64,000 bases of DNA from NCBI GenBank assembly GCA_022870745.1, contig CP085323.1, positions 2,294,001 through 2,358,000 on the forward strand. Reading direction: 5' to 3'. Below are positions 1 through 64,000 of this stretch, piece by piece. The notes beneath the pieces were generated by a model. That model did not search any database. It saw only the letters and a list, made by a program, of their open reading frames with translations, and was not told the DNA's origin. The position numbers and the translations under genes were made by a program. Position 1 is the first letter of the stretch, and each line of letters opens with the position of its first letter. This stretch comes from Silvibacterium acidisoli (GTDB lineage Bacteria > Acidobacteriota > Terriglobia > Terriglobales > Acidobacteriaceae).

Positions 1-2
1 TG

Positions 3-248
3 GACAATATGGCGAAGCGTGGCCGGAAATCTGGCGTCGTGGAAGACGTTGCTGTTCATCCAGAGCACCAGGGGCGAGGCATAGGACGCGCCATGATGCA
101 GCATGCGCTGGATCAATGCCGTCTCGCAGCCTGCTACAAGATGACGCTTTCAAGCAATCTCAAACGTGAGGACGCGCATCGCTTCTACGATTCGCTTGGC
201 TTCGAAAGACACGGTTACAGCTTCCAGATAGAACCGACGCGCATGTGA
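3..248 (+). CDS. GNAT-family N-acetyltransferase, C-terminal part (cut by window edge)
   Basis: The reading frame is open to the left edge, so only about the last 81 residues are present and the true start lies outside. Residues around HQGRGIG form the acetyl-CoA binding motif A of GNAT enzymes, preceded by the beta strand VVEDVAVHP. The tail RFYDSLGFERHG is the usual motif B that contacts the cofactor. These enzymes transfer the acetyl group of acetyl-CoA to an amine on a small molecule or protein. The acceptor cannot be read from this fragment. The next gene starts 94 bases downstream on the same strand. Confidence 0.85.
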   Translation, partial: DNMAKRGRKSGVVEDVAVHPEHQGRGIGRAMMQHALDQCRLAACYKMTLSSNLKREDAHRFYDSLGFERHGYSFQIEPTRM

Positions 249-342
249 TGGAAGACTGAATAGAGAGAGAACGCGGCCATGCGCGGATTCCTCGTATGCT
301 TAAGGAAGCGCGTCTCGCTCTCCAACTGGCAGCGAGCATGCC

Positions 343-1107
343 TTGGTGTTTTGGGAGATCGCCATTCACGCTTCGCTCCTGTTTATCCTGGCCATTGTTT
401 TCGCCGCCACACTCGTCCGCTCGGCATTCGGATTCGGCGAAGCACTGATCGCTGTACCCTTGTTGGCTCTTTTTATGCCTGTGCAGGTGGCGGCGCCACT
501 TGCGGTTCTGCTCTCTATCTCGGTCGCTGCAGTGGTAGTGGTACAGGACTGGCGGCATATTCACCTGCGCAGCGCCGCTGGGCTGCTGCTGGCTACAGTC
601 TTCGGTATTCCCCTCGGCCTGCTGGTGCTGACTTGTGCGCATCAACAATGGGTGAAGGCCGGGCTCGGCATCTTCATCATGCTGTTCGCGGCGTATTCGC
701 TGCTGTCGCCTGGTACGTTCCGGCTCGATCGTGATAACCGGCCGCTGCTGCTGCTTTCAGGATTTCTGGCAGGGATTCTTGGAGGAGCGTACGGCATGAA
801 TGGGCCGCCGCTGGTGATCTACGGCTCTCTCCGCAGATGGTCGCCACAGCATTTTCGCGCAACGCTGCATGCCTATTTTCTGCCTGCGAGCATCCTGGGA
901 ATGATCGGCTACTGGAGTGCGGGTTTGTGGACTCGAACGGTGACGCATGAGTTCTTGTTTTCCGTGCCGGCAATGTTGCCTGCGGTGTTCCTGGGGCGGG
1001 CTATCAATCGCCGCTTTTCCGGCACCGGTTTCCTTAACTATGTTTACGGCGGACTGATGCTGATAGGCGCGATGTTGTTATGGGAGACGCTGACGCATCG
1101 CGCATGA
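343..1107 (+). CDS. TauE/SafE-family sulfite/anion exporter, integral membrane protein
   Basis: A 254-residue, almost wholly hydrophobic protein with seven to eight likely membrane segments. It shows the internal duplication of the TauE/SafE (DUF81) family: SAFGFGEALIAVPLL near residues 27-41 and the glycine-rich GILGGAYGMNGPPLVIY near 144-160. Family members move sulfite, sulfoacetate or other anions across the inner membrane. The substrate here is unknown and there are no sulfur genes nearby. The start is TTG at 343 or GTG at 346; no ATG is available in frame at the N-terminus. The stop codon lies inside the left arm of a perfect hairpin that ends the transcript. Confidence 0.85.
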   Translation: MVFWEIAIHASLLFILAIVFAATLVRSAFGFGEALIAVPLLALFMPVQVAAPLAVLLSISVAAVVVVQDWRHIHLRSAAGLLLATVFGIPLGLLVLTCAHQQWVKAGLGIFIMLFAAYSLLSPGTFRLDRDNRPLLLLSGFLAGILGGAYGMNGPPLVIYGSLRRWSPQHFRATLHAYFLPASILGMIGYWSAGLWTRTVTHEFLFSVPAMLPAVFLGRAINRRFSGTGFLNYVYGGLMLIGAMLLWETLTHRA

Positions 1108-1150
1108 CCTGACCTCCGGGCCTGTGCAAGCGCCCGGAGGTCAGGTCATG
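1103..1150. terminator. Bidirectional hairpin terminator between convergent genes
   Basis: Perfect 18-bp inverted repeat, 1103-1120 against 1133-1150, with a 12-base loop. It lies between the stop codons of the permease on the plus strand and the serine hydrolase on the minus strand. The arm is very GC-rich and no long T-run follows on either side. Confidence 0.75.
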
Positions 1151-1156
1151 CAGCTT

Positions 1157-2731
1157 CTATTTGACCCTGGTGAAGATGCCGTTGTTTCCAGCCAGAGCCA
1201 GATTCTCTACCAGCACTTCTTTGCCGCTGTTGAGGAATTTGACTCCCCGGCGGGCGACGCCGGTGTTTTCACTGGCGAAGTAGTAGGTGAAGGTATCTCC
1301 CTCCCAATGGGTGAGCTCATAGTAAGCGCTTCGGGGTGGCAGGCGCATGATGAGATGATCATTTTCAACATCTATCTCCAGCTTGTCGTAATACTTGCTC
1401 TCGTAAGTTCCCTTGTAGGCAGACAGGTTGCCAGGATTGGAAGGATTCGATGGCGGCTTAAGTTTTGAGTAGTCAGGCGAAGAGTTCTGTACCTCACGAA
1501 AGCCTTCCTCAAAGATAGGTTGAAAGATAGAGAGGTAGTCATACTGGGCAGCGCCGTAATGGTAGAAGTCCAGGAACGACATGCTGACTGATTCCGGTAT
1601 GCCGATCGGCGTGCCGTTGGTCAGCACCACGATGCCCAACTGCTCGTTCGGCACCAGGTAAATCGCGGTGGCGCTACCCAGGTCGAAGGCGCCGCTATGG
1701 CTGAGCATGGGTGCATGTGTCGACTTATCTTTACCTACATTCCATCCGAGCCCATAGTACCTGTCATCGGGGCATGGTCCAGGTTGCACTGGGCCCGGTA
1801 CTGCGCAGATCTCAGGCTTGTGGGTCTCCTCGAGCGCTGCTTTATCTACTACCTGCTGCCCGTTAAACACGCCGTCAGCTAATTGCATCTGCAGAAATTT
1901 GACGAGGTCACGAACATTGGAGCTCACGCCGCCTGCCGGAGCTTCAGAGTCGGCCTCGCGTACAAACCAGTTGTGGTAAACGCCGTCTTCGCCGCGGAAA
2001 TGAAGCGCTGCCTTGTTCGGATTGTTATCGTAGTCGGAGAATCGCGAACTGGTGGAATCCATGCCAAGCTTCGAATAGAGCCGCTCCTGCGCGACCTCCT
2101 CCCAGGTTTTACCTGTCCTCAGGGTCGCTGCGATCGCGCCTTCTGTCAGGCCGAAATTGCTGTAGTTATAGAATTCCCTGAATCGACCGGCCAACGGAAC
2201 GAAGCGAAGCTTCCGCAGAATTTCGGGGCGGGAATATCCGAGGTCTTCCAGAACGTCGCCGGCGCCGGTCGGCAGACCGCTGCGATGAGAGAAGAAATCG
2301 CGAATTGTAACTTGTTCAGTTACAGAATTGCTTGAGAGCGCAAAGTCAGGATCCAGGCTTTGAATCCTGTCATCCCAGCTCACCTCACCCACGCCGACCA
2401 AGGAGGCCACAATGGTTGAGGCAAGCGGTTTTGATACTGAAGCGATTTCAAACACGGTGTCCGGGTCGACAGCGTCCGATTCGACCTTGCAAGGCTCGAC
2501 CGGAGCACCCGGCTTCAGCTTGCGAACGCCGTATCCCTTCAGGTAAACAACACGCCCCTGATAAACGACACCGACTGCAAGGCCGGGCAGTTTGGTCTTC
2601 TTCATGGTGTCGCAGATGCAAGTGTCGAGCTTGTTGAGAGCTGTGTGGATGTCGCTGGAGTGTGCAGCTTCCGGGCGTGCCTGAGCGCAGAATAGGGCGA
2701 TACCTGCAAGGAACAAAGCTTTTTTCAGCAT
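1157..2731 (-). CDS. Secreted serine hydrolase, beta-lactamase/class C penicillin-binding family
   Basis: A 524-residue protein from the chosen ATG at 2731. This start has AAGGGA about six bases upstream and gives a signal peptide (MLKKALFLAGIALFCAQA). A longer frame extends 25 codons upstream but would bury the signal. The class C fold is marked by SVSK (S98, K101; nucleophile serine and lysine), Y-S-N at 190-192 and H-S-G at about 345. After residue 420 there is a C-terminal domain of the kind often seen in bacterial FmtA/EstB-like hydrolases. It probably acts in the periplasm on a peptide, ester or D-amino-acid substrate. It need not confer resistance to beta-lactams. Confidence 0.85.
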   Translation of the reverse strand: MLKKALFLAGIALFCAQARPEAAHSSDIHTALNKLDTCICDTMKKTKLPGLAVGVVYQGRVVYLKGYGVRKLKPGAPVEPCKVESDAVDPDTVFEIASVSKPLASTIVASLVGVGEVSWDDRIQSLDPDFALSSNSVTEQVTIRDFFSHRSGLPTGAGDVLEDLGYSRPEILRKLRFVPLAGRFREFYNYSNFGLTEGAIAATLRTGKTWEEVAQERLYSKLGMDSTSSRFSDYDNNPNKAALHFRGEDGVYHNWFVREADSEAPAGGVSSNVRDLVKFLQMQLADGVFNGQQVVDKAALEETHKPEICAVPGPVQPGPCPDDRYYGLGWNVGKDKSTHAPMLSHSGAFDLGSATAIYLVPNEQLGIVVLTNGTPIGIPESVSMSFLDFYHYGAAQYDYLSIFQPIFEEGFREVQNSSPDYSKLKPPSNPSNPGNLSAYKGTYESKYYDKLEIDVENDHLIMRLPPRSAYYELTHWEGDTFTYYFASENTGVARRGVKFLNSGKEVLVENLALAGNNGIFTRVK

Positions 2732-3112
2732 GAAAATCCCTTGGATAGTCCAGAATTGGGTTTCGAATGGGGTGATCAGCGTAACAACGGTAACCATATT
2801 CGACAAGGAATATGTCTATCGGCGAATTAGTAGCGCCGAGGGTCTCCGGGGCCAGTCACCAGGCCGATTCAGTTGGCATTGTCAACGGTATTCTCGTTGG
2901 CCATTGTCTATTTCCATCTTCCGTTGTGGGCACCGCTATCGGGCCCCTGGTCCCGATAGACGCTCTCCCGCCCAGTCGCGAAATAGTGGCGCTACGCCGA
3001 CCTGTGTGACTCTATGCGGGCGAATGGCGATACATTATCGAATCTGATATACGGCTTAGTGGAGAGGTACAAGCGCGCGTAGCTCAAACCGAGCCAGGAG
3101 AAGAACCACAGA
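2732..3112. other. Intergenic region between divergent genes, 381 bp
   Basis: No credible gene is seen. It must hold the promoters of the serine hydrolase (minus) and greB (plus). An 8-bp perfect inverted repeat, CTATCGGG/CCCGATAG at 2936-2943 and 2952-2959, lies near the middle. Short open frames here lack Shine-Dalgarno sequences and recognisable products. Confidence 0.5.
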
Positions 3113-3712
3113 ATGCGAAAAGGGTTTACGCGAAGACCTGCGGCAGAGCAGCCTGCGGCGAACCACGCCACAAACTACATCACCCCAGGCGGGCTCAAGC
3201 GCCTGAAAGATGAGCGCCATTTTTTGCTCACCAAGGATCGCCCGGCCGTCGTGGAGGTGGTCGCATGGGCCGCGGGTAATGGGGATCGCAGTGAAAACGC
3301 CGACTATCAGTATGGCAAGCGGCGGCTGCGGCAGATCGACGGACGCATTCGTTTCCTGACCAAGCGAATCGAAGCCGCGGAAGTAGTAGATCCGGCGGCT
3401 CCAAGAACGGGACAGCGGGCGACGAGGGTGTTCTTCGGAGCCACTGTGCGTTACGCGAATGCGGCGGGAGCAGAGCGAGTGGTGAGCATCGTCGGGACAG
3501 ACGAAGTCGATCTCGAACGCAACCACATCAGCTGGGCTTCACCGCTGGGGCGCGCACTAATGAAAGCAGCAGAGGATGACGAAGTTGTTCTTCGTGCGCC
3601 GGGAGGCACCGAAACTCTGACTGTGCTGGAAGTGCGGTACGAGGGCATTTCTGTAGAAGCGTTTCGCGAACCACCCGGGTCGGAAGTCTCGACAGAGAAG
3701 CTAGATCGCTGA
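3113..3712 (+). CDS. greB: Transcript cleavage factor GreB/GreA family
   Basis: A 199-residue Gre factor. The N-terminal coiled-coil domain contains the signature SENADYQYGKRRLRQIDGR; its acidic tip residues reach through the RNA polymerase secondary channel and stimulate cleavage of backtracked RNA. The C-terminal FKBP-like domain covers roughly residues 100-175 (GRALMKAAEDDEV). The QYGKRRLRQID wording is closer to GreB than GreA, so GreB is favoured. There is an extra N-terminal stretch of about 20 basic residues and a C-terminal tail of about 20. An AGGAG-type ribosome site precedes the ATG. Confidence 0.85.
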   Translation: MRKGFTRRPAAEQPAANHATNYITPGGLKRLKDERHFLLTKDRPAVVEVVAWAAGNGDRSENADYQYGKRRLRQIDGRIRFLTKRIEAAEVVDPAAPRTGQRATRVFFGATVRYANAAGAERVVSIVGTDEVDLERNHISWASPLGRALMKAAEDDEVVLRAPGGTETLTVLEVRYEGISVEAFREPPGSEVSTEKLDR

Positions 3713-3760
3713 CTTCCGAGATGCTATCGGCACATGGCGGCCTGAGATATGGTCATTCCT

Positions 3761-3823
3761 GAGAAACGCCGCTCCCGATAGCCACTGTGCGGGACACAGT
3801 GACTATCGGAAGCGGCGTTTCTC
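3761..3823. terminator. Large bidirectional hairpin terminator
   Basis: Long near-perfect inverted repeat: GAGAAACGCCGCT from 3761 pairs with AGCGGCGTTTCTC ending at 3823, and an inner CCGATAG/CTATCGG continues the stem with one-base mismatches. It sits between the convergent greB and sugar dehydrogenase genes. Confidence 0.75.
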
Positions 3824-3854
3824 TTACGCATTGCTCAGGTTCGTTTCAGCGTAC

Positions 3855-5420
3855 TTAGGGCGTGGCGGGAAGCGTGCTGAGGTAGTGCACCAGGCTCTTC
3901 AGATCTTCTTCCGAGATCTTGTCCTGATATGACGGCATGGGGTTGGGAGTGCCGGCGCTGGTTGTCTTCGGAGGAGTGAGAATCGCTGCCCGAATCTGTT
4001 CTTCGGTGCGCCGCGACCCCACGCCGTTCAATGACGGTCCGATGTCTCCGCCTTCATGCCCGATGTGGTGGCACAGGAGGCAGTTATTGCCTGCGACGAT
4101 GCTCTTCCCGTGTTCGGGGTCAGAGGCGTCCGGTGTCGAGGAACCGGCTGCGGCGGGAGCGGGTGTGGCCGGCTGTTGTACTGGAGCTGAAACAGCCATG
4201 CCCAGTGGCGTCAGGCGGAAGAGGCCGCCGGGCTTTGCGTCTTCGATCATCCATAACGCTCCATCGGGAGCGACTTCCACGTCACGCACCCTGCGGCCGA
4301 CGTCCCAGCGCTCGGCGGTCTGTGCTCCTCCCTTGCCATCGAAGGTGATGCGAACCAGGACCTTCGCTGCCAGGCCGCTGGCAAAAGCCGATCCGTTCCA
4401 TTGCGGGAACATCGCACCCTTGTAGAACATCAGGTTGCCCGGAGCGATGACCGGAACCCAATAGATGACGGGCTTGGTCAGGTCAGGGCGCGTATCCGGG
4501 CTGGGAATGGCAACGCCGTTGTAGTTGTGTCCATAAGAGACAAGCGGCCAGCCATAGTTCTTGCCGGGCTTGATCAGGTTCAGCTCATCGCCGCCGCGCG
4601 GGCCATGTTCCAGTTCCCACAGCCGTCCATCCGGGGCAAAGGCCAGTCCATATGGAGTGCGGAAGCCGCTTGCCCAAGTTTCAGATGGCGTCAGGTTCGG
4701 TCCTGGAAAGGTGTACGTGCGTACGACTGGAGCCGTCTTTGCCTTCTCTGTGTCCGCAGGGGGATCGATGATGGGCACGCTGGCCGCGCCGGTCTTGCCT
4801 GCCTGGGGATTGCCCGGTGCTGGCTTGCCATCCAGCGTAAGGCGAAGGATCTTACCGAGTGGCTGGTTAGGGTCCTGTGCGGGCGTCATGCGCTGGCGAT
4901 CGCCCACTGAGAGATAGAGATACTTACTGTCCGGAGAGAAGGCGACCTCGGCGCCGAACTGCCCACCCTGGCCCCTTTCGCCGTCGCGCCAGATGACCTT
5001 GAGCCCTTCGAGGCTCGCGGAATCGGCTCCGATCTTCAGCTCAGCTCGCGCGAGCGCAAGGCTCGAGCCGCCATCACCAGGCTCCGAATAGGTCAGGTAG
5101 ACATTATGGTCCTGGGCGTAGTGCGGCGAGACGTACACACCCAGCATTCCGCCCTGGCCTTCCCAGAGAACAGGCGGAACGTTTGCGACCTGGGTCTTGA
5201 CTCCCTGCTGGGTGACCAGCCAGAGACCGCCAACCTTCTCGGTGATCAGCATGCGCCCATCGGGCAGAAAGGCAATCTTCCAGGGAAGATTCAGCGTCGT
5301 GATCTGGGTGACGGTAAAGGGCAGGTTTGAGTCAGAGTTCTGTTCGCCCGCATTCACCTGCGCGGAAGCGGCACTCGAAGCCAGGGCCAGGAATAGCCCG
5401 GCGATCGCTAAACGTTTCAT
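3855..5420 (-). CDS. Secreted PQQ-type aldose sugar dehydrogenase fused to a C-terminal cytochrome c
   Basis: About 521 residues with a signal peptide (MKRLAIAGLFLALASSAASA). Residues about 30-405 form the six-bladed propeller of the GSDH/sorbosone dehydrogenase (YliI-like) family, with GFRTPYGLAFAPDGRLW and the calcium-side motif HGPRGGDELN. After an Ala/Pro-rich linker, a class I cytochrome c domain carries CLLCH (C447, C450, H451) and a likely axial Met in NPMPSY. The fusion suggests periplasmic oxidation of an aldose with electrons passed to the attached heme. In this protein the position usually holding the catalytic His (HFGG type) reads GGQFGAE, so activity is uncertain. The second ATG, at 5420, is seven bases from GAGGGG and is preferred to 5423. 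Confidence 0.85.
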   Translation of the reverse strand: MKRLAIAGLFLALASSAASAQVNAGEQNSDSNLPFTVTQITTLNLPWKIAFLPDGRMLITEKVGGLWLVTQQGVKTQVANVPPVLWEGQGGMLGVYVSPHYAQDHNVYLTYSEPGDGGSSLALARAELKIGADSASLEGLKVIWRDGERGQGGQFGAEVAFSPDSKYLYLSVGDRQRMTPAQDPNQPLGKILRLTLDGKPAPGNPQAGKTGAASVPIIDPPADTEKAKTAPVVRTYTFPGPNLTPSETWASGFRTPYGLAFAPDGRLWELEHGPRGGDELNLIKPGKNYGWPLVSYGHNYNGVAIPSPDTRPDLTKPVIYWVPVIAPGNLMFYKGAMFPQWNGSAFASGLAAKVLVRITFDGKGGAQTAERWDVGRRVRDVEVAPDGALWMIEDAKPGGLFRLTPLGMAVSAPVQQPATPAPAAAGSSTPDASDPEHGKSIVAGNNCLLCHHIGHEGGDIGPSLNGVGSRRTEEQIRAAILTPPKTTSAGTPNPMPSYQDKISEEDLKSLVHYLSTLPATP

Positions 5421-5605
5421 CATGCATCCCCTCAACTGATAGAACAAACCCGACAGCATGACGATTTCTCAGCGCCGCCGCCCGCGGTCAAAATTCCCGT
5501 TTTTTAGAGTATCGTGCCCGAGCGGTTTGTTGATGAATGAATGAGCGAAATTGCAGGCAAACGTGCGTCAGCGCCGGCGAGAGGCACGTATTTCGCAGTG
5601 TTGCC

Positions 5606-5656
5606 GGGAAACAATGAAGGGAGAACCGGCACCGGTTCTCCCTCGATTGTTTTCCC
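5606..5656. terminator. Two-tier bidirectional hairpin terminator
   Basis: The inner perfect stem GGGAGAACCGG/CCGGTTCTCCC (5619-5629 and 5632-5642) is extended by an outer stem GGGAAACAAT (5606-5615) against ATTGTTTTCCC (5646-5656). It lies downstream of the minus-strand gene ending at 5684. It could also stop transcription coming from the plus strand. Confidence 0.65.
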
Positions 5657-5683
5657 TATCGAAATGAAATGAAGTTTCGTTGA

Positions 5684-6583
5684 TTAGAAGACAGGTTGTG
5701 GTTCGAATTCGGGCTCTTCCTCGATGCCGTGACGGCGGAGCAGGTTCGGCAGATTCTGCGAGAAGGCAGAACGTGGCATGACCATGTCGCAGCCGGCTTC
5801 AGTCGCCTTCACCTTGAGGTCGCCCTGCAGGTGCGAGAGGAAGCCGATGATCGAGGTGCCCTTTTTGAGTTTGGTACGGATTTTCGGGATGAGCGTCAGT
5901 GGCTTGGCGTTCGCATTGTTCAGATCGAAGACGATCAGCGAAGGCGGTCCATTTTCGTCGCCGGAGAGCTTCGAAACGATGTCCTTATCCGCTTTTACGA
6001 AGGCGACCTTCACGCCCAGCTTGCGAGCGGTCTCCTGGATTTTCGCCAGGAAGAAGAGATCTTCGATAAAGCAGTAAATCCTGGTCGGGGCATCTTCACG
6101 GATGGCTGCCGGAGGCTCGATCGAGAGATGCGAGTCGTGCAGGTTGCCATTTCCGTTGCCATTGCTGTGGCCGTGATGCGAGCCGTGATGGAGATTGCCG
6201 TTTCGCAGTTCGATGGTCGAAGGAGGCGCGTCTGCCACGTTGCCGTTCGAGACGCGATAGCTGTGATCCATCGGGCCGACGAAGACCTGTTGCTTGCGCG
6301 GCTTGCTTTTGCGGCGTCCGCCGCCGCCGCCGCCCTGTTGCTGGCCGCCGCTTCCACCCTTATGCAGGAAGCGATTCTGGCTGGACGGCTTGTTCTTCTG
6401 CCCTTGCTGGCCCTGGTTCTGCTGTCCGCCGTTACCCTGTTGGGTTGCCTGCGGTGCCTGGCCGTTCTGGGTGCCCTTTCCGCCTTTTCTTCTTCTACGG
6501 CGGCGGCGCTGGCCCTGGTTCTGGCCCTGTGCGGCTTGCCCTTCGGGCTGCGGAGCCTGGGGCGAGTTCTGCTCTGTTGTCAT
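5684..6583 (-). CDS. Protein with disordered Arg/Gln/Gly-rich N-terminus and response-regulator-like C-terminal domain
   Basis: A 299-residue protein with two halves. Residues 1-160 are low complexity: seven consecutive arginines near 26-32, many Gln/Gly, a GGGGGGRRKSKPRK patch near 84-97 and His/Asn/Gly repeats. This resembles RNA-associating tails. Residues about 167-286 fit a CheY-like receiver: E174-D175 for the acidic pair, D220 in LIVFDLNN at the phospho-acceptor site, S250 in GFLSH, and a strand VMPRSAF where the usual KPF lysine is not conserved. No DNA-binding output domain is present. I cannot name a function; it may be a receiver adaptor attached to a nucleic-acid-binding tail. It appears to be a single-gene transcript. 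Confidence 0.75.
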   Translation of the reverse strand: MTTEQNSPQAPQPEGQAAQGQNQGQRRRRRRRKGGKGTQNGQAPQATQQGNGGQQNQGQQGQKNKPSSQNRFLHKGGSGGQQQGGGGGGRRKSKPRKQQVFVGPMDHSYRVSNGNVADAPPSTIELRNGNLHHGSHHGHSNGNGNGNLHDSHLSIEPPAAIREDAPTRIYCFIEDLFFLAKIQETARKLGVKVAFVKADKDIVSKLSGDENGPPSLIVFDLNNANAKPLTLIPKIRTKLKKGTSIIGFLSHLQGDLKVKATEAGCDMVMPRSAFSQNLPNLLRRHGIEEEPEFEPQPVF

Positions 6584-7004
6584 TCTTGCACTTCCTGGTG
6601 CGTTTTTGCTTTGTCGATGGCAGCGAACTCCGGCGGAACGCTGCCGCTATCTATAGAGTCCGCCGGAAAAAGTGGTGTCTGTCACGAGGTCGCCTGATAA
6701 TTCCCCACAGCACAAAAGCGCCGGGAACCGAGACGGGGGATTGAGCGGATTTAAGGATCCTATTGGAGACAAGTGCGTTTGAAACCTTGAACCAAACAAC
6801 AGAAAGTTCTCATTCAACCACAGGAATAGCCTGCATCGGGCTACTGTTTAGAGTGTGTCAGTTGAATCCAGTTTGACTCTCGAGATCGCAGCGAGCCTCT
6901 AAGGTGAATCCGGCGTCAGCCGCTCGATAGACAAAAATGATGCTACTCCGAAATGTGACGGCATGCAAGCGCCATTTCACAGGCCTGTAATTCTCGGCGC
7001 ATGA
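6584..7004. other. Intergenic region, 420 bp, no gene recognised
   Basis: Relatively AT-rich spacer upstream of the receiver-like gene, whose promoter must lie here. It continues into the structured-RNA candidate at 7005-7200. The one minus-strand open frame (6858-7085) overlaps the RNA terminator and has no ribosome site, so I do not call it. Confidence 0.5.
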
Positions 7005-7200
7005 GAAAAGCCACCTTAGAAGGTGGCTTCTTCCCGCGTATCGCAATGGCCAATCACTGGCCTCCCGAAATAGCCTTCCGTCCATTGCTGGATCGGTGAG
7101 CTTAACGCTCCGGAGTGGGCTCGACCCTTAGGTCCTGGCTCTCAACCTCCGGAGCTCATCTTGCGTGGCTCCTTGCTTCCGGAGCCTGCGCGTCGCTGGC
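7005..7200 (-). ncRNA. Candidate structured small RNA (minus strand), family unknown
   Basis: The sequence between mutM and the receiver-like gene is GC-rich and heavily self-complementary, with AT-rich flanks. Stems seen: GGCTCC/GGAGCC at 7167-7172 and 7181-7186; GCTCCGGAG/CTCCGGAGC at 7107-7115 and 7147-7155, with a smaller GACC/GGTC hairpin nested inside; GCAATGG/CCATTGC at 7043-7049 and 7082-7088. On the minus strand it ends with AAGCCACCTT/AAGGTGGCTT (7029-7008) followed by TTTTCTC, an intrinsic terminator. Expected size is about 190-210 nt, in the 6S RNA range, but I cannot confirm 6S or any other family. No protein-coding frame explains it. Confidence 0.45.
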
Positions 7201-7337
7201 TGCCTTACCTATAAGCAATTGTTATGCCGTTCTTTCCTGTCATTGGAATCAACAACTTGAAAGGCAAGCAATTGATGCAAATTCAGAATCTGGAAGTCTG
7301 CAGGATATGAGACTTCATAAAACCATACATCCGGCCA

Positions 7338-8183
7338 TTACTTCTGACAGGTGAGGCAGTAGTGCGTGCCTCTTCCGGCGAGTAGAATCCGCTTGATCGG
7401 GGTGCCGCACACCCGGCAGGGTTCGCCGGTGCGCATGTAAACCCGGTGCTCCAGCTGGAAGAACCCGGCGACGCCGTCTGCGTCTACGTAATCCGAGACG
7501 GAAGAGCCGCCGAGCTGGATGGCGTGTTTCAGGACCTCCTGCAGGGCGGTGCGGAGCTCGAGAAGCCTGGGGCGTGACAGGCGGCCCGCAGTTCGCGTCG
7601 GGCGAATGCCTGCCCGGAAGAGACTTTCGTCGGCATAGATGTTGCCGACACCGTGCAGCAGCTTCTGGTTGAGCAACGCAGCCTTGATGGGCAGCTTGCG
7701 CCCTTTGAAGAGGGCAACGAAGTCGTCTTCGGAGATGGTCAGCGGTTCATGGCCCGGCCCGCTGAACCCTGTCTTGGTTTCGACGGCGACGGGATGGATG
7801 GCGAGGCGGCCAAAGCGGCGGGCATCGACGAAGCGCAGGTCGCGTGCGACGCCCGACTTCGATTGCAGATGCAGCAGCGCATGGGTGTGTGGAGGAACGG
7901 GAACGTCGGGGTGCGAGACGAGCAGGCGTCCGGTCATGCCGAGGTGGACGATCCACTGGACCTGGACCGCATCCTCGCCCGGCTGCGTCAGGTCGACGAC
8001 GATGTGTTTGCCGACGCGGTAGACGCGGCGGATCTGCTGCCCGGTGAGGCTGTCAGCCATGTCGGCTGCGGCGGTCTTGAAGGGCTCTCGATAGCTGCTG
8101 AGCCAGACGCTTTCGATTACGTCTCCGGCAACGCGCTCGTTGACGCCGTTGGCTACGGTTTCGACTTCAGGGAGTTCCGGCAT
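7338..8183 (-). CDS. mutM: Formamidopyrimidine-DNA glycosylase (8-oxoguanine repair)
   Basis: A 281-residue Fpg/MutM. It begins MPELPEVET, where Pro2 is the catalytic nucleophile after Met removal and Glu3 assists. A helix-two-turn-helix region (LLHGVGNIYADESLFRAGIRP) lies in the middle. The C-terminal zinc finger CRVCGTPIKR...THYCLTCQK has all four cysteines. It excises oxidised purines and nicks the abasic site. The ATG is three bases after the stop of the upstream Rieske oxygenase, so the two are probably co-transcribed. Confidence 0.97.
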   Translation of the reverse strand: MPELPEVETVANGVNERVAGDVIESVWLSSYREPFKTAAADMADSLTGQQIRRVYRVGKHIVVDLTQPGEDAVQVQWIVHLGMTGRLLVSHPDVPVPPHTHALLHLQSKSGVARDLRFVDARRFGRLAIHPVAVETKTGFSGPGHEPLTISEDDFVALFKGRKLPIKAALLNQKLLHGVGNIYADESLFRAGIRPTRTAGRLSRPRLLELRTALQEVLKHAIQLGGSSVSDYVDADGVAGFFQLEHRVYMRTGEPCRVCGTPIKRILLAGRGTHYCLTCQK

Positions 8184-8186
8184 AGT

Positions 8187-9257
8187 TCAGCTGCGCCAGC
8201 GGAGGGTGACCGGGCCGCTCATGGGGTGGGTTCCGGTGCCGTCGAGCCGCGCCTGCTTGAGGGCGAAGTACCACTTGGCCGGGCGGTCGGCATCGTCGAT
8301 GAGCATAAGCGAGGGGTTGTACTTGAGCCCCTCGGCCTGCTGGATCATCGTGACCTGGTCCTGGCGTACGAAGCGGTTACCGAACCATTTCAGGATCGGT
8401 AGCACGAACGGCATTTTGTAGAAGATATTCCATGCCGCGAAGACGTCGATGCGGCAGGCGTTTGCTGCGGTGGGCGTGACCGTCGTGATGCTCGAAAACC
8501 ACTTAGGCCCGCAGCGGATGGTCTCGTAGCGACGGTTGGGCAGCACGAAGTCGATGGTGGTCACGATCGGCTCGCCGTAGACACCGAGCAGCTTGTACGG
8601 TGCGCTGTTGCCCGAAGGCGCGTGCGCCGACATACGGAAGCCTTCCGGGATCGGCTCGAAATGTTTTTCCTTCTCATGGATGCTGGCCTGTTTGCGCCAC
8701 CACCAGGACTGATGTACGAAGGGTCCGTGTGCGGGATCCATGAGGCCGATGATGCCGTGATCGACGTTACAGGGCAGGTCGGCTGTGAGATGCGCACTGC
8801 GAAAGCGGTCGCTGAACTTGGGCAGCTCCGGCGGGGCGCTGATGTCCTTGCCGGTCTGCCGGCCGGAGCCGGGTGCTGGCACGTAGACCCATGCGTAACC
8901 GTCGCGCTCTTCACAGGGGAAGGCCGAGGCGAAGATCTTTGAGCAATCCAGAGTGTCGTGCGAGGTGAGCGAGGGAATCTGTGTGCACTGGCCGCTGGTG
9001 GGCTCAAAGGCCCAGCCGTGGTATTTGCAGGTCACGTCCTTGCCGTCGAACCATCCGCAGGAGAGCGGAATGCCGCGATGCGGGCAGGCGTCGCGCATTG
9101 CGAAGAGGCGACCATCCTGTTTGCGGCCCAGCACCATCGGAATATCCATGAGCAGCGTGGTCTTCAGGGTCTTGCCCTGCAGGTGCTCGCTCCGCATGGC
9201 GGGATACCAGTCGTTGTACAGGAGCGTTGCGGCAGGCGTCTCTCGAGCGGTCGTCAT
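8187..9257 (-). CDS. Rieske [2Fe-2S] aromatic ring-hydroxylating / O-demethylase-type oxygenase
   Basis: A 356-residue oxygenase alpha subunit. The N-terminal Rieske domain carries CPHRG (about residues 58-62) and CKYHGW (about 77-82), the two Cys-His pairs of the iron-sulfur cluster. The catalytic domain has NVDHGIIGLMDPAHGPFVH, matching the mononuclear iron ligands of the vanillate/pheophorbide oxygenase branch. It would need a separate reductase, which is not in the window. It is the first gene of a pair with mutM, though no functional link is obvious. The substrate is unknown. Confidence 0.85.
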   Translation of the reverse strand: MTTARETPAATLLYNDWYPAMRSEHLQGKTLKTTLLMDIPMVLGRKQDGRLFAMRDACPHRGIPLSCGWFDGKDVTCKYHGWAFEPTSGQCTQIPSLTSHDTLDCSKIFASAFPCEERDGYAWVYVPAPGSGRQTGKDISAPPELPKFSDRFRSAHLTADLPCNVDHGIIGLMDPAHGPFVHQSWWWRKQASIHEKEKHFEPIPEGFRMSAHAPSGNSAPYKLLGVYGEPIVTTIDFVLPNRRYETIRCGPKWFSSITTVTPTAANACRIDVFAAWNIFYKMPFVLPILKWFGNRFVRQDQVTMIQQAEGLKYNPSLMLIDDADRPAKWYFALKQARLDGTGTHPMSGPVTLRWRS

Positions 9258-9307
9258 AGGAGTACAGGTCTACTATATCGTTCAGCGGCGGGCATCGTAA
9301 GGCGCAC

Positions 9308-9313
9308 TATAAT
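9308..9313 (+). promoter_or_regulatory. Consensus -10 element upstream of the glycosyltransferase gene
   Basis: TATAAT, an exact sigma-70-type -10 hexamer, ends 29 bases before the ATG at 9343. A good -35 hexamer at the usual spacing is not evident. It lies in the divergent gap with the Rieske oxygenase gene. Confidence 0.4.
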
Positions 9314-9342
9314 GACCGAATGCCGGGCGAGGAGGGCTTACG

Positions 9343-11046
9343 ATGAACAGTCTGCGCACGGCCAAGCGTTTTGTGTTTCCGCTGCTTGGCCTATGGGTGC
9401 TGCTGTACGCGTCGTTCTCGCTGGTCAAGCCGCCACTGCTTGACGGCACCGATTCGGTACAGGCCGAGGCCGCACGGGAGATGGCCCTGAACGGCAACTG
9501 GCGGCACGCCACTGTGAATGGCATGGCTGCTCCGTGGCTGGGCACTCCGCTGACGTGGATGACGGCAGCGAGCTTCAAGGTCTTTGGAGTGTCGGATCGC
9601 GCGGCGCGATTACCGCAGGCGCTGGTTGTGCTGGGGCTGCTCTGCATCGCCTTCGCACTGGGAACGCGCCTGTTCCTGACGCCCGCAGCAGGCTTTTATG
9701 CCGCGCTCACCCTGGTCTCGTCGTATGGTGTGTTTCTCTTCGGCCATCTGCTGGTGCCGCAGATGCTGGCTACCTTTGCGAATGTGCTCGCGATCTATTT
9801 CTTCTGGCGGACCCATCGCAGACCGGCTGTGTGGAAAGACATTGCCTTTGGCGCTTCGTGCGGTTTGAGCCTGCTGGCCGCCGGCCATGTGACCGCCCTG
9901 CAGCCGTTGATGGTGGCGCTTCTGTTGCAGATACTGATCCGCAAATTCACGCGGACGCTGCCGATTGCAGTTGCCGCGTATCTTGTATTCGAGGTTGCCC
10001 GGCCTCTTTTGTTCGTTCGGGGATTGCATGGTCTTCCGCCATTGCCGGTTGGCCTGCACGAACCGAAGACACCCCTGATCCTGTTCTGGGCTTTTCTTAT
10101 CGTGGCGGTTCTGCCATGGAGCCTCTTCAGCTTTGCCGCGCTGGGCCGTGTGAAGGCTGCAATGGTAGAGCGCGCGAAACTCGATCACCGGTGTGAAGCG
10201 TGGCTACTGCTCGGTATCTGGGCGGCTGTTGCGATTGTCTCTGTAAGCCTCTCGAGCCACCGTGAACCCTGGATTCTGCCCGCGCTTGCACCGCTTGCCT
10301 TGCTGGCTGCGGGCTGGCTCGCAAGCGATGAGGTGAAGCCGAGCAGTACGGGGCAGATGTTCGCGTGGTGCATGCTGGTCGCGGGATTGGCAGGCGCCGC
10401 GATTGCGGTGTATTTCGCAGCACATGTGCCGGCTCCGCCGCCGGGTTCCGATGTGGCCCTGCTGCTTCATCTGCATTCGCTGCGCTCGACGCTGCTCTTC
10501 GGACACCTGAACGATCTGTCTGTCGCCATGATGGGGACCTTTCATGTGCCGCTGCTGATCTTTGCGGCGGCGCTGGCGGCTGGCGTGACCACAAACCTGC
10601 TGTATCGGTCGCGTGGTAAGGCGCGCATGGCAAACTGCTTCCTCGCCGGCATGATGGTCTTTTGCCTGCTGGCCGCTCACCTGGCGCTGCATACATTCTC
10701 TCCGGTGGTGTCGTCGGCAATCATTGCGGAAGCGATCAAGCCGGAGGTCGAAGCCAACGATATTGTCATGGTCAACGGCGCGTATGCCGATGCGTCGGCG
10801 CTGCCTTTCTACCTGGAGCGCCCGGTCATGCTGCTGCGGCCGTCGAATGCTCCGGTGCGGGCCGATGTTCCTGCAATTATCGATGCGGGAACACTTGCAT
10901 CGATGTGGAGCGGAGATCGCAGGGTCTTTCTGTGGAGCTCGCCTGCGCAGCTGCCGAGCCTGCCGGGTGAGGTGTACGTAATCGCGCGTGCCGGCGGGCG
11001 CGAGATCGTCAGCAACCAGCCCAATAACGGTGGCGCTGCGTTTTAA
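9343..11046 (+). CDS. ArnT/PMT-like membrane glycosyltransferase (GT-C fold, family 39/83)
   Basis: A 567-residue multi-pass membrane protein with 11-13 hydrophobic segments. The first periplasmic loop, DGTDSVQAEAAREMALNGNW followed by a P-W-L-G-T-P-L region, matches the ArnT pattern (DE-x-RYAEIAREM...KPPL). There the acidic residue is the catalytic base and the sugar comes from a polyprenyl-phosphate donor. The C-terminal soluble part (about 470-567) is periplasmic. It probably glycosylates a lipid or protein in the envelope; acceptor and sugar are not known. GAGGAGG eight bases upstream supports the start. It runs convergently with the hpnI-like gene. Confidence 0.75.
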   Translation: MNSLRTAKRFVFPLLGLWVLLYASFSLVKPPLLDGTDSVQAEAAREMALNGNWRHATVNGMAAPWLGTPLTWMTAASFKVFGVSDRAARLPQALVVLGLLCIAFALGTRLFLTPAAGFYAALTLVSSYGVFLFGHLLVPQMLATFANVLAIYFFWRTHRRPAVWKDIAFGASCGLSLLAAGHVTALQPLMVALLLQILIRKFTRTLPIAVAAYLVFEVARPLLFVRGLHGLPPLPVGLHEPKTPLILFWAFLIVAVLPWSLFSFAALGRVKAAMVERAKLDHRCEAWLLLGIWAAVAIVSVSLSSHREPWILPALAPLALLAAGWLASDEVKPSSTGQMFAWCMLVAGLAGAAIAVYFAAHVPAPPPGSDVALLLHLHSLRSTLLFGHLNDLSVAMMGTFHVPLLIFAAALAAGVTTNLLYRSRGKARMANCFLAGMMVFCLLAAHLALHTFSPVVSSAIIAEAIKPEVEANDIVMVNGAYADASALPFYLERPVMLLRPSNAPVRADVPAIIDAGTLASMWSGDRRVFLWSSPAQLPSLPGEVYVIARAGGREIVSNQPNNGGAAF

Positions 11047-11057
11047 ATCTGCAGGGG

Positions 11058-12221
11058 CTAGCCCTTCGGGGTGAGCACTCCGTCCTTCAGTGTGAAGACC
11101 TGTCCGCGCCAGGTGACGGTGTTTCCGGCGAAGCTCCATACCCATACACCGAGCGCGGCCAGATCGCGCAGCGGCAACAGCCAGAGGTCGCGCAGGACCT
11201 GTCCGTCGCCGAGCAGGCCCACGCCGATCGCGAGCGCGACGGTCACACGCGCAAGGCAGGCGAAGCTGAGCACGGCGAGGCTTTCGAGGCTGAAGCCGGA
11301 AGCGATGGTATTCAAGATGGCCCAGGGCAGCACGAAGGTGAAGAGCAGGCCGATGTATCCACCCTTGCGCGAATCGCGGATGCTGCGCGCCCAGCGCAGT
11401 TGATGCGAGAAATATCCTGCGAGCGAATAAGCAGGGACAGCGGTTGCGACTACTTCCTTGCTGAGCACGACGCCGTAACCCTGCTGCGCGATGCGATAGC
11501 CGAGCAGGTAATCATCCGCAAGCGTATCGACTAAGGACTCGAAGCCGCCGATGGATGCAAGCGCTTCGCGGCTGACGGCGAGCGTCGAACCGAGACCGAA
11601 GCGAATCTCTTTTTCCATTTTGAGCGCGATGAGCACGCCGGGAAAGAAATCGGTGGTGATGCCGAGGGCTTCCATCTTCGAGCCGATGGTTCCGTGGGTA
11701 GCCCCGCGATAAGGCGCAGTGACCATGCCAACCTGCTTGCCGCGTTGCGGCGTTGCGAAGCCTGCCGTGATGCGTGAGAGGTAGTGCGGCGATACGAGAA
11801 TATCGCTGTCGTTGACGATGAGGTAATCGCCCTTCGCATGAGGAACCAGCTGCGTGAGGTTGCTGACCTTGCCGTTACTGCCGAGGCGTTCGGGTGTCTG
11901 AATGAGCCGGATGTTGTGATCGGGGAATTCGGCCTGCAGGCGATGTACAGCCTCGACCGCGGGGTCATCGGGCGACGCGACGCCGAAGAGCAACTCGTAT
12001 TCGCCGGTATAGTCCTGCCGGCAGTGGCTGGCAAAGGCTTCGTACATTCCGGGGTCGAATCCCTTGAGCGCTTTCAGGATGGTGACGGGCGGAGTGAAAG
12101 ACGCGTCGACTGCCGTGCGCGTGCGTACGAAGGAGCGCGCGCTCCACAGCGCGGCGATGCAGAAGAAGATTCCCGCGAAGGTAAGGATGGTGGTGACGCC
12201 TGCGACGACGATGGCAAACAT
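11058..12221 (-). CDS. hpnI: HpnI-like glycosyltransferase (ceramide-glucosyltransferase/hopanoid family GT21)
   Basis: A 387-residue membrane glycosyltransferase. It has an N-terminal anchor (residues 1-25), then a GT-A domain with LKALKG, NDSD (metal-binding D-x-D), ADDYLLG and QLRWAR. These are the D1, D2, D3 and (Q/R)xxRW signatures of ceramide glucosyltransferases. Two or three C-terminal membrane helices follow. In hopanoid producers HpnI adds N-acetylglucosamine to bacteriohopanetetrol. No other hpn gene is in the window, so a role on another lipid cannot be excluded. It is last in a minus-strand run behind two FtsX-type permeases, 18 bases after the preceding stop. Confidence 0.7.
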   Translation of the reverse strand: MFAIVVAGVTTILTFAGIFFCIAALWSARSFVRTRTAVDASFTPPVTILKALKGFDPGMYEAFASHCRQDYTGEYELLFGVASPDDPAVEAVHRLQAEFPDHNIRLIQTPERLGSNGKVSNLTQLVPHAKGDYLIVNDSDILVSPHYLSRITAGFATPQRGKQVGMVTAPYRGATHGTIGSKMEALGITTDFFPGVLIALKMEKEIRFGLGSTLAVSREALASIGGFESLVDTLADDYLLGYRIAQQGYGVVLSKEVVATAVPAYSLAGYFSHQLRWARSIRDSRKGGYIGLLFTFVLPWAILNTIASGFSLESLAVLSFACLARVTVALAIGVGLLGDGQVLRDLWLLPLRDLAALGVWVWSFAGNTVTWRGQVFTLKDGVLTPKG

Positions 12222-12239
12222 GAAAGAACAGTTTAGCCG

Positions 12240-13496
12240 CTACTCGTAGCGCAGGGCCTCTATCGGGTCGAGCGTTGAGGCTTTCCATGCCGGATAGATC
12301 CCGAAGACGAGGCCGATAGCGAGTGAGACGGAGAATCCAATCGCCGCCCAGAGCGGCGACATGGTTGCAGGCAGCGCCGAAATGATAAGGCGGATAAGAA
12401 GCGTAATGATGCCGCCCAGGAGTATGCCGACGACGCCTCCGATTGCGCAGAGCGTGGTTGCCTCAACGGTGAACTGCACGAGGATATTTTTCTTCGTCGC
12501 GCCGATGGCCTTGCGCACGCCGATCTCGCGGGTTCGTTCCGTGACGGAGACCAGCATGATGTTCATGACGCCGACGCCGCCGACCATCAGGCCCACGCTT
12601 GAGACCGCGACCATGAAGATGGCGAGGCCGCCGGTGAGCTGGTTCCAGAGGCGCGAGATGGAGTCAGGTGCGAAGATCTCGAAGTCGTCGGGCTTCCAGA
12701 CAGGGACCTTGCGATGGCGGCGCAACAGCTCGCGCATCTCGTCTTCCACGAGTGCTCGGTTGCGCGGGTCATCGTACTTCACGCTCAGCCAGTAGTTCTT
12801 TTCTTCCGGATGCAAGCGTCGGAAGGTCTGGAGCGGGAAGGTCGCCATGTTGTCTTCCGGATTGCTGCCGCCTCCGAAGACCTGCTTGCGCTTGTCGAAG
12901 ACTCCGATGACTGTGAAGAGATCGCCTTCGATTTCGACTTCCTTGCCAATGGCGGAATCCTTGCCGAAGAGTTTCTGAGCCGTGTCGTATCCGAGGATGA
13001 CGACGGCAGCGCGGCGTTCATCTTCGTTGTCGGTAAACATGCGGCCTTCGATCAGGTTCAGGTCGTAGATATCGCGCACGGAGGTCGTGTTGCCCTGCAG
13101 CAGAACTCCCTGCGCTTTCTTGCTGCCGTACTTCACGCCGATCACACCCACCTGGAAGTTCACATCCTGGTGTCGCAGCGAAGCGTCTGCTGCGACGACG
13201 TGGGGAAGCGTTTTCATCTCCATCGCGTCTTCAAGCGTCATCTTCTTGCGTGCGAGCATCTCCGCGGTGGGGCGCTGGCCGATGATGGGCATGTGGAAGA
13301 CCCAGAGCACATTAGAACCGAGTGAATCGACCCACTGCTGCACATTGTTGTTCAGGCCGCTGATGATGGAGGAGATGGTGATGACGGTGGTGACGCCGAT
13401 CACGATGCCGAGGATGGTCAGGCCGGAGCGCAGCTTGTTCGCGCGCACGGTCTCGAGCGCCATGCGGACGGATTCGCCTGTGCTTCCGAATTTCAT
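12240..13496 (-). CDS. MacB/FtsX-type ABC transporter permease (second of a tandem pair)
   Basis: A 418-residue permease with the MacB architecture: a membrane helix at about 20-45, a large periplasmic MacB_PCD domain at about 50-255, and three C-terminal helices containing the FtsX motif (VMNIMLVSVTERTREIGVRKAIGA, about residues 305-330). It is related to, but not identical with, the next upstream permease, 10 bases away, and the two could form a heterodimer. The ATP-binding subunit is not beside them in this window. Such transporters usually couple ATP hydrolysis to mechanical work or export across the envelope. Confidence 0.85.
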   Translation of the reverse strand: MKFGSTGESVRMALETVRANKLRSGLTILGIVIGVTTVITISSIISGLNNNVQQWVDSLGSNVLWVFHMPIIGQRPTAEMLARKKMTLEDAMEMKTLPHVVAADASLRHQDVNFQVGVIGVKYGSKKAQGVLLQGNTTSVRDIYDLNLIEGRMFTDNEDERRAAVVILGYDTAQKLFGKDSAIGKEVEIEGDLFTVIGVFDKRKQVFGGGSNPEDNMATFPLQTFRRLHPEEKNYWLSVKYDDPRNRALVEDEMRELLRRHRKVPVWKPDDFEIFAPDSISRLWNQLTGGLAIFMVAVSSVGLMVGGVGVMNIMLVSVTERTREIGVRKAIGATKKNILVQFTVEATTLCAIGGVVGILLGGIITLLIRLIISALPATMSPLWAAIGFSVSLAIGLVFGIYPAWKASTLDPIEALRYE

Positions 13497-13506
13497 GCCT
13501 TAGCTC

Positions 13507-14733
<1,227 letters not shown>

Positions 14734-14834
14734 CGTGGTCGTTTACCAGTACGAACGAGTTTAGCAGCGAGACCTCCTGACAGGAGCGTACGCATCCTGT
14801 CGAGAAGTGGTTCCAGCGGCGAGAACGCAGCTTT

Positions 14835-16319
14835 CTAGTGCTGTGCAGGCGTGCTGGACTGCGCGAGTGCGTAAGCCACCACCGCCATGACCGCTGCGTT
14901 TTCGTCCAGGTGCTTCGGGTCGACCTTATCGAAGGTGTCGGCTGCGGTGTGGTGATAGTTGAAGTAGAAGCGGCTGTCCTGTGTGGGGGTGAAGGCAGGA
15001 ACATTTTTCAGCGAGGAAATATCTTCGCCTGCTTCTTCGGCTGGCGTGAGGGTGCTTGCGCCGATCGGATCGAGCACTTCCGCGACAGGCTTGAGGTAGT
15101 CCGCGAGCTTGGAGCTACCGACGTAAGTTATTCCATCGGGATGATCCGCTCCGAGGTCAGACTCGAGCGCGCCTACGTGGTTAGACATGTCGGCAGCGTG
15201 ATCCTTCGCGTAAGTCTCCGCGCCCTCGCCGCCCTGCTCTTCGTCCATCCAGGCGATGAAACGGATCGTTCGCTTAGGATGGATGCCCAGCTTCTGCATC
15301 AGGTGAATTGTCTGCATTGAGACGACGATGCCAGCGCCGTCATCGATCGCTCCGGTACCCAGGTCCCATGAATCGAGGTGTCCGGAGACAACGACTACCT
15401 GCTCAGGATGCTCCGAGCCTTTCCAGTCGGCTATCACGTTGTAGCTGGTGACCGGCGGCAACGTTTGCGGGGTAAGCGTGAGGCGCATGGTTACCGGCCC
15501 CTGCTTTGCCAGGTTGGCGATCAGGTCGGCATCCTCCGCGGTTACAGCAGCGGCAGGAACTTTGGTATCTCCTTCGGCGTAAACGGTGGCCCCGGTATGA
15601 GGCAGACGATAGTCGGCGTCACCTACGGAACGGACCAGTACGGCTGAAGCTCCGAGTGCCGCTGCAACGGATGGTCCGAGTGCGCGATAAGCCACGGCGT
15701 GCCCATAGGCAGCCAGTCCATTGCCTTGCGCGGCCAGTTGCTTGTCGAATCGCTCATTCAGCAGCAGGATTTTCCCCTTGGCCGCGCCTGCAGGCAAAGC
15801 ATGTGCTTCCGCGAAGGAGTTGGCAACGATTACAGGAGCAGTGAGGCCATCGGCGGGCGTCGCGACACTGCCGCCGAGCGCGGTCAGTACGATTTTCTGC
15901 TTCGTTCCTGCTGCCTGCCCCGGCCATGTCGTCAGAGAAGCCGTCTCTTCGCCCCGAACCCAGTGTGGAACCGTCGTCTTCTCAAGCTGCACCTCGGCTC
16001 CGAGGGCGCGCATTTCTGAAGCGACGTACTCAACGGCAGCCTGTGCCTGTGGTGAGCCGGAGAGGCGCGGGCCGATGTTGTCGGTCAGGTGCCGCAGCTC
16101 GGTGAGAGCGTAATCGTCGCTCATGGCGGCGTCGCGAATCTTCGCCATGTTGGCGAGGTCGGTGTCGCTCCACGCGCCGTTGCCGGCCATGGTGAGGCGG
16201 GCGAGCCTTTGCCGCATGGATGGCTGCTGGGTCTGTGTCTGGGTCTGGTTCTGGGCTGCGAGGGTCAATCCGCAGAGAAACAAGGCTGCAATCGGAACGG
16301 AAAATCTGCTGGTTGCCAT
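14835..16319 (-). CDS. Secreted M28-family zinc metallopeptidase with PA domain
   Basis: A 494-residue protein with a signal peptide (about residues 1-22, ending LTLAAQ). A PA-type insert covers roughly 120-270. The M28 core has the di-zinc ligands: HLDSWD, GAIDDGAG, WMDEEQGGEGA, ALESDLGAD and YHHTAADTFD. This order matches aminopeptidases and the plasma glutamate carboxypeptidase group, which remove N-terminal residues or split dipeptides outside the cell. It is first in a minus-strand run with two ABC permeases and hpnI. Confidence 0.9.
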   Translation of the reverse strand: MATSRFSVPIAALFLCGLTLAAQNQTQTQTQQPSMRQRLARLTMAGNGAWSDTDLANMAKIRDAAMSDDYALTELRHLTDNIGPRLSGSPQAQAAVEYVASEMRALGAEVQLEKTTVPHWVRGEETASLTTWPGQAAGTKQKIVLTALGGSVATPADGLTAPVIVANSFAEAHALPAGAAKGKILLLNERFDKQLAAQGNGLAAYGHAVAYRALGPSVAAALGASAVLVRSVGDADYRLPHTGATVYAEGDTKVPAAAVTAEDADLIANLAKQGPVTMRLTLTPQTLPPVTSYNVIADWKGSEHPEQVVVVSGHLDSWDLGTGAIDDGAGIVVSMQTIHLMQKLGIHPKRTIRFIAWMDEEQGGEGAETYAKDHAADMSNHVGALESDLGADHPDGITYVGSSKLADYLKPVAEVLDPIGASTLTPAEEAGEDISSLKNVPAFTPTQDSRFYFNYHHTAADTFDKVDPKHLDENAAVMAVVAYALAQSSTPAQH

Positions 16320-16394
16320 GGGCGATACCCTACCACGATCAAAGGGCCTGCGAGGCAGGTCTTTGAGGGGATGGGGCAGTTTCGGAAATGAGAA

Positions 16395-16426
16395 GGTCCC
16401 GGCGTTCCGTTCGGAACGCCGGGACC
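16395..16426 (-). terminator. Terminator of rnpB
   Basis: Perfect 15-bp stem, GGTCCCGGCGTTCCG (16395-16409) against CGGAACGCCGGGACC (16412-16426), with a two-base loop, followed on the minus strand by TTCTC. It lies immediately after the 3' end of RNase P RNA. Confidence 0.75.
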
Positions 16427-16433
16427 ACGATTT

Positions 16434-16880
16434 GCAAACAGGCCTGTAAGCCGAATTCTGTCGAGGACGGCCATTCCTCTAGGCGTTGCGTCGCCGCAAC
16501 GCTCCAGCAACCTACCCGGAGGTTTCCGCCGCGCCGGGGCTTGCGTCCCATTGCGTAGCCCACGTTGGCGCACCGGGCCGGCACGCATCAGCAGCCGATT
16601 GGGCCGGGCTGCTGCATTTCCTCCCTATTTGGTCTTGCTCCGTGTGGGGTTTACCCTGCCCCCGACGTTACCGCCGGAGCGGTGCGCTCTTACCGCACCT
16701 TTTCACCCTTACCTGGCGCTCTTGCGAACGCCGGGCGGTATCTTCTCTGTGGCACTGGCCGTATCGCGGCCTTGACGCCGCGACCCCGGACGTTATCCGG
16801 CACACTGCCCTGCGGAGTTCGGACTTTCCTCTCCCGGATCGGCTTGCGCCTCTCCGGCAGCGGCCGCCCAGCCTGCCTGC
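16434..16880 (-). ncRNA. rnpB: RNase P RNA, bacterial class A
   Basis: Read on the minus strand, the molecule has the conserved 5' core GAGGAAAGTCCGAACTCC, the GCCACAGAGAAGATACCGCC region, GGTAAGGGTGAAAAGGTGCG, the segment AAACCCCACACGGAGCAAGA, and the 3' core ACAGAATTCGGCTTAC. The ends pair as helix P1: GCAGGCAGGC at the 5' end (16880-16871) with GCCTGTTTGC at the 3' end (16443-16434). It is the catalytic RNA that removes tRNA 5' leaders. Length is about 447 nt, at the long side for class A, mainly from long stems in the P3 and P12 regions. Confidence 0.95.
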
Positions 16881-16886
16881 TCTTTC

Positions 16887-16892
16887 ATCATA
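16887..16892 (-). promoter_or_regulatory. -10 element of the rnpB promoter
   Basis: TATGAT on the minus strand sits six bases before the mapped P1 helix of rnpB, the right spacing for a transcription start at about 16880. No strong -35 hexamer is seen. Confidence 0.45.
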
Positions 16893-16983
16893 TCCGAGTC
16901 ACTCCATCGAATTTCGGAGACGAAGCAACCTCAAGCACTTCAACGGCATAAAACCCTCTGGACTCTGGATGAGAGGCTGGTCG

Positions 16984-17352
16984 ATGAAACAACTCACGAA
17001 ATGGCTGACTGGCGCGACCCTGCTGTGTACGTTGAGCGCTAACTTTGCCCCGGTTGCATTTGCCCAGTATCGGGATAACAACTTCTATCGAGGCGCTCGC
17101 GATCGGCATGTCTATGACGATCGCTACGATCGTCATCATCACGACCGCGGTGGTATTGGACCGGGTAAAGGCGCCGCAATCGGAGCAGCCGGAGGCGCAG
17201 CACTCGGTGCGATCTTCGGCGGAGGTCTGAAAGGCGCTCTGATCGGCGGGGCCGCTGGCGCCGGCGTTGGCGCAATCGCAGGAAAAGTTCACCAGGACAA
17301 TCGTGATCGCGACTACCGTGACCGGTACGACCGTTACGGTCGCCCCTACTAA
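16984..17352 (+). CDS. Secreted glycine-zipper protein
   Basis: A 122-residue protein with a signal peptide (about residues 1-28, ending PVAFAQ). An Arg/Tyr/Asp/His-rich stretch follows, then a glycine zipper (GKGAAIGAAGGAALGAIFGGG and GGAAGAGVGAIAGK, about residues 62-100) of the type that spans or associates with membranes, and a DRDYRDRYDRYGR tail. The open frame continues far upstream across rnpB antisense, but that part is not coding. The ATG at 16984, with GAGAGG about seven bases upstream, is chosen over the ATG at 16969. The function is unknown; it is likely an envelope protein. Confidence 0.75.
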   Translation: MKQLTKWLTGATLLCTLSANFAPVAFAQYRDNNFYRGARDRHVYDDRYDRHHHDRGGIGPGKGAAIGAAGGAALGAIFGGGLKGALIGGAAGAGVGAIAGKVHQDNRDRDYRDRYDRYGRPY

Positions 17353-17381
17353 ACTACGCGCTTGAAAGCGAGACATTGCAT

Positions 17382-17795
17382 ATGAGGATGAGAAGAGCAT
17401 TCGCAACACTGGCGCTGGCCGGTGCGATCAGTGGGGGATGTGTCTATGCTGCGGCCATTCCACGGCCGGCGCAGAGCACGGCTACCGATTCAGCTTCCCC
17501 CATGCCAACGGATCAGTTGGTAACGAAGACGGTTCATGAAGCATGGGTAGCAAGCGGCCGGAACGAAGACAAGTTCTTCGACATGGTGCAGCAGCTGGCG
17601 AACCTGAGTGCGCAGAACCGCGGCATTACCCTTCCGAACACCCAGGAAGCCGGCGCAAAGTTCGGTGCGTGGATCAAAAAGGAAGCTCGCAAGGATCCGG
17701 ACCAGCTGCTGTATGCCGTGGTGGACCGTGCCGTGCGTTATGTCGGCAAAACCCAGAATGCCGGAACGGCAGGCAGTACGGATTCCAAGCAGTAA
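17382..17795 (+). CDS. Small secreted protein, unknown function
   Basis: A 137-residue protein with an N-terminal hydrophobic signal (FATLALAGAISGGCVYAAA). The cysteine could be a lipobox position, but the GGC context is weak. The mature part is hydrophilic and helical, without a motif I recognise. It follows the glycine-zipper gene by 29 bases on the same strand and is probably co-transcribed. ATGs at 17382 and 17388 are both possible starts. Confidence 0.65.
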   Translation: MRMRRAFATLALAGAISGGCVYAAAIPRPAQSTATDSASPMPTDQLVTKTVHEAWVASGRNEDKFFDMVQQLANLSAQNRGITLPNTQEAGAKFGAWIKKEARKDPDQLLYAVVDRAVRYVGKTQNAGTAGSTDSKQ

Positions 17796-17806
17796 GCTCT
17801 GCCGCG

Positions 17807-18751
17807 TTATCTGTTCGGAAAGGCATAGTAACCGGAGCGGGCGACGATGTGCGCTCCGGTTATATTGCTTTGCAAGCGCAGGCGATGGAACGAGCTGTCT
17901 GCTTTAAAGTTCGTCGGCTTGTAGACCAGGAAATACTGGTCTTTCTGCTCTGCTTCGATCGTCTGCAGGTCTTTCCATATATCTTCGCGGCGGGCGTGGT
18001 TGAAGAGCCGGCCCCCGGTTTGCTGGCTGAGAGACACCAGCGCCTGGTGACCTTCAGAACTATGCCCGCTTTCGAACGCGTAGATGGACACATGCTTCCG
18101 CTGGCACATGTCAACTGCTTCGCTCAGGTAGACGTGGCTTGCATCGTCTTCTCCATCGCTGAAGACCACGATGAAATTTCCTGCCGTCTCTGACTGTGCC
18201 GCCTGGAACTGGTCGCGGCAGGTGATATACAGCGAGTCAAAGATTGCGGTAAGAGGATCGAAGCGGCTTTCGCGCGGTCCGATAGATGCTGCCCCCGTGG
18301 TGATCGACGCCGGTTGGTCTGTCCAGTTTTGCACGGTGAGGGGCTCGGTATCGAACTGCGTAACGAACGCCTTGTCTACACCCTGGGCCAGGATGCGTGA
18401 AGCGTAGAGCTGAACGACGGAGCGGTAAAACCAGACATCTTTCAGTACCGACGCGCTGATGTCGAAGAGAAAGCCGGCTCGTATGGGAAGATCTTCGAGT
18501 GGCTTGAGCAGAACGATATTTTGCTGAAGGCTGTCGTTGTCGAAGAGCTGGAGATCGCGGATCTGAAGCTGGGTCAGCGGCCTGTTATCGCGGTCGGCAG
18601 CGTGAAAGCGCAGTGAAATCTCGTCGGACGAGACGCGGATGGTGTAGGGCTGGTCCTGAACCTGTCCACGACCAGCTCTGCATGCGAGTGCGCAGAGGCA
18701 TAGCACCGCAAGGCGCCGCGTAGGCCTCCGATTGCTGCAGGGTAGTCTCAT
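17807..18751 (-). CDS. Secreted VWA-domain protein (VWFA-related acidobacterial type)
   Basis: A 314-residue protein from the ATG at 18751, with a signal (RLAVLCLCALACRAG). An N-terminal beta region (IRVSSDEISLRFHAADRDNRPL) precedes the von Willebrand A domain. The metal site D-x-S-x-S is present (DISAS, D97/S99/S101), and SDGEDD follows in the beta-4 region. The terminal YYAFPN pattern and the order of domains fit the VWFA-related family expanded in Acidobacteria, presumed to bind proteins in the periplasm. A TTG 39 bases upstream is a possible alternative start. Confidence 0.8.
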   Translation of the reverse strand: MRLPCSNRRPTRRLAVLCLCALACRAGRGQVQDQPYTIRVSSDEISLRFHAADRDNRPLTQLQIRDLQLFDNDSLQQNIVLLKPLEDLPIRAGFLFDISASVLKDVWFYRSVVQLYASRILAQGVDKAFVTQFDTEPLTVQNWTDQPASITTGAASIGPRESRFDPLTAIFDSLYITCRDQFQAAQSETAGNFIVVFSDGEDDASHVYLSEAVDMCQRKHVSIYAFESGHSSEGHQALVSLSQQTGGRLFNHARREDIWKDLQTIEAEQKDQYFLVYKPTNFKADSSFHRLRLQSNITGAHIVARSGYYAFPNR

Positions 18752-18860
18752 CAAGTTGTTCCGTCCAATGTTCGACGTGTGCAAGCTCAAAGGAGTATCT
18801 TCGCAGCTTCCTTTTCTGAATTTTTATCGCAGGGAAAAATCGCCGGCCTAGATTGAGCGT

Positions 18861-19787
18861 ATGACCGCGCTCGATCGCAGAAGCTTTCTCCGTCTTTCCG
18901 GTGCAGCAGGCCTGGCAGCCGCGATGCCTGCCTCGTCGTTTGCACTTCCTTCGTCTGAGGACTTCACCTTTCTCTTTCTGACGGACACACACCTGCAGCC
19001 GGAGCTCGATGCTGCGAAGGGTTGTGGACAGTGCTTTGCGAAGGCGCGCAATATCAAAGCCGATTTTGCTATCCAGGGCGGAGACCATGTCTTCGATTCG
19101 CTGGCTGTAAGCAAGGATCGCGCGACCAGCCTGTTCGATCTCTATGGGAAGACCGAGCAGGACCTCGGTATGAAGTTGTATCACACGGTCGGTAATCACG
19201 ATTGCTTCGGCGTGTACCCTGCGAGCGGGGTTTCTCCCGCAGATCCGCTGTACGGCAAGAAGATGTTTGAAGAGCGTTTCGGCAGGACCTATTACTCTTT
19301 CGAACACAAGGGTGTTCACTTCATCGTGCTGGACTCGATCGGGTTTACCGAAGACCGCGCTTATGAGGGGCGGGTGGATGCCGATCAGCTTGCCTGGCTA
19401 AAGGCGGATCTAGCTGCGGTTGCTCCATCGCAGCCGGTGATCGTGTCGGTTCACATACCCTTGGTTACAGCGTTCGATTCCTATGTTCCTGTTCCGGAGA
19501 AGCCGCCGGCACATCATGGCATGAGTGTCGCCAATGCCTACGAGGTGATCGCGCTCTTCGAAGGGCATAATGTCCTCGGAGTGCTGCAAGGGCACACGCA
19601 CATCAACGAGCGCGTGGAGTGGCATGGCGTGCCGTATATCACCAGCGGAGCCGTATGCGGCAACTGGTGGCATGGTGTTCGTATGGGCACGCCGGAAGGC
19701 TATACCGTGGTGCGGGTCGAAAGCGGAAAGCTTTCGACCCACTATGAAACATACGGGTTTAAGAGTGTCGACCCGCAGAACACGTAG
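18861..19787 (+). CDS. Tat-exported calcineurin-like metallophosphoesterase
   Basis: A 308-residue protein. DRRSFLRLSG at residues 5-14 is a twin-arginine signal, so the enzyme is probably folded with metal before export. Metal ligands appear in order: D42-T-H44, GGDH, GNHD, SVHIP and GHTH. This is the full set for a dinuclear metallophosphoesterase. It lies divergent from the VWA gene with a short 109-bp gap, and convergent with the ADOP gene, whose stop is adjacent at 19788. The substrate is unknown; phosphodiesters or phosphomonoesters are possible. Confidence 0.85.
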   Translation: MTALDRRSFLRLSGAAGLAAAMPASSFALPSSEDFTFLFLTDTHLQPELDAAKGCGQCFAKARNIKADFAIQGGDHVFDSLAVSKDRATSLFDLYGKTEQDLGMKLYHTVGNHDCFGVYPASGVSPADPLYGKKMFEERFGRTYYSFEHKGVHFIVLDSIGFTEDRAYEGRVDADQLAWLKADLAAVAPSQPVIVSVHIPLVTAFDSYVPVPEKPPAHHGMSVANAYEVIALFEGHNVLGVLQGHTHINERVEWHGVPYITSGAVCGNWWHGVRMGTPEGYTVVRVESGKLSTHYETYGFKSVDPQNT

Positions 19788-22451
19788 TTATTGGTTCCGC
19801 AGGGCCTGCGTGGGATCGGTGCGCGTGGCGCGCCATGCGGGAACCACGCAGGCGCAGACGGAAGCCAGCAACAATGTAACCGATACGGTTACATACACGG
19901 CAGGGTCCAGCGGATGGGTCCCGTAAAGCGAGGAGCGGATCCACTGCGTTACCGCGAAGCTGCCGGCAATGCCAACGCCCAGTCCGATGAAGGCCGGGCG
20001 AAGCCCGTCGAACAACATCAGCCGCAGTACCTGTTCGCGGCGTGCGCCCAGCGCCATGCGGATGCCGATTTCGGATGTACGTTGTGTGACCAGATAGGCC
20101 AGCACCCCGTAGAGACCGACCGCAGCAAGCAGCAGTGAAAGTGCCGCGAAAACAAGCACAAGGATCGCACTGAAGCTTGAGTTTGCCGTAGACTCGCCGA
20201 CAATCTCGTCCACGGTGAGAACGTCCTTCAGCGGCAGGTCCGGATCGAGTTCGGCAATTGCTTTCTGAACGGGGATAGCGAGCGCTGCCACATCGGACCT
20301 GGAGCGTACGACGAGAATAGCGTCATTGGTGTGGCTGGGAATGCCCGAAAGAATGGGAAACCACATGGCCGGCCGAACGGGCTCGCCTACGTCATAAGGA
20401 GTGTCCCTGATGACCCCGATAATCTCGTAGTTTTCCCCTTCCTCCGCGCGCCAGGGAACCTTCACGTGCTTGCCGATGGGATCTTCGTTAGGGAAAAATT
20501 TCTTCACGAAGCTTTGATTCACAACCAGGTACTGATCGCGGTTCAACCGCTCCTGTTCTTCGAACGTGCGGCCTTCGAGCAGCGGTATCTGCATGGCCTG
20601 GAAATAGCCGGGATCGGCTGTGCGCACCAGCGCGAGTTCGTGCTGCCCCGCAGGCAGTGGGGGATGCTCTGGAAACTCGACGCTCTTATCTCCCCACAAG
20701 CCACCGCCAGGCACCACGTTGGTAAGGCCCGCGGCTTCGACGCCGGGCAGGTGACGCACGCGTTCGAGCAGACGCGTGTGGAAGCCGATGAGCTGTTCCG
20801 GCTGCGCGTACTTTTCTCCGCGCAGGAAGTAGTGCATGGTCAACACGTTCTCTCTCGCGCAACCGAGATCGGTCGAACGCAATAGCAGAAAGCTCTTGAA
20901 CAGCAGGCCTGCGCAGACAAGCAGAATGACAGTGAGAGCGATTTCCGCTGTAAGCATGGTCTTGCGCAGCCGCGCCTTGGCCGTGCTGCCGGCAACGCTG
21001 CGCGAGCTGTCCTGCAATGCAGCGAGCGAATCTTTTCCGGTTGTCGAGATCGCGGGCAGAAGACCCGAAAGAATCGCAACCGCGAACGTCACGCCAAGTG
21101 CAAAGAATAAGACAGTCCAGTCAGGATGAATCGCCGTGGCGCGTGGCATGCCGGTCCATCGCGTCGTGAGCCAATGAGTGGCTCCGGTTGCAAGCAGCAC
21201 GCCGAGTGCGCCACCGGCTAATGAGATGAGCAGGCTCTCTGTTAGTTGCTCGCGGCAAAGCCGGAGACGGCTGCTGCCAAGTGCGGTGCGGATCGCAATC
21301 TCCTTGCGTCGCGCCGCCGCACGGGCAACGAGCAGGTTCGACAGGTTCAGGCACGCAATGAGCAGCAGGCAGCCCACAGCGGCCATGAGCACGTGCAGGG
21401 GAGTCTCCACGTTGCCGACCACCGCCTTGATCATCGGCTCGGAACCGATAGCCGGTTCTACAGGCCCGCCGCCATTGAAGCGCAGAAAAAGCTGATGCTG
21501 CACGGCATTGAGAGGCTCAAGGGCGCGTTCTGCTGAGACGCCGGGCTTCAGCCGCGCTACAACGCGGGCGACATGCGCATAGTGGCTTGCCAGGACGTCA
21601 GGCGTATTGGACTGCGCGAAGGGAACCCAGACCTGGACCTTCGGACTAGGATAGTCGATCCACGGCGGCAGAACCCCGACGACAGTCTGCTGCTTCGTGT
21701 TCAGCTTGACAGTCGTGCCGAGGATTGCAGGATCGGCATGGAAGCGCCGCTTGAACAGGCTCCAGGAAAGTATCGTTACGGGAGCAGCGCCATTGAGGTC
21801 ATCTCCAGCATTGAAGCTGCGGCCGAGGGCGGGTTGAACACCCAGCGTTGTAAAGAAGTTTGACGAGACAGCCGCGGCATTGAGGAACTCCGGCAGCTCG
21901 CCGGAGTTGCCGGAGATATTAAAGCCGGCCCAGCGCCACATCGCCATCTGCTCGAATCCAGATGAAGCGGATTGCCAGTCTCGAAAATCGCCTGGTGCGA
22001 CAACGTTCTGCGAGGCCGGATCCGACGGATCGTCAAGGCTGTAGAGGGTGACGAGCCGCTGCGGATCGGGATAAGGCAGAGGCCGCAGCAGCACCGAGCG
22101 GACGATGGTGAAGAGTGCGATATTCGCACCGATGCCGATGGCGATAATGAGCACCGCCGCAACCGTGAAGCCCGGGTTTTTGAGCAGGGTGCGCACGCCG
22201 TAAACGACATCTCGCCACAGGGATTCGACCGAGGGAAGGCTGCGGCGCTCGCTGTATGCATTGCGTGTCTGCTCGATGCCGCCGAGGCGAATCAGGGCCT
22301 GCCGGCGTGCTTCTTCAGCGCTCAGGCCGGCGCGCATACCGTCTTCGATATGCATCGCCAGGTGAGCATCGAGCTCGGCGGAAATATCGTCACTGTTCTT
22401 GTTACGAAATGTTCCAAGGAAGCGCAGGAAGAAGGCGCGGAGTGCTCGCAT
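19788..22451 (-). CDS. Acidobacterial duplicated orphan permease (ADOP), MacB/FtsX fold
   Basis: An 887-residue permease. An N-terminal helical segment (ISAELDAHLAMHIEDGMRAGLSAEEARRQAL) precedes two fused MacB_PCD-FtsX units, each with a large periplasmic domain and FtsX motifs (IACLNLSNLLVARAAARRKE near 370 and LVTQRTSEIGIRMALGARREQ near 795). No ATPase lies nearby, hence the orphan class name used for Acidobacteria. The ATG at 22451 follows the PadR stop by two bases and has AGGAGG seven bases upstream; a GTG at 22457 is less likely. PadR-ADOP pairs are a hallmark of this phylum; cargo and partner ATPase are unknown. Confidence 0.88.
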   Translation of the reverse strand: MRALRAFFLRFLGTFRNKNSDDISAELDAHLAMHIEDGMRAGLSAEEARRQALIRLGGIEQTRNAYSERRSLPSVESLWRDVVYGVRTLLKNPGFTVAAVLIIAIGIGANIALFTIVRSVLLRPLPYPDPQRLVTLYSLDDPSDPASQNVVAPGDFRDWQSASSGFEQMAMWRWAGFNISGNSGELPEFLNAAAVSSNFFTTLGVQPALGRSFNAGDDLNGAAPVTILSWSLFKRRFHADPAILGTTVKLNTKQQTVVGVLPPWIDYPSPKVQVWVPFAQSNTPDVLASHYAHVARVVARLKPGVSAERALEPLNAVQHQLFLRFNGGGPVEPAIGSEPMIKAVVGNVETPLHVLMAAVGCLLLIACLNLSNLLVARAAARRKEIAIRTALGSSRLRLCREQLTESLLISLAGGALGVLLATGATHWLTTRWTGMPRATAIHPDWTVLFFALGVTFAVAILSGLLPAISTTGKDSLAALQDSSRSVAGSTAKARLRKTMLTAEIALTVILLVCAGLLFKSFLLLRSTDLGCARENVLTMHYFLRGEKYAQPEQLIGFHTRLLERVRHLPGVEAAGLTNVVPGGGLWGDKSVEFPEHPPLPAGQHELALVRTADPGYFQAMQIPLLEGRTFEEQERLNRDQYLVVNQSFVKKFFPNEDPIGKHVKVPWRAEEGENYEIIGVIRDTPYDVGEPVRPAMWFPILSGIPSHTNDAILVVRSRSDVAALAIPVQKAIAELDPDLPLKDVLTVDEIVGESTANSSFSAILVLVFAALSLLLAAVGLYGVLAYLVTQRTSEIGIRMALGARREQVLRLMLFDGLRPAFIGLGVGIAGSFAVTQWIRSSLYGTHPLDPAVYVTVSVTLLLASVCACVVPAWRATRTDPTQALRNQ

Positions 22452-22453
22452 CG

Positions 22454-22795
22454 TCACGCCTCCTGCTTCGAGGTAAGAAAGCGGGCGAGGATGGCGGTCG
22501 TCTGCTCCCAGCTTTCGGTTTCCTTGTGGACCTGCTTGCGGCCCGCTCGCGTGAGGCTGTAGAACTTCGCCTTGCGGTTGTTCTCGGACAGGCCCCAGCT
22601 TGAAACGACGTAACCCTCCTGCTCAAGCTTGAGCAATGCAGGATAGAGCGTTCCGTAGTTGAGAGAGAGGGCGTCTCCGCTGGTCTGCTCGATGCGACGC
22701 GCAATGCCGTAGCCATGCTGCTCGCCCATGGATTCGAGTGTCTTCAGAATCATCAGCGCCAGCGTGCCCTGCCAAACGTCGGTCTTGGTTCCCAT
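22454..22795 (-). CDS. PadR-family transcriptional regulator paired with ADOP
   Basis: A 113-residue PadR protein: winged helix with MILKTLESMGEQHGYGIARRIEQTS, then LNYGTLYPALLKLEQEGYV and RKAKFYSLTRAGRKQ, the classic PadR signatures. The ATG at 22795 has AGGAG five bases upstream (a longer frame to 22831 lacks a site). It is the first gene of a two-gene operon with the permease. An 18-bp imperfect dyad covers its promoter and is a likely autoregulatory operator. Confidence 0.9.
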   Translation of the reverse strand: MGTKTDVWQGTLALMILKTLESMGEQHGYGIARRIEQTSGDALSLNYGTLYPALLKLEQEGYVVSSWGLSENNRKAKFYSLTRAGRKQVHKETESWEQTTAILARFLTSKQEA

Positions 22796-22801
22796 GGTGC
22801 T

Positions 22802-22854
22802 CCTATTGGATTGCCATAGGTATGGTGACACTTTCTCTATGGGAATGCAATAGG
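22802..22854 (-). promoter_or_regulatory. Inverted-repeat operator upstream of padR-ADOP
   Basis: The 18-bp half at 22802-22819 is complementary to 22837-22854 at 16 of 18 positions, separated by 17 bases. The near half ends seven bases upstream of the padR ATG and spans its ribosome site, so a bound regulator could block initiation. PadR proteins bind dyads as dimers and commonly repress their own operon. Confidence 0.55.
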
Positions 22855-22858
22855 AAAA

Positions 22859-22882
22859 GGGAAGCCGTTTTCACGGCTTCCC
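22859..22882. terminator. Intrinsic terminator with T-runs on both sides
   Basis: GGGAAGCCGT (22859-22868) pairs with ACGGCTTCCC (22873-22882) around a four-base loop. It is followed by TTTTG on the plus strand and TTTTCC on the minus strand. It ends the minus-strand metallophosphoesterase gene just before the PadR operator. Confidence 0.8.
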
Positions 22883-22902
22883 TTTTGTACTGGTCGCGGG
22901 GC

Positions 22903-24153
22903 TTAGCTGATGGTGCGTTTTGCGAGATCCACGGTAACGACATCGTTTGGCGTCTTGGTCGTGCTGCCGTCCGATTCGGGGTGAAACTCAATACGCAACG
23001 TGGTGTCGTTGACGACGACGCGCAGGTATCCATAGTCGGAGTCGTCATAGCTTTCGAGGGTGAGCGTGTCGTCAATCTTGTACGGTGTGCGATAAGTGCC
23101 TCTCATCTGTGAGAGGGGCGAGTGTCCGCCGCATCCGGCAACCAGGTACGGGATCTGGGAGCTGTTCACGGTGCGGGTGAAGCGCTGATAGTTGTGCGAG
23201 TGACCGGAGAAGACGGCGTGCGGCCAGACTCCCGCAGCAGTGCAGCAGCTGTCGATATCGGCCAGCATGTCAGGGCTGCCGCCGTGTACCGATCCGCCGG
23301 TGTAAGGCGGGTGATGGACGGCGATGATGACCGCGCCGCTGTAGTTCTCGCTCTTGACGCGCTTGAGGGCAGTGGTAAGGAAGTCGATCTGACGGTTGTC
23401 CAGGACGGTATTGTTGCCGTTTTCGCCGGAGATGACGCCAGGGTCTTCAAGCACGTTGCTGTAAAGTCCGAGGATCCGCACAAAGGGCGCGTCGAATGTA
23501 AAGTAGACGCCGGGCGCAATCATCGCCGTGCGTACGAGCCCGCCGGCATCGGGGGAGACTACCGGGGTTGCCGAGCAGAAGTTGCGAAGAAAGGCGTCGA
23601 GGCTCGGGACTGGGTCGCTCGCATAAACGACGCCGTCGTGGTTGCCCGGAATCGCGACGATCGGTGCGGCGTAAGAACGGTATGGGTCGTAGAACTGGTC
23701 GTAGTAGTAAGCCGCTTCGCCGAAGTAGTAGACGACATCGCCGAGATGAAAGAGGAACGAGGGCACGTCGGCGGCGTTTTCTTCGTCAAAGTCCGAGACC
23801 ATCTTGTCGGCGACGAGCGACTGCGTGCTCGGCCCTTCGACGCTGCCGGTATCTCCAACGGAGTGGAAGACGATCTGCCCTGCGCTCTCAATGGCCTTCG
23901 TCTTTGCGTCGCCCTGGTCGCCGAGTACCTGCGCGAGCGTGAGGATCGGTTCGACTGCGTTGCCGGCAGGCTCTGGCACAGACTCAAGCTTGTCGACTTC
24001 CTTTTCCTTCTGATCGGTGACGGGTGTCTTAAATCCAGTTGGGTCGGGAGTGGGTTGCGGCTGCGCAAAGACCGGCTGTGTCGAGGAGGCGTCACCACCG
24101 GCGGGTTTCTTGGGGTGCTTGGGATGCTGAGGAGGAGTGTTCTTAGTCATCAT
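22903..24153 (-). CDS. Metallophosphoesterase without signal peptide
   Basis: A 416-residue protein. Residues 1-65 are proline/lysine-rich and look disordered. The calcineurin-like core has GDTGS, LGDVVYYFGEAAYYYDQFY, GNHDG, HHPPYTGG and GHSHNYQR, a complete metal-binding set close to purple-acid-phosphatase-like enzymes. No signal peptide or Tat motif is present, which contrasts with the exported enzyme at 18861. AGGAG about six bases upstream supports the first of two ATGs. It is likely monocistronic; the substrate is unknown. Confidence 0.85.
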   Translation of the reverse strand: MMTKNTPPQHPKHPKKPAGGDASSTQPVFAQPQPTPDPTGFKTPVTDQKEKEVDKLESVPEPAGNAVEPILTLAQVLGDQGDAKTKAIESAGQIVFHSVGDTGSVEGPSTQSLVADKMVSDFDEENAADVPSFLFHLGDVVYYFGEAAYYYDQFYDPYRSYAAPIVAIPGNHDGVVYASDPVPSLDAFLRNFCSATPVVSPDAGGLVRTAMIAPGVYFTFDAPFVRILGLYSNVLEDPGVISGENGNNTVLDNRQIDFLTTALKRVKSENYSGAVIIAVHHPPYTGGSVHGGSPDMLADIDSCCTAAGVWPHAVFSGHSHNYQRFTRTVNSSQIPYLVAGCGGHSPLSQMRGTYRTPYKIDDTLTLESYDDSDYGYLRVVVNDTTLRIEFHPESDGSTTKTPNDVVTVDLAKRTIS

Positions 24154-24387
24154 CGTTTGCTCCTGTATCTATGTTGGTTCGAAGCATAGACCCGTCAGGC
24201 TGATGTCCGATGAATAACTCCTTCGCAGTGGAAAGGTGCGAGTGCTAAGAAATTTATCCGTATATTGACGAAGCTGCTTGCCAGCCGCGCGAAAATCCGT
24301 AGATTTATGACAATGATGTGAATGGCGCTGCCTTGCGATGCGGATTGGGTCATCGGGGAAGCGCCGGGCCAATCGGTTGGAGGGATG

Positions 24388-24915
24388 ATGATTCCTGAGG
24401 AACATGCACTTCGCCAGCTTTTTCACCAGACGGTCTCCGTCTGCTATGCGGAACACCTGGGCATCCACGACGCGGAGGTAACTTCGTATATCGCCGACCT
24501 GCTAACTGAGTTCTGTGAAACAAAGAATCTCTACAGGATCCGCGATGCGGATGGGAAGCCGCTCAGGGAAATGACCGAGATGCTGGTCGCGGCGGATCCG
24601 GTCAACGGCAACGCACCTTCCTTCGATGCCGAGCGGCGGATCCGGAAACACATTGGTGACTACGCGCTGTTTTCAGCGGGGATGTATCCGGAGGCGGTCG
24701 AGCGCTCGCGCTTTGCGGGTGACGCCGGGCTGCTGCAGATGGTCAAGACCGGCAAGGAAAGCTACTACATCGTCTCGCAGTTCAACCTGTTTGAGTACCA
24801 GAGCGAAGCGCCCTTTTTTGCGAGGCTTTCGGATGAGTTCGAAGGCCATATGTATGGCCTGACTAAAGTAAGGAGCGAGCTGGGCCGTATGGGAGCGCCA
24901 TCGCACCTGATGTAA
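24388..24915 (+). CDS. Conserved hypothetical protein, helical
   Basis: A 175-residue soluble protein with no domain I can name. It is acidic and helical at the N-terminus (HALRQLFHQTVSVCYAEHLG), with a middle section containing RKHIGDYALFSAGMYPEAVERSR and a C-terminal SDEFEGHMYGLTKVRSELGR. GGAGGG lies directly upstream; the second ATG at 24388 has better spacing than 24385. It has no close neighbours on its strand and ends at a strong bidirectional terminator shared with hslU. Confidence 0.7.
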   Translation: MIPEEHALRQLFHQTVSVCYAEHLGIHDAEVTSYIADLLTEFCETKNLYRIRDADGKPLREMTEMLVAADPVNGNAPSFDAERRIRKHIGDYALFSAGMYPEAVERSRFAGDAGLLQMVKTGKESYYIVSQFNLFEYQSEAPFFARLSDEFEGHMYGLTKVRSELGRMGAPSHLM

Positions 24916-24935
24916 GAAGAAGATCGATTCAAGAG

Positions 24936-24968
24936 AAAGACCGCCGGGGAGGACTTCCGGCGGTCTTT
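24936..24968. terminator. Bidirectional terminator between convergent genes
   Basis: AAAGACCGCCGG (24936-24947) pairs perfectly with CCGGCGGTCTTT (24957-24968) around a nine-base loop, followed by CTTATAT on the plus strand. It lies between the hypothetical gene and hslU. Confidence 0.85.
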
Positions 24969-24990
24969 CTTATATCTGAAGCGGACTGTT

Positions 24991-26523
24991 TTACAGGATG
25001 TACTTCGAAAGATCCTGATCCTTCACGATATTGGCTACCATCTGGCGAACGTATTCAGGATCAATGGTGACGACTTTTTCCGTTCCCTTTTCCGTCTGAC
25101 GTTCGCTGACCGGTAGCGGCACGGTCGCGCCGAAGTCGCTGGCCGCGGCCAGTTGCAGGCCATCGCCCTGTGGCTGTGCCTTGGTCAGGTCGGGAGCGAG
25201 GAAGCTGATCTCGTCGAGTACGCGCTCCATGATGGTGTGCAGGCGGCGCGCTCCGATGTTTTCGGTCGTCTCGTTCACGCGGAAGGCGAACTGCGCCATC
25301 TCTTCGAGAGATTCGCGGGTGAACTCGAGCTTCAGCCCTTCGGTTTCGAGCAGTGCAATCGATTGCCGTGTGAGTGACGACTTCGGTTCGGTCAGGATGC
25401 GGACGAAGTCCTCAACCGTCAGCGACTGCAGTTCCACCCGGATCGGGAAACGGCCCTGCAGTTCAGGAATCAGGTCGCTTGGCTTCGAGACGTGGAAAGC
25501 TCCGGCGGCGATGAAGAGAATGAAGTCCGTGCTCACCATGCCGTAGCGGGTGTTCACGGTCGTGCCCTCTACGATGGGCAGGATGTCGCGCTGCACGCCT
25601 TCGCGGGAGACGTCAGGACCGTGTCCGCCTTCGCGTCCGGCGATCTTGTCGATCTCGTCGAGGAAGACGATGCCTGAGTTTTCGACGCGTTCGACGGCGA
25701 GCCGCGTTACCTGGTCCATGTCGATCAGGCGGCCTTCTTCTTCGGTCACGAGATACTCGAAGGCGTCGGCGACCTTCATCTTGCGCTTCTTGGTGCGCTG
25801 GCCGAAGAGGTTGGGCAGGATGTCTTTAAGGTTGATGTCCATCTCCTCGACACCCTGGTTGGAGATGACCTCGAACGACGGAGCATTGCGGTCGCGAACG
25901 TCGATTTCGACAGTCCGGTCGTCGAGCTTGCCTTCGCGGAACTGCTGGCGCAGCTTCTCGCGCGTGCGGTGGTGCGAGTCCTCTGAAGGCGAAGGCACGT
26001 CGATGGTTTTTTCTTCAACTATCTGCGGGCCAGCCGCTGCGGGAGTGGGCATCGCAATCGGTGGCGGGGGCAACAGCAGGTCGAGCAGGCGTTCTTCGGC
26101 GTTCAGCTCGGCCTTGTCTTCCACCTCTTCGAGCTTCTCTTCGCGCACCATGTCGATGGCGATCTCGACCAGGTCGCGGACCATCGATTCGACGTCGCGG
26201 CCGACGTAACCGACCTCGGTGAACTTCGAAGCCTCGACCTTGAGGAAGGGCGAGTTGGTCAGCTTTGCCAGGCGGCGGGCGATCTCGGTCTTGCCGACGC
26301 CGGTGGGCCCGATCATGATGATGTTCTTCGGCATGATCTCTTCGGCGATGTCGGGAGGCAGCTTCTGGCGCCGCTGGCGGTTACGGAGCGCGATCGCTAC
26401 GGCGCGCTTGGCGTCTTTCTGGCCGACGACATACTTGTCGAGTTCGGCAACGATTTCGCGGGGAGTCAGCTCCTCGAGCGCGAGTTCCTGGTCTTCGGCG
26501 GTTCCGGGTAAATAGATAGCCAT
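24991..26523 (-). CDS. hslU: HslU, ATPase/unfoldase subunit of the HslVU (ClpYQ) protease
   Basis: A 510-residue AAA+ protein, longer than the roughly 440 residues of Escherichia coli HslU because of an enlarged I-domain (about residues 145-260, including a Pro-rich stretch). Walker A is GPTGVGKTE (about 72-80) and Walker B VFLDEIDK. The pore-loop region GYVGRDVE and the C-terminal tail ending DLSKYIL, which inserts into HslV, are conserved. The hexamer unfolds substrates and feeds them to HslV. It follows hslV by 24 bases on the same strand, an hslVU operon. Confidence 0.97.
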
Positions 26524-26547
26524 CCAGCCTTACTCCTTCATACCTGG

Positions 26548-27156
26548 CTAGGCGTGCAGCTCTTCGATTGTGATCTGGTCGTTGGTGTAGATACAGATGT
26601 CTCCGGCAATGCGCAGCGACTTTTCGGCAATGTCACGGGCGCCAAGCTCGGTGTTCTGCATCAGCGCGCGTGCCGCGGCCATCGCGTACGAGCCGCCGCT
26701 TCCGATGGCGACGATGCCTTCGTCGGGCTCGATCACGTCACCGGACCCGCCGATCAGAAAGCTCTGGTGCGGATCGGAGACCACGAGCAGGGCTTCGAGG
26801 TTGCGCAGCATCTTGTCCGTGCGCCAGTCCTTGGCCAGCTCCACGGCGGCGCGGCTCAGGTTGCCGGCATACTGCTCCAGCTTGCTCTCGAAGCGGCCGA
26901 AGAGCGAGAAGGCGTCGGCTGTCGAGCCTGCGAAGCCGGCCAGCACCTTGTCCTGGTAGAGGCGGCGGATCTTTTTGGCCGTGTGCTTGATGACGGCATC
27001 GCCCATGGTGACCTGCCCATCGGCGGCCATGACCACGGAATTGTTACGGCGGACACAGATGACGGTCGTCGAGCGGATGCGCGGTGCGCGGGAATTGTCT
27101 GCGGAGACGAAATTGCCGCCGGACACGGCGGCTGCGGAGGTTTCGTGCTTCAACAT
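26548..27156 (-). CDS. hslV: HslV, threonine protease subunit of HslVU, with N-terminal extension
   Basis: About 202 residues from the ATG at 27156. The family core starts at T30-T31-V-I-C-V-R-R and runs through [38 protein letters not shown] and the C-terminal [11 protein letters not shown]. In other HslV proteins the catalytic threonine directly follows Met1; here 29 residues precede it. No start codon lies next to Thr30 (GTG at codon 11 is the nearest), so a propeptide must be removed unless the catalytic threonine is not freed. The upstream TTATACT lies very close to the ATG, suggesting a short leader. Confidence 0.93.
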
Positions 27157-27336
27157 GCGTCTTTTAAGTATAACGCAGCGGTTTTGGCCGGAAATGCGTC
27201 CAAGTGAGGGAGTCGTGGATTGGTTCCGGGGACGGAAAGAGCGGCTTTTCGCCATGCCATTGAAATCGCGATCAAACTCATTTCTTCGTAACCCAAGCTG
27301 CGGTATCCTGCAATTACTCGGCCAAGGTGACTCCCA

Positions 27337-27822
27337 ATGAACGCTCTTTCACTGCGCGACCCACAGGTTCTAGGAGTTCTGGCTGCTGCCGGAATCTGCG
27401 TGGGCGGAATTGTCGCCGTCATGGCTTTGCGCAAGCGCCCCTCCGAACAGGAGCTCGAGAAACTGCGCCGGGAGGAGCTGGTGCGCACTGGCCGCATAAT
27501 CGATGGCACGGTCATCGATATCTCCGATCTGAATGAGGAAGAAAGCGGCCGTCCCAACGGCATGCGGCTGATTCTCTACAAATACGACATCGCTGGCGTG
27601 ACCTACGAGTGCTCGCAGGATGTAACTGACCTCGATGTGAATATCTACGAGGCCCGGCTGGGCTTTCCCTGTTCGGTGCGCTACGACTCGCACCGTCCGG
27701 TGAACAGCATCGTGGTTGCCGAGACCTGGACGGGCCTTCGGCAGACCGCGAACTCCATCCCGATCCGCCGTGCGCCACGCAAGCCGCGTGTGACGCTACC
27801 TTACGCGGGCAACCGGTTTTAG
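27337..27822 (+). CDS. Membrane-anchored protein of unknown function (DUF3592-like)
   Basis: A 161-residue protein with one N-terminal membrane segment (about residues 12-30). A soluble domain follows, with the pattern [16 protein letters not shown] and [13 protein letters not shown]...[16 protein letters not shown], resembling the beta-rich DUF3592 type. The C-terminus is basic and proline-containing. It lies 10 bases upstream of the CDF transporter on the same strand, so the two are probably co-expressed; the function is unknown. Confidence 0.7.
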
Positions 27823-27832
27823 ATCACTTCCC

Positions 27833-28783
27833 ATGCATGTTCACGCAGCCCCGACCGGCAAGATGCAGAATGCGCTGCGCATTTCGCTCGGCGTAACGCT
27901 GGCGTATGTGCTGGTGACCCTGTTCGCCGGAATGCGGGCTCATTCGCTGGCGCTGATCTCTGAAGCGGGACACAATGCTTCGGATGCACTGGCGCTCCTG
28001 CTGTCTTTTGTCGCGGTTCATTTCCAGACACGGCCGGCGAACGATCGAAAAACCTTCGGATACCAGCGAGCCGGGGTGCTGGCGGCGTTTCTGAATGCGC
28101 TGACGCTGGTGGCCATCAGCATCTGGATCGGTGTCGAAGCCATCGGCCGCTTTGCCGCGCCGGTGTCTGTTCAGCCGCGTGTGATGATGATTGTTGCCGC
28201 TGTCGGTGTGGTTATGAACGGCTGCATTGCGGCGCTGCTGTCGCGCTCCGGTGACGATGTGAACATGCGCGCCGTCTTCATCCACATGTTGGGAGACACG
28301 CTCTCGACGGCCGCCGTCATCGCGGGCGGCGCGGCGATCTTCTTCACCGGCATGAGCTGGATCGACCCGGCACTTTCTCTCTGCATCGCTGCGCTGATCC
28401 TGTGGTCGTCGTTCGGCATCGTGAAGGAGACGCTGAACATCCTGCTAGAAGGCACGCCGCGCGGGTTGTCGCTCGAGCAGATCCGGGTCGAACTCGAAAC
28501 GATCGAAGGCGTAGAAGATGTTCACGATCTGCACGTCTGGAGTCTCGGTTCGCAGACCCACGCGCTGGCGACACATATTCGAATCGCGGATATTCTGCCG
28601 TCAGAGAGCGCGCGGATTCTCGATGCAATCAACGGGCGGCTGCGTGACCGCTTCCACATTCACCACACGACAATCCAGTTCGAGCATGTGGGTTGCGAAG
28701 TGGAGCATGGCTGCGTAATGGCAGTGGAAGAGCTTTCCGCGCATGGGCACCACCATCATGGGCCGGGGCACCATCACCACTAG
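27833..28783 (+). CDS. Cation diffusion facilitator (zinc/divalent metal exporter)
   Basis: A 316-residue CDF protein with six membrane segments. The metal-binding H-x3-D pairs are present: H47-N-A-S-D51 in helix II and HMLGD in helix V. The C-terminal cytoplasmic ferredoxin-like domain (about 210-290) is followed by a histidine-rich tail, GHHHHGPGHHHH. It exports Zn2+ (or Co2+/Cd2+) in exchange for protons. The His-rich tail at the C-terminus rather than in the IV-V loop is a variation of the ZitB/CzcD type. Confidence 0.92.
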   Translation: MHVHAAPTGKMQNALRISLGVTLAYVLVTLFAGMRAHSLALISEAGHNASDALALLLSFVAVHFQTRPANDRKTFGYQRAGVLAAFLNALTLVAISIWIGVEAIGRFAAPVSVQPRVMMIVAAVGVVMNGCIAALLSRSGDDVNMRAVFIHMLGDTLSTAAVIAGGAAIFFTGMSWIDPALSLCIAALILWSSFGIVKETLNILLEGTPRGLSLEQIRVELETIEGVEDVHDLHVWSLGSQTHALATHIRIADILPSESARILDAINGRLRDRFHIHHTTIQFEHVGCEVEHGCVMAVEELSAHGHHHHGPGHHHH

Positions 28784-28822
28784 GTTTGCCTGCGTTCGGA
28801 ATGACAACCAAGGGGCGCAGCA
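28784..28822. repeat. Fragment of a REP-like intergenic repeat
   Basis: GTTCGGAATGACAACC at about 28794-28809 matches the right arm of the palindromic element at 34581-34663. Only one arm is present. It lies between the convergent CDF and DNA ligase genes. Confidence 0.35.
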
Positions 28823-30634
28823 CTATTCAGTTTCCGCAGGCTTATCTGGCTGGCTCTCGTAAATCTCTTCCACTCGCGCGAGGGTGTCGATTTCTTCCAC
28901 CGGCTTGTCGTCGCGAATCCTCAGGATGCGCGGGAAGCGCAGGGCGAAGCCGCTGTCATGACGGTCGGAGCGCATGACGTTGTTGAAGGCGACTTCGAGC
29001 ACCTTGAGCGGCTCGACGGTGCGAAAGTGTCCGTATTCCTCGATGGTGTGATCCTTGAAATACTCCGTCAGCTCGGCAATCTCGGCATCGGTCAGGCCGG
29101 AGTAGGCTTTGCCGACATTTCTTAGCTTGTCTCCGTCGCGCACCGCGAAGGTGTAATCGCTGAGTACTCCTGCTCGCCTGCCGTGACCGAACTCCGCCCT
29201 GGTGACCACGACATCGAGTGTGGCCAGTTCGCGCTTCAGCTTGAGCCATGCCATGCCGCGTCGCCCCGGCTGGTAAAGGCTGTCGATGGACTTGAGCATC
29301 ACGCCCTCGTTGCCCCGCTCGCGGGCTTCGGTATAGGCGTTGTCGAGCTGTTCGGCGGTTTCGAGGCGCGTCGCGGGCGCGAGCATCAGGCGCGGCAGTG
29401 TGGTGCTCGCCTGTGGCGCGAAAAGATCAGATTGCCCACGGGCACTGAGTTGCGCTGTACCGGCGGCATGCCGGTCGAGGAAGGCTATGAGGATTTCCCG
29501 GCGCTCGTGAAGGGGCAGTTCCAGCAGCAGCTCGCCATTGCGGGCGAGGATATCGAAGGCCATGAAGACGACCGGAAGCTGTTCCCGCATCTCGCGCGAG
29601 ACGATTTTGCGTCCGATGCGTTGTTGCAGGGCGGAAAAGGGCTGGGCGCGGCCAGGATCGTCGTCGTCGCGTAGCGGTGTCCAGGCCAGCACTTCGCCGT
29701 CGAGGATGACAGGCTCGTCGATAGCGGCGCAAGCCTCTACCAGTTCGGGAAAGGTTTCGCTCATCTCCTCGCGGCTGCGCGAAAAGAGCTCCACACGGCC
29801 AGGCTGGGTAGCGTCGCCCATGTGCAGCTGGGCCCGAACGCCGTCGTACTTGTCCTCGATCTGTGCGTAGCTCAGGACTTTGCCTTTAACCGGTTCGGGC
29901 TCGGCGATGCCTTCGGTCTGTTCCTCGCGGATCTCTGCCGCGAAGCGTGCCATGGCCTCTTCGACGCTCGCGACCGGGCTGGCCAGCATGAGCCCCAGCG
30001 GATGAAAAAGCCTCATGCGTGCCTGATCAAGCGTTCCGGAGGCAGCCATGGAGACGACCTCGGGCAGGTTCCCCTGCAACATGGTGGCGTGGCGTACCGC
30101 TGCGGGTTCGGCGGACCAGGCGGAGGCGATGGCTTCTTCCACCAGAGCCTGCTTCACGCCGGTTCGCATGTCTCCGGCAATGAGTTTGAGCAGATATTTA
30201 GCTTCGATTGGCGTTGCTTTTTGCAGCAGACCGGTCAGTAGCGGGAGCTTTGCTCCCGGTCCTCGCGCGGCGGCGATGGCAGCCAGATCCTGCTCGACCT
30301 CCGCCAGGGTTAGAGTTGCGGCGTGATCGTGGCTGGCCAGCAGCTCAGACGCTGCCGAGCCGATATCTCCGTGGCGCCGGTAGGCCGCGGTGAGCGCCGA
30401 GGGCTTGGCTCCGCTGACGGATTGCAACACCTTTGAGAGCAGTGCGCCGCCCACGTTGAGAGCCCGGCGGTCTGTTTCTGGAAAGGGTGTCCCGGAGAGA
30501 TAGAGCGCGGCCCTGCCAGCGTCGTCTACAGGCAGTTTCTGCAGGAATACGGTGATGAGGGCGCGCTTTTCAAGCTTCTTCGTGGTGGCGGCAAGGGCCT
30601 CGCAAAGCTCGGCAAATGGGAAAAAGCTACTCAT
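28823..30634 (-). CDS. ATP-dependent DNA ligase (LigB/Lig I-like)
   Basis: A 603-residue ligase. Residues 1-210 form the N-terminal DNA-binding domain typical of archaeal and eukaryotic Lig I. The nucleotidyltransferase core has motif I EDKYDGVRAQLH near residue 260 with the adenylated lysine, motif III ILDGEVLAW, motif IV EGVMLK and motif V WLKLK. An OB domain ends with the EVAFNNVMRSDRHDSGFALRFPR segment. It seals nicks in repair. The main replicative NAD-dependent ligase would be elsewhere. It is transcribed divergently from prfA. Confidence 0.93.
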   Translation of the reverse strand: MSSFFPFAELCEALAATTKKLEKRALITVFLQKLPVDDAGRAALYLSGTPFPETDRRALNVGGALLSKVLQSVSGAKPSALTAAYRRHGDIGSAASELLASHDHAATLTLAEVEQDLAAIAAARGPGAKLPLLTGLLQKATPIEAKYLLKLIAGDMRTGVKQALVEEAIASAWSAEPAAVRHATMLQGNLPEVVSMAASGTLDQARMRLFHPLGLMLASPVASVEEAMARFAAEIREEQTEGIAEPEPVKGKVLSYAQIEDKYDGVRAQLHMGDATQPGRVELFSRSREEMSETFPELVEACAAIDEPVILDGEVLAWTPLRDDDDPGRAQPFSALQQRIGRKIVSREMREQLPVVFMAFDILARNGELLLELPLHERREILIAFLDRHAAGTAQLSARGQSDLFAPQASTTLPRLMLAPATRLETAEQLDNAYTEARERGNEGVMLKSIDSLYQPGRRGMAWLKLKRELATLDVVVTRAEFGHGRRAGVLSDYTFAVRDGDKLRNVGKAYSGLTDAEIAELTEYFKDHTIEEYGHFRTVEPLKVLEVAFNNVMRSDRHDSGFALRFPRILRIRDDKPVEEIDTLARVEEIYESQPDKPAETE

Positions 30635-30814
30635 TCCGTGTACCCGTTGGATGCTGCGCCTGAGTCTTTTTTGCTTCTATGCCATCTAAAACAGCAGTAA
30701 ACTACGAGAGATGCAGTTCCTGCTCAATCACGGCACACTCCTTTAGCGGCTCCCGCCGCGTGTTGCCTTTTTCAAGATTCAAAAGCAGAAATCCGCCTTT
30801 CCGAGATAAATCCT

Positions 30815-31894
30815 ATGTTTGACCGCCTGGAACAGATAGCAACCCGTTATGAAGACCTCGGCCAGCAATTAGCCGATCCTGAAACCATCTCCGACCAGCA
30901 GAAATACCAGAAGATCGCCAAGCAGCACCGCGACCTTGCGGATATTGTCGACAAGTTCCGCGAGTACAAGTCGATTACGACCGGCATCGCCGACGCAAAA
31001 GCTATGCTGGCCGAGTCGGACGAAGACCTGCGCGCCATGGCCGAGGAAGAGCTGGGGCAGCTCGAAGAGCGCCTGCCTGGCGTGGAAGAAGAGCTCAAGG
31101 TCATGCTGCTGCCCAAGGATCCGAACGACGAGAAGAACGTCGTCATCGAAGTCCGCGCCGGCACTGGCGGCGACGAAGCCTCGCTGTTTGTGGCCGAGGT
31201 CTTCCGCATGTACTCGCGTTTCGCCGAACAGCACCGCTGGAAGGTCGAAATCCTGTCCAGCTCCGAGTCTTCGGTAGGTGGCCTGAAGGAAATTTTCTTC
31301 ATCATCGAGGGAGACAAGGTCTACTCGCAGATGAAGTACGAGAGCGGCGTGCACCGCGTGCAGCGCGTTCCGGCGACGGAAACGCAGGGCCGCGTTCATA
31401 CCTCTGCGATTACGGTTGCGGTTCTGCCGGAAGCTGAAGAAGTCGACGTAAAGATCGAGCAGAAGGACCTGCGCATCGACACCTTCTGCTCCTCGGGGCC
31501 TGGCGGGCAGTCCGTGAATACGACCTATTCGGCTATTCGCATCACCCATCTGCCGACCAACACCGTCGTAAGCTGCCAGGACGAAAAGTCGCAGATCAAG
31601 AATCGCGAAAAGGCGATGCGTGTTCTGCGTGCGCGCCTCTATGAAGTGGAGATGGAGCGCCAGCACGAGGCACAGGCCAAGGAGCGCAAGCAGCAGGTAG
31701 GCTCCGGAGACCGTAGCGAGAAGATCCGTACCTATAACTTCCCGCAGAATCGCCTTACCGATCACCGCATCGGCCTGACGAATCATCAGCTGGCTGAAGT
31801 GATGGAAGGTAAGCTGCAGCCGACGATCGATGCGCTGATTGCGTTCTACAACAGCGAGCGGCTGAAGGCGGAATCAGAAACCGCGGCCGCGTAA
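30815..31894 (+). CDS. prfA: Peptide chain release factor 1
   Basis: A 359-residue RF1 that terminates translation at UAG and UAA. The GGQ motif ([10 protein letters not shown], about residues 228-237) reaches the peptidyl transferase centre, and its glutamine is the methylation target of PrmC encoded next. The codon-recognition region around PATETQGR (P-A-T type tripeptide) identifies RF1 rather than RF2. The N-terminal coiled coil is intact. prmC begins two bases after the stop. Confidence 0.97.
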
Positions 31895-31896
31895 GC

Positions 31897-32733
31897 ATGG
31901 CTGAATCGCAAACTGTTCGCGCGGCGCTCCTCTTCGGCGCCGCGCAACTGTCTGATCTACCCAATCCACGCCTCGACGCGGAGCTGCTGCTGCGCCATGT
32001 TCTACAGCAGGATCGCGCATGGCTGTTGACTCATCCTGAAGTTGAGCTGTCTGCTGCCCAGTCTGCCGCTTACGAAGCAGCCATCGCGCGGCGGATACGC
32101 CACGAGCCAATCCAGTACATCCGCGGGACACAGGAGTTCTACGGGCTCGATTTCCTGGTGGGACCGGGTGTGCTCATTCCGCGCCCGGAGACCGAGCACC
32201 TGGTCGAAGCTGCGCTGGAGCGGCTACCGAAGCGGTCGCCTCTCAGTATCGTGGACGTCGGCACCGGCTCAGGAATCCTCGCCGTGACATTTGCGAAGCA
32301 GTTGCCGGATGCACGTGTTGTCGCCGTTGACCTGTCAGTGGACGCGCTCAGCATTGCCCGCGAGAATGCTCGTCGTCACGATGTCGAAGACCGCATCCGC
32401 TTCATCGAATCGGATCTGCTGGCTGCTCTGCCGGGAGAGATCTTCGACGCTGTTGTTTCGAATCCGCCTTACATTCCGGACACGGAAGTTCTCGAACCGC
32501 AGGTGCGGAATTACGAGCCGGAACAGGCACTCTTTGCCGGGGCTGACGGCCTCGATATTTATCGGCGTCTGATTCCCGAAGCGCATGCGGCACTTCGCCC
32601 CAAAGGCTGGCTGCTTATGGAGTTCGGCCATGGTCAGCGCGACCGGCTGGCAGCGCTCTTGTCCGGCTGGCATGAGTTGGTGTTCGTAGACGATCTCCAG
32701 GGAATTCCGCGCGTTGCCTGTGCCCGGCGCTAG
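31897..32733 (+). CDS. prmC: Release factor glutamine methyltransferase
   Basis: A 278-residue S-adenosylmethionine-dependent methyltransferase that N5-methylates the GGQ glutamine of RF1 and RF2. It has an N-terminal helical domain, IPRPETEHLVE, the SAM motif DVGTGSGILAV, and the NPPY catalytic motif at residues 189-192 (SNPPYIPD). It forms an operon with prfA, the usual arrangement. TAA-GC-ATG separates the two. Confidence 0.96.
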   Translation: MAESQTVRAALLFGAAQLSDLPNPRLDAELLLRHVLQQDRAWLLTHPEVELSAAQSAAYEAAIARRIRHEPIQYIRGTQEFYGLDFLVGPGVLIPRPETEHLVEAALERLPKRSPLSIVDVGTGSGILAVTFAKQLPDARVVAVDLSVDALSIARENARRHDVEDRIRFIESDLLAALPGEIFDAVVSNPPYIPDTEVLEPQVRNYEPEQALFAGADGLDIYRRLIPEAHAALRPKGWLLMEFGHGQRDRLAALLSGWHELVFVDDLQGIPRVACARR

Positions 32734-32748
32734 ACAGATCAAATTTTA

Positions 32749-32777
32749 TTGACGACTCCTCCGGAACAGGGTTCAAT
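32749..32777 (+). promoter_or_regulatory. Sigma-70-like promoter for the PNGase A-like gene
   Basis: TTGACG (32749-32754) and TTCAAT (32772-32777) are separated by 17 bases, in the gap after prmC. This would start transcription about 70 bases before the ATG at 32855. Confidence 0.4.
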
Positions 32778-32854
32778 GGCTCCCGCGCAGGCAGGCCTCT
32801 GCCCTTGCGTCTTTAGCTCGCAGGTCACCCCTAACCGCTTCTTGAGGAGCTCCG

Positions 32855-34564
32855 ATGCTCAATCCACGTTTTGTCCGTCTCGCTTCACTGGCGGCTGCGT
32901 TCGTCGCGCTTGCCATTCCAGTTTTCGGCCAGTCACAGCAATCCCTCTATCCACAACTCAGCAAAGGCACGTCGCTTGAAGCAACGGCCGATCCGCTGAT
33001 CGCCCGGCCTCATACAAAGCACTGCGAAGTCACCCTGCTCAACAACCAGGCCTTCGCCGACTTCAACAATCACACCTTCAGCTATACGCCGCCGGCAGAT
33101 TGCAAGGGGCCCTGGTCCAAGGTCATCCTCACGGCAGATTTCTCGATCCAGGCAGGCGTGCAGTTTGACCGCACCGGGCAGCTCTTCTTCGGCGGCGTGA
33201 ACATTTACTTCGGCACTACAGCGGAGCCGTTGCAGAGCCAGACCGATACCTGGCACGTTGAGCGCGATCTCACGGACTACAGCTCGCTCTTCAAGTCAGC
33301 CGAGAGCGGCTATGCGATCCTCGGCAACATTGTCGGCACCGATGGCTTGACCTCGACTATCTTCGGAACCTTCAAACTTGAGTTCTATCAGCCGGACTTT
33401 GCTAATCCCGCGCCTCGCACGGCGGACATGGTGCTGCCATTGCCGACAACCGGCACTGCGACTCTGAACGCCACCACTCCGACCCTTAGCCAGAGCGTGA
33501 CACTGCCCACGAATGTTGAGAACGCCTATCTCGATGTCACTGCGCAGAGCCAGAACGCTGAGGAGCAATGGTTCTTCTGCCTGCCCAACGACGTAGCTTC
33601 GGCTGTAGGCGATTGCGGCAACACGGCTTTTCGACAGGTAGATATCAGTATCGACGGCAAGCCGGCTGGCGTTGCCCCGGTCTATCCATGGATCTACACC
33701 GGCGGCGTCGATCCTGGCCTCTGGATTCCGATTCCCGGCGTGCAGACGCTCAACCTCAAGCCCTATCGCGTGGACCTGAGCCCATTTGCCGGTGTGCTCA
33801 GCGATGGCCAGTCACACACCGTCGATGTGACGGTCTTCAACGCTTTTGAATACTTCTCCACGCTGGCAAACCTGCTCGTGTATGAGGATCACGGCACGAA
33901 GAAGATAACCGGCGCGATCACGGAGGACACCCTCACCACTCCCTCACCGCAGACTGTCAGCAACGTGGCATTCGATTCGAGCGGAAATGGTGGAGGAACG
34001 GCAACCATTACCAATGCGCAGAGATACACCATCGCCGGATACATCAACACATCGCATGGTCGCGTCAATACTCAGGTGGACGGCGACGTGAACTTCAAAA
34101 CGTCGCAGACTGTGACCTCGACGGCGACGACTTTCGGTCAGACGGTTGTGCAGACCTCGACGGTGGATCAGAAGACGACGACTCGTGAAGGCTTGCTCTA
34201 CACAACGAAAGAGAACAGCGTTTCGTATCCCATCAACATCGGTTTCCTCGAAACAGTCGAAACCAACGGGGATATCGGACAGACGAGCACGGTCGAGCAA
34301 GGGTACCAGAGCGGCGAGGCCCAGACGTTCGAAGGCTTCCCGGTCTTCAAATCCAGCACCAGCAACCAGGTCACGTCAAAGGACAACGCGACCTTTGTCA
34401 AATCGCCAACAGGCTACTCGCTTGGCCCAAACAGCGGGCAGGCCAGCAGCCAGACCTATACGTATAAAGACACACTCGGCAATTGCTACGACCGCAAGAT
34501 CACCGCTGCCGATAATGTGCTGAAGACGGTTACAGATGGAGAGGGATGCTCGCGCCACTGGTAG
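32855..34564 (+). CDS. Secreted PNGase A-type peptide-N-glycosidase (N-glycanase)
   Basis: A 569-residue protein with a signal peptide (about residues 1-25, ending PVFGQ). Residues about 55-360 match the plant/fungal peptide-N4-asparagine amidase A fold: LFFGGVNIYFGTT, then FRQVDISIDGKPAGVAPVYP, WIYTGGVDPGLWIPIPG and YRVDLSPFAGVLSDG are recognisable signatures. These enzymes remove N-linked glycans from glycopeptides, including core alpha-1,3-fucosylated plant glycans. An acid-active relative (PNGase H+) is known from the acidobacterium Terriglobus roseus. The C-terminal 200 residues are Thr/Ser-rich and beta-type. It is probably used on plant or fungal glycoproteins in soil. GAGGAG supports the start. 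Confidence 0.82.
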   Translation: MLNPRFVRLASLAAAFVALAIPVFGQSQQSLYPQLSKGTSLEATADPLIARPHTKHCEVTLLNNQAFADFNNHTFSYTPPADCKGPWSKVILTADFSIQAGVQFDRTGQLFFGGVNIYFGTTAEPLQSQTDTWHVERDLTDYSSLFKSAESGYAILGNIVGTDGLTSTIFGTFKLEFYQPDFANPAPRTADMVLPLPTTGTATLNATTPTLSQSVTLPTNVENAYLDVTAQSQNAEEQWFFCLPNDVASAVGDCGNTAFRQVDISIDGKPAGVAPVYPWIYTGGVDPGLWIPIPGVQTLNLKPYRVDLSPFAGVLSDGQSHTVDVTVFNAFEYFSTLANLLVYEDHGTKKITGAITEDTLTTPSPQTVSNVAFDSSGNGGGTATITNAQRYTIAGYINTSHGRVNTQVDGDVNFKTSQTVTSTATTFGQTVVQTSTVDQKTTTREGLLYTTKENSVSYPINIGFLETVETNGDIGQTSTVEQGYQSGEAQTFEGFPVFKSSTSNQVTSKDNATFVKSPTGYSLGPNSGQASSQTYTYKDTLGNCYDRKITAADNVLKTVTDGEGCSRHW

Positions 34565-34580
34565 GCTCGCTGTGATTTTG

Positions 34581-34663
34581 CCATTCCGAACAAGGTGAGG
34601 AATCTGCTTCTTTTCGCCGCTTGCAACGCAAAGGTGCAGATTCCTCACTTCGTTCGGGATGAC
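34581..34663. repeat. REP-like palindromic intergenic element with degenerate direct repeats
   Basis: The left arm at 34581-34607 and the right arm at 34636-34663 are inverted copies (core GTGAGGAATCTGC / GCAGATTCCTCAC) around a 28-base loop. Behind the right arm, GGGATGACAAC recurs at 34656-34666, with degenerate copies near 34675 and 34695. It lies between the convergent PNGase and rsmI genes and may double as a terminator. Confidence 0.6.
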
Positions 34664-34702
34664 AACTTGACCGAGGGATGACAACGTAACTGCGGGATGG
34701 CA

Positions 34703-35587
34703 TTAGTTCTTGCGTCCGCCTGAGGGGCGCGTGCGCTGCAACTCGCGATAGAGTTCGCTTTTTGAAACTCCGCGTTCCTTTGCGATCCGTTTCAGTGCGG
34801 CCATCTCGTCTAACCCTTCGGCGCGGGCCAGTTCAGCGATGCGTTCCGTGAGCGGTAGTTCGGCACTCTGCTGGCCCACGGCCAAGGGCAGCGCCTGCAC
34901 CAGCAGAACAATCTCTCCCCGAATACGTTCGCGGCTGCCAAGCTGTTCGCGCACTTCACTCACGGAACCTCGCAGGAACTCTTCATGGAGCTTGGTGAGC
35001 TCGCGTGCAACGACGACGTGGCATGCCGGTCCCCACACGTATTCGATGTCCTCAAGCGTTTCAGCAATGCGATGCGGAGCTTCGTAAAAGACCAGCGTCT
35101 GCTCGCCGGAAATCGCGTCACGCATCTGCTCGAGCTGGGTGCGTCTTGCTCCAGGCTTGGGTGGGAGAAAACCAGCGAAGAGAAAATGCTCGGTGTTCAG
35201 TCCGGATGCGACCAGTGCGCTCAGCGCTGCATTGGCGCCAGGAATGGGATAAACCGCAATGCCCGCTTCAATGGCAGCTTTTGTCAGGAACATGCCCGGA
35301 TCGCAGATACCCGGCATGCCGGCATCGGAGACGACGGCGATGCGCGCTCCCTGCTTCAGATCCGCAACGATGGAAGCCGAACGGTCAGCCTCGTTGAACT
35401 CGTACAGGCTAAGCGTGGGCGTGTTGATTTCGAAGTGATTCAGCAGCTTCTGTGTCTGGCGCGTGTCTTCGCAGGCGATGCGATCGGCGGAGCGCAATAC
35501 ACGCAGGGCGCGGTAGGTGATGTCTTCGAGATTGCCGATGGGTGTGGCTACGAGATACAGCCCTGGGGCAAGAGAGGTCTCCTGCAT
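34703..35587 (-). CDS. rsmI: 16S rRNA (cytidine1402-2'-O)-methyltransferase
   Basis: A 294-residue SPOUT-unrelated (tetrapyrrole methylase fold) enzyme. The N-terminal GLYLVATPIGNLEDITYRAL, the CEDTRQTQKLLNHF motif and ALVASGLNTEHFLFAGFLP are diagnostic. It methylates the ribose of C1402 in the decoding centre. The C-terminus carries a small helical extension, RIAKERGVSKSELYRELQ. Its ATG follows the stop of the upstream M50-CBS gene by three bases, so translation is probably coupled. Confidence 0.96.
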   Translation of the reverse strand: MQETSLAPGLYLVATPIGNLEDITYRALRVLRSADRIACEDTRQTQKLLNHFEINTPTLSLYEFNEADRSASIVADLKQGARIAVVSDAGMPGICDPGMFLTKAAIEAGIAVYPIPGANAALSALVASGLNTEHFLFAGFLPPKPGARRTQLEQMRDAISGEQTLVFYEAPHRIAETLEDIEYVWGPACHVVVARELTKLHEEFLRGSVSEVREQLGSRERIRGEIVLLVQALPLAVGQQSAELPLTERIAELARAEGLDEMAALKRIAKERGVSKSELYRELQRTRPSGGRKN

Positions 35588-35590
35588 GGC

Positions 35591-36727
35591 TTAATTTTCC
35601 CGTTCGAAGCGGCGATGCTCGGCCAGCAACCCCATACTGTTGCTCAGGTTCTGCCAGGTAACGATGCCCACGATGCGGCCTTCGACGGCCACCGGAACCA
35701 GCGCCATGCGTCCGCCGGCAATGCGGCGAATCATCAGCCCGAGCGAGTCGTCGGGTGCAGCTACCTGGAAGGTCCGCACCATGACCGACTGCACGTAGCC
35801 GTTGCCGCTGTTGCGCAGTGCGGCAAGAATACTCTGCTTCGAGACGACACCGACGAGATTGCCGCCGCGCACCACGGGAAACTCGTCCTGCAGACTATGG
35901 ATGGCCCTGTACAAAGCATCGGAGAGTGTGTCGGAAGGAGAGAGCGTCGAGAACTCGGTGAGCATCACGTCCTTCATGCGGACCGTCTCTACCACTGACT
36001 GGAACATGACGCCCTGGTCTTCGAGTTGCGCTCCAACGAAGATGAAGAAGCCACCCATGATGAGCCATGGTGTCAGTCCGGAAGCCGTTCCATTGCCCGG
36101 GACCGCCAGCAGCGCAAGGCCCGCGAGCATGACGAGCAGGCCGAAGCCCTGGCTGATTCCGGAGACGGCGCGCGTGGCCTGTGCGGATCCACGTGTCTGC
36201 GAGAAGTACGCACGCAGCAGGCGTCCTGCATCGAGCGGATACGCCGGCAGGCAGTGCAATGCCGCCAGCATCAGGCTGAACCAAACCGTCGAGCGAATCA
36301 GGTGATGCGGCGTGACCAGCGGATGGGCTGACAGCGGAACGGCCGACGAGGCTCCTGCGATGAGTGCTGCCACGACAGCGGCAAACGCAACGTTGGCCAG
36401 CGGGCCTGCAAGCGCAAGCGCACGCTGGGTATTGCCCTCGACCGCGCGCTCGGCGCTTTCCGGTGTCGAATAGGAGAAGAGTCCTCCGATAGGCAGCAGG
36501 AGAATGCTGCGAAGCTGGAGCCCGTGGTACGCCGCAGCGATCAGGCGAGCTAACTCGCGCACAAAGACGGCAAGCAACAGCAGGCCCCACATGATGATGC
36601 CGCGCCACGCGCCCAGTCCGTCAACATTCGCGGTGAGCAGGCAGAAACCGAGCAGCAGGAAGAAGAACGTGTGGATGCGCAGGTCGATTCCGAACCAGCG
36701 TCCTAATGGCAGTGACCAGCCTCGCAT
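35591..36727 (-). CDS. Site-2 protease (M50)-CBS family membrane protein with degenerate zinc motif
   Basis: A 378-residue protein: six hydrophobic segments (about residues 15-245) and a CBS-domain pair (about 248-378, MLTEFSTLSPSDTLSDAL and SVMVRTFQVAAPDDSL). The fold follows M50 proteases: GGLFSYS, LAGPLANVAFA and LPAYPLDAGRLLRA with the third zinc ligand D166. But the HExxH position reads R57-E-L-A-R61, so both zinc-binding histidines are arginine, and the conserved Asn before LPA is His. It is probably proteolytically inactive. The ATG at 36727 is chosen because the preceding 69 residues are not hydrophobic and run into the rsmD divergent promoter. It is coupled to rsmI. Confidence 0.82.
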   Translation of the reverse strand: MRGWSLPLGRWFGIDLRIHTFFFLLLGFCLLTANVDGLGAWRGIIMWGLLLLAVFVRELARLIAAAYHGLQLRSILLLPIGGLFSYSTPESAERAVEGNTQRALALAGPLANVAFAAVVAALIAGASSAVPLSAHPLVTPHHLIRSTVWFSLMLAALHCLPAYPLDAGRLLRAYFSQTRGSAQATRAVSGISQGFGLLVMLAGLALLAVPGNGTASGLTPWLIMGGFFIFVGAQLEDQGVMFQSVVETVRMKDVMLTEFSTLSPSDTLSDALYRAIHSLQDEFPVVRGGNLVGVVSKQSILAALRNSGNGYVQSVMVRTFQVAAPDDSLGLMIRRIAGGRMALVPVAVEGRIVGIVTWQNLSNSMGLLAEHRRFEREN

Positions 36728-36815
36728 CGTGCTTTTCGATCCTTCCTTTCCGCTCGTCCTATTGTAGTGGTTCGGATCGAATCGATGTGACCGTGTCGCT
36801 TGGTACCATAACCGG

Positions 36816-37379
36816 ATGCGCGTGATTGCCGGTGAATATCGTTCCCGTCCCCTTGCTGCACCGAAAGGACTCGATACCCGCCCGACCAGCGACCGCCTGC
36901 GCGAAACGCTTTTCAACGTACTTGCTCCGCGCATCGAGGGATCGGTTTTTCTCGATCTTTACGCAGGCTCGGGCGCTGTCGGTATCGAGGCCATCAGCCG
37001 GGGAGCAGCCGAGACAATATTCGTAGAAGAGGCTCCATCGGCCCTCAAGGCAATCCGCGGCAATCTTTCCTCTCTGGGCATTCGTGGCGGCTATGCCCTT
37101 GAAGCTCGCAAGGTTATTGCAGCGGTGAAGCGGCTTGCTGCGGCTTCCCGCGCCGCCGACGTTATCTTCCTCGATCCGCCCTATGCTGACGACGATGCGT
37201 ATGATTCCGTTCTGCAACTGTTCGCCGGTGAGTGCTCGGCGCTGCTTGCTGCTGACGGCATCGTGATCGCCGAGCATCTGCGCAAGCGCGAGCTGAATGA
37301 GGCTTATGGAGCGCTGGCTCGTTATCGCGTGCTGCAGCAGGGCGACGCGGCATTGAGCTTTTTCAGAAGACAAACTTAG
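36816..37379 (+). CDS. rsmD: 16S rRNA (guanine966-N2)-methyltransferase
   Basis: A 187-residue SAM-dependent methyltransferase. It begins MRVIAGEYRSRPLAAPKG and has RPTSDRLRETLFNVL, the SAM motif FLDLYAGSGAVGIEA and the catalytic DPPY at residues 120-123, all typical of RsmD. It methylates G966 of 16S rRNA in the small subunit. Its stop codon overlaps that of the convergent minus-strand gene by a few bases. Confidence 0.95.
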   Translation: MRVIAGEYRSRPLAAPKGLDTRPTSDRLRETLFNVLAPRIEGSVFLDLYAGSGAVGIEAISRGAAETIFVEEAPSALKAIRGNLSSLGIRGGYALEARKVIAAVKRLAAASRAADVIFLDPPYADDDAYDSVLQLFAGECSALLAADGIVIAEHLRKRELNEAYGALARYRVLQQGDAALSFFRRQT

Positions 37380-37939
37380 TTCGGTATTTCGATCCGCTCT
37401 CCGGTCTTCAGGTCGATCATGAAAGGCACATCGCGGTCGGTCATCAGGTCCCAGCCTGTGCCGTTGAGTTGATCTCCGTCTATGCTGTCGATGGTCACGC
37501 CCTCCCAGGAAAGTCGCACCGTCTGCCAGGCCTTGCCTTCGACGCCCCAGGCCGTCAGCGCATGATGCCCGGTGAAGAGCAGAAGCTTCTGCTCTGGCAG
37601 CGCCAGGACCGAAAGAACGGGACGGTACTCCACCTGAATGAAACTCCGCGGATCGGTCGTGTCGATCAGGTAGGCATATCCGCCCGAGACGGCGCAGAGC
37701 ATTCGTGGGTCGGGGCAGCTCCACAAGCCGGACGGAGCTGCGGGATCGGCAAAACCAAGAGCGCACGTAGCTAGGAACGTATCCTGCGCGGCCTTTACCA
37801 GCACTTCCATTGCGCCGCGCTCCACTTCTTCGGCGTCGCGCGGATAAACAAAGTGCTGCTTCGGGAAAATCAGCGGGCGCGAAGGCAGAATCTCTGCCTC
37901 CCACGCGTGAGGAAAGGTAAGGTCGATCGTCTTCTTCAT
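37376..37939 (-). CDS. Hypothetical protein downstream of thiL
   Basis: A 187-residue protein with no domain I recognise. It is largely beta-stranded by composition, with phrases such as SGGYAYLIDTTDPRSFIQVEYRPVLSVLALPEQKLLLFTGHHALTAWG that resemble a beta-propeller blade or an immunity-type fold. The ATG at 37939 is taken; a longer frame reaching 38038 overlaps the end of thiL. The gap to thiL is seven bases, so it is probably in the same transcript, but no thiamine role is implied. Confidence 0.7.
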   Translation of the reverse strand: MKKTIDLTFPHAWEAEILPSRPLIFPKQHFVYPRDAEEVERGAMEVLVKAAQDTFLATCALGFADPAAPSGLWSCPDPRMLCAVSGGYAYLIDTTDPRSFIQVEYRPVLSVLALPEQKLLLFTGHHALTAWGVEGKAWQTVRLSWEGVTIDSIDGDQLNGTGWDLMTDRDVPFMIDLKTGERIEIPN

Positions 37940-37946
37940 CCGAAGT

Positions 37947-39080
37947 CTATTTTCGCCGGAAGTGCTCCCAGCCTGCGGGTGCAATCGTGTCCGAGTGCCC
38001 GTCTGGCTGGTGAAGGTGAATCTGAGGCCTCTCCCCACGGCGAAGAGCGGTCATCTGCCCGATCGGATGGATACCGACGCCGGCGATCCTGCGCGGAATG
38101 GGCGTCCACTTCGGCGCGGTAAAGAGCAGCTCATAGTCCTCGCCGCCATTCAGGGCCAGTTGCAGCGCGGACGGAGCAAGCTTTTGGGCCTCGGCGAGAT
38201 CCGCCAGGGAATGAATGGGCAACGCAGAGGCATCGATCTCTGCTGCCAGCCCTGACTCTTCGCACAGATGCGTCAGGTCTGTCGAAAGGCCGTCGCTCAA
38301 GTCGATCGCCGAATGAACCCGGTGCTTCGACGCCGCGAGCTTCAGCCCCACCGCAACGCGGGGTGAAGGATAGAGATGGGGATGGTTCTCATCGGCATTT
38401 CGAAATCTCGAGAAAGAGCGAGGCTTTTTCGAAAGCTGTAACAACTCAGCCGCGGATCCTCCGAGACTGCCTGTGACATAGATAACGTCACCGGCACGCG
38501 CACCCGAGCGCAGAAAAGCGTGCCCTTGTTTCACTGCTCCGATCAGGACAATATCGAAGGCCGCTGAAGGGGTGTGGGGATTTCCTGCTCCATCCATTCG
38601 CGGGGACTGGGCTGTATCGCCTCCAGCCAGAGGAATAGAATGCGTGTCGGCCAGCCGCATCATGCCATCCAGAAAGCGCGCGAGCCAGCTTCCCTCATTT
38701 GCACCGGCCAGTTTTGTGGGGAGCGACATGGAAAGGAAAGCCGCCACCGGCCTCGCTCCCATGGCAGCCAGGTCGCTCAACCCCCTGGCAAGGCAGCGAT
38801 GCCCGACAGATTCCGGGGAGTGCCAGTCTCGCCGGAAGTGAACGCCTTCCAGGGAAAAATCCGTGGTCACCACCATCTCTTCGCCAGCCCTGGGGCGCAG
38901 GATGGCGCAGTCGTCTCCGATTCCCAGGCGTACGCCGCTATCCCGGCTCGCGGCTTTTTGCCGGATTGTGCGGATCAGGTCGAGTTCGGAGGGGTTTTCC
39001 AGGGCTTTGCTACGCCCGGAGGCTGGCTTAGGAACATTGGGCGAGCTTCTTAAGTTTTTTGTAATGAGTGGTTTGGTCAT
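37947..39080 (-). CDS. thiL: Thiamine-monophosphate kinase
   Basis: A 377-residue ThiL, somewhat longer than the usual 320-330 because of an N-terminal extension of about 35 residues. Diagnostic stretches: GIGDDCAIL, VVTTDFSLEGVHF, LARGLSDLAAMGARP, LAGGDTAQS, GGSAAELL, DLSDGLSTDL and LNGGEDYELLF. It converts thiamine phosphate to the active diphosphate using ATP. No TPP riboswitch is seen upstream. The translation start is not strongly marked. Confidence 0.95.
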   Translation of the reverse strand: MTKPLITKNLRSSPNVPKPASGRSKALENPSELDLIRTIRQKAASRDSGVRLGIGDDCAILRPRAGEEMVVTTDFSLEGVHFRRDWHSPESVGHRCLARGLSDLAAMGARPVAAFLSMSLPTKLAGANEGSWLARFLDGMMRLADTHSIPLAGGDTAQSPRMDGAGNPHTPSAAFDIVLIGAVKQGHAFLRSGARAGDVIYVTGSLGGSAAELLQLSKKPRSFSRFRNADENHPHLYPSPRVAVGLKLAASKHRVHSAIDLSDGLSTDLTHLCEESGLAAEIDASALPIHSLADLAEAQKLAPSALQLALNGGEDYELLFTAPKWTPIPRRIAGVGIHPIGQMTALRRGERPQIHLHQPDGHSDTIAPAGWEHFRRK

Positions 39081-39312
39081 CCAGGGCGGTCCGGGCTAAG
39101 ATTTTTTCAAGTCACCAGCATACGCCGGTTTTTCCGTCGGAACCGTACGAATCAGGCGATGCATGCATGATCAGGATGGTTGACCCACCTAGGGCAAACT
39201 GTTAGCTTGACACAAGTCAATGTTCCGGATCGACAGAGGCCGGTGGCTTTTCGAACGGCCCAAACGTCTGTAGATTATCTGACCTAAATTCCCCGGTAAT
39301 GCGAGAGCGGTT

Positions 39313-40284
39313 GTGAGGAAACGTTACTACATCATTTTCGTCGCGCGTGAAGAGGATGGCCGGCTTCGCAAGATCCCGGTGCCGCTTCATTATGCCTATG
39401 TCTTCGTGGCGGCGGCGGTTGTAGGCGCTTTCACGCTCACGGGTATGGCCGGATCTTACAGCCGGATGCTTCTGAAGACCGCCAGCTTTAACCAGATCCG
39501 TTCGCAGCACGAGGCGCTCCGCAAGGACTACAAACAACTGGAGCACGTGGCAGAGGAAAAAGAAGTACAAGCCGCATCGCTCGGTTCTCTAGCCAGTGAA
39601 GTCAGCGCGTTGTATGGCCTCAAGCAGAATCAGATGGCGAAAAGCGCTGGTACGGCCAAGTCTTCTCCTGCGGCTGTCGGCTCCGTAGACAATCCCGGAG
39701 CGACCTTTACCGATGCCGCTTACACAGAATCCTTCGATCAGCTGTCTTCGCTGCGTGCTACTGCTCTTTCAGGACGCCTTTCACGCGCATTCGGTGAGGG
39801 TCTTACTCCGTCGAGTGGCGATAGCTGGTTGAACATGGCTGACGCTCCCGCTCTGTGGCCGGTTGCCGGCCCCATCACCAGTTCCTTCGGTGAGCGTTCG
39901 GATCCGTTCAGCGGCGAAGGTGCTTTCCATAAAGGTATCGATATCTCTGCCAGTTACGGCCAGCCGGTTCGTGCCACTGCCGATGGTGTAGTGTTGACCG
40001 CCGCGATGGGTAACGGATATGGCCGCGAGATTCTGGTCGACCACGGTCACGGCATTGAGACTCTCTACGGACATCTTTCGGGTTTTGCTGTCACTTCGGG
40101 AGAGCAGGTGCGGATCGGCCAGATCATCGGCTATGTCGGCACCAGCGGCCGCAGCACCGGCCCGCATCTCCATTACGAGGTGCGTATCCGCGACACGCCG
40201 GTAAATCCCTATAAGTACCTCCGCCAGACGATGGATCAGCTGACCGCGTCGATCGGCGACAGCTCAAAGCTCGCAGGAAACTAA
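39313..40284 (+). CDS. M23 (LytM-type) cell-wall endopeptidase, membrane-anchored
   Basis: A 323-residue protein with an N-terminal anchor (about residues 28-48) and a coiled-coil stretch (SQHEALRKDYKQLEHVAEEKE, about 65-90). The M23 domain covers about 180-300. Zinc ligands are conserved: HKGIDIS (H-x3-D) and GPHLHYE (H-x-H). It cuts peptide cross-links in peptidoglycan, or if inactive activates amidases; the complete ligand set here favours activity. The start is GTG at 39313 with a weak GAG-type site. A strong terminator follows. Confidence 0.88.
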   Translation: MRKRYYIIFVAREEDGRLRKIPVPLHYAYVFVAAAVVGAFTLTGMAGSYSRMLLKTASFNQIRSQHEALRKDYKQLEHVAEEKEVQAASLGSLASEVSALYGLKQNQMAKSAGTAKSSPAAVGSVDNPGATFTDAAYTESFDQLSSLRATALSGRLSRAFGEGLTPSSGDSWLNMADAPALWPVAGPITSSFGERSDPFSGEGAFHKGIDISASYGQPVRATADGVVLTAAMGNGYGREILVDHGHGIETLYGHLSGFAVTSGEQVRIGQIIGYVGTSGRSTGPHLHYEVRIRDTPVNPYKYLRQTMDQLTASIGDSSKLAGN

Positions 40285-40296
40285 ACAGCAGCCTTA

Positions 40297-40339
40297 GAAA
40301 CAGCGAGGGCCGGACATTGCGTCCGGCCCTCGCTGTTTC
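40297..40339 (+). terminator. Strong hairpin terminator
   Basis: GAAACAGCGAGGGCCGGAC (40297-40315) pairs perfectly with its complement at 40321-40339, a 19-bp stem with a five-base loop. It is followed by TGTGTCTT. It lies between the convergent M23 peptidase and the minus-strand hypothetical gene. Confidence 0.85.
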
Positions 40340-40354
40340 TGTGTCTTCCGGTAA

Positions 40355-41401
40355 CTACTTCTGATCGTTCTGAGGATTGGCGCCCGGCTGTGCCGGCGGG
40401 CTGACCAGTCTCTGCAGGAAGTCGGTGGGAATCGTCGCGGTCAGGATGGCCCGGTTCTTGCGCTGTTCCATTTTGGCACTGTTCACCAGGGCCTGAATGT
40501 CGCGCTCGCTGCTGTCGTTTGCGTTGCCGTTCATCAGCGTACGGGCAAGGTTCAGCAGATTGGTCATCGAATCCGTCGCTGCCTTGGCGGCTGCTTCGTC
40601 GGGAGCGATTTCTTCGACACGCAGGCGTGTCTTGCCGGCCCATCCAAGGGAGGCGACGAAGGTGGCTTGCGGCGTCATGGGCAGCGAAAGCCCCATGACC
40701 TTCATGTCGCTGCCGTCGTCGCTTAGCGGCAGTCCGATCTGCCCCAGCCCCCATGCAAGCGAAAGCAGGGGAACATCCGCATAGTGCGCTGCCAGCAGTG
40801 AGGAGCCGGTAAAGGGGAGCGCAGCGGTCCGGTGACGGTCGAGAATAGAGTGAATCTGTTCGGCGGATGGCGTATTGCTCGCTGCCACCATGTCATACCC
40901 CAGCAGGGTTACGCGCACCGTGCGGCCGTCGTTTGGCACCGAGTAGATCGTGTGCCCGGCATAGGTTTCGGTGGATGAGGCCACGCTGGAGAGGTATTGG
41001 GCCAGCTTCCGGCCATCGAAGTGGCCGACAAAGACCTCGGAGAAGGCAACAGGGCCGTTAGGTCCGTGCGGATCGTCCATCCGGTGCAAAGCGAAGGCGA
41101 CCTCATCGAGGTCGCGCTCGACCTCGATACCCGTTGCATCGATGAACTTCTGGTACTCCGGGTCATGCCTGACCGGGTGCTGATCGAGGTGGGTCGCTGC
41201 TCGCAACGGCCGCAGGTCGGCGTAGAGAATCCCATCCGATTCGGGCAGGAGGCGTGCGGCCTCGGGAGGAGCCTTTTTGCGGAGATAGATTGCCCCTGCC
41301 AACAGCAGCAGGACAATCACGACGATAGAGATCGTGAGCCGTGTTCGTCGATGCATAAGTCTCGCCGGCCAGCCGATTACCCGGCTGGCCGTGACTCTCA
41401 T
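40355..41401 (-). CDS. Membrane-anchored periplasmic protein, unknown function
   Basis: A 348-residue protein with one N-terminal transmembrane helix (LTISIVVIVLLLLAGAIYL) preceded by a basic cytoplasmic tail. The large exported domain has patterns like LLPESDGILYADLRPLR and VAFSEVFVGHFDGRKLAQYL, and a C-terminus rich in Gln/Pro. No family is recognised. The ATG at 41401 has GAGGA upstream; ATG 41356 is a possible shorter start that would leave the anchor intact. Confidence 0.7.
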   Translation of the reverse strand: MRVTASRVIGWPARLMHRRTRLTISIVVIVLLLLAGAIYLRKKAPPEAARLLPESDGILYADLRPLRAATHLDQHPVRHDPEYQKFIDATGIEVERDLDEVAFALHRMDDPHGPNGPVAFSEVFVGHFDGRKLAQYLSSVASSTETYAGHTIYSVPNDGRTVRVTLLGYDMVAASNTPSAEQIHSILDRHRTAALPFTGSSLLAAHYADVPLLSLAWGLGQIGLPLSDDGSDMKVMGLSLPMTPQATFVASLGWAGKTRLRVEEIAPDEAAAKAATDSMTNLLNLARTLMNGNANDSSERDIQALVNSAKMEQRKNRAILTATIPTDFLQRLVSPPAQPGANPQNDQK

Positions 41402-41714
41402 CTTCTCATCCTCGGGGAGACTTCTTGCGAAAGTTTCCTGAGGAGTGTGGCAACATTCTTGCCGGTATGAATTTCATTCGGCACGCCGGTCTCCTGAATT
41501 GCGTCCAGTGAGCATGTCAGCCGCATGTGCCGGCCTCATGAGAGAGCCTTCAGCGCCAGTGTTTCCGCTTCTCTGGCTCTTCGCCACGCCGTGAGTAGCC
41601 ATCTGCGGAGGGCGATTGCAGTGCGGCGCGAGACTGTGTTAATCTTCCTTTCGGTACCCCTGATTGCAGACGCCTTGGTGTGTCGAAAGTGAGTTGGGTC
41701 CTAAGCTGTTTTGG
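41402..41714. other. Intergenic region, 313 bp, upstream of the tRNA cluster
   Basis: No gene is seen. The region must carry the promoter of the tRNA-Thr/Tyr/Thr/Gly cluster and, on the other strand, that of the anchored protein. I could not pick out a convincing -35/-10 pair. Confidence 0.4.
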
Positions 41715-41790
<76 letters not shown>

Positions 41791-41968
41791 GATTCTCCAG
41801 GCAAGGCAGGCGTAAGCAGGGCGGAACATTGCTCTCCGCTCGCGAGTAAATCCTTTAGCCAGCGTATCGTTACTTCCTTCCGGAGTACGGCTTCGGAGCG
41901 CGGCTGGGTGCCTGCGGGGGCTGTTTCTGGAGTTGTTGTAAGCCGGATCGGGTATTTCTGGTGGTTGT

Positions 41969-42056
41969 GCACAGGTGGCCGAGTGGTTAATGGCAGCAGA
42001 CTGTAAATCTGCCGCTCCTAGGAGCTACGGAGGTTCGAATCCTCCCCTGTGCACCA
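41969..42056 (+). tRNA. tRNA-Tyr (anticodon GUA)
   Basis: An 88-nt class II tRNA with a long variable arm (GCTCCTAGGAGC) and encoded CCA. Acceptor GCACAGG pairs with CCTGTGC; anticodon loop CTGTAAA gives GTA. Confidence 0.96.
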
Positions 42057-42169
42057 GTAAAGTTGAGTTGGGTGGTCGCGGCGGGAGCGCTGGTAGCGCG
42101 AGCAACGCGAGAGGGGTTTCGCGAGAGCCGCAGGCGCGCAGATGAAACCCTGTAAGGTGGTCGGGCAGC

Positions 42170-42361
42170 ATGGTTCTGGCGGAGTGGAAGCGCAAGATTG
42201 TGGCGCTGGCTGGATTCGGGCTGCTGGCTGGTCTGGCCTGGTGGACGATGGATCCCGGCCGGGGTAGAGATTTGGTTCTGGTTTTGCTGGGCGGTTTTGC
42301 TCTTCGCGTAATGTTGACCGCGGGACGTTCGCGGTACGATAAAGAAGAGAGTCCGGAGTAG
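42170..42361 (+). CDS. Small membrane protein between tRNA genes, unknown
   Basis: A 63-residue frame with two hydrophobic segments (IVALAGFGLLAGLAWW and LVLVLLGGFALRVML) and a charged tail, RYDKEESPE. It starts at ATG 42170, 113 bases after tRNA-Tyr, and stops 11 bases before tRNA-Thr(GGU). No strong Shine-Dalgarno is seen. The composition looks like a real two-helix membrane protein, but I recognise no family. Confidence 0.5.
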   Translation: MVLAEWKRKIVALAGFGLLAGLAWWTMDPGRGRDLVLVLLGGFALRVMLTAGRSRYDKEESPE

Positions 42362-42372
42362 GTTTTTGTAAG

Positions 42373-42448
<76 letters not shown>

Positions 42449-42514
42449 GGTTCTGAAGCAGTTCCGCAAGCCAGTCGGGTTCCGGCTGGCTTGCTTCTGC
42501 CGATGGGTAAGTTT

Positions 42515-42589
42515 GCGGGAGTAACTCAGTGGTAGAGTCACAGCCTTCCAAGCTGTTGGTCGCGGGTTCGATTCCCGTCTCCCGCTCCA
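42515..42589 (+). tRNA. tRNA-Gly (anticodon UCC)
   Basis: 75 nt with encoded CCA. Acceptor GCGGGAG pairs with CTCCCGC; anticodon loop CTTCCAA gives TCC (reads GGA). Confidence 0.96.
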
Positions 42590-42639
42590 GATTGATTGAC
42601 TGTATGTGTGGCCCGCGATGGGGCTTGGAGTAGCGCGAG

Positions 42640-42948
42640 ATGTTTGAGCAGGCGGCACTTGCTGTACAAAACGAGCAGGTCTTCGGGGAAGTCAGCAGCG
42701 GATTGAAGTCGACCTTTGATGCTGCGCGCGTGGAGCGCTTTTTGCAGGGTGTCCAGCGGTCACGGCTGCGGGTTCGGCAGTTCGAGGGTGTTCTGGCTGC
42801 GGGCTTGCTGGGGGCTGAGATGCCGGCCAAGTATGCTGCGCTGGGCGATTCCGACCGTGGACAGGTTCGCGAGCAGTATCTGAGTCTGCTTGAGCGGGTC
42901 GATCCCAAGGTGCGGTCGAAGTTTTTCAAGATTTACGCGTACTACTGA
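42640..42948 (+). CDS. Conserved hypothetical protein between the tRNA cluster and the oxygenase
   Basis: A 102-residue helical protein (VSSGLKSTFDAARVERFLQGVQRSRLRVRQFE then ALGDSDRGQVREQYLSLLERVDPKVRSKFFKIYAYY). GGAG lies about 11 bases upstream of the ATG. It is followed after 34 bases by the 2-oxoglutarate oxygenase, so the two are probably an operon leading into tuf. No function is recognised. Being inserted between tRNA-Gly and tuf is unusual. Confidence 0.7.
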   Translation: MFEQAALAVQNEQVFGEVSSGLKSTFDAARVERFLQGVQRSRLRVRQFEGVLAAGLLGAEMPAKYAALGDSDRGQVREQYLSLLERVDPKVRSKFFKIYAYY

Positions 42949-42982
42949 GTTGTAAAGCTTCTTTCTCTGTTGAGAGGGTGCG

Positions 42983-43813
42983 TTGGATCGAGTTGAGTAC
43001 GGAAAGATCATTGAGCGGCGTCTGGTTGAGGAACTCGAGCGGATGCGTGAGGATTTCGCTTCGCACGTCGTTCAGAGCTGCGTGATCGACGATTTGCTTC
43101 CGGAGGAAGAGGCGCTTCGCATCTCTGAAGCCTTTCCGGATAAAAGCACGATGACCCTCAAGAAGAGCCTGCGCGAGTACAAGTACGTCGCAGCGCAGAT
43201 GGATCGCTACAACTCGGTGCTGGAGGAAATCATATTCGCCTTCCAGCAGCCGGGCGTGGTCCGGGTTGTTGAAGAGATTACGGGCATCCGGGAGATGGTG
43301 CCCGACGAAAATTTGTATGCGGGCGGAATCAGCCTGATGGCGAAGGATAATTACCTGAACCCTCATCTGGATAATTCGCACGACAAGGACCGCCAGGCAT
43401 ATCGCGTTTTGAACCTGCTTTACTACGTGACTCCGGATTGGTCACATGAGTCGGGTGGGAATCTTGAATTGTGGGACGAGGGTCCGAAAGGGCAGCCTCG
43501 GGAGATTGTCAGCAAGTTTAACCGTCTGGCCCTGATGGCAACCCACCAGAAGTCATGGCATTCGGTGAATCAGATTCGGGTCGATCGCTCCCGTTGCTGT
43601 GTCTCGAACTACTACTTCTCGGCGAAGCCGCTTGAGGATCACGAGTATTTTCATGTGACCTCGTTCCGCGGGCGCCCGGAGCAGCCGGTAAGGGACCTGG
43701 TCCTGCAGGGCGATATCGCGCTGCGGCAGGGGATTCGAAAGGTTTTCAAGAAGGGTGTCGTCGAAAACCCGCATGTCTATAAAAAGACCGAATCGGACGA
43801 CGGGAAGATTTAG
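42983..43813 (+). CDS. 2-oxoglutarate/Fe(II)-dependent oxygenase (prolyl-4-hydroxylase-like)
   Basis: A 276-residue oxygenase of the P4H-type jelly-roll family. Iron ligands: H128 and D130 in NPHLDNSHD, and H193 in SWHSV; a basic residue for 2-oxoglutarate follows at R204, 11 residues later. The block [26 protein letters not shown] is the conserved core. The start is TTG at 42983 with GAGAGGG about four bases upstream. It lies directly upstream of tuf (77-bp gap). A bacterial P4H in Pseudomonas hydroxylates EF-Tu, so EF-Tu is a plausible, but untested, substrate here. Confidence 0.85.
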
Positions 43814-43890
43814 AAATTGACCTGAAAGCCGGGAGGTTTCCGGGTCGGCAAAAACTAGATTCTGCAGCACAGAGAATTGGGGAGAGAGAG

Positions 43891-45076
<1,186 letters not shown>

Positions 45077-45078
<2 letters not shown>

Positions 45079-45145
45079 TTAGCGGTTAGCGCGCCGCAGG
45101 GCGCGAGCAGTTAGTGGTTAGCGAAAGGCGGGGTAAAGCCCCGCC
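45077..45145 (+). repeat. Heptamer repeats and GC hairpins after tuf
   Basis: AGTTAGC-GGTTAGC (45077-45090) and AGTTAGT-GGTTAGC (45109-45122) flank a small GC hairpin (CGCGCC/GGGCGCG). A second hairpin, GGCGGGG/CCCCGCC (45127-45133 and 45139-45145), follows. The latter could act as a weak tuf terminator, but no T-run follows. Confidence 0.55.
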
Positions 45146-45209
45146 GCTCGCGGAAAGATTACAGAAGATTGTTGGGGAAATATGACCGGCAATCGGGTAG
45201 GATAAAAAG

Positions 45210-45359
45210 ATGCGCGAAATTGTGACCTTACAGTGTCCCGTATGCAAGGAGCGGAATTACTCGACGACGAAGAACAAGAAGACGACCACTGGCCGTCTGG
45301 AGTTCTCGAAGTTCTGCAATACCTGCCGCAAGCATACGGACCATAAAGAAACCAAGTAG
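45210..45359 (+). CDS. rpmG: 50S ribosomal protein L33
   Basis: A 49-residue L33: starts [17 protein letters not shown] and continues [25 protein letters not shown]. The two Cys-x2-Cys pairs (CPVC and CNTC) form the zinc ribbon of the C+ type, so it is the zinc-binding isoform. It lies 131 bases after tuf and 14 bases before tRNA-Trp, the position it takes in many genomes. Confidence 0.93.
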
Positions 45360-45373
45360 TTTTAGTTGCACAC

Positions 45374-45449
45374 AGGGGCGTAAGCTCAACGGTTAAACTG
45401 TCGGTCTCCAAAACCGAACTTCTCGGTTCGAATCCGAGCGCCCCTGCCA
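45374..45449 (+). tRNA. tRNA-Trp (anticodon CCA)
   Basis: 76 nt with encoded CCA tail. Acceptor AGGGGCG pairs with CGCCCCT; the anticodon stem TCGGT/ACCGA encloses CTCCAAA, giving CCA (reads UGG). Confidence 0.95.
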
Positions 45450-45510
45450 TTCTTGAGCTGTTTGTGTGGTGGTCCGGGTCGGCTGACGCCGAGCCGGAAA
45501 GAAGGGTTTT

Positions 45511-45786
45511 ATGGCAAAGGCAGTAACAGTTCCGGATCAGGATCGTTCCTCGGCCCAGCAGGGAGTGAGCAAAGTCTCCGGCTTCTTTAATCAGACGAAG
45601 AGCTTTCTCTCGGATGTACGTGGCGAGATGCGGAAGGTTGTTACGCCTACCCGCGAGGAAGTACGGTCGACGACAACTGTCGTGATTGTAGCCGTCTTTG
45701 TGTTTGCGGCCTTCTTTTACGTGGTGGATTCTGTCCTCGACCAGATTCTGCGTGTGCTTCTGCATTCGCTGGGTGCCGCTCAGTAG
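45511..45786 (+). CDS. secE: Preprotein translocase subunit SecE
   Basis: A 91-residue protein with one transmembrane helix (STTTVVIVAVFVFAAFFYVV, about 54-73). The amphipathic cytoplasmic helix SFLSDVRGEMRKVVTPTREEV before it is the conserved SecE signature. It is an essential part of the SecYEG channel. The N-terminal 25 residues are hydrophilic and family-variable. AAGAAGGG lies upstream of the ATG. nusG follows after 17 bases. Confidence 0.93.
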   Translation: MAKAVTVPDQDRSSAQQGVSKVSGFFNQTKSFLSDVRGEMRKVVTPTREEVRSTTTVVIVAVFVFAAFFYVVDSVLDQILRVLLHSLGAAQ

Positions 45787-45803
45787 GGCGTAAAGAGGGT
45801 TTC

Positions 45804-46415
45804 ATGTCGGAAGAAATTCAAAACGAAGTTGTCGCCGAGACGGTCCCTGCCGAGACTGAGCAGTTGGAGCCTGCGGCAAATGAGCGCTTTAAGTGGTACA
45901 TCATTCATGCCTACTCGGGCTTTGAGCGCAAGGTGCGGGAGTCGCTCGAGAGCCGCGTGCAGGCCTTCGGTCTGCAGAACAAGATCGGGCGCGTGATGAT
46001 TCCCACCGAGCCGGTGACTGAGATCGTCAACGGCAAGAAGCGGACGATTGAGCGGGTCTTTCTGCCGGGTTATGTGCTGGTCGAGATGGATCTCGATAAC
46101 GACCTCTGGCATGTAATCAAGAACACTCCGCGCGTGACGGGCTTTCTGGGTACCGGGGATAAGCCGGTGGCGTTGAGTGAGGAAGAAGTGAGTTCGATCC
46201 TCTTCCGCAATGAGACGTCGAAAGATAAGCCTCGCCTCAAGATCAAGTTCGAGAAGAATGAGTCGGTTCGCATCACCGAAGGGCCGTTTGCAAACTTCAA
46301 CGGCGTGGTGGACGAAGTAAATGAAGATCGCGAAACCCTCAAGGTGATGGTGACGATCTTTGGCCGCTCGACACCTGTTGAGCTCGAGTTCGGCAAGGTG
46401 GAGAAGGTTGAGTAG
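45804..46415 (+). CDS. nusG: Transcription antitermination factor NusG
   Basis: A 203-residue NusG with an acidic extension of about 25 residues before the NGN domain. NGN runs from KWYIIHAYSGFERKVRESLESR to about residue 135 and includes FLPGYVLVEMDL. The KOW motif is in VRITEGPFANFNGVVDEVNEDRETLKVMVTIFGR. It binds RNA polymerase, promotes processivity and links to ribosomes or Rho. Confidence 0.96.
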   Translation: MSEEIQNEVVAETVPAETEQLEPAANERFKWYIIHAYSGFERKVRESLESRVQAFGLQNKIGRVMIPTEPVTEIVNGKKRTIERVFLPGYVLVEMDLDNDLWHVIKNTPRVTGFLGTGDKPVALSEEEVSSILFRNETSKDKPRLKIKFEKNESVRITEGPFANFNGVVDEVNEDRETLKVMVTIFGRSTPVELEFGKVEKVE

Positions 46416-46417
46416 TA

Positions 46418-46566
46418 CAGCCTTTAGCCGCTAGCTCTTGGCTTTCAGCTGGAGTCGCGGCGAAACGGTCTTTGGGACCGAAAAGCAAAGATGCGCTGGC
46501 GGTACGTCCAGCGGCAAGTAATTAAGTAGGGCCAGCTAAAGGCTAGCAGCTAAGGGCTAGCGGCTG
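46418..46566 (+). repeat. Inverted pair of heptamer arrays upstream of rplK
   Basis: The right array at 46534-46566 reads in steps of seven (AGCTAAA, GGCTAGC, AGCTAAG, GGCTAGC, GGCTGTT), consensus RGCTARN. The left array at 46418-46452 is its imperfect inverse complement, about 26 of 35 positions. The RNA could fold into a long stem ending 22 bases before the rplK ATG. Confidence 0.7.
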
Positions 46567-46588
46567 TTTTTAGAAAGGTTTTAAAGCA

Positions 46589-47026
46589 ATGCCTCCGACA
46601 AAGAAAGTACAGACATACGTCAAGCTCCAGATCGAAGCCGGCAAGGCCACCCCTGCGCCGCCGGTCGGTCCTGCTCTTGGTCAGGCCCAGGTCAACATCA
46701 TGGAGTTCTGCAAGCAGTTCAACGCCCGCACCCAGAATAAGGAGATGGCGGGATTGATCATTCCGATTGTGATCACGGTTTATGTTGATCGCAGCTTCAC
46801 CTTCATAACCAAGACCCCGCCGGCAGCCATCCTTCTTAAGAAGGCAGCTGGCCTGGCCAAGGGTTCGGGTGTTCCGAACAAGAATAAGGTGGGAACGGTC
46901 ACTGAAGCCCAGGTTCTCGAGATCGCCAAGCAGAAGATGCCCGATCTCAATGCGGCTTCGGTAGAAGCGGCAGTCAAGAGCATCAAGGGCACCGCCCGCT
47001 CGATGGGCGTTGACGTCGTAGCGTAA
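46589..47026 (+). CDS. rplK: 50S ribosomal protein L11
   Basis: A 145-residue L11: [39 protein letters not shown] and the C-terminal rRNA-binding domain [19 protein letters not shown]...GTARSMGV. Together with L10/L12 it forms the factor-binding GTPase centre. An AGAAAGG site precedes the ATG. Confidence 0.98.
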
Positions 47027-47029
47027 CCA

Positions 47030-47059
47030 CATATTTCCGTGGAAAATCCACGGAAATAT
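47030..47059 (+). promoter_or_regulatory. Perfect hairpin between rplK and rplA
   Basis: CATATTTCCGTGGA (47030-47043) pairs without mismatch with TCCACGGAAATATG (47047-47060) across a three-base loop. No T-run follows, so it may be a processing or stability element rather than a terminator. It lies in the 120-bp rplK-rplA gap. Confidence 0.5.
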
Positions 47060-47146
47060 GGCATACTTGAAAATGCGCCTGAAGGGGTGCAGTAGTTCCA
47101 CCACGGCCTGCGGTACGAATGCAGTGCGGTGGGAGACAGAGGGAAT

Positions 47147-47857
47147 ATGTCGAAGAAGATAAGCAAGAATGTCGCGGCTGCTCGCGCGCAGGTGGAAGAT
47201 CGCCCCTATACTCTCCAGGATGCGGTTCCGCTTCTGCAGAAAGTAAAGTTCGCAAAGTTTGACGAGACGGTTGACCTGACCCTGCGTCTGGGTGTCGACC
47301 CGCGTCATGCCGACCAGATGGTGCGTGGCACGGTTGTTCTGCCCCATGGCCTTGGTAAGACTAAGCGCGTTGCCGTGATTACCTCCGGCGACCGCCTGAA
47401 GGAAGCCGAAGCTGCCGGTGCCGAGTTCATTGGCGGCGAGGATCTGGTTGAGAAGATCCAGAAGGAAAGCTGGACGGACTTCGATGCCCTGATTGCTACT
47501 CCGGACATGATGAAGTCGGTTGGCCGCCTGGGCAAGGTGCTTGGTCCCCGTGGTCTGATGCCGAACCCGAAGACGGGTACGGTAACCAATGACGTTGCTG
47601 CCGCAGTCAAGGAAATCAAGGCCGGTAAGATCGAGTTCCGTACCGACAAGACCGCTCTCGTGCACGTTCCGGTCGGCAAGCTTTCGTTTACCCCGGATAA
47701 GCTGATCGAGAATGCGCAGACCGTGATTTCGAGCGTGATGCGCGCCAAGCCGTCTGCTGCCAAGGGCAAGTATGTCCGTGGAATCACCCTGAGCTCGACG
47801 ATGGGCCCCGGAATTCCGCTCGATAGCTCGATCGCTGACTCGGCTGCAAAGGCCTAA
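47147..47857 (+). CDS. rplA: 50S ribosomal protein L1
   Basis: A 236-residue L1: [26 protein letters not shown], then [23 protein letters not shown] and the C-terminal GTGxPLD-like GPGIPLD. It binds 23S rRNA at the L1 stalk and can repress its own operon. The ATG at 47147 is used (GGGA upstream); the frame opens six codons earlier with a weaker site. Confidence 0.97.
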
Positions 47858-47861
47858 AAAT

Positions 47862-47956
47862 CAGCTCCCAGCTGCTAGCTTCTAGCCACTAGCCAGCCAA
47901 ACGGAGCGACCTTACGGGATTTTCAGCTAAGGGCTAGTAGCTAGAAGCTAGAGGCT
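47862..47956 (+). repeat. Inverted pair of heptamer arrays upstream of rplJ
   Basis: Right array 47925-47958: AGCTAAG, GGCTAGT, AGCTAGA, AGCTAGA, GGCTTTC. The left array (47862-47898) is an inverse complement with close agreement over the central 25 bases. The right array ends within the rplJ ribosome site (GAGG at 47951-47954), so the stem would cover it. Confidence 0.7.
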
Positions 47957-47961
47957 TTCTT

Positions 47962-48507
47962 ATGGCATTAAGCAAGGCAAAAAAGACGGAAAAGATTGAG
48001 CAGCTTACAAAGGAGCTCGAAGGATCGACCAGCGCGATCGTCGGCACCTTCGCGAAGCTGACCGTGGCCCAGGATTTCGAGCTGCGCAAGACTGTGCGCG
48101 CCGCCGGTGGCCGCTACCGTGTACTGAAGAACAAGCTCGCGGCTCGCGCCTCGAAGGGTTCGCAGATCGAAGAAGCCCTGCAGGGACTGAAGGGTGTTTC
48201 CTCGGTCGCCTACACCAGCGGCGATCCGGTTGCCCTGGCCAAGGCTCTCGCGACCTGGGTAGAAGAGAACGCGCAGTTCACCTTTAAGCTCGGCATCGTC
48301 GATGGCAAGGTCATCAATGTCGATGAGGTCAAGGCCCTGGCGACCATGCCAGGCAAAGAAGAGATCTTCTCGAAGCTTCTCTTCCTCATCAATGCTCCGG
48401 CTCAGCGGCTGGCGACGGTTGTCAATGCGACCGGGCGCGATCTGGCCGTGGTTATCAACCAGGCGGTCGAGCAGAACAAGTTTTCCGGCGAGCAGGCTTC
48501 GGCCTAA
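47962..48507 (+). CDS. rplJ: 50S ribosomal protein L10
   Basis: A 181-residue L10: MALSKAKKTEKIEQLTKELEGSTSAIVGTF, RAAGGRYRVLKNKLAARA and the C-terminal helix that carries the L12 dimers. In Escherichia coli the L10-L12 complex represses its own mRNA through the leader. Here the leader consists of the heptamer repeat hairpin. The GAGG Shine-Dalgarno sits within the repeat. Confidence 0.97.
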   Translation: MALSKAKKTEKIEQLTKELEGSTSAIVGTFAKLTVAQDFELRKTVRAAGGRYRVLKNKLAARASKGSQIEEALQGLKGVSSVAYTSGDPVALAKALATWVEENAQFTFKLGIVDGKVINVDEVKALATMPGKEEIFSKLLFLINAPAQRLATVVNATGRDLAVVINQAVEQNKFSGEQASA

Positions 48508-48652
48508 TCGGCGGCAAAGATTCGCCGCAGCGGGATGCTGAGGGGCGCCATGTCTGGGCGCAACGGAAACCTCGGAATTCTGACCGGCGGCAACCGGAAG
48601 GTTCGGGCCTTTCGGCGGCGGTAAAGAAAATTAGATTTTTTGGAGATAAATC

Positions 48653-49030
48653 ATGGCAGATTTGCAGCAGTTGGAAGATCAGATCGTTAGCCTGAGCCTG
48701 CTCGACGCAGCCGCTCTGGTCAAGAAGCTCGAAGAGCGCCTCGGCGTTTCGGCAGCAGCAGCCGCTCCGGTTGTCGTTGCCGGTGGCGCGGGTGCGGCAG
48801 CTGCTCCGGCAGCCGCTGAGCAGACCGAGTTCACCGTCATCCTGAAGGATGCCGGCGCGAACAAGATCAGCACCATCAAGGCAGTCCGCGAAGTCACCGC
48901 CCTCGGTCTGAAGGAAGCCAAGGACCTGGTCGACGGAGCTCCGAAGCCTCTGAAGGAAGGCATCAGCAAGGAAGATGCCGAGTCGATCAAGAAGAAGTTC
49001 GACGGCATCGCGACGGTCGAAATCAAGTAG
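48653..49030 (+). CDS. rplL: 50S ribosomal protein L7/L12
   Basis: A 125-residue L7/L12. It has an N-terminal dimerisation domain ([26 protein letters not shown]), the Ala-rich hinge, and the C-terminal domain EKTEFTVIL-like [48 protein letters not shown]. It recruits translation factors. TTGGAGA lies upstream of the ATG. It is followed by an unusually long gap before rpoB. Confidence 0.98.
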
Positions 49031-49817
49031 TGGAAGCGGGGCGGGCCTGGCTCGCCCCGGTTTCTGGCTCCGGCCGGCAAATTTTACTTGCAGGTTGCAT
49101 GCCAAACAGGAACGCGCTATCCTTAAAGATGTGCGTTCCCTTTGCTATTTGTTAAGCGGACCTGGCTTCTGGGGTGTTCTGGGTGTGGAACGTGTATCTT
49201 TTGTTTCCACGAATGATTTGAGGAAATCCGAGCGGACGGCATATGCGTCTGGTCGGGAATTTCTGTCTCAAAGATAAGTTTCCATCCGGCGATGGGTGCC
49301 GGCGTAAACACAGGATAATCGGCGGTCCTGTGGATATGGTGAGCGATCGGCTGCAAGGCGGCAAAACGCGGTATAGTAAGCGGGAATCAGAAACCCTGAC
49401 ATTGATTAGTGCACAATCCGGTTGTGGCGCTCGTGGGACGTGCTGTCTCTACGGGCGTTTTGGTGTTTCCGGAATTGGCTCTTCCCGCCCTGGCTCATTG
49501 CTCGCTCTTTCGCATCCGGCCCCGTCCGAAAAGCTGTAACGCCTGCGGTGGCAGGTTTCTCGCTTGGGATGTGACTTTCTCCCGGCGGGTTTGATCGACC
49601 AATGATACTGCGGCACTTTGCAGTATCGGAATCAGCGACGGCTCCGCAGCCCGGGTGCAGTCGCAGCAGGAAACGCGCAGATCCTCCCGAACGAGGCGGG
49701 AAGATCTGGAATCGCGTGAAAGGTGTAAGACGAGGGGTGTCGCAGGACTCGAGCGGCATTTCCTCCTCCGGTGCAAGCGGCCGGAGCCTCGTGTTGACGA
49801 GTCCTGAGGAGTGAAGC
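49031..49817 (+). other. Long rplL-rpoB intergenic leader, 787 bp
   Basis: No supported gene. Small frames inside have no ribosome site. A hairpin GATACTGC/GCAGTATC lies at about 49605-49628. The 3' end holds the nested hairpins at 49744-49805. TATAGT at about 49374 could be a -10 element for a separate rpoBC promoter, but the -35 is poor. In many bacteria this gap carries an attenuator and RNase III site. Confidence 0.5.
49744..49805 (+). promoter_or_regulatory. Nested hairpin immediately before the rpoB ribosome site
   Basis: The outer stem AGGACTCG (49744-49751) pairs with CGAGTCCT (49798-49805), and an inner stem CTCCGG/CCGGAG (49766-49771 and 49781-49786). The Shine-Dalgarno GAGGAG starts at 49806, so folding could modulate rpoB translation. 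Confidence 0.5.
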
Positions 49818-54302
<4,485 letters not shown>

Positions 54303-54308
54303 CCGCGA

Positions 54309-54437
54309 GCCGTCAGCTACCAGCGTTTAGCTGACGGCCACGCCGAAAGATTTACGCGGCGCGCTTAAGGGAAGCCGCGATGCCGAGAACAGACGAAACA
54401 AAGGCTAAGAGCTAATAGCTAGCAGCTAGGAGCTAAG
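54309..54437 (+). repeat. Hairpin plus heptamer array upstream of rpoC
   Basis: A perfect 11-bp hairpin GCCGTCAGCTA/TAGCTGACGGC at 54309-54338 is followed by five tandem heptamers at 54403-54437: GGCTAAG, AGCTAAT, AGCTAGC, AGCTAGG, AGCTAAG. The array ends just before the rpoC site AAGGAGGAA at 54440-54448. Confidence 0.7.
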
Positions 54438-54452
54438 CCAAGGAGGAACAAA

Positions 54453-58646
<4,194 letters not shown>

Positions 58647-58691
58647 GGGGACTGGCCGTCCAGGCGATCGCGCCTTTGGCGCAATAACAAC

Positions 58692-58725
58692 AACACAAAG
58701 CCCGGCGAAAGCCGGGCTTTGTGTT
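58692..58725 (+). terminator. Intrinsic terminator of the rpoBC transcript
   Basis: AACACAAAGCCCGGC (58692-58706) pairs perfectly with GCCGGGCTTTGTGTT (58711-58725) around a GAAA tetraloop. It ends the long translation/transcription operon. Confidence 0.9.
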
Positions 58726-58960
58726 GCCCGTTATTCCGAGCTAACCCATCTAAGCGGAACGAAGTAAGAAGGCGATGCTGTCTGACAAGTTCTTGCCACG
58801 ATTTCCGTCATCCTGCCTCGCCGTAATGATTTTTTGAAGCTCCATCCAAGTCACGACAACTTTGTTTGACTTCTTCCGTCGGCCAATTTAGAAATCAGAC
58901 GTTTCCCGGCATCGGTACTTATGCGTGCCGAGTTTGAACTGAAGACCCACGGAGAGAGAA

Positions 58961-59269
58961 ATGAAAAAGAAGCTACTCATCTGGATGTTCCTATTCGCAG
59001 CCACCCTCTGCATGGGAAGCGTTGCAAACAACGCTTACGCAGCGCCCGCACCGCAGGCGAAGCCTGCAGCGCCGACGATGGATCTGATCGACATCAACAC
59101 TGCAAGTGCTGATCAGTTGAAGTCGCTGCCGGGTATCGGCGACGCGTATGCGCAGAAGATCATCGCAGGCCGGCCTTATGCACGCAAGAATGAGCTCGTG
59201 CAGAAGAAGATCATTCCTGCTGCGACTTACAGCAAGATCTCTTCGAAGATCATCGCCAAGCAGAAGTAA
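58961..59269 (+). CDS. Secreted ComEA-like helix-hairpin-helix protein
   Basis: A 102-residue protein with a signal peptide (MKKKLLIWMFLFAATLCMGSVA...AYAA). The HhH motif is IDINTASADQLKSLPGIGDAYAQKIIAGRPY, followed by a short basic tail. ComEA-family proteins bind DNA in the periplasm and take part in uptake, but short single-domain copies are widespread and may do something else. GGAGAGAG lies upstream of the ATG. Confidence 0.85.
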   Translation: MKKKLLIWMFLFAATLCMGSVANNAYAAPAPQAKPAAPTMDLIDINTASADQLKSLPGIGDAYAQKIIAGRPYARKNELVQKKIIPAATYSKISSKIIAKQK

Positions 59270-59300
59270 CCGCGAGCGTTTCTCGCAAGGGGTGTGGATT

Positions 59301-59657
59301 ATGTCTTTGCTGGATATGGTGAAGGGCGTTGTCGGCAATGAAGGTTTAGAGAATGCAGGCCTCGCGGGACATGCGATGACACTGATTAACGATCCGAGAA
59401 TCGGTGGTGTTTCAGGTCTTATGCAGAAGTTCCATGAGCATGGGCTCGGCGGTGTCGCTGAGTCGTGGATCGGCACCGGCGCGAATCAACCGATCACTGC
59501 CGAACAGATCACGGCTGTGATCGGTCAGGAACACATCGACGCGATTGCCGGCAAGATCGGTGTTCCGCCTGAAGAAGCAAGCGCGAAGCTTGCGGAGTAT
59601 CTGCCCATGCTGATCGACCGGTTGACACCCAAGGACGAGGTGCCACCAGCTCAGTAG
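59301..59657 (+). CDS. YidB-family (DUF937-type) protein
   Basis: A 118-residue protein: MSLLDMVKGVVGNEG, MQKFHEHGLGGVAESWIGTGANQPITAEQITAVIG and the C-terminal EEASAKLAEYLPMLIDRLTPKDEVP are typical of the YidB/DUF937 group. It is soluble and its function is unknown. The ATG at 59301 with AAGGGG nearby is chosen; the open frame upstream is the antisense/out-of-frame part of the preceding gene. It is followed by a strong terminator. Confidence 0.85.
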   Translation: MSLLDMVKGVVGNEGLENAGLAGHAMTLINDPRIGGVSGLMQKFHEHGLGGVAESWIGTGANQPITAEQITAVIGQEHIDAIAGKIGVPPEEASAKLAEYLPMLIDRLTPKDEVPPAQ

Positions 59658-59670
59658 CGATCACGAAGTA

Positions 59671-59698
59671 AAAAGGGCTCGCCATGGCGAGCCCTTTT
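59671..59698. terminator. Bidirectional intrinsic terminator
   Basis: AAAAGGGCTCGC (59671-59682) and GCGAGCCCTTTT (59687-59698) are perfect complements around CATG, with A- and T-runs at the outer ends. It lies between convergent genes. Confidence 0.9.
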
Positions 59699-59716
59699 GC
59701 TTTGCGTGTTACGGTG

Positions 59717-60691
59717 CTACGGTTCTGCGCGAACCGGAGCCGGAGGCGTGCTGACATTAGTGAGCTTCTCAATTGCGGCCGTATCCAGCTTTAGCTTGGT
59801 CGCTTCGACAAGATCTTCCACCTGCTTATCGCTGGTTGCGCTGGCAATCGGCGATGTAATGCCGGGCTGAGCGATCAGCCACGCCAGTGCTACGCGAGAG
59901 GGCGTGGAGCCTGTTTCTTTCGCAACTTCTTCCAACGCTTTTACAACGCCAAAACCGTAGTCGTTGAGATATTTTCCGACCATGCCTCCGCGTGCCTTGC
60001 CTTCAGCATCGGCCTTGCTCTTGTACTTGCCGCTCAGGAAGCCGGCAGCCAGCGAGAAGTAAGGGATGACGCCGATGTTGTATTTCTCGACCGCTGTCAG
60101 CAGGTCGCTCTCGAACTCCTGTCGTTCGACCAGGTTGTAGTGGGGTTGAAGCGACACAAATGCAGCGAGGTTGTTCTTCTTACTGATCTCCATCGCCTCG
60201 GTGAGCCGTGCGCCGCTGTAGTTCGAGGCCCCAATGTAGCGGACTTTGCCGGCTTTCACGAGTTCGTCGAACGCCTTCAGTGTCTCTTCGAGCGGCGTCT
60301 CTTCGTCGTCGCGATGTGCCTGGTAGAGGTCGATGTGATCGGTCTGCAGCCGTTTCAGGGAGTCTTCGACGGCCTGCTTGATGTAGCCAGCCTTCAGGCC
60401 TTTCTTGTCCTCACCCATCGGCAGGCCGACCTTGGTGGCGAGAATCACATTCTTACGCTTGCCGCTCTTCTTGAACCAGTTGCCGAGGATCGTCTCCGAT
60501 TCGCCGCCCTTGTGTCCCGGAATCCAGTTGGAATACATGTCCGCCGTGTCGACGAAGTTCAAACCTTCAGCAAGCGCCTTGTCGAGCTGATGGAAGGTGT
60601 CGGTTTCGCTCAGTGTCCAGCCGTAAACATTGCCGCCGAGGCAGATGACCGGCACTTCGAGGCTGGATGTGCCCAGCTTCCGCTTTTCCAT
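59717..60691 (-). CDS. Aldo/keto reductase
   Basis: A 324-residue TIM-barrel oxidoreductase. It has the catalytic residues Asp (FVDTADMYSNW), Tyr in the same motif, Lys (LATKVG) and His (YQAHRDD), plus the NADPH-binding loop near SNYSGARL and the C-terminal PIASATSDKQVEDL. It reduces aldehydes or ketones with NADPH. AGGAGA lies six bases upstream of the ATG. It follows the creatininase gene by about 80 bases and may be in its transcript. Confidence 0.93.
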   Translation of the reverse strand: MEKRKLGTSSLEVPVICLGGNVYGWTLSETDTFHQLDKALAEGLNFVDTADMYSNWIPGHKGGESETILGNWFKKSGKRKNVILATKVGLPMGEDKKGLKAGYIKQAVEDSLKRLQTDHIDLYQAHRDDEETPLEETLKAFDELVKAGKVRYIGASNYSGARLTEAMEISKKNNLAAFVSLQPHYNLVERQEFESDLLTAVEKYNIGVIPYFSLAAGFLSGKYKSKADAEGKARGGMVGKYLNDYGFGVVKALEEVAKETGSTPSRVALAWLIAQPGITSPIASATSDKQVEDLVEATKLKLDTAAIEKLTNVSTPPAPVRAEP

Positions 60692-60771
60692 GTGTATCTC
60701 CTGTCAGTTGGGGAATGGTTCCCTCGAAATAGGATGAAGAGGGCGCACCGCAAGATGCGCCTCGGCCGAAA

Positions 60772-61638
60772 CTACTGTTTCGTGTCGAGAGGATGCTCGG
60801 CGTCACGAAAAAACTGGTTCTGCAGCTCGAGGCTGACGTTGTCGGCCTTTACCGCGTGAATAACGTTCGCAATGTCGTCCGCCCAGGCTTTCATGTCGTA
60901 CTCGCCGAGTTCTTTCGTCGCCTGGCTTCCATCGCCCGCGTAGTGCTCAGGGAAACGCGCATACCACCAGATTCCGGTATAAACACCGTCAGGCAAATGC
61001 AACCGTGCCTGATCGGATCCGGATTCCGACTTGGCCCGATCCTGATGAACGAGGTCAGGGCGAGAGATCATCATGCGAGCTGTTTCGCCTTCTCCCGCGT
61101 GCTCATCGATAGAGCTGTGCTCCTGCGGTCGTCCGGGGCCCTTCGTCAGGTTCGCGTAATAGAAGTACACGACGTAATCGTGTTGCTTTTGTAACTGTGA
61201 CTGAGCAAAGAACGGAAGCAGGTGAACGTTGCCGCCATGTCCATTGACAATAACGATCTTCTTGCAGCCGTTCCGGCCCATCTCGTCGGTGGTTGCCTGC
61301 AGCAGGTTGAGCTGCATGTTCATGTCGTAGGAAAGTGTGCCCGGTTCCTGCCGCGCCTCGGCGATCTGCCCGAAGTAGTAAGCAGGAAAGATCACCGCAT
61401 ATTCCTTCTCCACTCCATGTTCTACTGCGTAGCGCACATTGATCAGGTCAGTGCCTAGCGGCAGGTGCGGCCCGTGCTTTTCGATGATGCCGAAAGGCAG
61501 CACGCATACGCCCTGCGATTGATGAATTGCCTTGATGAAATCCGGGCCGGTAAGTTCTTCCCACTTGGCAGGCAATGCAGACTGGGCCTGCGCGGCAGTT
61601 GCGGCCATGGCGAAAACGAGAGCGATCAGCTTGCGCAC
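60772..61638 (-). CDS. Secreted creatininase-family amidohydrolase
   Basis: About 288 residues from GTG 61638, with GGAG spaced six to seven bases away; an ATG frame 22 codons upstream is less likely because it hides a signal peptide (MRKLIALVFAMAATAAQAQ). Metal ligands are visible in LPFGIIEKHGPHLPLGTD, VNGHGGNVHLLP and DEHAGEGETA. The family includes creatininase, MftE and FAPy deformylase, which split cyclic amides or peptides; most are cytoplasmic, so the export signal here is unusual. The substrate is unknown. Confidence 0.85.
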   Translation of the reverse strand: MRKLIALVFAMAATAAQAQSALPAKWEELTGPDFIKAIHQSQGVCVLPFGIIEKHGPHLPLGTDLINVRYAVEHGVEKEYAVIFPAYYFGQIAEARQEPGTLSYDMNMQLNLLQATTDEMGRNGCKKIVIVNGHGGNVHLLPFFAQSQLQKQHDYVVYFYYANLTKGPGRPQEHSSIDEHAGEGETARMMISRPDLVHQDRAKSESGSDQARLHLPDGVYTGIWWYARFPEHYAGDGSQATKELGEYDMKAWADDIANVIHAVKADNVSLELQNQFFRDAEHPLDTKQ

Positions 61639-61731
61639 ACAATTCTCCGTAGACAGAGGCGTTCCAGGAATGGACACATCATACTGCCGAAGCGAGCCGG
61701 GCATTTCGCATGCTGAGATTCTGATCTGCGG

Positions 61732-62709
61732 TCAGGAGCGCGGAGCGGGCGTAGGAGCGGTCTTCGGCCACAACATCCGCAGACGCCGCTGCGCGATGCT
61801 GACCGTTGCCTGCTTCATGCCGATCACTTCACCATCCGCTTCCACCAGCAAAGGCGTCTGGTATTCGTAATCGGCAACTGGTCTGCAGGTGATTTGGGTC
61901 ACGTCGTCGTAGGAGGGGTATGGCAGCCGGGAAGTACCTTGCGTCTTGCGCGTGGCCAGTGCGTGAAAGCTGGCATGGACAAGACCGAGGCGCGAAGTTT
62001 CAGGCACGGTCGCGAGGCGCAGAACAGGTTCCAGCATCTTGCCGCCGGGGCGCCAGCGATTGATCTCTCCCACGCGCACGGCAATCATCTCGCTGGCGCG
62101 CAGGGATCGTGTGCATCCGTCGACGGTCTGCATTTCAACCTCGAAGGGCTCGATCGGATGGCGCAGCAGCAGGTTGATGCCGCCGAAATAATAAGCGGCT
62201 CTGCCACCCACGCGCTTGCCGTGACCGGTAGGAGCAAGGTTCATCAGCGCGGCGTGTACACCGATGCCTGCGGCTATGGCGAAGTACCAGTTCTTGTCCT
62301 TCACATGGCCCGGAGTTTTGCAGGTGATCTTCCCGAGCGGAATGGAAACCGGCTCGCACTGAAATTGAAGCTCGGCCGCCGCGACGGGATCGCGCGGCAA
62401 CCGCAGATTCTGAGCCAGCACATTGCCGGTGCCAAAGGGAATGATGCCAAGCGCTACGTCTGAGCCTGCAAGGCCTTGTATTACCTGGAAGATTGTTCCG
62501 TCGCCGCCGCAGACGAAGATGGTATCGTAACCGGCCTTCACTGCGTCCTGTGCCTGCTCACCTGCCGAGTGGGCGGAGAGCGTGTCCTGCATGTCGACGG
62601 TGCATCCAGAGCTGCGGAGGCGAGCGGCAATCTGTTCGACGATCATTCGTCGATTGCGGCGCTCCATCAACAGCGGATTCAGGAAGAAAAGAACACGGCG
62701 CGTTTCCAA
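61732..62709 (-). CDS. Diacylglycerol kinase-family lipid kinase
   Basis: A 325-residue protein. The catalytic domain begins RRVLFFLNPLL and contains the nucleotide motif VCGGDGTIFQVIQGL and IPFGTGNVLAQNL, typical of DagK/YegS/BmrU kinases that phosphorylate diacylglycerol, sphingosine or related lipids with ATP. The C-terminal beta-sandwich (about residues 150-310) follows. The start codon is probably TTG at 62709, because the first beta strand must be included; the ribosome site is weak. Confidence 0.88.
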   Translation of the reverse strand: METRRVLFFLNPLLMERRNRRMIVEQIAARLRSSGCTVDMQDTLSAHSAGEQAQDAVKAGYDTIFVCGGDGTIFQVIQGLAGSDVALGIIPFGTGNVLAQNLRLPRDPVAAAELQFQCEPVSIPLGKITCKTPGHVKDKNWYFAIAAGIGVHAALMNLAPTGHGKRVGGRAAYYFGGINLLLRHPIEPFEVEMQTVDGCTRSLRASEMIAVRVGEINRWRPGGKMLEPVLRLATVPETSRLGLVHASFHALATRKTQGTSRLPYPSYDDVTQITCRPVADYEYQTPLLVEADGEVIGMKQATVSIAQRRLRMLWPKTAPTPAPRS

Positions 62710-62767
62710 ACTATGAAGATAACTTTCTATGCCGCGTGGGCCGAATGAATAAAACGTAACAGTAATG

Positions 62768-62804
62768 GCGGGAGAATCCTGATAGTGAACAGTGTTTCTC
62801 CCGC
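62768..62804 (-). terminator. Hairpin after the nitroreductase gene
   Basis: GCGGGAGAA (62768-62776) pairs with TTCTCCCGC (62796-62804); the 19-base loop is long. On the minus strand, CATTACTG and then TTTTATTC follow within about 25 bases. Confidence 0.5.
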
Positions 62805-62815
62805 TATCGAATCAA

Positions 62816-63433
62816 TCAGAAGGTGGCCGGCTTGTCCCAACCCGTAAAGACAAACTGATCGAGCGGCTTGCGCTGCCGGGGAGCCAGCTCCATCTTCTTG
62901 AAGTGCTCCGGCAAGGTCTCGGGATCGCCGAGATATCCGAGGGCAGTAACGGCTCCCAGCTCGAAGTCGTCGGGAATCGAAAACAGGCTGCGAGCCTTGT
63001 CGCGATCGAATCCACCCATGGAGTGGGAATGCATGCCCAACGCCGTTGCCGCTAGCGAAAGATAGGTCGTCGCCGCGCCAGTGTCGTGGAGCTGGTAAGG
63101 ATTCGGTGAGCCGTTTTGCGTGAAGGTCTTTTTGCCTGCGGAAAGAATCAGCACCGGAGTATTCACGTTCCACTGCTGGTTCGGTTCGGCCAGGCTCTCA
63201 TAGATCTTCTTGTAGGTCTCGTCCCCTTTATGGCCGACGAGAAAGCGCCAGGGCTGCTCGTTATAAGAGGAGGCGGCCCAGCTTGCGGCTTCGAAAATCT
63301 TCTTCAGGTTCTCGGCGGAAACCGGCGTCGTTGCCAGGGCGCGAGGGCTCCAGCGCTGGAAAAGAATATCCGGTACACCCTCGATTGAGGGCGCATGCTT
63401 GAGACGTTCAAGCGAATCCTGTTTTTCTGACAA
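62816..63433 (-). CDS. Nitroreductase-family FMN oxidoreductase
   Basis: About 205 residues. Signatures: FQRWSPRALATTPVSAENLKKIFEAASWAASSYNEQPWRFLV (FMN/dimer contacts), DTGAATTYLSLAATALGMHSHSMGGFD and AVTALGYLGDPE. Such enzymes use NAD(P)H to reduce nitro groups, quinones or flavins. The start is taken as TTG 63433 with CGGAGAAAG just upstream; a longer TTG start at 63487 adds 18 residues that do not look conserved. Confidence 0.88.
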   Translation of the reverse strand: MSEKQDSLERLKHAPSIEGVPDILFQRWSPRALATTPVSAENLKKIFEAASWAASSYNEQPWRFLVGHKGDETYKKIYESLAEPNQQWNVNTPVLILSAGKKTFTQNGSPNPYQLHDTGAATTYLSLAATALGMHSHSMGGFDRDKARSLFSIPDDFELGAVTALGYLGDPETLPEHFKKMELAPRQRKPLDQFVFTGWDKPATF

Positions 63434-63606
63434 AGACTTTCTCCGTGGGAAGTTTCCCAACAGTTGTTTGGATTCCTCATCAGGCAAACCGATGTCAAAA
63501 TCCGCGAGATTTCGTGAAAGAAAAATAATGGGCTCTTCTGTTCGGCCGGCGCGGTGAGGCGCAATCGGTACGCAACCCGCTCAGGCCGTGGCTTCTCTCA
63601 CCTTTC

Positions 63607-63864
63607 ATGACACAAAAGAGCGCGGCAAAGACGAAGGCATATTCGAAGACCTCACGCTGCTGGCCCGGCTATGAGCCGGTTCCCGGCAAGGGCGAACATG
63701 AGGAAGGCAGCTGCCGCAAGAAGCCCGCCAGCCGCAATGGCGGCAAGAAGGTCGGCCGGGAAACGGCGCGCAAGGAACAAATCGCGAAGGGCGGCGCACG
63801 CGGCGCACAGGCTAAGAAGGCGACGCACCCAAGGCCACCGCGTAAAGGCCACGGTCACGCCTGA
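63607..63864 (+). CDS. Small basic protein with a CWPGYEPVPGK motif, unknown
   Basis: An 85-residue, strongly basic protein (many Lys/Arg/Gly) with an N-terminal half containing SRCWPGYEPVPGKGEHEEGSCRKK and a tail rich in Gly/Ala/Lys/Arg. The two cysteines and the GYEPVPGK phrase suggest a conserved small-protein family, but I cannot name it. No clear Shine-Dalgarno is visible before the ATG at 63607. Confidence 0.45.
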   Translation: MTQKSAAKTKAYSKTSRCWPGYEPVPGKGEHEEGSCRKKPASRNGGKKVGRETARKEQIAKGGARGAQAKKATHPRPPRKGHGHA

Positions 63865-64000
63865 GGTCTTTCCGGATTTTCCGGGTTCTCCACTATTCCA
63901 CAGCTTTCCACAGCCGTTGCACCGGTTCTGCGCCTTGTCGTGCCCGGTCTGGAGGCGTAGTTTCGGGAAGTGCGCCATCGAAATCGCCGGTGTACGCCGG
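63865..64000. other. Right edge of window, no gene recognised
   Basis: About 136 bases after the small basic protein. Two imperfect TTCCACA words at 63895-63912 are the only pattern noticed. A minus-strand frame (63652-63978) overlaps the small gene and is not supported. Confidence 0.3.

Follow-up and report, generated by a model that had tools for sequence, protein, structure and literature searches.

RExxR in place of HExxH: a probable site-2 pseudoprotease with a CBS pair in the Acidobacteriaceae

How should a site-2 protease (S2P) gene be read when its product carries arginine at the positions of both zinc histidines? The question is raised by a gene of Silvibacterium acidisoli (Acidobacteriaceae) within a stretch of 64,000 nucleotides (contig CP085323.1, positions 2,294,001 to 2,358,000), which is called the window here. 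It may be a lone changed copy on its way to decay, or one of many conserved genes for a protein that has lost its proteolytic activity, and the two readings make different predictions for its relatives.

The locus and the fold of its product

The initial annotation had described an S2P-CBS protein in which HExxH is changed to RELAR. This was borne out: CGC is the codon both at 57 (window 36557-36559) and at 61 (36545-36547), read as GCG on the + strand, E58 and D166 are present, and in a profile search the segment VRELARL aligned to HELGH of the Methanocaldococcus jannaschii S2P (3b4r, E 3.8e-42). The profile for this match comprised the window protein and 19 relatives, ten rows having RExxR and ten HExxH. 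The features of the locus are as follows.

35591..36727, - strand: probable RExxR pseudo-site-2 protease with a C-terminal CBS pair, 378 aa (Pfam, AlphaFold2 model, structure match)
36545..36559, - strand: R57-E58-L59-A60-R61 at the HExxH position (motif read, clade conservation)
36230..36232, - strand: D166 (in LDAG), where the third zinc ligand sits; members of the HExxH clade mostly have DGG
36455..36514, - strand: residues 72-91, LRSILLLPIGGLFSYSTPES, a strand-turn-strand following the helix of the motif, with the adjoining stretch
35618..35983, - strand: CBS pair, residues 249-370
34703..35587, - strand: rsmI, 16S rRNA (cytidine(1402)-2'-O)-methyltransferase (TIGR00096, E 1.3e-76, over the cut-off)
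36816..37379, + strand: rsmD, 16S rRNA (guanine(966)-N(2))-methyltransferase, divergent (TIGR00095, E 5.6e-40, over the cut-off)
36728..36815, no strand: spacer of 88 bases separating the divergent genes, with their presumed promoters

Upstream of the start the minus-strand frame meets no stop as far as 36934, which lies within the divergent rsmD gene, but the alignment with homologues begins only at the M at 36727.

Pfam recognised Peptidase_M50 (PF02163) in the window protein with 43.6 bits (E 2.8e-11; curated cut-off 27.2) and a CBS match over its curated cut-off (E 1.7e-13); no NCBIfam model scored over its cut-off for this protein. Peptidase_M50 was also matched, at E <= 0.01, by 90 of 90 members of the clade with arginine at position 57 (the R clade, see below), and a PDZ family was listed by Pfam neither for these 90 nor for the window protein. 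In the accessible text of a review of bacterial S2Ps, group III is defined by the presence of a CBS domain and the absence of a PDZ domain (PMC10202637). With CBS and without PDZ, the window protein has the architecture of this group. The HExxH of active enzymes is replaced in it by RELAR; the Asp of the LDG motif is present.

The AlphaFold2 model of the window protein (alignment A2, 90 rows; mean pLDDT 89.7) places the motif on a helix of residues 40-67, and a helix of residues 166-179 starts with D166. When compared by VIA-align its best match among solved structures was 3b4r_B (Z 22.8, rmsd 3.2, 214 aligned), in a ranking whose rows past 3b4r_B are CBS chains, so that the membrane part was hardly compared with other folds. 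An HExxH control model (alignment A3, 56 rows; pLDDT 87.5) gave Z 24.9 and rmsd 2.5 over 206 aligned against the same chain. The S2P transmembrane core is thus kept in the predicted model. M. jannaschii MJ0392 (3b4r) and Bacillus subtilis SpoIVFB (8vjl) have the same S2P core fold, the Asp of the LDG helix and a C-terminal CBS, which is described for both proteins (PMC11486902). The window protein differs from both in having Arg at the two zinc His positions and LDAG for DGG.

In the same model the CBS pair resembled AcuB, MJ0922 and CBSX2 chains (Z 17.6-17.9), so its fold is like that of nucleotide-binding CBS pairs. We take the CBS nucleotide motif to be G-h-x-[ST]-x-x-[DN], with an acidic residue expected in the first motif. 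At the corresponding position 299 of CBS1 the commonest residues are R, S and G in the R clade and K, R and S in the HExxH clade, none of them acidic, and in CBS2 N360 is found in 90% of the R clade and 100% of the HExxH clade. The nucleotide sensing proposed in the initial annotation appears somewhat weakened by these residues. If binding exists, the residues of its site would seem to have remained unchanged when the R motif arose. The PDB matches also included the CBS chains 9e6q_3, presumably from a ribosome context, and 9znf_4; at least one of the two is from an archaeal ribosome complex, and the matches probably reflect the general CBS fold. The CBS domain of SpoIVFB from B. subtilis is reported to bind ATP in vitro, and not to be strictly required for processing in vivo (PMC6242693).

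Distribution and origin of the arginine motif

A homologue was detected at E <= 1e-20 in 376 of the 398 genomes of the family. Among 250 homologous loci (L001-L230 and L235-L254, some being one gene from two collections) the motif was RE..R in 161 and HE..H in 75, seven of the latter being distant outgroup rows. The 161 of 250 is not a prevalence, many of these loci having been picked by similarity to the window protein and the set having drawn on 277 relatives cut to the best 80, a choice biased towards the R clade. Rarer forms in the same loci were RE..H (3), QE..R (3), HE..R (3), HQ..L (2), HE..Q (2) and RQ..Q (1). Counted by genus code and leaving aside three outgroup genera, the 71 genera of the family with a sequence read comprised 24 with R57, 44 with HExxH, two with the other lesions HELVQ and HQLML, and the genus g63, which is considered below.

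Within the genus of the window all nine genomes read contained R57, E58, R61 and D166, each with one match, of the R type. Together with the presence of R57 in 24 genera, this gives good support to a conserved pseudoprotease over a lone changed copy, the comparison by which the initial annotation had proposed to judge the gene. Among the named species in the R clade, a large group of soil Acidobacteria, are Silvibacterium bohemicum, Acidipila rosea and Occallatibacter savannae. A search of the phylum matched 114 of 297 genomes at E <= 1e-25, 31 in the family of the window and 83 outside it. In all 20 loci read from these 83 genomes the motif was HExxH with DGG and RExxR was found in none; the nearest other family likewise showed HExxH with DGG (5/5 loci).

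In a tree calculated without the motif columns the 44 R57 rows formed one clade (100/100), requiring one state change, and this clade was found in all 200 bootstrap trees counted. Its sister was genus g63 (99/92). This main tree held 89 representatives, the long-branched L190 being left out and five of the six g63 loci included; in a quick tree of 83 representatives, with a single g63 row, the sister position had an SH-aLRT of 89. The next branches were the genera g8 and g32 with HExxH and DGG (84/88, weaker), followed by other HExxH genera. The six g63 loci read have HEAAR or QE(T/V)AR, with Ala at 166. R61 is therefore common to the R clade and its sister genus, and R57 is confined to the R clade. 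The simplest order of events, by parsimony applied by eye, would begin with H61R before g63 and the R clade parted; H57R would then have arisen in the R clade, and D166A in g63.

The window's genome contains two further M50 genes, both with HExxH, belonging to other subfamilies and located elsewhere: one of RseP type (HEFGH, LDGG; RseP model, E 7.6e-89), the other short (HEAAH, LDGS). The idea that this genome might also have an HExxH member of the window protein's own family was rejected, the single family match being of the R type. Since the genome has two further HExxH M50 genes besides its one match to the RExxR family, general S2P proteolysis is presumably intact. Another type of M50 gene (N-L-[LI]-P-[GA]-G-Q-LDGG) was present in 20 of 20 sampled HExxH genomes vs 3 of 20 from the R clade, as judged in these 40 genomes by a PF02163 stretch of 64.7-81.2 bits, the type being taken from six loci read (L304-L309). 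It would seem that a further intramembrane protease has disappeared from most of the R lineage as well.

Conservation and gene neighbourhood

After clustering at 90% identity (proteins of at least 330 residues) the R57 group had R57 in 106/106 members, E58 in 105, R61 in 104 and D166 in 102. Conservation of a RELAR-type motif among the homologues, which the initial annotation had proposed to check, is thus evident, RExxR being complete in 104 of the 106. The 56 clustered HExxH members all have H, E, H and D at these positions. Five different Arg codons are used at position 57 (CGC 69, CGG 15, CGT 14, CGA 5, AGG 3) and five at position 61. Because the codons at 57 vary, it is the residue that is held and not the DNA. 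Position 59 varies freely in the R clade, its commonest residue reaching 26%, and over residues 1-240 the commonest residue of the median position accounts for 65%; only 14 of these 240 positions reach 98%, R57, E58 and R61 among them. The R-E-R triad is under strong purifying selection in the R clade, and its conservation excludes a chance origin of RExxR.

For the membrane part, residues 1-240, the R clade had a median dN/dS of 0.135 (the first 400 of its 1172 pairs, 392 usable), close to the 0.120 of the HExxH clade (250 pairs, 224 usable). For the CBS part the medians were 0.077 and 0.041, the R clade being somewhat freer. What is found, then, is the loss of catalytic residues conserved throughout a lineage in a predicted fold kept under selection, as would be expected of a pseudoprotease.

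Some departures from the pattern were seen. In the g73 loci read (L190/L246, L243-L245), which have long branches, D166 is gone and R57, E58 and R61 are kept. Inside the R clade His is back at 61 in one subgroup (REVGH, L184-L186), and one genome has RQSAQ with Q at 58 and 61 (L170). Zinc ligands were lost separately in two single genomes of the HExxH clade, giving HELVQ (L022/L249) and HQLML (L017/L248).

For the neighbour counts each different gene sequence was taken once and needed a flank of at least 1.2 kb downstream or 0.9 kb upstream. Divergent rsmD lies upstream in 127/130 R-clade, 57/60 HExxH and 5/5 g63 loci, and in 0/7 loci of the outgroup. This shared neighbour identifies the R and HExxH genes of the family as orthologues at one place. 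Such HExxH orthologues (e.g. L015) have the same CBS motif residues and about 40-49% identity to the window protein (rows of alignment A1); they differ in the intact HExxH, in having mostly DGG, and in that no rsmI was found downstream in 59/60.

The three-base gap to rsmI given in the initial annotation was confirmed, the stop codon lying at 35591-35593 and the ATG of rsmI beginning at 35587. The coupling is nearly confined to the R clade: rsmI follows on the same strand in 113/122 R-clade loci (94 within 100 bases), but in only 1/60 HExxH and 0/6 g63 loci. In the nine R-clade loci without rsmI in the flank covered, RExxR is still present. It might be thought that so close an association points to a joint function. 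However, the R clade is set apart from its sister by the gain of rsmI as well as by R57, which were probably one event, and for this reason the linkage says little on function. No paper naming both rsmI and a site-2 protease was found in a literature coverage outside which most subscription journals lie.

What the altered protein may do

We consider it likely that the window protein, which belongs to the CBS-type (group III) S2P family, has been maintained as a protein without proteolytic activity. Two Arg would be unable to hold the catalytic zinc as two His do, so that no cutting by the S2P mechanism is to be expected. An explanation for the retention of the triad may lie in the balance of charges. 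The charges of Glu and Asp are balanced by Zn2+ in HExxH enzymes and could be balanced by two Arg in RExxR proteins: two guanidinium groups (+2) would replace Zn2+ (+2) against E58 and D166, which would leave in the water-accessible core an ion-pair cluster with neither metal nor net charge. The Arg pair may in this way be a structural replacement which keeps the S2P cavity folded. For SpoIVFB it is reported that E44Q within HExxH abolishes activity and that water enters the catalytic region in simulations (PMC11486902).

If His is counted as uncharged, the net charge of positions 57/58/61/166 is zero for RERD (156 rows), RQQD (1), HERA (3) and QERA (3). The balance fails in g73 (RERT, RERP and RER-; five rows, +1) and in REHD (three rows, -1). 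Parts of the putative cluster can apparently be lost, as REHD, RQQD and the g73 sequences suggest. E58, which is kept throughout, could also serve another chemistry; this and the weaker constraint on the CBS part in the R clade count against the proposed reading.

By analogy with known pseudoproteases our best guess for the role is a scaffold or gate for a membrane partner. It might bind the transmembrane segment of the partner, perhaps helped by the changed loop after LPIGG, and the cytoplasmic CBS pair might tune or anchor it. In the second half of the loop the commonest residues of the R clade are Y86, A87, P89 and E90, the HExxH clade has D or E at 87, and the window protein itself has S87. 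A changed loop would fit a changed partner; the R clade differs from the HExxH clade at many positions besides the loop, and because the clade arose once, only one event underlies its association with rsmI and with the loop. Taken furthest, the proposal is that the clade turned a metalloprotease into a metal-free receptor, two Arg taking over from Zn2+ at equal total charge with Glu and Asp as counter-ions, that its stages survive in living relatives (HExxH with Asp; HExxR or QExxR without it in the sister genus; RExxR with Asp), and that a new role with a membrane partner was acquired in the gene pair with rsmI. We put this fuller version forward tentatively, as a possibility that may well not hold.

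Proteins that have kept a membrane protease fold without its activity are known from elsewhere. Arabidopsis EGY3 is a plant S2P pseudoprotease in which the zinc motif is absent and which is reported to act without proteolysis (PMC10978774); it differs in being a chloroplast protein, and the accessible text of the same source mentions neither CBS nor Arg for His. The iRhoms have likewise lost the catalytic residues, kept the fold and taken on a regulatory role (PMC3149277), but they belong to the rhomboid serine protease family and to animals. The 2023 review of bacterial S2Ps states that all S2Ps contain HExxH, and in its accessible text the word pseudoprotease is absent (PMC10202637); in that of a review of inactive metallopeptidases the terms M50, site-2 and S2P never occur (PMC11266112). 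A bacterial S2P pseudoprotease was not found in the open literature, a coverage without most subscription journals and as such weak evidence of absence. The His-to-Arg clade, its half-converted sister and the HExxH orthologues at the same locus form a natural series for residue-by-residue tests which bears on the loss of catalysis and the gain of a new role. They also carry a warning, since a Peptidase_M50 match alone is no ground for labelling RExxR genes as metalloproteases.

A special case of the maintained pseudoprotease, its odds overlapping with those of the general reading so that the two need not sum to one, is a regulatory decoy, which would bind and hold back what the other S2Ps of the genome, RseP or the short M50, cleave or associate with. 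Both of these are kept in the window's genome, and iRhoms, as inactive rhomboids, are described as inhibitors of rhomboid-dependent signalling (PMC3149277). The M50 paralogues belong however to other subfamilies and lie elsewhere in the genome, no link with them was found, and the further M50 type is the rarer in the sampled R-clade genomes. We regard a decoy as unlikely.

It could also be argued that the site is new rather than dead, R57, R61 and E58 forming an anion- or headgroup-binding site, or another non-zinc catalytic site, in the old S2P cavity. To carry three charged residues in a membrane helix is costly if they serve no purpose. The conservation of R57, E58 and R61 slightly exceeds that of D166, in whose absence they persist in g73. 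Yet a structural ion-pair cluster accounts equally well for the conservation, and no family with such a site was found, the solved S2P relatives being named as zinc metalloproteases or SpoIVFB. A new site is accordingly an improbable explanation in our judgement.

Very unlikely is a membrane-anchored CBS protein of ribosome biology tied to rsmD and rsmI, in which the protease domain serves only as an anchor. The suggestion draws on the neighbours (rsmD in both clades, rsmI in the R clade), on the CBS modules described in archaeal ribosome hibernation factors (PMC13324472) and on the chains from ribosome complexes among the PDB matches (9znf_4 and, presumably, 9e6q_3). Against this, rsmD and rsmI are housekeeping genes, the 9/122 loci without rsmI retain RExxR, the CBS matches are general to the fold, and an anchor would not need R-E-R.

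Gene decay, with the motif of an unneeded protease drifting, is hardly credible and is rejected together with sequencing error, as the motif is conserved across many genomes: the HELVQ and HQLML lesions indicate that the active site is dispensable at times, but R57 is kept in 106/106 with varied codons, dN/dS is about 0.13 and no internal stop occurred among the matches listed.

Two minor observations concern individual genomes. The copies of genus g72 in G218 and G161 have an internal TGA and two separate frames, respectively, and are possibly broken genes or assembly errors. The draft genome G187 has two R-type copies, 70% (L038) and 58% (L198) identical to the window protein, and is possibly a mixed bin.
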